From: Bacteroidales bacterium
GTDB lineage: Bacteria > Bacteroidota > Bacteroidia > Bacteroidales > Prolixibacteraceae
NCBI GenBank assembly: GCA_031285325.1
Contig: JAITWJ010000091.1
Location: forward strand, 1-50,285
Direction of reading: 5' to 3'
Length of the DNA stretch: 50,285 nt
A model generated the notes under the pieces. The model saw nothing but the letters and a program-made list of their open reading frames with translations. It was not told where the DNA came from and did not search any database. Below are positions 1 to 50,285 of this stretch, in pieces. Each line of letters opens with the position of its first letter. Positions within the stretch are counted from its first letter, which is position 1. Position numbers and translations under genes: made by a program.

Positions 1-72
<72 letters not shown>

Positions 73-205
73 AATCGCTTATTTATAATAAATTACAAAG
101 AAACAGGTACAATACAATACCCCAAAGCATATTTTACCGCACAGCGGCATACGTAATATTTTTATAATATTGTGATAAAAAAATCAAAAAAAAAGTGCAA
201 TTCTT

Positions 206-234
206 TTTTGATTTATAAAAAACTTATATATTTG
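206..234 (+). promoter_or_regulatory. Candidate Bacteroidetes-type promoter (-33 TTTTG, -7 TATATTTG) for the lipoprotein at 376
   Basis: TATATTTG at 227-234 matches the TAnnTTTG consensus; T-rich TTTTTTG lies about 16-19 nt upstream. Confidence 0.4.
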
Positions 235-375
235 CTATCTGTTAAAGTAAGGGGTGAACGGTTTTTTTTATAAAATTGTCCCTGTAAACAGTAGAAAACG
301 TTTTTATAAAAACTGTAATATATTTTTATAAAATTATATAGAGTTTAATTTTTTTAATTTTAATTTTAATTTAGT

Positions 376-3354
376 ATGAAGAAAAACATCTTTTTTAAAT
401 TGTTGTTTCTCAGTACGTTCGTACTTTCTTTAAGTATCGGTTTCGTAGGTTGTAAAAACTATGACGACGATATCGAAGCCATTGAAGTAAGACTTGACCA
501 ACTTGAGAAACTTATTCCTAAAGACGGTGCCGTTGTTACCAGTGTTACTGGCAGTAATGGTACTCTCACTGTAACGTACTCAAACGGAGACACAAAAACA
601 GTACCGATTACCGGTACCCCGGGTGGACCGGTTTCTATGGGTGCAGACGGTTACTGGTACTCTGACGGCGTAAAAACCAACTATCAAATTGTTGCCGGTA
701 ATCCGCGTGTATCTACCGACGGTTATCTTGAATTTGCAACAACAGGCAGCGACGGAGCAGTAGTTTGGACAAAGTCTGAAATTTACGCTACCGGAGGGTA
801 CATTGTTGATGCAGGTGGAAACTACGAACTTTGGATGGCCAAAAAGGGTTCTACAACACTTGAAAAATTCATTTTACCCAAGTCAGGTGGCGGTTTAGCT
901 AAACTCGACATTCTTGGTTGGATTGAAGGCAAAGGAGCCGGTTCAGAAAACATATCGAGGACAGGAGACCTAAAGAACAGTGATGGAGATACATTTACGG
1001 TTAATTTTCATCGTGTAGCTGACTTCAAAGTCGATGTTAATAATTCTGGCACAGTCAGCGCAATGACCGGCGACCCTCTGGAAAGTTGGAGTGCAATGAC
1101 CGATGTTGTTAAAACACAGGTTCTCAATACGCTTGGCACCAAAGGTGCAGAACGTAAAGGTTTCCTTGTTCAGGTACATCCGGCTGGTATTGATATTTCG
1201 AAAATGAACTTCATTGTAGAAAATTCAAAAGGAGAACAGTTGCCGATACTTGTAGGCACTCCGGAACTTGTTACCGGTTTGTTCACCAAGGCTGCTGCTT
1301 CGAGCGCGCTGTATTTCGTTCCAACAGGTTATACCGCCGACAAGTATGCTACTCCTGCAGCATATACAGACCTCTTTAATGTTCTTGACGAGCCATTATA
1401 TACCCTTGTTGAAACAAACTCAAATACACGTTCTTCTGAATACACTCATTGGACAGTTGATTACAGGGAAGTTGTATCGAAAGAAGCTCGTGTAAACGCT
1501 CTTTCAACAACAGCAACAAACGATACTGACATTGCTGTAATTGTAGGTACTTCTTCTAAAATTAAAACAGGTATTCCTTACAGCCTTAAATTTGACCAGA
1601 CTGACGGTATTGATTTAGGGGCTACTCCTGTTACGGCTGCTTATGTATTAGATTATTATGTTGCACCAAACAGCGATTTCAACACAGAAATGTTCACCAT
1701 TAGTGTTGACAAGAAAGCCGGTACATTTACGGTTAATGCAATGCCGGATGCAATTACACTGGCCGACTTCGACCTGAACGTTTATAAACTTGGAGTTGAC
1801 GGTAACATCTACTGGGAAGTAATTAACATTCTTCCGGTTCGTTCAAACTTGTCGTCTGTTATGGCAATAGGTAACTATACTATCCAGGATGAAGACACAC
1901 GAACGGGCGCATTAGTAACCAGTACTGCGGTTAACGTTCCAATGACTCCTATGTTCGACGCATTGGCACAGCAGGCTATTGGCGGTTCTAACATGAGAAG
2001 CCGTTGGCAAGATGCACAAAGAGGCGCCAAAACATGGTCGATTGTATCGGTATCTGTAGGTGGTACAGCCCTCGAAGGAACTGAACTTGGTGCTTTCAAA
2101 ACCAATGTAGGAGCCAATGCTATTGCGTTTAAAGATCAAAACGGTGTCGCTGTTACTATTGCTGGTAATGATATGTATAAAGCACGCACTGTTGTCTTTA
2201 CTCCTGAATATTCTTATGGAGCTAACCTACCTGTATTCGAACTTAACAAAGAATACATTTTAGGAATTGAGTTCTCTGACGCTGATGGTAACTACCTGAA
2301 TACTGCTAACGTTAGCTTTACTCCGGTAATTCCGCCGCTTAGCGAAATGTTCCAGAAAGAAGCTGCATACTGGAATGGTAACGTACTGAATGCTTACTAC
2401 AAAACTCCTAATACTTGGGCTGCAGGTGCGTTCTACAATGTTACAGGACACGAAAATTCTACGTTCTTTAACGTTTACAATGGCACGCCATCTCTTAACA
2501 ACCACAGCGGTACTACTCCTTATGATGGAGGTTTCACACGCTTTGGTGTAAGCACAAACAGTAAGCGTTGGATTAACTCTGTTGAACTGGCTCTTAAAGA
2601 TTTTAATACTCAGAAAGTTCCGGGTACTGATGTTCTTGCAAATACAAAGGTAACCGTTCCGGTAACAGGTGGTATTTTGGGAACAGAAGTAGCAGGTACG
2701 CCTTCATTTACTTCATCTGTTGTTGAACTTGTTAACCAGTACGGCGGCAGCAAAGCCAACGATGCATACGGCAAAGAACTGGCAATGATTGTTGGTGTTG
2801 ATAAATACCTCAATGTTTACGATTACACACAGGCCGAAAAAGATGCTCTCGACTTCAATATGAAGATTATGAGCGCCCTCTTCGAAGGTAGAATTGAAGG
2901 AACATCAACAACAGGTAATGTTGAAGCTGCTTCTGTTGGTTCAAATGTTTGGTCTATTACCGACGCAGATATTAAAGGCTACAACTATACTAATTCAGGT
3001 GCTTACAGTTTGTTCCGTGTAGATAAAATAAACGGTGCCGGTGGTGTAGTTTACGATTACGCATACATTGACAAGGTTGAGTTCTTTGTTCCGAATGATG
3101 TTACCGTATATCAAATTACAGGATACGACACAGCCATTGGTACAGTAATTGAAAACGGAGTAACATACTTTACTGCAATAGAGCCTGTGTTGACTGGTTC
3201 AGCTAATACCACAGTGAAGTCTGTATTGTCAATTACAGCTCAGAATATTACTAATACTACTACAACCAAGATTGGTGTAAGAGTAACCGACCGTTTCGGT
3301 AAGGTGAAATCAGTTGAGGTTCCGTTAACTATAGTAGTAGGTAGTGGTAGTTAA
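376..3354 (+). CDS. Large surface lipoprotein with DUF4988/PL29-N-like N-terminus
   Basis: 992-aa ORF; signal peptide with lipobox-like LSIGFVGC followed by KNYDDDIEAIEVRLDQLEKLI and a glycine-rich stretch typical of Bacteroidetes DUF4988/PL29 N-terminal lipoproteins. Confidence 0.7.
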   Translation: MKKNIFFKLLFLSTFVLSLSIGFVGCKNYDDDIEAIEVRLDQLEKLIPKDGAVVTSVTGSNGTLTVTYSNGDTKTVPITGTPGGPVSMGADGYWYSDGVKTNYQIVAGNPRVSTDGYLEFATTGSDGAVVWTKSEIYATGGYIVDAGGNYELWMAKKGSTTLEKFILPKSGGGLAKLDILGWIEGKGAGSENISRTGDLKNSDGDTFTVNFHRVADFKVDVNNSGTVSAMTGDPLESWSAMTDVVKTQVLNTLGTKGAERKGFLVQVHPAGIDISKMNFIVENSKGEQLPILVGTPELVTGLFTKAAASSALYFVPTGYTADKYATPAAYTDLFNVLDEPLYTLVETNSNTRSSEYTHWTVDYREVVSKEARVNALSTTATNDTDIAVIVGTSSKIKTGIPYSLKFDQTDGIDLGATPVTAAYVLDYYVAPNSDFNTEMFTISVDKKAGTFTVNAMPDAITLADFDLNVYKLGVDGNIYWEVINILPVRSNLSSVMAIGNYTIQDEDTRTGALVTSTAVNVPMTPMFDALAQQAIGGSNMRSRWQDAQRGAKTWSIVSVSVGGTALEGTELGAFKTNVGANAIAFKDQNGVAVTIAGNDMYKARTVVFTPEYSYGANLPVFELNKEYILGIEFSDADGNYLNTANVSFTPVIPPLSEMFQKEAAYWNGNVLNAYYKTPNTWAAGAFYNVTGHENSTFFNVYNGTPSLNNHSGTTPYDGGFTRFGVSTNSKRWINSVELALKDFNTQKVPGTDVLANTKVTVPVTGGILGTEVAGTPSFTSSVVELVNQYGGSKANDAYGKELAMIVGVDKYLNVYDYTQAEKDALDFNMKIMSALFEGRIEGTSTTGNVEAASVGSNVWSITDADIKGYNYTNSGAYSLFRVDKINGAGGVVYDYAYIDKVEFFVPNDVTVYQITGYDTAIGTVIENGVTYFTAIEPVLTGSANTTVKSVLSITAQNITNTTTTKIGVRVTDRFGKVKSVEVPLTIVVGSGS

Positions 3355-3377
3355 CCAAACTGTTAGATAAAATGATT

Positions 3378-3409
3378 TAAAAAAAGCGGCCAATGGCCGC
3401 TTTTTTTAT
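3378..3409 (+). terminator. Intrinsic terminator downstream of the lipoprotein gene
   Basis: GCGGCC-AAT-GGCCGC stem (3386-3400) flanked by A-tract and T-tract; usable in both directions. Confidence 0.9.
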
Positions 3410-3805
3410 GCCAAGGTGTTGCCGCTCAGCTAGAGTATTAATTGGTTTGTTTTCGTTCTCTTATTCTCCCTATTCAGGGCAAGGTTGTTAAGTTATCAGA
3501 TAAATTATTGAAAACAGGAATATACAACAACGCTTGTTTAGCCAACTTTCTTAGGCCTCGTCCGGTGAGCCGAAAAACAAGTGAAGTTGGCGTTAAAAAT
3601 CTTCCCTGTTTGAGCAACAAAGGAGCAAGTTTTGAAGATTTTAGCCTACAAGCGCGAGTTTTTCGTGCAAAGCGGGCGCAGTCTTGACTTTTTTTGCTTA
3701 CTTTTTTGTGTCAAGACAAAAAAGCAAGAGAAAATAAAACCGACAAAACTACCTTATAACTAAACTAATTACGCAACACGTTACAAAATAACTTAACAGC
3801 CCTGC

Positions 3806-4384
3806 CTATTCAGGGGAAGAGGGGGAATTGTCTATTTTGAATCCGATAGGGTTTCTGGGGCGGTTAATCCGGTTGTTCTTAGATTGCAGTTCGGCTAGTG
3901 TTTCGTTGATGAGTTCGAGTTGGATGCGGGTATCTTCATTGATATCGTTGTAGTCAGTAAAAACTTTTTCGATGTATTGTTTTAATTCCATGACTTCGTT
4001 TTGCAGTTCTTTTACATTGTTTACAGACGGGTTTGTCATTAATTGACGCATGGCGACAAATGCTCTCATAATGCTGATGTTTACAGATATGGCAATATCG
4101 CTGCCCAGTAGCCCCGACAGCATTGCAATTCCCTGCTCGGTGAAAACATGTGGTAATTTTCTTGTGCCGCCCCAACTTGATGTCACAATTTGTGATTTCA
4201 AGTTTCTAAATTCCTGTGGCGTAAGTTGAAACATAAAATCGGGCGGGAATCGTTTTATATTACGTTTGACCTTTTGGTTTATTTCTCGTGTTTCAACCTG
4301 ATACATCTCGGCCAAATCGAAGTCGAACATTACGCTAAAGCCTCTGATTTCGTGTATTTTGTTTTTAATAACCTGCAATTCCAT
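3806..4384 (-). CDS. ORF6N domain-containing DNA-binding protein
   Basis: 192 aa; IRGFSVMFDFDLAEMYQVETREINQKVKRNIKRFPPDFMFQLT...FTEQGIAMLSGLL is characteristic of the ORF6N/KilA-associated domain. Confidence 0.85.
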   Translation of the reverse strand: MELQVIKNKIHEIRGFSVMFDFDLAEMYQVETREINQKVKRNIKRFPPDFMFQLTPQEFRNLKSQIVTSSWGGTRKLPHVFTEQGIAMLSGLLGSDIAISVNISIMRAFVAMRQLMTNPSVNNVKELQNEVMELKQYIEKVFTDYNDINEDTRIQLELINETLAELQSKNNRINRPRNPIGFKIDNSPSSPE

Positions 4385-4426
4385 GCACTGATTAAATTTT
4401 TGTGCAAAGGTACAAAAGAATTAAAA

Positions 4427-4620
4427 AATCTCTTAATTTTTAATTCTGAATTATTCCTCAAGGTGCTACCGTTGGGTTGGGTTATGCTCGGCTTTTAGTC
4501 GATAGCTCTGCTCTACTAAAGAAAGCCCTTAATTATTCCATTTCTTATTCCACAGGCAACGCCGCACCCAGCGTGCGGTTATAAAAGTCCAGCCCATTCA
4601 GGCTGTATTACCGAGTATAA
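4427..4620. repeat. Left flanking repeat (order B-A) of DUF4160-DUF2442 cassette 1
   Basis: Contains ccacaggcaacgccgc...gtgcggttataaaagtccagcccattcaggctg and caaggtgctaccgttgggttgggttatgctcgg, both recurring at 5463-5663. Confidence 0.8.
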
Positions 4621-4640
4621 TTTTTTTAATTGATTTAATG

Positions 4641-4672
4641 TTTTAGGATATAAAATTATATCCTTATCTTTA
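4641..4672 (+). promoter_or_regulatory. Predicted promoter with 20-bp near-perfect palindrome in the spacer (candidate operator)
   Basis: AGGATATAA-AA-TTATATCCT (4645-4664) immediately precedes a -7-like TATCTTTA (4665-4672). Confidence 0.45.
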
Positions 4673-4699
4673 CAGCATAATAATAAAAATGGAAAATAT

Positions 4700-4942
4700 A
4701 TGCCAACTATATTATTTTTATTCGGGCTTCGATTTTATTTCTATACAAGAGATCATAATCCGATTCACGTTCACGTTGAAAGCAGATACGGTGAAGCCAA
4801 GTTTGAAATAGAAAATGAGATAGTTCTTGTTTATAACCACGGGTTAAAAGTAAAAGATTTAAGATTGGCGGAAAGTGTTTTAGAGGAAAATAAAGAAAAT
4901 TTCATTAACGAATGGCGTAAAATCTTTAAAAATGGAAATTAA
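4700..4942 (+). CDS. DUF4160 domain-containing protein
   Basis: 80 aa; FYTRDHNPIHVHVESRYGEAKFEI motif typical of DUF4160. Confidence 0.85.
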   Translation: MPTILFLFGLRFYFYTRDHNPIHVHVESRYGEAKFEIENEIVLVYNHGLKVKDLRLAESVLEENKENFINEWRKIFKNGN

Positions 4943-5339
4943 AATTAGTAAATTATGGTTCGAGGGTAACAAGATTTTTATCCTTACGGAAAAAGGTGAA
5001 ACGTTGTGGCAATCTCTTTTGTGGTACAGTCGTCTTTTAGACGCAACCAAAGAACAGAGAAAAAACTACCGCACTACGTTTTCAGGGATACATTGGCCTG
5101 ATATTGACGAAGATATGTCTTACGAGAGTTTTTACTACAATAACTTGGAACCTGAAGGTATTTCCCGCCTGTTTATTACACATCCGGAATTGAACGTATC
5201 GGCTGTTGCCCGCCGTTTGGGAATTCAACAAAGCCTTTTAGCTGCATATATTCGAGGAACAAAAAAACCTTCCATCGATCGTGAAAATGAAATTAAAGTC
5301 GTTATAAGGCAAATAGGTAACGAATTGGCAAAATTATAG
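4932..5339 (+). CDS. DUF2442-like protein with C-terminal helix-turn-helix
   Basis: 135 aa; N-terminal DUF2442-like fold, C-terminal NVSAVARRLGIQQSLLAAYIRGTKKPSIDRENEI resembles an HTH; overlaps the DUF4160 ORF by 11 bp. Confidence 0.75.
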   Translation: MEIKISKLWFEGNKIFILTEKGETLWQSLLWYSRLLDATKEQRKNYRTTFSGIHWPDIDEDMSYESFYYNNLEPEGISRLFITHPELNVSAVARRLGIQQSLLAAYIRGTKKPSIDRENEIKVVIRQIGNELAKL

Positions 5340-5462
5340 TTTAGAGCGAAAAATAATTATAGCTGCCACCAATATTTTAATAGGTGTTGTTTTATCCAAT
5401 TGCCGGGTCATGTATATTTATTACATTGAATTTCTGTAATAAACTGAATTATACCGTGTTTT

Positions 5463-5663
5463 CAGCTGATAGCCCTCTTAAAGAATGCCCATAAAGGGGA
5501 CTTTTATTGTTTCATCTCTTAGTCCACAGGCAACGCCACGCCGTGCGGTTATGAAAGTCCAGCCCATTCAGGCTGGTTTACTGAGCATAAATCTCTTAAT
5601 TTTTAAGTATTTCCCAAGGCGTTGTTATTGGGTTGGGTTATACTCGATTTTAGCCGATATATC
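5463..5663. repeat. Right flanking repeat (order A'-B') of DUF4160-DUF2442 cassette 1
   Basis: gtccacaggcaacgccacgccgtgcggttatgaaagtccagcccattcaggctg plus ccaaggcgttgttattgggttgggttatactcga match 4427-4620. Confidence 0.8.
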
Positions 5664-5724
5664 CACTAATTATTAATTTACAATTGTTAACTGTCAACTG
5701 TCAATTAAGTGTCGCGTTCATGAA

Positions 5725-6297
5725 TTAAACCAATCCGGTAAATCCCATAAACGCGATAGCCAATATACCCGCCGTTATTAGCGATACAGGCACACCTTTC
5801 ATTCCTTCCGGAATATCGGCGAGTTCGAGTTGTTCTCTTATTCCTGCAAGTATTACCAGGGCAAGCCCGAAACCAATAGCTGTTGAAGCTCCGTAAATAA
5901 CTCCTTCGAGCAGGTTGTAATTTTTCTTGATAACGAGTATTGCAACTCCCAGTACGGCACAGTTGGTTGTTATGAGCGGAAGAAAAATACCAAGCGCCTG
6001 GTAGAGTGGCTTACTTACTTTTTTCAGTATTATTTCTACCATTTGAACAAGCGAAGCAATTACAAGAATAAAAGTAATTGTTTGCATGAAACTTATTCCT
6101 AACGGATTAAGTATGTATATCTGAATAAGATATGTTGCTATTATTGCTAATGTTATAACAAATGTAACAGCTACCGACATTCCGATTGCCGTACTTATTT
6201 TGTTTGAAACACCAAGAAACGGACATATTCCGAGAAACTGCGCAAGAACAACGTTATTAACGAATACTGCCGATATTATTATTAATATGTATTCCAT
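5725..6297 (-). CDS. rnfA: Electron transport complex subunit RnfA/RsxA
   Basis: 190 aa membrane protein, [19 protein letters not shown] and NCAVLGVAI motifs; operon position. Confidence 0.95.
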
Positions 6298-6302
6298 AAT
6301 TT

Positions 6303-6890
6303 TTACGAGTTATGATTTTTTATCCGGTTTACTAATGCAATTAAATATCCGAGAGCAAGAAATGCTCCGGGTGCAAGAATAAATACGAGAATTCCATCGC
6401 CGGAGATAAATTTCCATCCGAATATCGATCCGCTGCCAACAAGTTCTCTGAACGCTCCCAAAAGTCCAAGCGCCGCGGTAAATCCAAGCCCCATTCCACA
6501 GGCATCTATCAGCGACGAAAAAACGTTGTTCTTACTCGCAAAAGCCTCCGCTCTTCCAAGTATAATACAGTTTACCACAATTAGCGGAATAAATATTCCA
6601 AGCGTTTCGTACAGCGATGGAACGTAGGCTTGCATAAGCAAATCGACAATTGTAACAAACGATGCAATAATTACTATAAATGCAGGTATCCTAACCTTGT
6701 CGGGTATTAAACTCGACAATAACGAAACAAATACATTTGAGCCTATTAATACAAAAGTTGTTGCAATTCCCATACCCAAACCGTTTATTGCCGACGATGT
6801 TGTAGCAAGCGTAGGGCATGTTCCAAGTACCAGAACAAGTATTGGATTTTCTTTTATAAATCCTTTTGTGAAATTTTTTAACTGGTTCAT
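6303..6890 (-). CDS. rnfE: Electron transport complex subunit RnfE/RsxE
   Basis: [40 protein letters not shown]; operon position. Confidence 0.95.
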
Positions 6891-7462
6891 TTTAAACCTC
6901 CTTCCTGTAATGTGTTATATGCCCGCTGAACTGCTTCGCAGAAAGCCCGTGAACTTATTGTTGCAGATGTGATTGCATCAATCTGGCCACCGTCGTTTTT
7001 TACTTTAATAACGGTTTCGGCAGGATTTTTATCTTTAAACTGATCTTTAAACAATGGTTCGTCCATTTTGGTTCCCAGCCCCGGAGTTTCTTTTTGTTCA
7101 AGAACTGCAATATTGTGTATCGAACCATCGGCTTTAAAACCGACCATTAATGAAATATCGCCGCTGAAACCGTTTTTCGTATAAGTAGTTACTGCATACC
7201 CTACCGTATTGTCGTTCATTTTTGCAGGATAAACATCGAGACTGTCGCCTTCGCCGGTGGGAACTCTAAGCATTTCCGAATACGGATCGTTGTTAAATTC
7301 AGGCACAACCTGCTTAATTGCTTCAATCTTCTTGTTAAGCACTGATTGTTCTATAGGGCCTTTTGTAGATTCATATATCAACCCAAGCCCGGCCGCTACT
7401 ATCAACGAAATCAACGTAAGCGATATAACCATGTTTTTAAATGAGGACTCTGTCTTAGCCAT
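6887..7462 (-). CDS. rnfG: Electron transport complex subunit RnfG/RsxG (FMN-binding)
   Basis: 191 aa; [16 protein letters not shown] and SGATISS-like [12 protein letters not shown] flavinylation motif. Confidence 0.95.
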
Positions 7463-8456
7463 TTTTTATCTCCTCTCCAAATCTTTTAGGTTTAATGTAA
7501 GCATTCATAAGCGGAACAAAAGCGTTCATAATAAGTATTGCAAAAGAAACTCCCTCGGGGTATGCTCCCCATATTCTTATAATTGCAGTGAGCAGCCCTA
7601 TTCCGCATCCATATAATATCATTGCTTTCGAATTCATTGGCGACGTTACATAATCGGTGGCCATAAATATAGCCCCAAGAAGAACTCCTCCGGAAAGTAT
7701 ATGAAAAGCAGGACCGGCATAAATATCAGGATTAAATACCCATAGAATTGAAGTAAACAACGCGAGGCTACCGATAACCGATACCGGTATATGCCACGTG
7801 ATGATTTTTTTATACAGCAAATAAATAAAGCCTATAAGAAGCGCCAATGCCGAAACTTCGCCGATAGAGCCTCCCAGTTTGCCCAATAACAATTCGACTG
7901 TTGATGGAATTGCTTGCATTAATTCCGATACGGATTCTCCGTTTTTTACTCCTTCTTTTATTACTGCAAGCGGTGTTGCACCCGTAACAGCATCGGCATA
8001 ACCTGTTGCAAAACCTGCGGGAACAGGCCATGTAGTCATTTGTGAAGGAAATGATATCAGCAAAAATACTCTTCCCACAAGCGCAGGGTTGAAAGGATTA
8101 TTACCTAATCCGCCGAAAGTCATTTTCGCAACTCCAATAGCTATGAGACTACCAATAATTACCATATATGCAGGTATATTCGATGGAAGATTCAACGCCA
8201 GCAACAGGCCTGTTACCAATGCCGAACCATCGGTTATTGATATTGGTTTACACAGTATAAATTTTTGTATCAGATATTCAAAAACTATACATGAGATAAC
8301 TGCGGTTGCTGTTGTTATTATGGCTCCTGCACCGAAAAATATTATAGAAGCAACAAGTGCCGGCAAAAGCGCTATAACCACTCCAAACATCAGTTTTTCA
8401 GTTGTTTCCCTTCCATGAATGTGGGGCGATAGCGATACATTGAGCTGGTTGTTCAT
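7455..8456 (-). CDS. rnfD: Electron transport complex subunit RnfD/RsxD
   Basis: 333 aa; SDGSALVTGLLLALNLP-like and DAVTGATPLAVIK flavinylation motif. Confidence 0.95.
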   Translation of the reverse strand: MNNQLNVSLSPHIHGRETTEKLMFGVVIALLPALVASIIFFGAGAIITTATAVISCIVFEYLIQKFILCKPISITDGSALVTGLLLALNLPSNIPAYMVIIGSLIAIGVAKMTFGGLGNNPFNPALVGRVFLLISFPSQMTTWPVPAGFATGYADAVTGATPLAVIKEGVKNGESVSELMQAIPSTVELLLGKLGGSIGEVSALALLIGFIYLLYKKIITWHIPVSVIGSLALFTSILWVFNPDIYAGPAFHILSGGVLLGAIFMATDYVTSPMNSKAMILYGCGIGLLTAIIRIWGAYPEGVSFAILIMNAFVPLMNAYIKPKRFGEEIKNG

Positions 8457-8472
8457 GTAATTTGTATTTCTG

Positions 8473-9825
8473 TTATTTTATGTTTCTTTCGCGGATCATT
8501 TTCATTACGGTCGATTTACCGAGCCTTATATAGTCTAACGAAGGCCGGCCTGCAGGACATGTATAACTGCACGAGCCACATTCTATACAGTCTGTAACTT
8601 TCTCATCTTCGGCTCGTTCAAACATTGCTTTCATTGATAATGTCGCCAGCAAGTGCGGCTCAAGGTTCATTGGACAGGCTGTAACACATTTTGCACACCG
8701 TATGCACGCTATTTTTTCTACCCTTGTGGATTCGGAAGCCCGAAACAGTACAATCCCCGACATTCCTTTAGATGCAGGAACGCCGGTATTCTGGAGCGCT
8801 TTGCCCATCATAGGGCCGCCACTTACAATTTTCCCTGTGTCGTCGGGCAATCCGCCTGCGGCTTCAATCAAACTGCTTACCGGCGAACCTATCCGAACAA
8901 GATAATTACCCGGAGCAGGGAGAGATTTTCCGGTTACTGTAACAACTCTTTCAATTAAAGGTTTATTTTTTTGAACAGCTTCGTAAACCGCATAGGCAGT
9001 GGCTACGTTATGAACTACCGCGTTCACATCTATCGGTAATTTGCCCGAAGGGACCTCTCTGCCGGTTAACGTTTTAATTAACTGCTTTTCGGCTCCCTGC
9101 GGATATTTTACGGTAAGACTGTGAATAGAAATACCCGGAAACCGTTTGGCAAGTTCTTTTAAATGTTCAACTGCATCGGGCTTATTGCTTTCAATACCTA
9201 CCATTGCCTTTTCAACGTCTAAGGCTTTCATAAGTATTGCAATTCCGATAAGTATTTCTTCGCCTTTTTCGAGCATAAGCCTGTGGTCTGATGTAAGGTA
9301 AGGCTCACATTCAACGCCATTTATAATAATGGTATTACATTTTTTATCTTTTGGAACGGCCAACTTCACGTGCGATGGGAATGTAGCACCTCCAAGCCCT
9401 ACAATTCCCGATTCCTTACATTTTTCAATTATCTGTTCGGGTGCAAGTTCAATTTTACTTATCACATCGGCAGACCTGTCTATTGAATCAACCCATTCAT
9501 CGCCCTGAACATCGATAAAAATTGCATTTTGCCTGTAACCACTTGCATCGATAATGGTATCTATTTTACTTACAATTCCCGAAACCGAAGAATGTATATT
9601 GGAAGAAACAAAACCGTTTGCGGAAGCAATTAACTGTCCTGTTTTAACATAGTCGCCTTTGGCTACAACAGGAGCTGCAACAGCGCCTATATGCTGCGAT
9701 ATTGGTATCATCACGCTTTTCGGAATTGGCAGCGGCTTAATTGGAACGTTTTGGGTCAACTTATATTCGGGAGGGTGTATCCCTCCTTTCGGAAATGTAT
9801 TAGATGTTTTATAACGAATCATCAT
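8473..9825 (-). CDS. rnfC: Electron transport complex subunit RnfC/RsxC
   Basis: 450 aa; FPKGGIHPPEYK start, CIRCAKCVTACP and CIECGSCSYTCP ferredoxin motifs. Confidence 0.96.
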   Translation of the reverse strand: MMIRYKTSNTFPKGGIHPPEYKLTQNVPIKPLPIPKSVMIPISQHIGAVAAPVVAKGDYVKTGQLIASANGFVSSNIHSSVSGIVSKIDTIIDASGYRQNAIFIDVQGDEWVDSIDRSADVISKIELAPEQIIEKCKESGIVGLGGATFPSHVKLAVPKDKKCNTIIINGVECEPYLTSDHRLMLEKGEEILIGIAILMKALDVEKAMVGIESNKPDAVEHLKELAKRFPGISIHSLTVKYPQGAEKQLIKTLTGREVPSGKLPIDVNAVVHNVATAYAVYEAVQKNKPLIERVVTVTGKSLPAPGNYLVRIGSPVSSLIEAAGGLPDDTGKIVSGGPMMGKALQNTGVPASKGMSGIVLFRASESTRVEKIACIRCAKCVTACPMNLEPHLLATLSMKAMFERAEDEKVTDCIECGSCSYTCPAGRPSLDYIRLGKSTVMKMIRERNIK

Positions 9826-9835
9826 TTATGTTTTT

Positions 9836-10699
9836 TCAACCGTTAATTGTTATACTTTCAGTTTCAACTTTGGGCTTGCGGGGCGGAAAGTTAAATTCCA
9901 AAATAGATTTTGTAGAACATTCTGCTACGCATTTTCTGCATAATTTACATTTTTTTGCATCAATATGCGCTAAATTTTTCTCGATTGTAATAGCTCCGAA
10001 CTCACAAACTTTTAAACATTTACTGCAGGCAATACACGCAGCTTTACATGCTTTTATGGCAATTGCACCTTTGTCGCAGTTAGAGCATGCCACATATATT
10101 TTTCTATCTTTCTTTTCTTTTTTGCGCAGTTCAATAAGGTTTCTGGGGCACGATTTTACACAAGCTCCGCATGCGACACACTTACTGTCGTCAATAACAG
10201 GTAACTTTGTTGAATTATCTATTTTTATAGCGCCAAACTTGCATGCTTTTACACAATCGCCGTTTCCAAGGCAGCCATAAGAGCAGTTTGTTTCTCCAAT
10301 ATAAAGGTTATGCTGTATGCGACAGCTTTCAACTCCGTCATAACGAGTTGTTCTTGGCCTGAACTCTGGAGTTCCGTTACATAATAACACCGCCGTTAAC
10401 GGCTCGGTTTCGTCTGCCGCTTTTCCAAGCATACCGGCAATAAGTTTCATAACTTCGCTTCCGCCAACGGGGCAATTTAAACCATCGAACGTTTCGGCGG
10501 CAACAAGAGCTTCAGCAAAGTTTCTACATCCTGCAAAACCGCATCCTCCACAGTTGGCGGCAGGCAGGGCGGCCTGTACGTCGTCGATACGCGGATCTTC
10601 ATTTACATGAAATTTTTGAGCCACAAAGTAGAGTATAACGGCAGAAACGGCTGCAAGCAAACTTAAACTTATTATTGTAACAATTATTGTTGAACTCAT
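9836..10699 (-). CDS. rnfB: Electron transport complex subunit RnfB/RsxB
   Basis: 287 aa; LPAANCGGCGFAGCRNFAEA 4Fe-4S domain plus multiple CxxCxxCxxxCP motifs. Confidence 0.96.
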   Translation of the reverse strand: MSSTIIVTIISLSLLAAVSAVILYFVAQKFHVNEDPRIDDVQAALPAANCGGCGFAGCRNFAEALVAAETFDGLNCPVGGSEVMKLIAGMLGKAADETEPLTAVLLCNGTPEFRPRTTRYDGVESCRIQHNLYIGETNCSYGCLGNGDCVKACKFGAIKIDNSTKLPVIDDSKCVACGACVKSCPRNLIELRKKEKKDRKIYVACSNCDKGAIAIKACKAACIACSKCLKVCEFGAITIEKNLAHIDAKKCKLCRKCVAECSTKSILEFNFPPRKPKVETESITING

Positions 10700-10702
10700 T
10701 TA

Positions 10703-11161
10703 TCAAATTTTTAATGAAAATGCAAATTTATTATTTATCTTCTTTTTGCATAGCAATAAAGAAATATAATACATAAAAATTGACAGTAATGCAATAATTC
10801 CGGCATGAGATTCTTTGAGTTCCAGGACAAGAAATACAATAAGAGTTGTTATTAAAATTACTAAAGGTATAAGATATACTAAAACGATGGCTGAATATCC
10901 CAACGATTTTTCCATTTGCACAATAACACAATCGCCTTCTTTTAAATTATAAGAACCTTTTATATCGATTGTTTTCTCTTGTTTTCCCGACACCGAGCAC
11001 ACTCCTTCGGCATGGCAACCTGAACATGCCGATACTGATGTTATTGCTACCGTAACAAACTTGTCATCAATTTTTTTGACAATTCCTTCGTGATTTACTG
11101 TTTTTGAACCGGGCATATTTTGCTGTATGTTTTTCTTAAATATAAATAGTGTTGGCAACAA
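10703..11161 (-). CDS. RseC/MucC-like SoxR-reducing system protein
   Basis: HEGIVKKIDDKFVTVAITSVSACSGCHAEGVC and two TM helices; first gene of the Rnf operon (start may be the internal Met at 11116). Confidence 0.85.
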   Translation of the reverse strand: MLPTLFIFKKNIQQNMPGSKTVNHEGIVKKIDDKFVTVAITSVSACSGCHAEGVCSVSGKQEKTIDIKGSYNLKEGDCVIVQMEKSLGYSAIVLVYLIPLVILITTLIVFLVLELKESHAGIIALLSIFMYYISLLLCKKKINNKFAFSLKI

Positions 11162-11242
11162 TTACTTAAATAAAAAGGTTGCGATATAGCCTCCGGCGCG
11201 AGTTCGTAATAGACAATTATTCGCCGGCATTTTTCAAAATAA

Positions 11243-12907
11243 CTAATATACAAAACTGCTCCCGCCTAAAAATTCGCGTAACAGCGATGTTGGTGGTATT
11301 TCGCCATCATCTATTGGCTTGAAGTAAGAAAAAAATCTTAGCAGTCTGACCGATTCGGCATATTCTATCTGATTTTCGGGTACAAGTTTCAAAAGCGGCT
11401 CGGCATATTTTTTCAATACGGCAAGTTCGTACAGTGTGGCCGAATTGAACATAACATCAGCATTTTCCTGGTAGGGGAAAATATTGCGCTCCTCTCCTCT
11501 TATTACCGATGGCCAGCGTTTTATGGTATCGGCAGCATTGTAGCCTCTATACTGGCTGTCGCGAATAATCCGCCTTATTAACCGGTTGTCGGTTGTTGAG
11601 ATTAGGGTATGTTCGTCGAACGATATTTGTGTGAGTGCGGAAATAAATATTTTGAATGTATTTTTTTTGTCAATCTCGGGTATCAGATCGGGATTCATAC
11701 CGTGAATTCCTTCAACAATGAGAATATCCTGATCGTTTAGTTTGAGCCGGTCGCCATCGAAATACCTTTTTCCTCTCAAGAAATCGAATTTGGGCAGTTG
11801 TACTTCTTCGCCGTTGAAAAGACTAAGTAACTGGTTATTGAAAAATTCTACATCTACAGCGCCTAACGATTCATAATCGTAATTACCGTATTCGTCTAAA
11901 GGTGTTTTTTCGCTGTCAACAAAATAGTTGTCAACTGAAATTTGGTAAGATTTAATTCCATTTACAGCCAATTGTATGCCCAGCCGTTTGCTAAATGTTG
12001 TTTTACCCGATGCCGAAGGACCTGCTATAAGCACAAGTTTTATCTGTCCTCTTCTATATGAAATAAGATTGGCAATTTCGGCAATTTTTTTTTCGTGCAG
12101 CGCTTCCGAAATTTTTATAATTTCTCCTCCCTTTTTCTGCATCGTAAAGCTATTCAGATTACTTACCACCGAAACATTTAAGATTTTAGCCCAATCTTTG
12201 CGTTCTTTGTAAATACCGAACAATTTGTCGAGTTTTTTTATTTCGTTTAGTTGATTAAAATTGTTGGGTTGTGGTATTTGCAGTAAAAGTCCGTCGTAAT
12301 AAGGCACAAGGTCGAAATTGGTAATATATCCGGTTGAGGGCAGCAGTTGCCCGTACAGAAAATTGCCTATGGCGTTCAGAAAATACAAGTCTGAATACAA
12401 ATGCCCCTGTTGTTCAAAAAGTAAAGCTTTTTCGGATAGTCCCTGTTCTTTTAAAAGTTGCACCGACTCGCCGGTTTTCATTTCTTTTTGCACAAATGGA
12501 ATGTTCGCCGAAATAATATTATTCATTTCCTGTTTCAGAGTTAATATTTCTGAACCGGTTATGGGGTTTTCCAGTCCGTTAAATTCGCAGAAATAGCCGT
12601 TTGAAATACTTTCTCTTATGCGCATCGATACATTGGGGAATACCTTCTTTGCTGCGGTATAAAGCACGAAAATCAAACTGCGTGCATACATGCGTATTCC
12701 GTATGGATGCGAAACATCGAAAAATTCAATCTGTTTGGGTTTTACCATGCAAAACGAAAGTTCTTGTACCTGATGGTTTACAATAGCGCCACAAACTCTG
12801 TTTTTTGTTTTTATATTTAATTGTTCGCTTATTTCGAGCAGCGATGTGCCGAGCCCGAAATAATGTGTTTCGTTTGTGTTAATGCAAAAAACCTCAACCT
12901 GTTTCAT
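11243..12907 (-). CDS. Nucleoside kinase (uridine kinase-like P-loop domain with N-terminal TGS/ThrRS-like region)
   Basis: 554 aa; VLIAGPSASGKTTFSKRLGIQL P-loop, SVDNYFVDSEKTP, GIHGMNP. Confidence 0.85.
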   Translation of the reverse strand: MKQVEVFCINTNETHYFGLGTSLLEISEQLNIKTKNRVCGAIVNHQVQELSFCMVKPKQIEFFDVSHPYGIRMYARSLIFVLYTAAKKVFPNVSMRIRESISNGYFCEFNGLENPITGSEILTLKQEMNNIISANIPFVQKEMKTGESVQLLKEQGLSEKALLFEQQGHLYSDLYFLNAIGNFLYGQLLPSTGYITNFDLVPYYDGLLLQIPQPNNFNQLNEIKKLDKLFGIYKERKDWAKILNVSVVSNLNSFTMQKKGGEIIKISEALHEKKIAEIANLISYRRGQIKLVLIAGPSASGKTTFSKRLGIQLAVNGIKSYQISVDNYFVDSEKTPLDEYGNYDYESLGAVDVEFFNNQLLSLFNGEEVQLPKFDFLRGKRYFDGDRLKLNDQDILIVEGIHGMNPDLIPEIDKKNTFKIFISALTQISFDEHTLISTTDNRLIRRIIRDSQYRGYNAADTIKRWPSVIRGEERNIFPYQENADVMFNSATLYELAVLKKYAEPLLKLVPENQIEYAESVRLLRFFSYFKPIDDGEIPPTSLLREFLGGSSFVY

Positions 12908-12970
12908 TTCTGTTTATTTTCTTCGATATGTTATTTACACCGCTCATATTTGTACGAGCCTGCCTGTTTG

Positions 12971-13477
12971 CTAATTGGTTTTGAACGAATATTTTATTTT
13001 TGAAAGTTCTTGATTGGCTTTAACAATTTTCTGTTTGAGACCTTCTTTATAGCTTAATAATTTATTCATAAGCGTTTCGTTGCCTGTTGCCATTATTTGA
13101 ACGGCCAGAATTGCGGCATTAGTTGCTCCGTTTACAGCAACTGTTGCCACCGGAATACCTGGAGGCATCTGTAATATTGCCATAATTGCATCGAAACCTG
13201 AAAGGCTTGCGTTAATAGGAACGCCAATTACAGGCAGCGGAGTAATTGCGGCAATTACCCCCGGTAAATGGGCGGCCATTCCGGCGCCTGCAATTATTAC
13301 TTTTATGCCTCTGTCTTTGGCTCCTTTTGCAAAAATCTCAACTTCTTCCGGAGTTCTATGCGCCGACAAAGCATTAATTTCAAAAGGGATTTCAAATTCA
13401 TTAAGCAATTTTGCGGCATTTTCCATAACATCCAAATCGGATGTACTGCCCATAATTATACTTACTTTGGGTTTCAT
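12971..13477 (-). CDS. purE: N5-carboxyaminoimidazole ribonucleotide mutase
   Basis: 168 aa; IIMGSTSDLDVMENAAKLL, SAHRTPE, AGAGMAAHLPGVIAA. Confidence 0.97.
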   Translation of the reverse strand: MKPKVSIIMGSTSDLDVMENAAKLLNEFEIPFEINALSAHRTPEEVEIFAKGAKDRGIKVIIAGAGMAAHLPGVIAAITPLPVIGVPINASLSGFDAIMAILQMPPGIPVATVAVNGATNAAILAVQIMATGNETLMNKLLSYKEGLKQKIVKANQELSKIKYSFKTN

Positions 13478-13658
13478 ATATTTTACATTTACAAGGTTAC
13501 AATAATAGCGTTTTTTTCATAAAAATAAAAGCCGCGCAGGTTAAAACGGATAATTGACAATTTGTCTGAATCAAGATACTTCGGCTCTGCTCAGCGCAAG
13601 TTTTTGCTTGATTTTAGGATTAACAGGATGACCTATTATATTAACACTTTATAATTTA

Positions 13659-13695
13659 ACAGTTAAGGAAATTGTCAGCTGTCCATTATTAATTG
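13659..13695. repeat. Left flanking direct repeat of DUF4160-DUF2442 cassette 2
   Basis: acagttaaggaaattgtcagctgtccattattaattg; recurs with an internal insert at 14278-14328. Confidence 0.7.
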
Positions 13696-13705
13696 TTAAT
13701 GTTAA

Positions 13706-13749
13706 TTGTTAATTCATAAAATCACCTAACTTTACACTGAAACTGTAAA
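13706..13749 (+). promoter_or_regulatory. Predicted promoter (TTG-N18-TAACTTTA) with overlapping inverted repeat
   Basis: TTG 13706-13708, TAACTTTA 13727-13734; TTTACA-N7-TGTAAA dyad at 13731-13749 overlaps the -7 element. Confidence 0.45.
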
Positions 13750-13758
13750 ACAAACAAA

Positions 13759-14016
13759 ATGCCCGAAATTAGCAGATTTTTTGGGATAATCATTTCCCTA
13801 TACCTAAAAGACCACAACCCGCCGCACATTCATTTTTCGTATGGCGAGTATCAGTGCAAAATAAGTGTTATAGACCGAATCGTTGACGGGCAGGCGCCCG
13901 CAAAAGTTGTCGCAATGGTAAACAAATGGCTCGACCTGCGCGAACACGAAGTCCTTGCACTTTGGGACAAAGTACAAAAAGGCGAACCCGCCTCCAAAAT
14001 AGAACCATTAAAATAA
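13759..14016 (+). CDS. DUF4160 domain-containing protein
   Basis: 85 aa; ISLYLKDHNPPHIHFSYGEYQCKISV, the DUF4160 signature. Confidence 0.9.
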   Translation: MPEISRFFGIIISLYLKDHNPPHIHFSYGEYQCKISVIDRIVDGQAPAKVVAMVNKWLDLREHEVLALWDKVQKGEPASKIEPLK

Positions 14017-14023
14017 AAACAAT

Positions 14024-14257
14024 ATGTTACGAGTAATAGATGTCGATTATCTGAAAGATTACAACCTTGCTGTAACATTCAACAACGGCGAAAAAAAAAC
14101 AGTAAACCTCAAACCGTATCTTACCGGCCGCCTGCTTGGCGAACTGGCAGATAAAAATAAATTCATCCAGTACGGCTTAACCCCCGTTACCATCGAATGG
14201 GCAAACGGAGCCGATTTAGCCCCCGAATTCCTCTACGAAATAGGACTACCTGTTTGA
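14024..14257 (+). CDS. DUF2442 domain-containing protein
   Basis: 77 aa; VDYLKDYNLAVTFNNGEKKTVNLKPYL...FIQYGLTPVTIEWANGADLAPEFLYEIG. Confidence 0.9.
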   Translation: MLRVIDVDYLKDYNLAVTFNNGEKKTVNLKPYLTGRLLGELADKNKFIQYGLTPVTIEWANGADLAPEFLYEIGLPV

Positions 14258-14277
14258 TAATTAACAACAAACAACTG

Positions 14278-14328
14278 ACAGTTAAGGGAATTGTGCATTA
14301 CCAACTGTCAGCTGTCCATTATAAATTG
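14278..14328. repeat. Right flanking direct repeat of DUF4160-DUF2442 cassette 2
   Basis: acagttaagggaattgtgcattaccaactgtcagctgtccattataaattg; compare 13659-13695. Confidence 0.7.
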
Positions 14329-14525
14329 CTCCGCATAATTTCACAAAACGGTACGCTCCATTTTTTTTGGCGGTAATTTTTATTTTTCCATAGGCAATCA
14401 TATCAGGGTTTCAATGTATTGTATTATCTTTAGCTAACCAAATTTGTTAACACTTTTTTAAAAAAATTCATTTCGTTTATTAAACAGGTAAAAATACATT
14501 CGGTAACCAATTAAAAATAAAAAAA

Positions 14526-15104
14526 ATGCTGAACATAGTGTTATTCGGCCCTCCGGGGGCAGGAAAAGGAACCCAGGCAGAATTTCTTATTGAAACATTT
14601 GGGTTGAACCATTTATCGACAGGCGATTTATTGCGCAGCGAAATTGCCGCAGGCACACAACTTGGCATCGAGGCTCAAAACTATATGGAAAAAGGCGAGC
14701 TTGTGCCCGATTCGGTAGTTATTGGAATGATAAAAAACAAACTTGCATTAAGCAATAACACAAAAGGATTTATTTTCGACGGTTTCCCACGAACTGTAGA
14801 ACAGGCTAAAGTTCTCGACAATTTGCTGAACGAAAACAAAACGCCAATTTCAGGTATGCTGAACCTTGAAGTTGAAAAACAGGAGTTGATTTGCAGACTG
14901 CTTAGCCGCGGGAAAATATCGGGAAGAACAGACGACCAAAGCCAGTCGATTATTGAAAACCGGATTAATGTTTACAACGAAAAAACCTTCCCGCTAATTC
15001 AATATTACAGTCAACAAAACAAATATTACGGCATTAACGGAATGGGCGTAATTACTGAAATTGCCGAAAGGTTAAAAGAAGTTGTAGAAAAAATTGACAA
15101 TTGA
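14526..15104 (+). CDS. adk: Adenylate kinase
   Basis: 192 aa; VLFGPPGAGKGTQAEFL, LSTGDLLRSEI, FDGFPRTVEQA. Confidence 0.97.
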   Translation: MLNIVLFGPPGAGKGTQAEFLIETFGLNHLSTGDLLRSEIAAGTQLGIEAQNYMEKGELVPDSVVIGMIKNKLALSNNTKGFIFDGFPRTVEQAKVLDNLLNENKTPISGMLNLEVEKQELICRLLSRGKISGRTDDQSQSIIENRINVYNEKTFPLIQYYSQQNKYYGINGMGVITEIAERLKEVVEKIDN

Positions 15105-15174
15105 CAATGGACAGTTGACAATAACGAAACGGGCAATTACGCCAATTCTTCGCTTTTCCTGAAATTAGTTTGTT

Positions 15175-15397
15175 CTTCTTACATGAATATCATAAATTCT
15201 ACATTGAATACTGTACATTCTTGATGGAATTACATATATTCTATGTGGATTTATGCATATTCTTCACGGAATACTGTATATTTTATATTGAATAATGCAT
15301 ATTCTTGATGGAATTACGTATATTCTATATGGATTACTGTATATTATTTATGGAATATGCAAAATTATACATGAAATAATGTATATTCTTTATGATT
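15175..15397. repeat. Degenerate tandem array, exact 21-bp period, about 10 units (array 1)
   Basis: Units start at 15196, 15217, 15238, 15259, 15280, 15301, 15322, 15343, 15364 and 15385; consensus about ATTCTTNATGGAATNMTGTAT. Confidence 0.9.
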
Positions 15398-15475
15398 TTT
15401 CTTGAATTTACTGAATAAATTTAACCTTACATACCCCGTACAGTGTTTTCAGAATTCCGGAAATTAAAACAGTTT

Positions 15476-16159
15476 CTAAGTATTTGCCGTAAGTTCTTCG
15501 TAAAGAGTTTCGCCAAGGTGCAGCGCATTTACCGATTCGCTTTGCTGAAGTTGTTTTGCAAATTCTGCCGCAAGCGCATTGAGTTTTTTTGAACGGTTTG
15601 CTATTGCAATTACCGTACGGTAAATAACCGTATAAAATTTTGCATCGCGCGAAAGAACTGTAAGTTCATCGAAAAAAGGTTCGAACATTTCGTCTAAAGC
15701 CTTTTTATCGGAAATGGCCAGCCGCCCCATAAGATGTATTCCTGTGAAACGTACAAATTGTTTTTTCCCTCTACACCATTCCAACGCCTTAATAAAGGCA
15801 AACTTGCTTTTTACCCAAAGGCAGGTAGAGAATATTTCGGCAATTTCGGTATTTTCGAAACTTTTTGTCCATAAATCCATCTGTTCTTCGGTAACTTTTA
15901 CATGCTCGTCGAGTATTGCAGACATTATCATGGTTTCGCGCCACTGCCTGTTCCAAAGTTTCAGCGCCAACAGATGGTCAGGTTCAAAACCAACGGCAAT
16001 ACTGCGAAGTTCGACTAACGAAACACCCCAGTTTAACCGGTATTTTAATCCTTTCTGGCTCATTAAATCTGAAATTTCGCCGTTTTTTCGCAGCTTTATT
16101 AATTCCAATATTCTTTGAAATTTTTTTTCTGTTTCAGGGTTGTCGAGAATAAAATCCAT
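15476..16159 (-). CDS. DNA alkylation repair (AlkD/HEAT-like) protein
   Basis: 227 aa helical-repeat protein; YRLNWGVSLVELRSIA...LALKLWNRQWRETMIMSAIL resembles AlkD-like HEAT proteins of Bacteroidetes. Confidence 0.7.
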   Translation of the reverse strand: MDFILDNPETEKKFQRILELIKLRKNGEISDLMSQKGLKYRLNWGVSLVELRSIAVGFEPDHLLALKLWNRQWRETMIMSAILDEHVKVTEEQMDLWTKSFENTEIAEIFSTCLWVKSKFAFIKALEWCRGKKQFVRFTGIHLMGRLAISDKKALDEMFEPFFDELTVLSRDAKFYTVIYRTVIAIANRSKKLNALAAEFAKQLQQSESVNALHLGETLYEELTANT

Positions 16160-16165
16160 AATTGA

Positions 16166-16660
16166 TTACTTTGTTGTATGAAACCTTGTTTTTACGATAT
16201 TCTCTAAAAGCCCCTTACAACTGTTTTCCAGCAAATCAAGAACCAGTTCAAAACCTTCGCCTCCGTCATAATAAGGGTCGGGAACTTCGCTGTAATTACA
16301 TTCTGTGGCAAAATCGGTCATTTTATAAATTTTGGCTAAATAGCTGTCTTTTCGTGCTATTGATTTTAGCTCGCGTATGTTGTAATTGTCCATCCCGATA
16401 ATTAAATCGAAGTTATCGAAATCGGCATACGGGTTTATTTTTCGTGAAATACTGTCGAGGTTATATCCGCGTTTCTTTGCATGTATTTGCATTCGCCCGT
16501 CTGCCATTTCGCCAACGTGCCAACCGCCTGTCCCTGCCGAGTCGATTTCAAAATAATTTTCGAGGCCTTTAAATTCGACCATTTTCTTGTAAACAGCTTC
16601 GGCGGCAGGCGAACGGCAAATATTCCCCGAACAAACAAAAAGTATTTTAATTTTATTCAT
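16166..16660 (-). CDS. Low-molecular-weight protein-tyrosine phosphatase
   Basis: 164 aa; ILFVCSGNICRSPAAEAV and VPDPYYDGGEGFE motifs. Confidence 0.95.
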   Translation of the reverse strand: MNKIKILFVCSGNICRSPAAEAVYKKMVEFKGLENYFEIDSAGTGGWHVGEMADGRMQIHAKKRGYNLDSISRKINPYADFDNFDLIIGMDNYNIRELKSIARKDSYLAKIYKMTDFATECNYSEVPDPYYDGGEGFELVLDLLENSCKGLLENIVKTRFHTTK

Positions 16661-16668
16661 GAATTATT

Positions 16669-17424
16669 TTATTGGCTATCGTTATCGTTCCAAATTTCGT
16701 AGGCTTTTAATGCCTGCTCCAGCAACATTTCGTAGCCATTTTTTACCGTTGCCCCATTTACCATTCCTTTTTTCATAAACAGTGTAAGTTCGGGGTTATA
16801 AACCAAGTCGAAAAGCAAATGCCTGTCGGTAATATATTCGTAGGGTATTGCAGGAAAAGTTTCTGTTTTGGGGTAAGTTCCCAATGGTGTGGCATTTATT
16901 ATGAGTAAGCGTTCGGCTATCATTTTTGAGTCAATATCGCTGTAGCGGATTTCATTTTCATTCAACTCTTCAATAGAAGCTGAAATATATTCGACACCTA
17001 AATTTTTAAGAACATATTTTAAGGCTTTTGATGCACCTCCGGTTCCAAGAATCAAAGCCTTTTTATGGTAATTTTTAAGCAGCTGTTTTAATGATTTATC
17101 GAAACCCAAGGCATCGGTATTAAATCCTTTTAATTTTACTCCCGACCCTGAACGAATAATTTTAATTGTGTTAACAGCGCCAATTTCCCGTGCAGAATCG
17201 TCTAAATAGTCGAGAAACCGTATAACCTGTTCTTTGTACGGAATTGTTACATTCAGTCCTTTTATTTCAGGATTGTTTATTATTATTTCACAAAACTTCT
17301 CTATCGAATCAATTTCAAAATTATCGTAGGTTGAATCAATTTGTTCAGTTTCAAATTTTTCTGTAAAAAAACGCTTCGAAAACGAGTGTGTAAGCGGATA
17401 TCCAACGAGTCCGTATTTTTTCAT
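16669..17424 (-). CDS. aroE: Shikimate dehydrogenase
   Basis: 251 aa; GLVGYPLTHSFSKRFF, GLNVTIPYKE, ILGTGGASKA. Confidence 0.95.
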   Translation of the reverse strand: MKKYGLVGYPLTHSFSKRFFTEKFETEQIDSTYDNFEIDSIEKFCEIIINNPEIKGLNVTIPYKEQVIRFLDYLDDSAREIGAVNTIKIIRSGSGVKLKGFNTDALGFDKSLKQLLKNYHKKALILGTGGASKALKYVLKNLGVEYISASIEELNENEIRYSDIDSKMIAERLLIINATPLGTYPKTETFPAIPYEYITDRHLLFDLVYNPELTLFMKKGMVNGATVKNGYEMLLEQALKAYEIWNDNDSQ

Positions 17425-17425
17425 A

Positions 17426-18367
17426 TCAATTTTTTTTATTCTTGGTTTTTGTTAAACTTTCAATAACAAAAATAAGTGCAAATCCGGCAATAGCTATGGT
17501 AACTGCCCAAAATAACGAAGCAGAGTTACCGGTAATTTGTTCATACGTTTCAGGCATAATATTTTTTTCAACCAAAGGTTTAATTTCTCCGGTATGGTCG
17601 ATAAACGTTTCGGGAACCTGTTTCCAAGGCCAAACCTTGTTTAATGAACCAACCATAAAACCTGCCAGTAACGCTATGGTCTGGTTGTGATATTTTCGAA
17701 GAAGCCACGACAAAAAATTTGAGAAAGCAATAATTCCTATAACTGCACCGGCAAGAAATGTTATGAGTATGGAAATTTGCAGGTTGCCTACAGCTTCGAG
17801 TATAAATTTATACATCCCAAGTAAAACAAGAATAAAACTTCCTGAAATTCCCGGTAAAATCATTGCGCATATTGCAACAGCTCCGGAAATAAAAATAAAC
17901 CAATAAGCTGTGTTTGCCTCTACCGGTGAAATAATTGTAATAAAGTAAGCGACTAAAATTCCTGCAACAGCCGAAAATATATTAACTGCATTCCATTTTT
18001 TTATGGTTTTTGCCACATAAACAGTCGATGCAATAATAAGCCCAAAAAAGAATGACCAAATTAATACAGGATAATGGTTTAGTAAATACTCGATTAACTT
18101 GGCCAGTGAAAAAATACTTACCATAATACCAAGAACCACACTTAATAAAAAAGTACCGTTTATAGTTTTCCAAAATTCTGCAATTTTTAAACCAAACAAT
18201 AGTTTAATTGCCTTAAAGTTTATGGATTTAATAGAGTTAATCAACTCTTCATAAATACCTGTAATAAATGCGATTGTTCCGCCAGAAACACCCGGCACAA
18301 CATCGGCAGCGCCCATGCCGATTCCTTTTAAAACTAAAATGAGGTAATCTTTTGATTTTCTGTTCAT
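17426..18367 (-). CDS. DUF368 family membrane protein (polyprenyl-phosphate transporter family)
   Basis: 313 aa; GIGMGAADVVPGVSGGTIAFITGIYEELI and ILPGISGSFILVLLGMY are the DUF368 signatures. Confidence 0.9.
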   Translation of the reverse strand: MNRKSKDYLILVLKGIGMGAADVVPGVSGGTIAFITGIYEELINSIKSINFKAIKLLFGLKIAEFWKTINGTFLLSVVLGIMVSIFSLAKLIEYLLNHYPVLIWSFFFGLIIASTVYVAKTIKKWNAVNIFSAVAGILVAYFITIISPVEANTAYWFIFISGAVAICAMILPGISGSFILVLLGMYKFILEAVGNLQISILITFLAGAVIGIIAFSNFLSWLLRKYHNQTIALLAGFMVGSLNKVWPWKQVPETFIDHTGEIKPLVEKNIMPETYEQITGNSASLFWAVTIAIAGFALIFVIESLTKTKNKKN

Positions 18368-18607
18368 ACAAAATTTTGTAGTTATATGTTCGTTATAAAA
18401 TATTTTTTATCTCTAAGAAACTTTTATTGAGTAATATTTCCGGTAAAAATATTTAATAAAAATGAGCCAAGAAAAACGACAGGCTTTATTTTTAAGTTTC
18501 CAATATTTTTTTCACATTTCATGCGCTTGCCTGCAAATTCATAAATTTATATACCTAACAACAAACCAAAATATTAAAACAGATATAGACAATTTACCAA
18601 GAACTTT

Positions 18608-20068
18608 TTAATTACCTGAATTTAACATTATGGGTTGTTCAAGTCTATCGGCATCAAGACGTATAAAAATAAAGAGCAGTATTGTAAACGACCACAAGGA
18701 AGAACCGCCATAACTAAAAAAGGGCAAAGGAATACCAACAACCGGCATCAACCCGATAGTCATTCCGATATTTATCATAAAATGAAAAAACAGTATTACA
18801 GCAACACAATAACCATAAATTCTTGAGAATACGGAACGTTGTTTTTCGGCCGACAATATTATTCTTACCACAAGGGCGATAAACAGTGATATAAATACAA
18901 GCGAACCAACAAACCCCCACTCTTCGCCAACAGTACAAAAAATGAAATCGGTACTTTGTTCAGGTACAAAATTGAACTTGGTTTGTGTTCCATTAAGGAA
19001 TCCTTTTCCTAAAAAGCCTCCCGAACCAATTGCAATTTTGCTTTGGTTCACATTATATCCAACTCCTAATGGATCTGAGTTAATTCCGAGTAATTCATTT
19101 ATTCTCGCCTGATGATGCGGCATAAGAAAATTATTAAATACAAAATCAACTGACAGGCTAAAAAATACGGCACCTAAAAAAATTACAAAAATTGTTACAG
19201 AATCTTTTATTTTTTTTCTGGCAAAATAAATTATCGACGTTACTCCTCCTGTTAGTGAACTTATTACGAATAAATCGATTGGCTGAAAATTTGTATTAAC
19301 AAGTAAATCAAAAAAGAAAATAAGGCCAAATGATGTGCCGAAGAAAAGTAATGTGAAACCAAACTGTTTCAATTTTGGGTTTATAATAAACAAAATTATA
19401 AGTGTTATAGCTAAAAGAGCAATGTTCAAAACCAAGTTAGACATTATAAGAGCACAAATAAAAAGTAACACCACAAGTGTGCCAAAAAACAAAACAACCC
19501 CCGAAAGACCTTCACGAAACAGAACAATTACAAAAGATAAATATACCAGCGCAGATCCTGTATCTTTCTGCATAAGTATCAACAAAACCGGCACAAGTAT
19601 AATTATTGCCATTACAAAATACGATTTTATCCGGTGGATTTTAAATCCAAAAGTGCTCATGTATTTTGCCAGGGCAAGACTCACGGCAAGTTTGCTAAAT
19701 TCTGAAGGCTGAATCCCTAAACTGCCAATACTAAACCACGATTTCGAACCATTTATTTCAGAGCCAATCAAAAGAACAAGAACTAATAAAAAAACAACAA
19801 ACAAGTAGATAAAAAAGGTAAAAAAAACGTAAAAATTTGTTTCAATTAAAATGATAATGAAAGCAATAATGAATGCTGCCCCAATCCACATCAACTGTTT
19901 TCCATAACGCTGCGAAAGGTCGAAAATACTGCTATGTTCGATGTTATAAACCGAAGCATAAATATTAAACCAGCCCATGAAAACCAGCAAAACATAAATC
20001 AGTACTGTAATCCAGTCTATGTTTGCCCATAAATTATTACGCCTTGGCTTTTCGGTTAAATTAAACAT
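18608..20068 (-). CDS. rodA: Rod shape-determining protein RodA (SEDS glycosyltransferase)
   Basis: 486 aa; SWFSIGSLGIQPSEFSKLA, PLPFFSYGGSSLW. Confidence 0.95.
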   Translation of the reverse strand: MFNLTEKPRRNNLWANIDWITVLIYVLLVFMGWFNIYASVYNIEHSSIFDLSQRYGKQLMWIGAAFIIAFIIILIETNFYVFFTFFIYLFVVFLLVLVLLIGSEINGSKSWFSIGSLGIQPSEFSKLAVSLALAKYMSTFGFKIHRIKSYFVMAIIILVPVLLILMQKDTGSALVYLSFVIVLFREGLSGVVLFFGTLVVLLFICALIMSNLVLNIALLAITLIILFIINPKLKQFGFTLLFFGTSFGLIFFFDLLVNTNFQPIDLFVISSLTGGVTSIIYFARKKIKDSVTIFVIFLGAVFFSLSVDFVFNNFLMPHHQARINELLGINSDPLGVGYNVNQSKIAIGSGGFLGKGFLNGTQTKFNFVPEQSTDFIFCTVGEEWGFVGSLVFISLFIALVVRIILSAEKQRSVFSRIYGYCVAVILFFHFMINIGMTIGLMPVVGIPLPFFSYGGSSLWSFTILLFIFIRLDADRLEQPIMLNSGN

Positions 20069-20071
20069 TGC

Positions 20072-21880
20072 CTAATATATATGCAACAAATCTACTTCAA
20101 TCATTCTTTCTTCTATCCATTTACGACTTTCAGCAATCTCTCTTTTGATATATTTTTCTACTAACAAACTCGCAATAGGTGCAGCATAAGTTGCACCAAA
20201 ACCGCTGTTTTCAACATACACGACAATTGCAATTTGAGGATTGTTTTTTGGAGCAAATGCCATAAAAACTGAATGGTCTTCTCCGTGAGGATTCTGAACA
20301 GTACCTGTTTTCCCACACATTTCAATTTCAGGTATATTCATTAAAGACGCTGCACTCGTGTTTTCAACCACCATCTGCATTCCTTCTATAACAGGTTCAA
20401 AATTTTCAGGTGAAATCTTTGTATAAATCTTTGTTTTAAATCGCTGGTCAATCTCACCATTTTCAATCTCTTTTATAACATGTGGAATAAAATACCAACC
20501 TCTGTTTGCTACTATTGCTCCATAATTAGCAAGTTGCAGCGGAGTCATTTCTATTTCACCTTGCCCAATTGACAGAGATCGAACAGTTTGAGCATTCCAA
20601 CGCCTTTCTCCATATAGCCGGTTGTAATGTTCGTCTGTGGGAATATTGCCATCATATTCGTTTGTTATGTCTGAATCGAGTTTCCGTCCTATTCCAAAAC
20701 TCAGCACATATTCGCGCCAAATGTTATAACCTTCGGCAGCAGTAGGATATTTGGTTATTATAGACCTAAAAGTATTCCACATAAACGGATTGCAAGATTC
20801 CCTTATTGCTTCAATAACTCCCAGAGGGGAAACATGGTTGTGGGTACAGCGTATTGGACTCGATTCGGGACCTGAACATGAAAATCTGGTATCGAGTGTG
20901 ATACTTTGTTCCTGAAGGGCAATCATGGCGTTCAAAATTTTAAATGTTGAACCTGGCGAGTATCCGGCAAGTAGAGTTCTATCGAACAATGGTTTAAGTG
21001 TATCGGAAAGCAATTTTGAATAATTGCTGCCTCTTGCTCTCCCAACAAGCATTCCAGGATTATAGTATGGTGCGCTAACCATAGTTAGAATTTCGCCTGT
21101 TAAAGGTTCGATAGCAACTACAGCACCTTTTTTATTGCTGAACAATTTCTCTGCATAAGCCTGTAGTTCCAAGTCGATGGTTGAAACCAAGTTTTTACCA
21201 ATTTTTGCAGTAACATCTTCTGTTCCATCCATATAACTATCTTGTATGCGATTATGCACATCGACCATAAATTTTTTCAGCCCTTTTTCTCCCCGCAAAT
21301 GTTCTTCGTACGACTTTTCAATTCCGCTAACCCCTATATAGTCGCCCATTCCGTAATAATCATCTCTTGCCAAATCGTTTTGCGTAACCTCGCCCACATA
21401 ACCTAAAACATGCGCTGCTGATGACGTTTCGTATTCTCTAAGCGTTCTTGGCAGTGTGTAAAAACCTTTAAATTTAAAGAGATGCTCCTGTAAAATGGCA
21501 TAATTTTCTGGCGAAATCTGTTTTACAATTACTGAAGGTTTATACCACGAATAATTTTTAGCTTCCTCTATTTTAGCCTCCAATTCTTCTTTTTCAACAC
21601 CAACAAGCTGACATAAATGAAGCGTATCGAAGTTTTTTACCTCACGGGGAGTAATTAACAAATCGTAAGAAGATTTATTGATAACCATAAGCTTCCCTTT
21701 ACGGTCGTAAATCAGTCCGCGTGCAGGGTACTGAATTACTTCACGCAATACGTTATTGGTAGCAAATTGTTTGTATTTTGGATCAAGAATCTGTAAATTG
21801 AACAAACAGATGACATATACTAATCCAATAAATACGAAAATCCCAATTACAGTTTTACTTCGTTTAGAAAATTTGTCCAT
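20072..21880 (-). CDS. mrdA: Penicillin-binding protein 2
   Basis: 602 aa; PARGLIYDRKGKLM, AGYSPGSTFKILNAMIAL (SxxK), EMCGKTGTVQNPHG (KTG). Confidence 0.96.
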   Translation of the reverse strand: MDKFSKRSKTVIGIFVFIGLVYVICLFNLQILDPKYKQFATNNVLREVIQYPARGLIYDRKGKLMVINKSSYDLLITPREVKNFDTLHLCQLVGVEKEELEAKIEEAKNYSWYKPSVIVKQISPENYAILQEHLFKFKGFYTLPRTLREYETSSAAHVLGYVGEVTQNDLARDDYYGMGDYIGVSGIEKSYEEHLRGEKGLKKFMVDVHNRIQDSYMDGTEDVTAKIGKNLVSTIDLELQAYAEKLFSNKKGAVVAIEPLTGEILTMVSAPYYNPGMLVGRARGSNYSKLLSDTLKPLFDRTLLAGYSPGSTFKILNAMIALQEQSITLDTRFSCSGPESSPIRCTHNHVSPLGVIEAIRESCNPFMWNTFRSIITKYPTAAEGYNIWREYVLSFGIGRKLDSDITNEYDGNIPTDEHYNRLYGERRWNAQTVRSLSIGQGEIEMTPLQLANYGAIVANRGWYFIPHVIKEIENGEIDQRFKTKIYTKISPENFEPVIEGMQMVVENTSAASLMNIPEIEMCGKTGTVQNPHGEDHSVFMAFAPKNNPQIAIVVYVENSGFGATYAAPIASLLVEKYIKREIAESRKWIEERMIEVDLLHIY

Positions 21881-21889
21881 TAAGAAAAA

Positions 21890-22393
21890 TTAATCCCTAA
21901 AAATAATATACTGACTCAAAACTATAACAAAAATAGAAAAAACAGAACTGACAATAATTTTTAAAATAGTATAAAAGAGTCCTGAAAATGAAAATATTTC
22001 GAGAAAAAACAATACCATGTGATGAAAAAACACCATAGCTACAGTATAAAGCATAAACCACTGAATACTGTTTTGTTTTAATCCAGGATAATTATTATTC
22101 TCTTTGTCGCGACTCGAAATTGCACCAATAATTACCGGCCTTAAATAGGCAATAAAAGTTGTAGCTGCCGCGTGAATACCAAGGCTATCTGAAAATACAT
22201 CGATAGTTAAACCTAACAAAAAGGCTAACGGCAACAGTAAATATTTAGGTATTGTTAGCGGAAGAAGCATAACAAAGAGAATATAAATAAAAGGATTTAC
22301 AAATCCACTGAATTGAATTTGATTCAATATCAAAACTTGTATTAAAACCATGCTAAAAAAAATAATACCGTATTTGATTATGGAATGAGTCAT
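21890..22393 (-). CDS. mreD: Rod shape-determining protein MreD
   Basis: 167 aa polytopic membrane protein between mreC and mrdA. Confidence 0.85.
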   Translation of the reverse strand: MTHSIIKYGIIFFSMVLIQVLILNQIQFSGFVNPFIYILFVMLLPLTIPKYLLLPLAFLLGLTIDVFSDSLGIHAAATTFIAYLRPVIIGAISSRDKENNNYPGLKQNSIQWFMLYTVAMVFFHHMVLFFLEIFSFSGLFYTILKIIVSSVFSIFVIVLSQYIIFRD

Positions 22394-23226
22394 TCTTGAA
22401 TCAGTTTTTCTAATTGGTTAATTTCTGTGGTATTCTTATTTTCAACAATTTCAACATAGGTTATTGTTTTAAAATCAACAGAAAGTTTTACTCTCACATC
22501 ATAGTAATTTTCGCCTTGGAGCTGTTCAAATGATTCAATTGTACCTATCAAAACCCCTTCAGGAAAAATGGAAGAATAACCACTGGTAACTATAGTATCT
22601 CCCAATTGTAAAGAAACATGAAATGGAACTTCCATCAGGTTCGCATAACGGTAATCTTTCCCATCCCAATACAAAGAACAAAAAAAGTTACTCTTTTTAA
22701 TTTTCGATGATACGCTCCAATGCTGATTCAATACCGACAATCCGAGTGAATAATTATCGGTTACGTTGGTAACCATGCCAACAATACCATCAGCCGATAT
22801 AATTCCCTGATCTGTTTTTATTCCATCTTTTCCTCCTTTATTTAATACGATATAATTGTATGGCTTATTAACTGAATTATTGACAACTTTTGCCGATACA
22901 AACTTAAAATACCCCGAATCGTATGGAATAAACGTAAAAGTTTTAGAATCGGGAATAACATCGTTATCTGACGGTCGTAACTTAAAGTTTGAACGGAGCC
23001 TTGCGTTTTCGGCAGCCAGCCTACTGTTTACTTTCGACAAGTTGAAATAATTTGTTACCGAACTGTACGTTTCGTAAATACTTCCGATAAATTGGCTTGC
23101 CGAATTCAGATACTTAGCCCTTTGGTAACTGTTATTGCTGAAAATAAATACGAACGAAATAATTTCCAGAGAAAAAAAAAGGAAAAATCCATAATTTTTT
23201 AACAGATACCTGAATAAACTACTCAT
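22390..23226 (-). CDS. mreC: Rod shape-determining protein MreC
   Basis: 278 aa; GKDGIKTDQGIISADGIVGMVTNVTDNYSLGLSVLNQHW. Confidence 0.95.
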   Translation of the reverse strand: MSSLFRYLLKNYGFFLFFSLEIISFVFIFSNNSYQRAKYLNSASQFIGSIYETYSSVTNYFNLSKVNSRLAAENARLRSNFKLRPSDNDVIPDSKTFTFIPYDSGYFKFVSAKVVNNSVNKPYNYIVLNKGGKDGIKTDQGIISADGIVGMVTNVTDNYSLGLSVLNQHWSVSSKIKKSNFFCSLYWDGKDYRYANLMEVPFHVSLQLGDTIVTSGYSSIFPEGVLIGTIESFEQLQGENYYDVRVKLSVDFKTITYVEIVENKNTTEINQLEKLIQE

Positions 23227-23249
23227 TTTTCAGAAAAATATCCTTACAA

Positions 23250-24272
23250 TTACCGAATTAAGAAAGAGAATTTATCTACATTTTTTAAAGCTGTTCCGGT
23301 TCCTCTCACAACAGCTCTCAGAGGATCCTCGGCAATATGAAAGGTGATTCCAATTTTATTAGTCAATCTTTTATCAAATCCTCTCAGTAATGCGCCTCCT
23401 CCAGCCAGCCAAATTCCTTTCGCCACAATATCGGCATACAATTCGGGTGGGGTTTGTTCTAAAGCGCCCAAAATAGCGGTTTCAATTTTTGAAATCGATT
23501 TTTCGAGGCAATGTGCTATTTCCTGATAGGAAACCGGCACTTCAATCGGAAGGGCTGTCATCTGGTTAGGTCCCTGTACTACATAATCAGGTGGCGGATC
23601 ATTCAGTTGAGAAAGTACCGAGCCCACATGAATCTTTATTTCTTCGGCGGTTCTTTCACCAATTTTTATGTTGTGCTGGTGGCGCATATATTCAACAATA
23701 TCGGCGGTAAGGTCGTCGCCGGCAATACGTATTGATTTGTTGGTTACAATTCCGCCCAGCGAAATTACGGCAATCTCTGTAGTTCCTCCGCCAATGTCAA
23801 CTATCATGTTACCTTCTGGCGCTTCCACGTCAAGCCCAATACCGATAGCTGCAGCCATTGGTTCATATATCATGTAAACCTCTCTGCCTCCGGCATGTTC
23901 AGCCGAATCACGAACGGCACGTATTTCAACTTCGGTACTTCCGGAAGGAATACAAATCACCATTTTCAATGCCGGTGAAAATATTCTCGATTTGGGGTTA
24001 ATCATTTTAATCATTCCCCTTATCATTTGTTCGGCAGCATTAAAATCAGCTATCACGCCATCTCTAAGCGGCCTTATTGTTTTCAATTTCGCATGTGTTT
24101 TCCCTTGCATTTGCCTGGCTTTTTCACCAATAGCCACCGTTTTTTCGGTTTTCAGGTCGATAGCAACAATCGACGGTTCATCAACTACTATTTTATCGTT
24201 TTGGATTATAATTGTATTTGCTGTTCCAAGATCAATTGCGATTTCTTGAGTTAAAAATGAAAATAGTCCCAT
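23250..24272 (-). CDS. mreB: Rod shape-determining protein MreB
   Basis: 340 aa; EIAIDLGTANTIII, MIVDIGGGTTEIAVISLGGIV. Confidence 0.98.
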   Translation of the reverse strand: MGLFSFLTQEIAIDLGTANTIIIQNDKIVVDEPSIVAIDLKTEKTVAIGEKARQMQGKTHAKLKTIRPLRDGVIADFNAAEQMIRGMIKMINPKSRIFSPALKMVICIPSGSTEVEIRAVRDSAEHAGGREVYMIYEPMAAAIGIGLDVEAPEGNMIVDIGGGTTEIAVISLGGIVTNKSIRIAGDDLTADIVEYMRHQHNIKIGERTAEEIKIHVGSVLSQLNDPPPDYVVQGPNQMTALPIEVPVSYQEIAHCLEKSISKIETAILGALEQTPPELYADIVAKGIWLAGGGALLRGFDKRLTNKIGITFHIAEDPLRAVVRGTGTALKNVDKFSFLIR

Positions 24273-24287
24273 AATTTTTGGTTTATG

Positions 24288-25880
24288 TTAATGCTTAAAA
24301 TGCCTCTTGCCTGTAAAAGCCATAGCTATGCCAAATTCATCGCATGCTTCAATAACTTCATTATCTCTGATACTGCCACCCGGTTCAATAATGTATTTTA
24401 CACCATATTCGTTGGCAGCATCGATACTATCACGAAATGGGAAAAAAGCGTCGGATATTAATACTGATTTTTCAATATCAAGACCTTCTTTCATTTTAAA
24501 GCGTGGTATGGACAACTGCCGCAAACTGTCTAAGCGGTTGGGCTGCCCCATTCCTGCTCCTGTTAACCAAAACGAACCGTCTTTATTTTCTGTAACTATG
24601 GCAATTGAATTACTTTTCAAATGTTTGCAAGCTACTATACCAAATTTCGCCAGATTTGCTTTTTCGGTTTCAAATGGTTTTTTAGTAACAGTGTTAAATT
24701 CGGCATCCAATCCTTCGTCTTCATCCTGTATAAGAATGCCTCCGTTAATTGAGCGATACAATTTTTCACCGGTAATTTCGTTTTTCACAGGAACAACCAT
24801 GAGGCGCAGATTTTTCTTTTTTGTAAAAATATCGAGTGCATCTTCGGTAAATTCAGGTGCAATTATTATTTCAACAAATTTACTTCCAAACCAGTTCGCA
24901 ACTTCAGCAGTAACTTTATCGGTAAAACAAATTATACTTCCATACGCGCTTATTGGGTCGCCTTCCCATGCGAGCTCCAACGATTTTAAAATATTGCCGG
25001 TTACTGCCAGTCCACAAGGATTAAGATGTTTAATTACTGAAACTGCAACTTTGTTTTTTATGTGTTTTACCGAATGATAAGCGTCGCCGGCCGATTTCCA
25101 AGCTGCATCTGCATCAAGCATATTGTTATACGACAACGCCTTGCCTTGCAAAACATGTGCGTTTGCCAGAGTAACTCCTGCCGATGTATTGTTGTATTTA
25201 AAAAAAACAGCTTTTTGATGCGGGTTTTCGCCGTAACGGAGTATTTCACCATTATTCAGACTAATTCGTTCGGTATCTTCTGAAACATTGCGATTGAAAT
25301 AGTTGAAAATTGCCGAATCGTAATGCGACGAAACAGCAAAGGCTTTTCCGGCAAAGTTCCTGCGATCGTCTAACGATGATTCTCCACATTTTCCATTCAG
25401 CAAATTTAAAAGAGGAATGTATTCTTTTTGTGAAGGTACAACAATTACATCGTTGTAATTCTTTGCGGCTGCTCTGATAAGAGAGATCCCGCCTATATCA
25501 ATTTTTTCAATAATTTCCTGTTCTGCAGCTCCTGAAGCAACTGTATTTTCAAAAGGATAAAGATCAACAATAACCAAATCAATTTCGGGTATTTCGTATT
25601 GTACAAGATGACTTTGGTCGCCTTGATTGTTTCTGCGTGAAAGTATCCCGCCAAAAACTTTCGGGTGAAGCGTTTTTACTCTGCCGCCCAAAATCGACGG
25701 GTATCCGGTCAGGCTTTCCACCGAGGTAACTTCAATTCCGAGCGATTCAATAAACGATTTTGTACCACCGGTGCTTAAAATCTTAACTCCAAGTTCGTTT
25801 AACCTGTATATTATTGTATCAAGATTTTCTTTGTTATATACTGAAACAAGTGCGGTTTTAATTTTTTTATTATCAGTCAT
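24288..25880 (-). CDS. purH: Bifunctional AICAR transformylase/IMP cyclohydrolase
   Basis: 530 aa; ILSTGGTKSFIE, YPSILGGRVKTLHPKVFGGIL, VIKHLNPCGLA. Confidence 0.96.
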   Translation of the reverse strand: MTDNKKIKTALVSVYNKENLDTIIYRLNELGVKILSTGGTKSFIESLGIEVTSVESLTGYPSILGGRVKTLHPKVFGGILSRRNNQGDQSHLVQYEIPEIDLVIVDLYPFENTVASGAAEQEIIEKIDIGGISLIRAAAKNYNDVIVVPSQKEYIPLLNLLNGKCGESSLDDRRNFAGKAFAVSSHYDSAIFNYFNRNVSEDTERISLNNGEILRYGENPHQKAVFFKYNNTSAGVTLANAHVLQGKALSYNNMLDADAAWKSAGDAYHSVKHIKNKVAVSVIKHLNPCGLAVTGNILKSLELAWEGDPISAYGSIICFTDKVTAEVANWFGSKFVEIIIAPEFTEDALDIFTKKKNLRLMVVPVKNEITGEKLYRSINGGILIQDEDEGLDAEFNTVTKKPFETEKANLAKFGIVACKHLKSNSIAIVTENKDGSFWLTGAGMGQPNRLDSLRQLSIPRFKMKEGLDIEKSVLISDAFFPFRDSIDAANEYGVKYIIEPGGSIRDNEVIEACDEFGIAMAFTGKRHFKH

Positions 25881-26125
25881 TTATTTCGTTTTTCAATTAG
25901 CTTACAAAGATAAAATTATCAATTAATATTACCAATTTAATAATTAAGAATTAAGAGATTTAATGATTGAAAACCATTCGTAATTCAGCCAACGGCAACG
26001 CATCTGAGGAATGAATATCAGTTAACAATTATTTATCAAAAGATTAGAACGAAAATAAGATAGAAAACTGTTAGATACATTTCAAAACAGGCATTCAGGG
26101 GGTGTTTGTCATATTTATTACTGTT

Positions 26126-26773
26126 CTAATGCCCCGCAGGGCGGTTCGTGATTATTTTCTCCCTTATCAAATTTTCAATTTCATCGGTGCCGTATTCAAT
26201 CATGACAACGGGAACACTGACAGTTCTGTCAACTGCCGCATCGGGGCTCGACAAATGAATGAACAGAAAATGATCGTCATGGCTTGTGGCCTGTATTTCA
26301 TCCCAGCGTATCAGTTCGTGCCTTTTGCCTTTGAGTATTAACAGCCCCCCGTCTGAGATTTGTATGACGGGTTCCGGTTTTATCAGCCTGATGATTGAGG
26401 CAACTGCTCCGAACCCGAAAAACAGCATGCCGGCAATTCCTATAATATAACCCCGTGTGGGCGTATAATGGGGGCTGTCGTCAAACAAATGGAAGAAAGG
26501 CAGGCACAGCAGGCCGCAAAGTACAAAAGCGAGGCAGGCCCAAAGCAAAACAATTAATTTCCTGCGACTTTGTTTCAGCGTTATTATTTGTTGCCGTTCA
26601 ATCTTCCTGTTTCCTTTCCTTTCCAACGCGTACACGGCAGCTCCGCCAACTCCAAAAAGCGACAGCGTACTAATTCCCAGCAACAGCTCTTTGGCATTTT
26701 CTGCTTTTAATATCAGAAAAATTGACACTGCCGTAAAAATGGCGCTGATAACATATAGTAATTTTCGCTTCAT
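26126..26773 (-). CDS. STM3941-like membrane protein
   Basis: 215 aa with several TM helices and a C-terminal PH-like region (ISDGGLLILKGKRHELIRWDEIQA). Confidence 0.6.
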   Translation of the reverse strand: MKRKLLYVISAIFTAVSIFLILKAENAKELLLGISTLSLFGVGGAAVYALERKGNRKIERQQIITLKQSRRKLIVLLWACLAFVLCGLLCLPFFHLFDDSPHYTPTRGYIIGIAGMLFFGFGAVASIIRLIKPEPVIQISDGGLLILKGKRHELIRWDEIQATSHDDHFLFIHLSSPDAAVDRTVSVPVVMIEYGTDEIENLIREKIITNRPAGH

Positions 26774-26862
26774 TTACATTTCAACCACTTTGGGCGGTTT
26801 GTAATTGGTTTTCGCATGCGGTGAATACTTATTTTTGTCGGGTGCAAAGATACGCATTTTTC

Positions 26863-27009
26863 GAGAGTGCCGGAACGGTTTCCGTTCGTGGTGGAATGAG
26901 ACGTATTCCATCAGGAATGGAGCATATTCTATCAGGAACGGAACACATTCCTGCCGGAATGCCACCTGTTCAATATTGAATTGAGGTTATTCCCTGTGGT
27001 TACAGTGTG
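26863..27009. repeat. Degenerate tandem array, exact 21-bp period, about 7 units (array 2)
   Basis: Units at 26884, 26905, 26926, 26947, 26968 and 26989, plus a decayed unit before; core ATTCC-N4-GGAAT as in array 1. Confidence 0.85.
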
Positions 27010-27286
27010 TGGCAAGGGCAAATGGCGGTCGCGCCTGCACGCGGGATTATTTATTATCAAAATTCATATTCCTCTAATAAGATTAAAAGATACTATTAAT
27101 CCATTAACACTGAAAATACTGATTCAGACAATATAGAAACCTGAAAATAAGTAAAAACAGTTGTAAATTTTAACTCACATTAACTATTCATGTTCGGGAA
27201 TTTATATTTGTTATTGATAATTTTGCTGTTCTGCGGTAAAAAACAATCGGATTATTGAATTTTTAACACTTAAAATATATAAATAC

Positions 27287-28024
27287 ATGTTCAATGCAAA
27301 AGAAATACTGGGGCAACTTATGCAGTCGTCCCAAGGAATGTCGGCACCACAGTCGGGCGCCGCAGAGCAAGGATCGCTTCTTGGTGGGATTGGCGGACTG
27401 TTGAAAAATCCGGCTGTTACCGGAGCCCTTAGCGGAGCCGGAGGCGGACTGCTGGCCGGACTGTTGCTTAGCAACAAAAAGGTACGCAGCGTGGGAGGCA
27501 AGGTTGCAGCCGTGGGCGGAGCAGCAGCACTTGGAGCCATTGCGCTGAAAGCTTATCAAAACTGGCAGGGCAACCGCGGTAACACACAAACAGCGACGGC
27601 CTCTGCACAGACGATGCGGAAACAGCCGCAGCAAAACATGCTCGACTTCAACTGTATGCCCGAACAGCAGCAGGAAGATCACAGCAGGGCCATGCTTGCA
27701 GCTATAGTTGCCGCGGCAAAGGCCGACGGACATTTCGACTCAAGGGAACAGCAACTGATTCAGGAACAGATAACAAAACTTGGCGATGCCGAAACAACTG
27801 CATGGGTGCAACAGGAAATACGCAAACCGCTCGATGCCGCGCGTATTGCCGCCATGGCAACATCGCCCGAACTGGCTTCGGAAATATACCTTGCCAGCCT
27901 CATGGTTATCGACGAACAGAACGAACACGAAAAAGCGTATCTCAATTCGCTGGCCAAGAAACTTGGGCTCGACCCGCAGCTAAGGCTTGAAATTGAGCAA
28001 CAACTGGCGCAGGCTGGTACGTAA
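27287..28024 (+). CDS. DUF533 (YebE-like, TerB-fold) protein
   Basis: 245 aa; GALSGAGGGLLAGLLLSNKKVRSVGGKVAAVGGAAALGAIALKAYQNWQ and AIVAAAKADGHFDSREQQLI. Confidence 0.85.
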   Translation: MFNAKEILGQLMQSSQGMSAPQSGAAEQGSLLGGIGGLLKNPAVTGALSGAGGGLLAGLLLSNKKVRSVGGKVAAVGGAAALGAIALKAYQNWQGNRGNTQTATASAQTMRKQPQQNMLDFNCMPEQQQEDHSRAMLAAIVAAAKADGHFDSREQQLIQEQITKLGDAETTAWVQQEIRKPLDAARIAAMATSPELASEIYLASLMVIDEQNEHEKAYLNSLAKKLGLDPQLRLEIEQQLAQAGT

Positions 28025-28067
28025 ATTAAGAAACCGACACAAGCGGTGTTTAAGCAAACAAAATAAG

Positions 28068-28106
28068 CCGTACTCTAAAAGTTAGACAAAACTTTTTGGA
28101 GTACGG
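28068..28106. terminator. Long hairpin between convergent DUF533 gene and argH (probable bidirectional terminator)
   Basis: CCGTACTCTAAAAGTT...AACTTTTTGGAGTACGG, near-perfect 16-bp stem with a short loop; no strong T-tract outside the stem. Confidence 0.6.
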
Positions 28107-28186
28107 TTCAAGTTTAATATTGTGTGAATATAAGGTTACAACAATTTTTCAAACCAATTCTATATACCGAAATTTACACAGTGTAT

Positions 28187-29518
28187 CTATTTCAATAACT
28201 CAGAGATTGAGTTTTCGATTTGTTCGAAACCGAAATTTTTGATCAATGTTGCCTTTTTTGCCGAAATTTTATCAATACACAAATTACCTATACTTCCGGC
28301 GTGCGTATGTGCGACTTTCTTCTCAGGCTTAAATTCGTTCTTTTCAATTTGTGTACTAACCTGTTTGTAGGCTTCCCTGAACGGAATTCCCTGTAAAACA
28401 AGTTTATTTACTTCCTCTACACTAAAAATATAATCGTACTTTTCGTCTTCAAGTAAATGAGTATTTACCGACATGTTTTTAAGGGCGAGTGCAACTATTT
28501 TTATGCAATCGTTTAATTCACAAAACATAGGCAAAAATATTTCTTTAACCATTTGTAAGTCGCGAAAATATCCGCTCGGCAAATTGTTAGTTATTAATGA
28601 AATTTGGTTTGGTATGCCCTGCAGTTTGTTACATCTTGCCCTTATTAATTCAAAAACATCGGGATTTTTTTTGTGTGGCATTATGCTTGAACCGGTTGTA
28701 AATTCAGCAGGCAAACTTACAAAATTGAAGTTTTGGCTCATAAAAAGACAAACGTCGAAAGCCAGTTTCGAAATTGTTGCAGCGAGGTTTGCCATAGCAA
28801 ACGAAACAATTTTTTCTACTTTACCACGCCCCATCTGTGCATAAACCACATTGTAATTCATGTTTTCAAATCCGAGTAAATTGGTTGTCATCTGTCGGTT
28901 GAGGGGAAATGATGAGCCATAACCGGCTGCCGACCCAAGCGGATTTTGATTGGTAATTTTGAATGATGAATGTAACAGTTGCAAATCATCGGTTAAACTT
29001 TCGGCATAAGCGCCGAACCATAATCCAAACGAAGACGGCATCGCAATCTGTAAATGCGTGTACCCCGGCATCAGAATTTCTTTTGTTTCTTTACTACGCT
29101 GCAGTAAAATATCAATTAATACAGATGTATTTTCTACTATTTCGCTTATTGCATTGCGCGTAAAAAGTTTCAAGTCAAGTAACACTTGGTCGTTGCGCGA
29201 ACGTCCACTGTGTATTTTTTTCCCAAAATCACCCAACTCTTTAGTAAGCATTAACTCAACTTGAGAATGGACATCTTCAACACCATCTTCAATAACAAAA
29301 TTCCCCGATTCTGCAATTCTATAAAGCTCTTTTAGTTTGGCCAATAAAACCTGAAGTTCTTCTTTCTCAAGCAGCCCAACCGATTCTAACATTATAATAT
29401 GCGCCATAGAGCCTAAAATATCGAACGGGGCTAAATAAAGATCAAGTTCACGATCTCTGCCGACAGTAAAATCTTCAATTGCCTTATTTAACGTAATTCC
29501 TTTTTCCCAAAGTTTCAT
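28187..29518 (-). CDS. argH: Argininosuccinate lyase
   Basis: 443 aa; GRSRNDQVLLDLKLF, GSSIMPHKKNPDVFELIRA. Confidence 0.96.
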   Translation of the reverse strand: MKLWEKGITLNKAIEDFTVGRDRELDLYLAPFDILGSMAHIIMLESVGLLEKEELQVLLAKLKELYRIAESGNFVIEDGVEDVHSQVELMLTKELGDFGKKIHSGRSRNDQVLLDLKLFTRNAISEIVENTSVLIDILLQRSKETKEILMPGYTHLQIAMPSSFGLWFGAYAESLTDDLQLLHSSFKITNQNPLGSAAGYGSSFPLNRQMTTNLLGFENMNYNVVYAQMGRGKVEKIVSFAMANLAATISKLAFDVCLFMSQNFNFVSLPAEFTTGSSIMPHKKNPDVFELIRARCNKLQGIPNQISLITNNLPSGYFRDLQMVKEIFLPMFCELNDCIKIVALALKNMSVNTHLLEDEKYDYIFSVEEVNKLVLQGIPFREAYKQVSTQIEKNEFKPEKKVAHTHAGSIGNLCIDKISAKKATLIKNFGFEQIENSISELLK

Positions 29519-30023
29519 TAGTATAAATTTTCAAAGTTGATTCAAATATTTTAGTATTTGTTTAGTTGTTTTTCTTTTGAATTTATGCAAATATAGTGTT
29601 TCCTCTAATCATTATTGTGTAAAAAATAATTTCACCCTGTATCTTTAAATTATTTCGATTATTGCAAATATTTTGGCACTCCATATTATTGTGTTAAACT
29701 TAAATATTTTGGGTTGGTATTGTTTGGTTACAAAATTATTTTGAGTTTACTGAATAAGTTTTTTGAGAATTTACATACCCCTTATAGTGGTTTCGGAAGT
29801 TACAGAAAGTATCATACTACGTTTTCCGGAATTCAAAACAGTTTATCAATCAATTAACACAATGGTTAACACGATCATTAATTGTCAGCATACAAATTTT
29901 ATGAAAGCAGTACTTACACGTGAAATATGGACACATAAAACATAATTATTTAACCTATTTAAGTTTTGTAACAAATGAATAATTATATTTGCGGTGCTTT
30001 TAAGAAAGGAGAATAAAATAATA

Positions 30024-31979
30024 ATGATACAAGTTACCCTTGCTGACAAAAGTGTTAAGGAGTTTCCGGAAGCCATAAGCGGCATTGAAATAGCAATGTC
30101 TATTTCGCCACGTTTGGCAAAGGATGTTTTATCTGTCTCTGTTAATGGCGAAGTTTGGGATTTAACACGAAAAATAACCGAAAATGCAAGTATAAAACTT
30201 TTTACTTGGGATGACAGGGAAGGCAAAGAAACTTTTTGGCACACATCGGCACACTTAATGGCAGAAGCCATTGAATTTTTTTATCCAGGAACAAAATTTG
30301 GCATTGGACCTACTGTAGATTGCGGCTTTTACTACGATGTAGATATACCTGAAGGAGAACAGCTTTCAGAAAAAGATTTGCAGAAAATTGAACAAAAAAT
30401 ACTCGAGTTGGCACGTAATAACAACAACGTTGTACGCTCCGAAATTTCAAAAGCCGATGCAATAAATATGTTCGTTAAGAAAAATGATGAACTTAAACAG
30501 GAATTGATAATCGAACTTGAAGACGGGACCATAACACTATATAATCAGGGAAATTTTACCGATTTGTGCCGTGGCCCTCACCTGCCAAATACCGGATATA
30601 TTAAGGCTATAAAGCTAACTTCGTTGGCTGGTGCATACTGGCGTGGCAACGAGAAAAATAAAATGCTTACCCGCATTTACGGCGTTTCATTTCCAAAACA
30701 GAAAATGCTTGATGAGTATCTTATAATGCTTGAAGAAGCAAAAAAACGTGACCATCGGAAAATAGGCAGGGAAATGGAACTTTTTTCTTTTTCTGAATCG
30801 GTTGGACAGGGATTACCTCTTTGGTTGCCCAAAGGAACCCAGTTACGTATGCAGCTTGAAGATTTCCTGAAAAAAGTACAGAAAAAATATGGATACGAAC
30901 AGGTAATGACTCCACACATTGGCGATGTTAAACTTTATAAAACTTCGGGGCATTACGAAAAATACGGAAAAGATTCGTTTCAGCCCATTTCTACACCTGT
31001 TGAGGGTGAATCGTATCTGCTGAAACCGATGAATTGCCCACATCACTGCGAAATTTATAAAATCCGTCCAAAATCGTACAAAGACTTACCAGTCAGGATG
31101 GCAGAATTTGGTACGGTTTACAGGTACGAAATGAGTGGCGAACTTCACGGACTAACACGGGTTCGCAGTTTTACCCAAGACGATGCACATATTTTCTGCC
31201 GCCCCGACCAACTAAAAGACGAATTCAAAAAAGTTATTGATATAATTTTTATAATTTTCAAAGCATTAGAATTTGATAATTATACAGCTCAGATTTCTCT
31301 TCGTGATCCTAATAATCCGGGAAAATATATTGGGTCAAAAGAAAATTGGGACAAGGCGGAACAAGCAATTATTGAGGCTTGCCAAGAAAAAGGCCTGAAC
31401 ACAGTAACCGAACTCGGTGAAGCAGCCTTTTACGGGCCAAAGCTCGATTTTATGATAAAGGATGCATTAGGCAGAAGTTGGCAGCTTGGAACCATTCAGG
31501 TAGATTACAACTTACCTGAACGTTTTAATCTTGAATACATTGGTGCCGACGATAACCGCCACCGCCCTGTAATGATTCACAGGGCTCCGTTTGGTTCAAT
31601 GGAGCGTTTTGTAGCTGTTTTGATTGAACACACTGCCGGAAAATTTCCATTATGGCTTACTCCGGAGCAGGTTGTTATTTTGCCAATAAGTGAAAAATAT
31701 AATGATTATGCAAGAAAAGTTTCGGATATTCTAAATATTTCTGATATTCGCAGTGTTATTGACTACCGTAATGAAAAGATTGGTAGAAAGATACGCGACA
31801 ATGAATTAAAAAGAATACCTTATTTACTGGTTGTTGGCGAGAAAGAAGCAGAAACAGAAACTGTTTCGGTCCGTCGCCAGGGAGATGGTGACAAGGGTTC
31901 AATGAAAAACGGTGAATTTGTTGATTATGTATTAAATGAAATAAGAGATCAATTATCAGGATTGTATAACTTAAATTAG
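30024..31979 (+). CDS. thrS: Threonyl-tRNA synthetase
   Basis: TGS domain, [33 protein letters not shown] at 30024 preceded by AGGAG is the likely start. Confidence 0.97.
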
Positions 31980-32043
31980 GAGGAACCTAACAATAATTAT
32001 TAACAAAAAAATTCCGGGCAATACTTCCCAACCTAGAACGAAA

Positions 32044-32562
32044 ATGGAACAGGAACCGGAACACAAAATTAACAGAAAAATAAGGGCGCCCCAAGTAAGG
32101 TTGGTTGGGGATAATATAGAGAGTACAGGTGTTTATTCTTTAAGTGAGGCATTACGCATTGCTGATGAATTAGAGTTAGATTTGGTTGAGATTTCGCCTA
32201 AAGCAGATCCTCCCGTTTGTAAAATAATTGATTATTCTAAGTTTCTTTATCAGCAGAAAAAGAAACAAAAAGAAATGAAAGCAAAATCGGTTAAAGTAGT
32301 GGTTAAGGAGATACGTTTCGGACCACAAACCGATGAGCATGATTTCAATTTCAAATTAAAACATGCAGAAAAATTCCTGAAAGAAGGAGCGAAAGTTAAG
32401 GCTTTTGTTTTTTTCAAGGGAAGGTCGATTTTGTTTAAGGAGCAAGGCGAAATTTTATTACTTAAACTTGCCACCTCACTCGAAGATATTGGTACAGTTG
32501 AACAGTTACCAAAATTGGAAGGAAAACGAATGATAATATATATTTCACCAAAAAGAAAATAA
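32044..32562 (+). CDS. infC: Translation initiation factor IF-3
   Basis: 172 aa; [16 protein letters not shown]...[22 protein letters not shown]. Confidence 0.97.
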
Positions 32563-32599
32563 TATAGTTCTTTGAAAGAATTATTAATTACGTAGCATT

Positions 32600-32797
32600 A
32601 TGCCAAAAATGAAAACTAATTCCGGGGCTAAAAAACGTTTTAGGCTTACCGGAACAGACAAAATTAAAAGGAAACATGCTTACAAAAGCCACATTTTGAC
32701 TAAAAAAAGTACAAAACGTAAGCGTAACTTAACTAATTGGACTACCATTGACAAAACCAATGAGAGTAATGTTAAGTTGATGTTGAACATGAAATAA
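32600..32797 (+). CDS. rpmI: 50S ribosomal protein L35
   Basis: 65 aa; [33 protein letters not shown]. Confidence 0.98.
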
Positions 32798-32898
32798 TCC
32801 TTTATTTAGAAATTAAATAAGTTATTAACCAAATAATTGTGCTTTAAGTTTTTTTGTTGAATAACAATTGACGCCAATTATTAAAATGAATTAAAAGT

Positions 32899-33243
32899 AT
32901 GCCAAGAAGTGTAAATAGCGTAGCATCACGGGCCCGAAGGAAAAAATTACTAAAAAAAACACGAGGTTATTTCGGCTCCCGTAAAAATGTTTGGACGGTT
33001 GCAAAAAATACTTGGGAAAAAGGCCAGCAGTATGCTTACCGCGACAGAAAAGCAAAAAAGAGATCATTCCGTGCATTGTGGATTCAGCGAATTAATGCTG
33101 CCGTGCGTTTGGAAGGGATGTCGTATTCCCAATTTATGGGATTGTTAAAAAAGAACGATATTGAAATCAACAGAAAAGTTTTGGCTGATTTGGCCATGAA
33201 CCAGCCTGAAGCATTCAAAGCAATCGTTACAAAAGTAAAATAA
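32899..33243 (+). CDS. rplT: 50S ribosomal protein L20
   Basis: 114 aa; [30 protein letters not shown]. Confidence 0.98.
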
Positions 33244-33272
33244 CAACTGTATTATTTTGGTGAAATAAAATT

Positions 33273-33304
33273 AAGCCCTGTGAGTTTTCACAGGGCTTTT
33301 TTGT
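33273..33304 (+). terminator. Intrinsic terminator of thrS-infC-rpmI-rplT operon
   Basis: AAGCCCTGTGA-GTTT-TCACAGGGCTTTTTT. Confidence 0.93.
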
Positions 33305-33385
33305 TGTATCAGGCAATGTTGTTCAGATTACATAAATATTGGTTATTGTCTTCAGCAAGCTATACTGTTTAAGCTGGGGAAACTA

Positions 33386-33919
33386 TCATCTTATTAAATA
33401 TTCCTGCGTGTAAAATTTGTTATTGAATATAATAATTCCCGAATACTTAAGCTCAATGGTTATTCTTCCCTTTTCACATTTAGGCAAATTTTGAAAAATT
33501 GAGTTACCTGAGTATAGGTTTTTTTCTATAAACCAAACTGAATTGTTTTCAGGGAAATGCGTTAATCTGTGAAAAATCAGTTCATCTAAAACGGCAAAAG
33601 GAAATGTTAAAATATTGTCATACAAACCATCACTTGAAATTTCGGAATAAAAAAAATCAGAATCCAACATGTACTTTAATTCTCTTTCTGTTTCTGCAGT
33701 TAAGGGTTTATGAAAGAAAACTTTTTCAGGATGAAAATAGTGTAACAACCGGTATAAATAGTTTAGCTGAATTTGTTTTGCCGTTTGTAAAACATCAGTC
33801 TCTTTAAAATAAATATTTTTATGATCTTTATACAAAACATTTGTTACAAGTTCATAAATAAACGGTGAATGAATACGAAACCCTTTTTTATTACTTCTGA
33901 CTATCTTCAAACCTGACAT
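33386..33919 (-). CDS. Conserved hypothetical protein, possibly a short methyltransferase-like family
   Basis: 177 aa; KKGFRIHSPFIYELVTNVLY resembles N-termini of Bacteroidetes SAM-methyltransferase-like proteins, but no clear SAM motif is visible. Confidence 0.5.
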   Translation of the reverse strand: MSGLKIVRSNKKGFRIHSPFIYELVTNVLYKDHKNIYFKETDVLQTAKQIQLNYLYRLLHYFHPEKVFFHKPLTAETERELKYMLDSDFFYSEISSDGLYDNILTFPFAVLDELIFHRLTHFPENNSVWFIEKNLYSGNSIFQNLPKCEKGRITIELKYSGIIIFNNKFYTQEYLIR

Positions 33920-33936
33920 CTATTAATTTGATTTAT

Positions 33937-33944
33937 TATATTTG
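33937..33944 (+). promoter_or_regulatory. TATATTTG -7-like element 5 bp before the recG ATG
   Basis: TATATTTG 33937-33944, ATG at 33949; no clear -33 element. Confidence 0.3.
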
Positions 33945-33948
33945 TTTC

Positions 33949-36051
33949 ATGTCCGAATTTCTCGACCAATATATAAAGTTTCTTCCAGGTGTAGGCCCTG
34001 CAAAGGCTGAAATTTTGAACAGCGAACTGAAAATAAAAACATTCGGCGACTTGCTGTTTTATTTCCCTTACAAATATATTGACCGTACTAAATTTTATAA
34101 AATATCAGAAATTCATGCCCAAATGTCATATATTCAAATGAAAGGTGTTATACGTTCGTTCGAAACAATTGGCAAAGGCAATAAAGAACGGCTTACTGCA
34201 TGTTTTTGTGATGATTCGGGAAATATTGAACTGGTTTGGTTCCGTTCAATAAAATGGCAAAAAAAAAACCTCAGATTAAACAAAGAATACATTGTTTTTG
34301 GCAAACCGGGTGAATTTAATGGACGAATCAGTATTGTTCATCCCGAAATGGAAACAGAAGAAGAAAACAAGCTCAAACCGGTAGGTCTTTTCCAAGGATA
34401 TTACATTACTACCGAAAAAATGAAAAGCAGATCTTTAAACTCAAAAGCCATTAACAAACTGCAGTTAACACTTATTAATTTAGCCAAAGGAAAGATAAAA
34501 GAAACTCTTCCTGAACCACTTATTAAAAAACTGAAACTTGTTTCACTTGAAAATGCACTCTTCACCATTCATAAATTAGAAAATACAAACGATCTTAAAA
34601 ATGCTTCATTCCGTTTAAAATTTGAAGAACTGTTCATTGTACAACTAAAAATTCTGTCGCTTAAACATAAACGAGAAAATAAGTTCAAAGGATATAAATT
34701 TGAACACGTTGGATATAATTTTAATACATTTTACAATAACTTTTTGCCTTTTGAACTAACCAACGCTCAAAAACGGGTTATGAAGGAAATTCGCCGTGAT
34801 GTAAACTGTAATATACAAATGAACCGCCTTTTACAAGGCGACGTTGGCAGCGGTAAAACGCTGGTTGCATTAATGACTATGCTCCTGGCTATCGACAATG
34901 GATTTCAAAGTTGTTTTATGGCTCCAACCGAAATCTTAGCACAACAACATTTTCAATCAATATCCAAGTTCTTACAGGGTATGAACATTGAAATAGGGCT
35001 TCTTACCGGTTCAACTAAAGCAAGTGAGCGAAAAATTATACACAAAAATCTTGAATATGGGAAAACGCAGATTTTAATTGGTACTCATGCCTTGATTGAG
35101 GATACAGTTATTTTTAAAAACCTTGGTCTAGTGGTTATAGATGAACAACACCGTTTTGGTGTGGCGCAACGGGCAAAATTATGGCAGAAAAACGATTTTA
35201 TTCCGCCTCATATTTTAATAATGACAGCAACCCCAATTCCGCGCACTCTCGCCATGACTGTTTATGGCGACCTCAATATCTCAGTAATAGACGAACTTCC
35301 GCCTGGAAGAAAACCAGTGCAAACCTGGCATTTTTTTGAAAATAAAAGAAACCAAGTATTAAATTTTTTACATAAACAACTCGAAAACGGGACACAAGTT
35401 TACATTGTTTATCCGCTTATTTCAGAATCTGAAAAAATGGATTTGAAAAACCTCGAAGATGGTTACATACATACAAAAGAATTATTCCCGAATATTGAAG
35501 TGAGTATGGTACATGGAAGAATGAAACCCAATCTGAAAGAGAAAATGATGCATAATTTTAAAACAGGCAAAACCAAAATCATGGTGGCCACAACTGTAAT
35601 TGAGGTTGGAGTTGATGTACCCAATGCCTCGGTAATGGTAATTGAAAGTGCCGAGCGTTTTGGCCTGTCGCAATTACACCAACTGCGTGGTAGAGTTGGC
35701 CGTGGCGCAGAGCAGTCGTACTGTATTCTAATGTCATCGTACAAACTGAGTAACGAAAGCCGTAAACGCCTCGAAACAATGGTACGCACAAACGATGGCT
35801 TTGAAATTGCAGAGATGGATATGAAACTTCGCGGGCCGGGTGAAATTGACGGTACCCAACAAAGCGGTATCGGATTCGACCTGAAAATTGCAAACCTTGC
35901 CAAAGACGGCAAAATATTACAATTGGCACGAGATGAAGCCGCCGCAATTCTTGAAAAAGACCCAAAACTCTTAACTGATGAAAATAATATACTGCTTAAA
36001 AATATTATGAGAACAAAACAAGCCGATTTTGAATGGAGTTCAATAAGCTAA
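33949..36051 (+). CDS. recG: ATP-dependent DNA helicase RecG
   Basis: FLPGVGPAKAEIL, LLQGDVGSGKTLVAL, VIDEQHRFGVAQR, LRGRVGRG. Confidence 0.97.
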   Translation: MSEFLDQYIKFLPGVGPAKAEILNSELKIKTFGDLLFYFPYKYIDRTKFYKISEIHAQMSYIQMKGVIRSFETIGKGNKERLTACFCDDSGNIELVWFRSIKWQKKNLRLNKEYIVFGKPGEFNGRISIVHPEMETEEENKLKPVGLFQGYYITTEKMKSRSLNSKAINKLQLTLINLAKGKIKETLPEPLIKKLKLVSLENALFTIHKLENTNDLKNASFRLKFEELFIVQLKILSLKHKRENKFKGYKFEHVGYNFNTFYNNFLPFELTNAQKRVMKEIRRDVNCNIQMNRLLQGDVGSGKTLVALMTMLLAIDNGFQSCFMAPTEILAQQHFQSISKFLQGMNIEIGLLTGSTKASERKIIHKNLEYGKTQILIGTHALIEDTVIFKNLGLVVIDEQHRFGVAQRAKLWQKNDFIPPHILIMTATPIPRTLAMTVYGDLNISVIDELPPGRKPVQTWHFFENKRNQVLNFLHKQLENGTQVYIVYPLISESEKMDLKNLEDGYIHTKELFPNIEVSMVHGRMKPNLKEKMMHNFKTGKTKIMVATTVIEVGVDVPNASVMVIESAERFGLSQLHQLRGRVGRGAEQSYCILMSSYKLSNESRKRLETMVRTNDGFEIAEMDMKLRGPGEIDGTQQSGIGFDLKIANLAKDGKILQLARDEAAAILEKDPKLLTDENNILLKNIMRTKQADFEWSSIS

Positions 36052-36100
36052 GAAATTACGGCGTGTTAGCATAATTTTAGTTCATCGTAAATATACGTAT

Positions 36101-36131
36101 AAGTGTTTAGAAACTATTTTGAATTGATAAG
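36101..36131 (-). repeat. Dispersed motif copy (inverted), left edge of the recG-mtaB repeat nest
   Basis: aagtgtttagaaactattttgaattgataag; reverse complement contains ATTCAAAATAGTTTCTAAACACTT. Confidence 0.65.
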
Positions 36132-36425
36132 TTTTTTTTGAACTCTTCCTTGAAATACTTCGCGGTGGTTTCTCAACTCTGCGAAAGCAATTTCGCCCTC
36201 GTTGGCGTAATTGCCCGTTTCGTAATTGCGAACTGCAAGCTTGCGAAGCAGGAAACAATCCATAGCAATTATATGACGAAATGCATGTCCGCCGTTTGGC
36301 CGTTACACGGGCTATGCAAGTCGCAAATCGTGCTTCACGGTGCGCCCAACGGTTGCCTTGAACATTCCCGCAGGCTAAATTTGGGTATATTTCGTCTGTT
36401 CCATGCCTGCAAAGGCAGTTTATTG

Positions 36426-36660
36426 TACCGAACAGCGTCATTCGGTACAATATTTTTTTATTATTATACTGAATGGATCGATTTGATATAATATTTTTTC
36501 AGGATTATACCGAATGATGTGATTTGGTACAATATATTTTTATTATTATACCGAACGGCGCCATCCGGTATAAGCCCAAGCTGGGGCGGAGTCAAATCGC
36601 GCTATTTGGTGCCTGCCCGACTTGGGGCGGGAGCGAATGACGCCTTTTGCCCGTGCCGTC
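36426..36660. repeat. Tandem dyad array, exact 41-bp period, about 6 units (array 3)
   Basis: Unit starts 36426, 36467, 36508, 36549, 36590, 36631; core TACCGAAY-N6-ATYCGGTA in units 1, 3 and 4, degenerate in the others. Confidence 0.85.
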
Positions 36661-36751
36661 ATTGCAATGAACCGCGAGGAACAAAGCGGGAAGCAATACA
36701 GCGTTACCGTGTTGCTTTGGATTGCTTCGGGCGTTGCCCTCGCAACGACAG
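36656..36751. repeat. Large imperfect palindromic repeat of the CGTCATTGC...GAAGCAAT...ATTGCTTC...GCAACGAC type
   Basis: CCGTCATTGC...CGCGAGGAAC...GAAGCAATAC...GGATTGCTTC...CCTCGCAACGACAGG. Confidence 0.75.
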
Positions 36752-36820
36752 GCATCCTCCCTCTTAATATTAACTGTCAACTGTCCATTGTCAATTATCA
36801 ATTGTTTTTCCCTGTTTCTT

Positions 36821-36847
36821 GAAATTCAAAACAGTTTCTCAGTGTTT
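36821..36847 (+). repeat. Dispersed motif copy, right edge of the recG-mtaB repeat nest
   Basis: gaaattcaaaacagtttctcagtgttt, in inverted orientation to 36101-36131. Confidence 0.65.
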
Positions 36848-36890
36848 TTTATTTAAGATTTGTTGAAATAAGTGGTGCATAAGCCAAAAA

Positions 36891-38198
36891 TTAATCCGTA
36901 ATTTCGGCCGATACATTGCCATTAGGTTGAATTGATCTTAACTTCACTTTTATTAACTGGTTGATAAAAGCTTTACAGTACGGGATTTCTACTTTTATAT
37001 AATTTTCAGTGAAACCGGACATGTTTCCTTCTTTATTCTTCTGGTCCTCGAAAAGAACAATTTGTTCTGTATTCAGATATTTTTCGTAAAAGGCATTCAG
37101 TTTTTTTTCTGAAAGGTTAATGTACATTTGTGTACGGCGTTTTCTGTCCTCCATATCAACTTTTAACGGAATTTTCAGCGCCTGTGTCCCACTTCTTTCA
37201 GAATAGGTAAAAGCATGCAGTTGAGAAATTTCAAGGTTGTTTATAAAATCGTATGATTTCCGGAAAAATTCCTCTGTTTCACCGTTTGTTCCTGAAATTA
37301 CATCAACACCAATAAACGCGTGCGGTATAATTTCACGAATATACTGAACGCGTTTGGCAAATAAACCGGTAGAATATTTCCGTTTCATGAGTGAAAGAAC
37401 TTCGTCTGATCCGGATTGCAACGGAATATGAAAATGAGGCATTATTACTTTTGAATCGGCAACCAGTTTAATTATATCATCTTTAACAAGATTGGGTTCT
37501 ATGGAACCAAGACGCAGGCGTTGCAGTCCCTCTACATTTTCAAGTATTTTAAGCAAATCAATAAAATTTTCATTTGTAGATTTGCCATAATCACCAATAT
37601 TAACGCCGGTAAGAATTATTTCACGGAAACCTTTTTGGATGGCTTTCCGCGCTTCCGAAACCGTATTTTCAATTGTGTCGTTCCGGCTTCGGCCTCGAGC
37701 AAATGGGATTGTGCAAAAAGTACAGTAATAATCGCAACCATCCTGTATTTTAAGAAAACTACGGGTACGATCACCCCACGAAAATGCCTTGTGGTAATCT
37801 TTTATATTTGCCAAATGAGTGGTCTTTATTTCGGCTGTATCTTTTTTCTCAATTTTTCCAATATATGACAGAATATTAAATTTTTCCTGAGTGCCCAAAA
37901 CAAGATCAACACCTTCAATATGTCCTATTTCGTTAGGTTTTAATTGAGAATAACAACCAACCACAATTACCATAGCTTCAGGATTATTTTTTATTGCCCT
38001 GCGGATAATATTACGGCTTTCTTTGTCGCCCTGGTTGGTTACAGAACAAGTATTAATTACATATACATCTGCTTTTTCCTTAAAATCAACTCTTTCGAAA
38101 CCCACTTCGGTAAAACTTCCAGCTATTGTTGAAGTTTCAGCGAAATTGATTTTACATCCCAATGTACAAAAAGCAACCTTTTTCCCTTTATAATCCAT
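36891..38198 (-). CDS. mtaB: tRNA (N6-threonylcarbamoyladenosine(37)-C2)-methylthiotransferase MtaB
   Basis: 435 aa; FCTLGCKINFAET, QDGCDYYCTFCTIPFARGRSRN radical SAM motif. Confidence 0.93.
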   Translation of the reverse strand: MDYKGKKVAFCTLGCKINFAETSTIAGSFTEVGFERVDFKEKADVYVINTCSVTNQGDKESRNIIRRAIKNNPEAMVIVVGCYSQLKPNEIGHIEGVDLVLGTQEKFNILSYIGKIEKKDTAEIKTTHLANIKDYHKAFSWGDRTRSFLKIQDGCDYYCTFCTIPFARGRSRNDTIENTVSEARKAIQKGFREIILTGVNIGDYGKSTNENFIDLLKILENVEGLQRLRLGSIEPNLVKDDIIKLVADSKVIMPHFHIPLQSGSDEVLSLMKRKYSTGLFAKRVQYIREIIPHAFIGVDVISGTNGETEEFFRKSYDFINNLEISQLHAFTYSERSGTQALKIPLKVDMEDRKRRTQMYINLSEKKLNAFYEKYLNTEQIVLFEDQKNKEGNMSGFTENYIKVEIPYCKAFINQLIKVKLRSIQPNGNVSAEITD

Positions 38199-38505
38199 AT
38201 CTAATATTAAGGGATTCTAATGGTGAAAATAAATTTAAAAAATAAAAAAGTAAATCAAAAACTTATGACAGTTCAACTGTTACGATTTTCCCTATAGGGA
38301 GATAGGCTTTCTACGAATTAACATCAACCATTCTCACATAAAACAACTAACAACAAAAAAACACGAATACCAACACTTCTTAAATTATCCTAATTCATTC
38401 TCTTCTGTTTCTCATACGACAAATTAAATCGGTACGATTCTTAAACAGAAATCGTTATGAATGTATATAAAATAAGATGTTATTCTGAATTTCTGATTAC
38501 TTCAA

Positions 38506-38727
38506 TCAATATTCATCTTCATCAAAAAAGAAATCATCCTTACTTGGATAGTCTGGCCAGATATCTTCAATACTTTCATACATATCGCCTTCATCTTCAA
38601 TCTCTTGAAGATTTTCAATAACTTCAAGCGGAGCACCGGAACGAATAGCATAATCAATTAATTCGTCTTTTGTCGCCGGCCACGGAGCATCCTCTAATTT
38701 TGACGCCAGTTCAAGAGTCCAATACAT
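38506..38727 (-). CDS. DUF2795-like small acidic protein
   Basis: 73 aa; MYWTLELASKLEDAPWPATKDELIDYAIRSGAPLEVIENLQEIEDEGD. Confidence 0.75.
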   Translation of the reverse strand: MYWTLELASKLEDAPWPATKDELIDYAIRSGAPLEVIENLQEIEDEGDMYESIEDIWPDYPSKDDFFFDEDEY

Positions 38728-39379
38728 TTGCTAAATTTTTTGCGGTTAAACTTATTTTAAATGTGTTGCGAATATAATAAAAAAAGATTCTAAAAAAAGA
38801 AAATAATCATTTGCAAATTTTATAATTTGTTTTGAATTTATTGTGAACATGATTTGGCAAAATGTAATTTGTAATATTACCTCTACCTACTCTGTTTTAT
38901 ATTTACAAGCGGCAGCCTGTTTATGTAATCGATCATAACTTATGTATTTATAACAATAAAGATACGGAAATACAAAATCAATTATCTGATATTAAACACA
39001 TAATGATTCAAAACAGATCCCGAATACAATGGAAGAAAATACAATGTAATGATTGGGATAAAAAAAAACCGCATTGACTTCATTTGTGTAAAACCCCCGA
39101 TTTACAGGATTTGAGTGCCCGACCGATCAAACTTCCATCGACCCATAAAAGGCTCATCTCTAAAAAAGAGACTACAAGGCCTGTTTTAACGACCATAAAG
39201 AGCAATCTCAGTTTGAAATTTTTGTTGAGTTTACCAACTGATTAATCAATGCGGAAATATTGTTTCTCTTTAAGTAATCATATTTATATTCAGTAAACAT
39301 AGGAAGAAATTTTTACCGATCCAAATGTTTTGTATAATTTATTTCAATGCATTATGTTAATTAATTGTTTATCAAAAAT

Positions 39380-40033
39380 TTATTTAACAGGTTTTTTTAC
39401 ATTAACAATACAATTTGCCATAATACTAAAACTGTTAGGTCCCTCATTGAAAAGCAAATCAAGAATACTGAGATTCGGAATAAAACCTGTTTTTTCAGAA
39501 AAAACCTGTGTGTATTTTTCGTTTTGAAACTGGTGGTTAATCAATTTGTTTTTGGGAGAAATTACTTCTCTGAAATTTTCAAAATCTTCAGAATTTTTTT
39601 CAAAATCACTCGTCAAAATAGTATTATTTTCAATCTCAAGTAATTCACAAATTGTATCATGAATTTTAAGGTTATAGTCAAGTAAAAATTTTTCTTTAAC
39701 TTCAAAAAGAGGAAAAATATCATCTTTAAAATAATCTAAATATGGCGATGAGCCATATGCCGAAAATATAGTACGCCAGTGGTTTCGCTGCCAATCAACA
39801 TCGTACGAAATTCTCAGATCTTTGATGAGTATTTTCGGTTTACGGCTTTTTACAACCGGAACAATAAGAGAAATAATGCCGTTTGCGCCCAGTATCTCGC
39901 AACGATTACGGAAAGTTTGTTTTGTGTAGTTTTCGAACTGCTCAATGTAAATATTAACCGACTTTATAGTCAATGCATAAAATGGGATGGGCGCGAAATA
40001 AGCCGTGCTGAGCAAAACAGAGGAAGATGGCAT
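39380..40033 (-). CDS. WbqC-like family protein
   Basis: 217 aa; FAPIPFYALTIKSVNIYIEQFENYTKQTFRNRCEILGANGIISLIVPV. Confidence 0.85.
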   Translation of the reverse strand: MPSSSVLLSTAYFAPIPFYALTIKSVNIYIEQFENYTKQTFRNRCEILGANGIISLIVPVVKSRKPKILIKDLRISYDVDWQRNHWRTIFSAYGSSPYLDYFKDDIFPLFEVKEKFLLDYNLKIHDTICELLEIENNTILTSDFEKNSEDFENFREVISPKNKLINHQFQNEKYTQVFSEKTGFIPNLSILDLLFNEGPNSFSIMANCIVNVKKPVK

Positions 40034-40054
40034 TTTGCAGTTTTTATATAAAAG

Positions 40055-41191
40055 TCAAGACAATCGATTTTTAAAATCATCGTATCCGAACTGTCTAATT
40101 ATTTTTAACTGTTTATCCTCTGTCCAAATGGCTATTGCCGGATGATTTACCCCATTAAACATAGTTGTTTTCACCATTGTATAATGAATCATGTCCATAA
40201 AAATAACCTGTTCGCCGATTTGTAGTTCATGGCCAAAGTCGTAGGATTCAAGAAAATCGCCGGCTAAACAGCTAATTCCACCGATACGGTATAGATATTT
40301 GCTGTTTTTGTCAGGTTCTTTTGCCCCGATTATTTTTGGCCTGTAAGGCATCTCGAGTGTGTCGGGCATGTGGGCTGTAAACGAAACATCGAGGATTGCA
40401 GTTTTTATACCTTTGTTTTCTACCAAATCAAGTACTTTAGAAACCAGCACACCGGTTTCCCATGCAACGGCGCTTCCCGGCTCAAGAATTACATCTACGC
40501 TGTATTTATTTTTAAAATCACGGAGCAGTTTAATCAAATGATTGTGGTTGTAGCCTCTGCGGGTTATAAGATGGCCTCCGCCCATATTTACCCATTTTAC
40601 ACAGTGTAAATATTTGCCGAACCTGGCTTCTAAGCTTTTTAAAACGTTTTCAAGACTGTATGAGTCCGACTCGCACAGTACATGAAAATGAATGCCTTCA
40701 ATGCCTTCGGGAAGTTCTTCGGGAAACTCCTCTATTCCCACTCCCAAACGAGATCCTGCAAGGCTTGGATTATAAAGATCTGTTGACACATCAGAATATT
40801 CAGGATTAACTCTAATTCCACATGAAATATGATGGCCGGCCTTTTTTGTTTCAGGGTAAAATTTATGAAACTGGTTAAATGAATTGAAAACAATATGACT
40901 TGAATATGATTTTAATTCATCAAATTCGTTTTCAAAATAAACAGGTGCATAAACATGTGCACGGGTTTTCATCTCTTCTGCACAAAGCCGTGCTTCGAAA
41001 AGCGAGCTGGCTGCCGCACCGCTTAAATATTGCCTTACAAGCGGGAAAGTACTCCACATGGCAAAGCCTTTAAATGCCATGATAATTTCTATTTCTCCTT
41101 CGTTCCGAATCCGGTTTATCAATTCCAGGTTATGGCGGAGCAACTCCTCATCGAGTACGAATGCTGGCGACGGTATTTTTGAAAAATCCAC
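40055..41191 (-). CDS. nspC: Carboxynorspermidine decarboxylase
   Basis: 378 aa; PSPAFVLDEELLRHNLELI, AFKGFAMW (PLP lysine), HFHVLCES, LEPGSAVAW. Confidence 0.93.
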   Translation of the reverse strand: MDFSKIPSPAFVLDEELLRHNLELINRIRNEGEIEIIMAFKGFAMWSTFPLVRQYLSGAAASSLFEARLCAEEMKTRAHVYAPVYFENEFDELKSYSSHIVFNSFNQFHKFYPETKKAGHHISCGIRVNPEYSDVSTDLYNPSLAGSRLGVGIEEFPEELPEGIEGIHFHVLCESDSYSLENVLKSLEARFGKYLHCVKWVNMGGGHLITRRGYNHNHLIKLLRDFKNKYSVDVILEPGSAVAWETGVLVSKVLDLVENKGIKTAILDVSFTAHMPDTLEMPYRPKIIGAKEPDKNSKYLYRIGGISCLAGDFLESYDFGHELQIGEQVIFMDMIHYTMVKTTMFNGVNHPAIAIWTEDKQLKIIRQFGYDDFKNRLS

Positions 41192-41241
41192 TTTATGCGT
41201 TTATTGAATTAAAATAATTTTATACATCGGTTTATTAATTG

Positions 41242-41342
41242 TCAATTATTAATGCCGTTCAGTATCAGGTCGCGGAACTCGGTGTAAAACTGGAAATGTT
41301 CGTCGTTGTGGAGGTTGTGCAGGTATTTTTTTTTATTTTCAT
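41242..41342 (-). pseudogene. Frameshifted N-terminal remnant, DUF6261-like
   Basis: Minus strand reads MKIK(fs)...YLHNLHNDEHFQFYTEFRDLILNGINN*; the poly-A run is one base short of keeping ATG (41340-41342) in frame, and TGA is at 41242-41244. Confidence 0.5.
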
Positions 41343-41387
41343 GATGAATGGTATATAAATGTTAATAAACGGCAGGGTAAACAGGCG

Positions 41388-41576
41388 TCCGGAACTCCGG
41401 AAAGTATAACCGAGGGGTCGGCGAGGGTATCCGGAACTCCGGAAAGTATAATCGAGGGGTCGGCGAGGGTGTCCGGAACTCCGGAAAGTATAACCGAGGG
41501 CTCGGGCAGGGTGTCCGGAACTCCGGAAAGCATAACCGAGGGGTCAAACATAGTATCCGGAACTCCGGAAAGGCTC
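41388..41576. repeat. Tandem array, exact 42-bp period, 4 full units plus partial (array 4)
   Basis: TCCGGAACTCCGGAAAG begins at 41388, 41430, 41472, 41514 and 41556. Confidence 0.97.
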
Positions 41577-42246
41577 CCATAAGGGTGTGCGGTTATGCAG
41601 CCAGTTTTTGACAGTACCGGCCGGCGGCAGAAGGCCAGCAGTATAGACACAGATAAGGTGTTACAGTTCAGCATATATGGTTGTGTTTACGGCATTCAGC
41701 ATAAAAAGCGTTCATGCAATACTGCCAATACTGCAATAATAGCAAACTGTTTTCAATAAACCTGAACTGTGGGGAATAAATTCGGGGAAAAAGCGCTGAT
41801 TTTTTACCCCTGACGGGTGAAAGCTGGCGGGCGGGAAGGTACTGCAGTGGGCAATGCAGGTAGATTTTACTGTCTTCGCAGCCATTGCTGATGCTGAATA
41901 CATGTAATTGAAAATAATTCTTATTCAATATATTTTATTTTCTTAAAAATTATTCCAATGCCTTTTGTTTTTTGATATACTGTTTTTTTTGACTGCGGTG
42001 TGTAACAGATTAACAAAACAGTTTTTACAATGTAAAAATACAAATTAAGGTAATAATAACCGGTAATGTTAATACTACGCCTTTACTCTCTTAATTTGAA
42101 ATGCGGTGCAAAATGCTGTAAAGGCTAAAATTTACTGTAACATAAATAACTGTCATAACTTTTCAACTTTAACTTGTTAGTTATTGCACCGGCAAATAAA
42201 TCAAACCTCTATTATTTTAATTATTTTTGCTCGAAACTGAGGTGAA

Positions 42247-44082
42247 ATGACTCCAGATTACGACGAAGGGACAATTAAAACACTTGACTGGCAGGAACAC
42301 ATCCGGAAACGCCCGGGAATGTACATTGGTAAATTAGGCGACGGTTCGGCGCCTGATGACGGTATTTATGTTTTGATGAAAGAGGCGCTGGATAATTCTA
42401 TTGATGAATTTATGATGGGGTTCGGAAAGAAAATAAACATCAAAATTGACCAGGGAAAAGTTACAGTCCGCGATTTTGGCCGTGGCATCCCGCTTGGGAA
42501 ATTAGTAGATGTGGCCAGTAAAATGAATACAGGAGCAAAATACGATTCCAAGGTTTTTAAAAAATCAGTAGGGCTAAACGGAGTCGGAATAAAGGCTGTT
42601 AATGCATTATCATCATCTTTTAAAATAAAAGCCATAAGAGACGGAATTGCCAAGGAAGTTTTTTTCAGCAGGGGAATTATCTTGAACGAAATTGATTACC
42701 AGGAATTGAAAGAACCCAACGGCACCGAGGTGGTTTTTGAACCAGACACTGCCGTTTTCAGGAAGTATCACTTCGTGAGCGACTATGTGGTTAATATGAT
42801 TAAAAACTACACCTTCCTGAATACCGGATTAACAATAGAATACAACGGCGAACGCTTTTATTCTAAAAACGGACTGCGCGATTTGTTGGAAGAAAACATA
42901 GACCACGAACCTCTTTATCCGATAATACACTTAAAAGGTGATGATATTGAAGTGGCCATTACACACGGCAACCAATATGGCGAAGACTATTATTCGTTTG
43001 TAAACGGACAGCATACCACACAAGGAGGCACCCATTTACAGGCATTTCGCGAAATACTGGTAAAAACCATACGCGATTTTTATAAAAAAGATTTTGACCC
43101 CTCAGACGTGCGGGCTTCAATAGTTGCAGCCATAAGCATAAAAGTTGAAGAACCAGTGTTCGAGTCGCAAACCAAAACTAAACTGGGCTCGAGAGATATT
43201 GGGCCAAACGGCCCTTCGGTACGCACTCATATTGCAAATTTTATACAAAAAGAACTCGATAACTTCCTGCACAAAAACACCGGCGTTGCAGAAATTTTAT
43301 TACATAGAATTATTGAATCGGAACGCGAAAGAAAATCTATTTCAGGAATTAAAAAGTTAGCCAAACAAAGGGCAAAGAAAGTTAGCGTTCACAATAAAAA
43401 ACTGCGCGATTGCCGTGTTCACTTTAACGACAGTAACGACAGGAGTGAAGAATCAAGCATTTTTATTACCGAAGGCGACTCGGCCAGCGGCTCTATTACA
43501 AAGTCGCGCGATGTAAATACCCAGGCCGTGTTCAGTTTAAAAGGGAAACCACTCAATACCTACGGGCTTACAAAAAAAATAGTTTACGAGAATGAAGAAT
43601 TTAACCTTCTGCAAGCCGCTCTTAATATTGAGGAAAACATGGATGGCCTTCGTTATAACAAGGTAATAATTGCCACCGATGCCGATGTTGACGGAATGCA
43701 CATCCGACTGTTACTTATAACTTTCTTTCTTCAGTTTTTTCCCGAACTCATACGTAAAGGGCACGTTTACATTCTTCAAACACCACTTTTCAGAGTTAGA
43801 AACAAACAGAAAACATATTATTGCTATTCAGAAGAAGAAAAAATAAAATCGATAAATGCATTGCGCGGAAAGCCTGAAATTACCCGCTTTAAGGGATTAG
43901 GCGAAATATCTCCGGATGAATTCAAACATTTTATAGGAAAAGACATGCGCCTCGACCCGGTGATGCTAAAAAAACATGAACCTGTTTCGCAAATGCTCGA
44001 ATTTTTCATGGGTAAAAACACATCCGAACGTCAGAATTTTATCATCGACAACTTGTATGTTGAAAAAGATGAAGTAGCATAA
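42247..44082 (+). CDS. parE: DNA topoisomerase IV subunit B
   Basis: 611 aa [46 protein letters not shown]; paired with a ParC-like subunit. Confidence 0.93.
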
Positions 44083-44121
44083 ATTTATTAACACCAAAAC
44101 GAAGCCATTTAAGTGGGCAAT

Positions 44122-46767
44122 ATGTTTGAAAACGAAAGTTTAGAAAAAAACCTGAAACAGGAAGATGCACACGACGATAACGTTGTGGAAGAAATAAAAT
44201 ATTTGTCGGGAATGTACCGAAACTGGTTCCTGGATTATGCTTCATACGTAATTCTTGAACGCGCCGTGCCATATATAAACGACGGGCTTAAACCGGTACA
44301 AAGACGCATTTTACATGCCATGCGCGAAATGGACGATGGGCGCTACAACAAGGTTGCAAATATAATAGGACAAACCATGCAGTACCATCCGCATGGCGAT
44401 GCCTCAATAGGCGATGCCACCGTTCAGTTAGGACAAAAAGATTTATTGATAGACACACAAGGGAACTGGGGCAACATATACACCGGCGACGGTGCTGCGG
44501 CGCCGCGTTACATTGAGGCGCGTTTGTCTAAATTTGCCCTTGAGGTACTTTTTAACCCAAAAACTACTGAATGGAAACTTTCGTATGACGGACGTAAAAA
44601 AGAACCGGTAACCCTGCCGGTAAAATTTCCGCTCCTTCTTGCACAGGGAGTTGACGGAATTGCTGTTGGCTTGGCCTCTAAACTTTTCTCTCATAATTTT
44701 AACGACCTGATAGATGCCTCAATTGCCTGTCTGAAAAATATTGATTTTGAACTTTATCCCGATTTTCAGACCGGTGGGCTTGCCGATTTCAGCCGATACA
44801 ACGATGGAATTAGGGGCGGCACAGTAAAAGTACGTGCAAAAATTGAAAAACGCGACAGCAAAACTCTTGTTATTACCGAATTACCTTTTGGCAAAACAAC
44901 CGGATCGTTAATTGAAACCATAATTAAAGCCAACGAAAAAGGCAAAATCAAGATTAGGAAAATTGACGATAATACAGCCGAAAACGTTGAAATCCTGATT
45001 CACCTTACACCCGGCGTTTCGTCTGATAAAACCATTGATGCGTTATATGCTTTTACTGACTGTGAAGTTTCTCTATCGCCCAATTCCTGCATAATTGAAA
45101 ACGACAAACCCGTGTTTATCGGGGTTAAAGAAATTTTAAAACGCTCAACAAACAGCACACTCCAACTGTTAAAGCAGGAATTGGAAATACGAAAAAATGA
45201 ACTGGAAGAAGAATGGCATTTTTCGTCGCTCGAAAAAATATTCATAGAAGAACGCATATACAAGGATAAAAAATTTGAGGATTCAGAAAATATGGATCAA
45301 GCCATTGATTATATTAATAAAATGCTTGATCCTTGGAAACCAAAACTAAAACGCGAAATTACCCGCGACGACATACTGAAACTCACGGAAATAAGAATGG
45401 CAAGAATACTTAAATTTAACAAAGACAAAGCCGACGAAGTATTACATAACATTGAAGACGAAATTGCCGAAGTAGAAAATAACATCGAAAATATTATACT
45501 CTACACAATTCACTGGTTCAGCCATATAAAAGACAAGTACGGAAAAGGGCATGAACGGAAAACTGAAATCAGGAATTTTGAAAATATTGAAGCCTCTAAA
45601 GTTGTATTAAAAAACGAAAGGTTGTATTTAGACGAAATAGAAGGTTTTATGGGAACCGGGTTAAAAAAGGCTGAATATGTTTGTGAGTGTTCTGATATGG
45701 ATGACATTATCGTTTTCCGTCGCGACGGGTCATATTTGGTAACAAAAGTTTCTGAAAAAGCTTTTATAGGGAAGAACCCGCTGCATATTTCTGTTTTTAA
45801 AAAGAACGACACACGAACTATTTACAATGTAGTTTACAAAGACGGCGAAAGCGGATTCCACTACATGAAACGGTTTTTTGTTACGGGTATAACGCGCGAC
45901 AAGGAATATAGTATTACTATGGGAAGTAAAGGTTCAAAGATTGTATATTTCTCGGCCAATCCTAACGGCGAAGCCGAAACTCTGAAAATAATATTGAAAC
46001 CGAAACCAAGAATCAAAAAATTGGTGTTTGAAACCACATTTGGTGAATTAGGCATAAAAGGCCGCCAGTCGATGGGAAATATTCTTACAAAATATGAGGT
46101 TCATAAAATAAGTTTAAAGGAAAAAGGACTGTCAACATTAGGAGGAAGAAAAATATGGTTCGACGACGACGTGCTTCGGCTAAACGCCGATAAACGCGGC
46201 CGATACCTTGGTGAGTTTTCGGGCGACGATAAAATATTGGTTTTTTACAAAAAAGGTGAATATCAGTTATACAACTACGATTTGGGCAACCATTTCGAAT
46301 CAGATATCCTGTATATTGGCAAATATAATTCAGGAAACGTAATTTCAGTAATTTACTTAGATACAGAGGCTCAATACTATTATGTTAAACGGTTTGAAAT
46401 TGAAGAAAACGAAGGAAAACTGATACGATTCATTGGCGAAAACCCAGACAACAAACTGGTAAGTATAACATGGATGCGCTATCCAAGGTTTGAACTCGAA
46501 TTTACAGGGAAAAATTCCGAACGCGAAAACGAAATAATTGAAGTGGCCAAATTTATAGGAGTTAAATCATGGAAAGCAAAAGGTAAAAGGCTGTCAAATC
46601 ACGAGGTAGGCAACATAAAAGAACTGGAACCTGTAATGAAAGACGAATACGACAAGCCTGAACTTAACATACAAAAAGAAGAAATTTTAGATTCTGATCA
46701 TATTCCTTTTGAAATAGAAAGAACAACCAAAGAAGACGAAAACCTGAACCAGATGACCTTATTTTAA
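44122..46767 (+). CDS. parC: DNA topoisomerase IV subunit A
   Basis: DYASYVILERAVPYINDGLKPVQRRILHAM, YHPHGDASIGDATVQLGQ; ORF track begins at GTG 44113, first ATG at 44122. Confidence 0.93.
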   Translation: MFENESLEKNLKQEDAHDDNVVEEIKYLSGMYRNWFLDYASYVILERAVPYINDGLKPVQRRILHAMREMDDGRYNKVANIIGQTMQYHPHGDASIGDATVQLGQKDLLIDTQGNWGNIYTGDGAAAPRYIEARLSKFALEVLFNPKTTEWKLSYDGRKKEPVTLPVKFPLLLAQGVDGIAVGLASKLFSHNFNDLIDASIACLKNIDFELYPDFQTGGLADFSRYNDGIRGGTVKVRAKIEKRDSKTLVITELPFGKTTGSLIETIIKANEKGKIKIRKIDDNTAENVEILIHLTPGVSSDKTIDALYAFTDCEVSLSPNSCIIENDKPVFIGVKEILKRSTNSTLQLLKQELEIRKNELEEEWHFSSLEKIFIEERIYKDKKFEDSENMDQAIDYINKMLDPWKPKLKREITRDDILKLTEIRMARILKFNKDKADEVLHNIEDEIAEVENNIENIILYTIHWFSHIKDKYGKGHERKTEIRNFENIEASKVVLKNERLYLDEIEGFMGTGLKKAEYVCECSDMDDIIVFRRDGSYLVTKVSEKAFIGKNPLHISVFKKNDTRTIYNVVYKDGESGFHYMKRFFVTGITRDKEYSITMGSKGSKIVYFSANPNGEAETLKIILKPKPRIKKLVFETTFGELGIKGRQSMGNILTKYEVHKISLKEKGLSTLGGRKIWFDDDVLRLNADKRGRYLGEFSGDDKILVFYKKGEYQLYNYDLGNHFESDILYIGKYNSGNVISVIYLDTEAQYYYVKRFEIEENEGKLIRFIGENPDNKLVSITWMRYPRFELEFTGKNSERENEIIEVAKFIGVKSWKAKGKRLSNHEVGNIKELEPVMKDEYDKPELNIQKEEILDSDHIPFEIERTTKEDENLNQMTLF

Positions 46768-46832
46768 CCGCCGTTTGGCAAATCAGAAGAAAAATACAGC
46801 TTTACCAATACATATTTTGAAACGTAAACAAC

Positions 46833-47336
46833 ATGAGAATATATTTGATTGGATACATGGGTTGCGGTAAATCAACACTGGGACGAAGGCTATCGCAATA
46901 CGCCAGTCTAAAGTTCATTGATATGGATCACTATATTGAAGAACGAAACCATAAAACAATTCCGCAAATATTTGCTGAAGAAGGAGAAGTTGAATTTAGA
47001 AAAAAAGAACAAAAAGCCCTGGCAGAACTCTCAGAATTTACCAATGTAATAATTGCCACAGGAGGCGGCGCTCCCTGTTTCTTTAATAATATGGAATTAA
47101 TGAACAAAACGGGTAAAACCATTTATATGAATATAAAGCCGGAAATTCTGGCTGGCCGGCTGCTGAAATCTAAAACAGAGAGGCCACTCATTAAAGGTAA
47201 ATCTCAAAACGAACTTGTTGCTTTTATAAACGAAACACTCAAAAAACGCGATGAATTTTACAGGCAGGCAAAATACCATATAACAGAACCTGATTTAAAT
47301 TTGGATTGCCTACTGGAGTTAATTGAGAACCCGTAA
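46833..47336 (+). CDS. aroK: Shikimate kinase
   Basis: 167 aa; IYLIGYMGCGKSTLGRRLS, IATGGGAPCF. Confidence 0.95.
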   Translation: MRIYLIGYMGCGKSTLGRRLSQYASLKFIDMDHYIEERNHKTIPQIFAEEGEVEFRKKEQKALAELSEFTNVIIATGGGAPCFFNNMELMNKTGKTIYMNIKPEILAGRLLKSKTERPLIKGKSQNELVAFINETLKKRDEFYRQAKYHITEPDLNLDCLLELIENP

Positions 47337-47358
47337 AAATTAATAATAAGAGTTGGTA

Positions 47359-48186
47359 ATGCAGATAGAATTAATACATACCGGGTTTTTTTATGCTGAT
47401 GGCGGCGCTATGTTCGGCGCTGTACCGAAAAAAGTTTGGAGCCGCCACTACCCCAGCAACAAACAAAACAGTTGCATATTGTCTATGACTACATTGCTGA
47501 TAAGAACCGGAGAACGTGTTATTTTGGTAGATACCGGTGCAGGCAACAAACATCTGAAACAGTTAAGTTACTACCGTTTCTTTAATCTTACCGACCTGCA
47601 CTACGAATTATTTAAGCGCAACATAATGCCCGAACAGGTAAGCGATGTAATTCTTACACACTTGCATTTCGACCATTGCGGATATCTCACCCTTCATAAA
47701 CAGGAATGCGAACAGCTTGACGTAGCTTTCCCCAACGCCCGCCACTGGATAAGCGAACAGCAATGGGAAAACTTTCTTTCGCCAAATCCTCTTGAGAAAG
47801 ATTCTTTTTTTGACGAGAATATATTGCCCGTAAAAGCAAAAGGATTACTGCATTTAGTAAAGCATAACTGTACGCTATGCGAAGGCGTTTCACTGAAACT
47901 ATATAATGGGCATACGCTCGGGCAAATCGTACCTTACATAGGTACAAAAGAAAGAACATTCGTTTTTGCCGGAGATGTTATTCCTTTGGCTGCCTCTGTT
48001 TCACCGAAATGGATTTCGGCCTACGACAATTATCCCGTAACATCTTATCACGAAAAAATTCTCCTTCTAACAGAAGCGGAAAAAGAACATCAGGCTGTTA
48101 TATACTGCCACGACGCCTACACCAAATGCACTACCATAAAAAAAGTAAGAGATTCATACAAATCAGGCCTTGAAGTCCAGATTTAG
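47359..48186 (+). CDS. MBL-fold metallohydrolase
   Basis: LVDTGAGNK, VILTHLHFDHCGYL metallo-beta-lactamase motif. Confidence 0.92.
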   Translation: MQIELIHTGFFYADGGAMFGAVPKKVWSRHYPSNKQNSCILSMTTLLIRTGERVILVDTGAGNKHLKQLSYYRFFNLTDLHYELFKRNIMPEQVSDVILTHLHFDHCGYLTLHKQECEQLDVAFPNARHWISEQQWENFLSPNPLEKDSFFDENILPVKAKGLLHLVKHNCTLCEGVSLKLYNGHTLGQIVPYIGTKERTFVFAGDVIPLAASVSPKWISAYDNYPVTSYHEKILLLTEAEKEHQAVIYCHDAYTKCTTIKKVRDSYKSGLEVQI

Positions 48187-48257
48187 TTTCGGTTTCACCT
48201 GAATTATAATCTGGAGTGTCTATAAAATTTATTAATTTAGCAGAAAAAATTATACAC

Positions 48258-48638
48258 ATGGAAATACCAGCTGATTTAAGATATACGCAAGACCACGAAT
48301 GGTTGCGTGTGGAAAATGGGATTGCTGTTGTTGGCATAACCGATTTTGCCCAATGCGAATTAGGCGATATTGTTTTTGTTGAGATTGAAACCGAAAATGA
48401 AGAACTTGAAAAAGGAGAAACTTTCGGAACAGTAGAAGCAGTTAAAACTGTATCAGATTTGTTTATGCCGTTGGCAGGACAGGTAATCGAAGTAAATACT
48501 GCCCTTATCGATGAGCCTGAACTGGTAAACAACGACCCGTACGGCAAAGGCTGGATGATTAAGATTGATATGTCCGATGAATCTCAGATTGACGAACTGC
48601 TATCGGCCAAAGAATACCAAGACTTGATTGAAACATAA
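48258..48638 (+). CDS. gcvH: Glycine cleavage system H protein
   Basis: MEIPADLRYTQDHEWLRVENGIAVVGITDFAQCELGDIVFVE...GTVEAVKTVSDLFMP; the ORF track extends upstream of the likely ATG at 48258. Confidence 0.96.
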   Translation: MEIPADLRYTQDHEWLRVENGIAVVGITDFAQCELGDIVFVEIETENEELEKGETFGTVEAVKTVSDLFMPLAGQVIEVNTALIDEPELVNNDPYGKGWMIKIDMSDESQIDELLSAKEYQDLIET

Positions 48639-48765
48639 AGTTTCTACTTGAAAATATTTGATTAAAGTATCGGCAGCCGGCCAGTACATAACTAATTACA
48701 TGCCTTATTACACAAAAACACTTGGTTACGGCAGTGTTTTTATCCGATATTGCAAGTGGTTCTCC

Positions 48766-50088
48766 TTATATGAAAACTATCATTATTATTATATAAACAG
48801 GCAGTAAAACAATTAATGAGAACTTAATAATATAACCGAAAAAACTCGGCATCGAAATTTTATTTTCCTCGGCAATTGCTTTTACCATAAAGTTTGGCCC
48901 GTTTCCAATGTAAGTCATTGCGCCAAAGAAAACAGCTCCTAAAGATATACATTTCATAATTACAGCCGGAATGCCTGCTACGCCGTCAACAACATTCTCA
49001 AAAGTTCCTGTTGCCAATTCGTAAAATGAAATTGCAGTTGGCGCATTATCTAAAAATGAAGATAAAACTCCGGTGGCATAATAGAAATGCCACGGTTCGT
49101 TCAGTCCGAAAGACTTTGCATTTGCCGACAGGTATAACAATGCGGGCACCATAGTTACAAAAATACCCAGAAATAAAAATGCTACCTCGGTAATTGGCGC
49201 CCACGAAAATTTATTCGATTCGCGAATAACCTTTTTCGTAAACAACAACGACAACACTGCCATAATAATTAAAACCCCGGCCTGTATCAGTTTAAATGTA
49301 TTGCTGTAATGTTCAATGTCTTCCTGCGCAGTAAAAAACGTTTTCGATGTTATAAATGCAACAGCTGCAATTATTCCTGCCAACCATATAAAATTTGAAG
49401 TGCCGATAATCTTGAGCGGTACCGTTTCTGCCTTGTCTTTTAATATATGTTCTGCGGGTTCCTTTTTATACAGGTAACTGTCCCAAACAAAATATATCAG
49501 CAGTAACAGCCCGTTGGCCAATGCCCATGCCGGTAATAAATTAAAGAACCATGTAAATTCTACGCCTCTTAAATACAGCAAAAATAACGGCGGGTCGCCA
49601 AGCGGAGTTAAAAGCCCGCCACAGTTTGCAACAATAGCTATAAGGAATAATATTGTATGAACTTTGTGTTTTCGCTGCTGATTGGTATTAATAACCGGGC
49701 GAATCAACAACATTGCCGCTCCTGTTGTTCCCATAAACGATGCTAAAATTCCTCCTATCCCCAAAAACAATGTATTTACCAAAGGCTTTGCGGCTATGTC
49801 GCCTTTCAAATATATTCCGCCTGTTACTGTAAACAGCGCCCCCAGCAAAACTATAAACGGAACATAATCAAACAACAATTGATGCGTCAGATTATGCGTT
49901 AACCCGACAGCAATTAAATATATTGCCGTTGGTATTCCCAAAACCAAAGAAACAATCAATTTATTTTTGTTTTTTTCCCACCAATGATTCATAAACAACG
50001 GTGCAATTGCTATCATGAGCAACATCAAAACAAACGGAATTAACGACCATAATGGTAAATCTACCAATTCGTGTGAAGATTCTAACAT
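48766..50088 (-). CDS. NhaD-like sodium:proton antiporter
   Basis: Polytopic; LLTPLGDPPLFLLYLRGV, YIGNGPNFMVKAIAEE, DNAPTA; likely start MLESSHELVDLPLW at 50088. Confidence 0.88.
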   Translation of the reverse strand: MLESSHELVDLPLWSLIPFVLMLLMIAIAPLFMNHWWEKNKNKLIVSLVLGIPTAIYLIAVGLTHNLTHQLLFDYVPFIVLLGALFTVTGGIYLKGDIAAKPLVNTLFLGIGGILASFMGTTGAAMLLIRPVINTNQQRKHKVHTILFLIAIVANCGGLLTPLGDPPLFLLYLRGVEFTWFFNLLPAWALANGLLLLIYFVWDSYLYKKEPAEHILKDKAETVPLKIIGTSNFIWLAGIIAAVAFITSKTFFTAQEDIEHYSNTFKLIQAGVLIIMAVLSLLFTKKVIRESNKFSWAPITEVAFLFLGIFVTMVPALLYLSANAKSFGLNEPWHFYYATGVLSSFLDNAPTAISFYELATGTFENVVDGVAGIPAVIMKCISLGAVFFGAMTYIGNGPNFMVKAIAEENKISMPSFFGYIIKFSLIVLLPVYIIIMIVFI

Positions 50089-50285
50089 ATAATTATGTCT
50101 TTTATTTATGATGCCGCAAAAGTAGTTTTTATTTAAGAAAAAACAAATTAAAGACAGGTTTAGAAACCGTTTTGAATGCAGGGAAACAAACAAATTACAG
50201 TTCAGGCATAATTTTTCATTATTTTTCTTTGAAGTTTAAAATGGTTTTACATACATTTATAGGAAATTTAATTAAACAGGAATAA

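Follow-up and report, generated by a model that had tools for sequence, protein, structure and literature searches.

A predicted toxin–antitoxin (TA) operon of the dhiTA type occupies the 3' flank of the rnf operon in a Bacteroidales bacterium (family Prolixibacteraceae), and it was probably acquired by recombination at repeated, hairpin-rich intergenic DNA, with the direct repeats around it as the trace of that event, a reading that we favor with modest confidence. It builds on what is observed at this and related loci, namely the repeats themselves, the identity of the genes, the conserved gene order, the operator class, the recurrent bracketing of such operons by repeats, and single-copy counterparts elsewhere. 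The locus was analyzed within a 50,285-nt stretch of DNA (contig JAITWJ010000091.1 of assembly GCA_031285325.1), referred to as the window in its entirety. A preceding sequence-only reading had described a two-gene DUF4160–DUF2442/HTH cassette of TA type, bracketed by direct repeats in the order B-A and A'-B', and the profile matches, alignments, shuffles, and sliding test given below uphold both the gene assignments and the bracketing.

The first gene of the operon (4700–4942, plus strand) encodes a predicted DhiT-like toxin of 80 aa with a DUF4160 domain (PF13711, E = 3.7e-18, above the gathering cut-off), and the second (4932–5339, plus strand) a predicted antitoxin of 135 aa that combines a DUF2442 domain (PF10387, E = 2.2e-12) with a C-terminal HTH; the predicted toxin gene comes first and overlaps the antitoxin gene by 11 nt. 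The same domain pair, with the toxin gene first and the genes overlapping by a few nucleotides, constitutes DhiT–DhiA of Dickeya dadantii 3937, a DUF4160/DUF2442 type II TA system for which toxicity, neutralization, and autorepression were demonstrated (PMC8198452). Unlike the Dickeya operon, the one in the window encodes an antitoxin with an extra C-terminal HTH, has an operator class observed with this HTH type only, and is bracketed by direct repeats. Moreover, the toxin matches the NCBIfam DhiT model with an E-value of 1e-9 and only 38.9 bits against a curated cut-off of 100, and it is thus regarded as a homologue of the Dickeya protein and not as its equivalog. The domain pair, the dhiTA precedent, and the operator class all support the proposed TA nature of the unit, and judged by its sequence the bracketed operon is predicted to be a dhiTA-type TA module whose first product would be toxic and whose second would neutralize it.

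The toxin has an invariant HxH motif and an invariant Trp residue. Its structural model (pLDDT 92.1) has no significant fold match in the PDB, where no solved relative was found. The model of the antitoxin (pLDDT 90.9) comprises a beta-rich N-terminal and a helical C-terminal domain, and its best PDB fold is that of NE0471 (2AUW), a putative DNA-binding protein, at a low whole-chain TM-score of 0.36 and 13% identity (E = 9.5e-4). NE0471 presumably consists of a DUF2442-like N-terminal domain followed by a C-terminal HTH. Matches of the antitoxin to BamC, with an E-value of about 0.004, were rejected as apparent chance. Most full-length homologues of the antitoxin have a DUF4160 gene next to them. 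A dhiTA pair was also noticed in a faecal phage record (L306, MT836146.1, 2236–2996), with both proteins about 62% identical to those in the window, and a search for plasmid-borne relatives returned distant DUF2442 matches only.

The operon is flanked by a divergent gene on the left (3806–4384, minus strand) and a convergent one on the right (5725–6297, minus strand). The former encodes an ORF6N-domain protein (PF10543, E = 2.4e-35) that directly adjoins the TA genes and matches PDC-S05 of PADLOC (1e-52), a candidate defence family. The latter, taken from the ORF list, is an rnfA-like gene and the last of the rnf operon, with A'-B' located in its 3' flank; its homologues across the family are about 74% identical. 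A look for the empty site in the same genus and family met no close relative, and RnfA is at best 74% identical there. Assembly G000, to which the window belongs, has a size of 2.16 Mb, while the majority of genomes assigned to its genus measure 3–8 Mb.

Directly upstream of the toxin gene, the palindrome AGGATATAAAATTATATCCT (4645–4664, plus strand) is a predicted antitoxin operator of the class AGG-N14-CCT, right after which a −7-like element, TATCTTTA, occupies positions 4665–4672. Of 15 HTH-type dhiTA operons, 11 have such a palindrome over the promoter region, at a distance of 21–35 nt from the start codon (0.69 expected), and none of 13 DUF2442-only operons has one upstream, counts made on the same loci from which the pattern had been derived. 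The phage copy (MT836146.1), which was examined after the pattern had been set, carries two adjacent palindromes of the operator type. The DUF2442/HTH antitoxin would be expected to repress its own operon through the palindrome.

All repeats around the cassette have the same orientation and are given here on the plus strand. On the left, B (4426–4498), a REP-like element with a CAAGG...TTGGG dyad, is followed by the S-A copy (4482–4643, A core 4529–4638), which contains two hairpins (4561–4579 and 4586–4608; RNA fold z = −3.4); on the right, S'-A' (5449–5612, A' core 5503–5606) is followed by B' (5589–5659). A and A' are 81% identical over 110 columns, and the identity of B and B' is about 76%. 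In local alignments, the left flank (4482–4643) matches the right one (5449–5612) with a score of 132.5, compared to a maximum of 41.5 for 300 shuffles, and B matches 5589–5653 with a score of 64, where shuffles reach no more than 29.5. A sliding test along the 50 kb of the window gave 101 bits for the bracketing of the cassette, whereas every other 640-bp segment remained at or below 27.4 bits. The homology extends further than the sequence-only reading had drawn it, and a stretch that it quoted as shared, gtccacagg, reads ttccacagg in A. Rfam contains no match to the repeats above its gathering score, and the interval 4400–5700 stays empty even at E ≤ 1. Other repeats in the window include an imperfect intergenic tandem repeat with a 21-bp period (15176–15385, TTCT...GGAATTAC...TA), tandem palindromic ATTATACCGAA...TTCGGTACAAT units with a 41-bp period (36422–36573), and direct repeats with a 42-bp period that are GC-richer than their surroundings (41384–41593).

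The left copy stops within the start of a B unit (B-S-A-b5') and the right copy starts within the end of one (b3'-S'-A'-B'), which places the operon at the position of a middle B unit or at the point of B-S-A-B' into which a circle with one S-A unit would have been integrated. Judging from this order, the arrangement is compatible with an insertion inside a repeat unit. A and A' share at most 22 bp of exact identity (at 4584 and 5554), and recombination at this point would take out 970 bp, with B-A-B' as the product, so that the clean removal of the cassette proposed by the sequence-only reading holds on paper. Excision of the cassette today is possible. It may be rare, since an exact identity of 22 bp or less is short for efficient homologous recombination.

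The wider distribution of the repeats helps to define their nature. In its own genome, the full A/B sequence occurs only at the two places flanking the cassette, and degraded A-like cores are found on two other contigs. A collection-wide pattern scan detected A-type repeats with the core GCAACGC...GCGGTTATGAA at unrelated sites, in seven loci of insect-gut Bacteroidales; the remaining seven matches resemble chance matches within coding DNA. No DUF4160 or DUF2442 gene was present in the DNA fetched around these seven insect-gut loci, and two genomes of the family have B-type repeats in multiple copies. Hence, A and B are REP-like in character and not ends specific to the cassette, and their resemblance to dispersed REP-like repeats indicates that the repeats at this locus may predate the TA genes. 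The sequence-only reading had tied A and B to the cassette and suggested a search for the same repeat beside other DUF4160 genes, and in this respect it is not supported: A-type repeats occur in other Bacteroidales at unrelated sites without DUF4160, which for A is the outcome that the reading itself had named as a refutation, and neither the other DUF4160 loci of the same genome nor those of other genomes are flanked by them. Specifically, A/B is absent from a second DUF4160 pair and from a degraded third in the same genome. A and B as the ends of a repeated mobile unit were rejected, as the other DUF4160 loci of this genome lack them and the repeats vary between genomes. The second dhiTA pair lies in the window (13759–14257) and consists of a DUF4160 gene and a short DUF2442 gene without HTH, flanked by 26-nt copies of AATTGTCAGCTGTCCATTATTAATTG that are 92% identical.

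We compared 59 DUF4160 loci from the order with 75 transcription units of comparable size picked at random, using a simple ORF procedure for gene calling, and counted a locus as bracketed when its direct repeats reached 45 bits or more. By this measure, 11 of the 59 DUF4160 loci are bracketed and 48 are not, compared to 2 of the 75 controls (Fisher p = 0.0025). RnfA loci had also been considered as a control (1/28 bracketed), but because rnfA is within an operon, random small transcription units were taken instead. Among small transcription units in the vicinity of TA modules, 8 of 51 are bracketed, which is indistinguishable from the DUF4160 loci (p = 0.80) and is partly explained by some of these units being TA modules themselves or tandem duplicates; bracketing is thus a property of accessory neighborhoods and is not proven to be specific to dhiTA. 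The bracketing repeats are unrelated in sequence between loci, their copies are 78%–98% identical, and most occur just twice in a genome, each time next to the TA genes, apart from the arrays described below and one repeat that has a third copy at another site. At six loci, the repeat includes the 3' end of a neighboring gene (nqrF, dinB, bioA, a dihydroorotate-dehydrogenase-like gene, and two others). Several of the repeats are terminator-like hairpins, and the one at locus L216 is promoter-like.

Two TA modules are stacked behind nqrF at locus L180 (G462:C71, 3703–5583), where the 3' end of nqrF is duplicated and the native terminator displaced. In the congener G194, the nqrF 3' end is single and unduplicated. 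The copy beyond the TA genes in G462 comprises the final 92 nt of native nqrF together with the original terminator, at 95.7% identity to G194; a new terminator stands behind intact nqrF, and synteny resumes farther on. G194 itself has a different, ATPase-like accessory gene just beyond its nqrF terminator, indicating that the nqrF 3' flank is a variable site in its own right. At the bioA locus, the native end is likewise kept in the far copy. Three loci are TA arrays in which one repeat separates the modules: a dhiTA, Gp49-HTH (HigBA-like), and YoeB array with three copies of a 60–79-bp repeat between its units (L182, G488:C50, 2592–5141); an array of dhiTA, RelE-like, and nucleotidyltransferase-like modules with the same 61-bp promoter-like repeat beside each unit (L302, G312:C252, 1586–3977), this repeat having four copies that are confined to the one contig; and a PIN-toxin/dhiTA array. 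With regard to the suggestion of a small mobile or excisable unit, the higher frequency of bracketing at dhiTA loci than in controls and the one single-copy relative speak in its favor, whereas the idea of A and B as specific mobile ends has to be given up.

If the operon was acquired by recombination, a molecule carrying it together with one S-A unit may have recombined into a resident B-S-A-B' array; alternatively, only one end may have been joined through homology, with illegitimate joining at the other. Neither route would require a recombinase of its own, and none of the cassette genes and immediate neighbors encodes a recombinase, integrase, or transposase. The reverse crossover between A and A' would be opposed by the TA genes themselves, since decay of the antitoxin after their loss would free the toxin. 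The chief rival to this insertion account is a REP-like cluster entered by chance. REP and BIME repeats are mobilized by RAYT transposases (PMC2817692, PMC3686654), and A and B share with them their palindromic nature, their intergenic position, and their partly multicopy occurrence in related Bacteroidales. In this view, a palindromic cluster that a REP-associated Y1 (RAYT) transposase had spread in the past may have received the TA genes at random, or repeats may have landed on both sides of them, and the bracketing would have no connection to the arrival of the operon. The two hairpins in A, the A-type cores at the seven insect-gut loci and on two contigs of the same genome, and the multicopy B-type repeats in two family genomes all agree with this scenario, as does a dhiTA locus of the same genus that is adjoined by hairpin repeats and a RAYT-like gene. 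Unlike the high-copy REP/RAYT systems, however, the genome has full A/B sequences at two places only and a few degraded relatives, and a Y1 (TnpA-REP) transposase (PF01797) is absent from its 97%-complete assembly. Furthermore, the repeats at other dhiTA loci are mostly unique to their locus and often consist of coding 3' ends, which REP spread leaves unexplained. We consider a chance neighborhood rather unlikely, but still a serious contender.

Two further explanations assign the repeats a function. They could have been selected as terminators or insulators flanking the TA operon instead of being an insertion scar, in line with the terminator-like hairpins among the bracketing repeats and with the hairpin-forming A in the rnfA 3' flank. 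The duplicated coding 3' ends of nqrF, dinB, and bioA and the promoter-like repeat of L216 are not terminators, though, and make this explanation improbable. Even less credit is given to a site-specific mobile cassette, for example an integron cassette whose ends resemble attC, or else a transposon or MITE ending in A/B, served by an enzyme in trans. A small TA operon with a hairpin-forming repeat on either side, and the arrays of differing TA modules with one repeat between them in other genomes, superficially resemble cassette arrays. Against this, the repeats differ completely between loci and include the 3' ends of unrelated genes, their 78%–98% identical copies do not represent a common end, the element does not recur at the other DUF4160 genes of the genome, and inspection by eye found no attC-like core in A.

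TA loci with empty counterparts are also known from plastic intergenic sites of E. coli, where REP sequences are present at one TA insertion site, and a review of these loci terms the integration mechanism of small chromosomal TA modules unelucidated (PMC7167474). In comparison with the E. coli sites, the Bacteroidales loci offer duplicated repeats, captured 3' ends, and a pair of native and new terminators, which together outline a candidate route. Searches of the open-access literature returned no account of captured 3' ends bracketing TA modules, although this does not establish priority. We tentatively propose, as a possibility that we would not yet call probable, that TA modules of Bacteroidales spread as recombinase-free cassettes, each of which carries or creates a copy of the 3' end, terminator, or intergenic repeat that it targets. 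Insertion by homology would spare the host gene, modules could stack into arrays of unrelated TA systems separated by the same local repeat, and the dhiTA operon of the window would be one instance of this process. For a little-studied TA family, the pairing of the DUF2442-HTH antitoxin with its predicted operator provides a model of autoregulation. If the proposal is true, the locus-specific direct repeats, the captured nqrF, dinB, and bioA 3' ends, the displaced native terminators, and the repeat-separated TA arrays on which it rests would reveal a concrete and testable route of TA integration, in which modules are inserted by homology without a recombinase and their loss by the reverse crossover is opposed by addiction.
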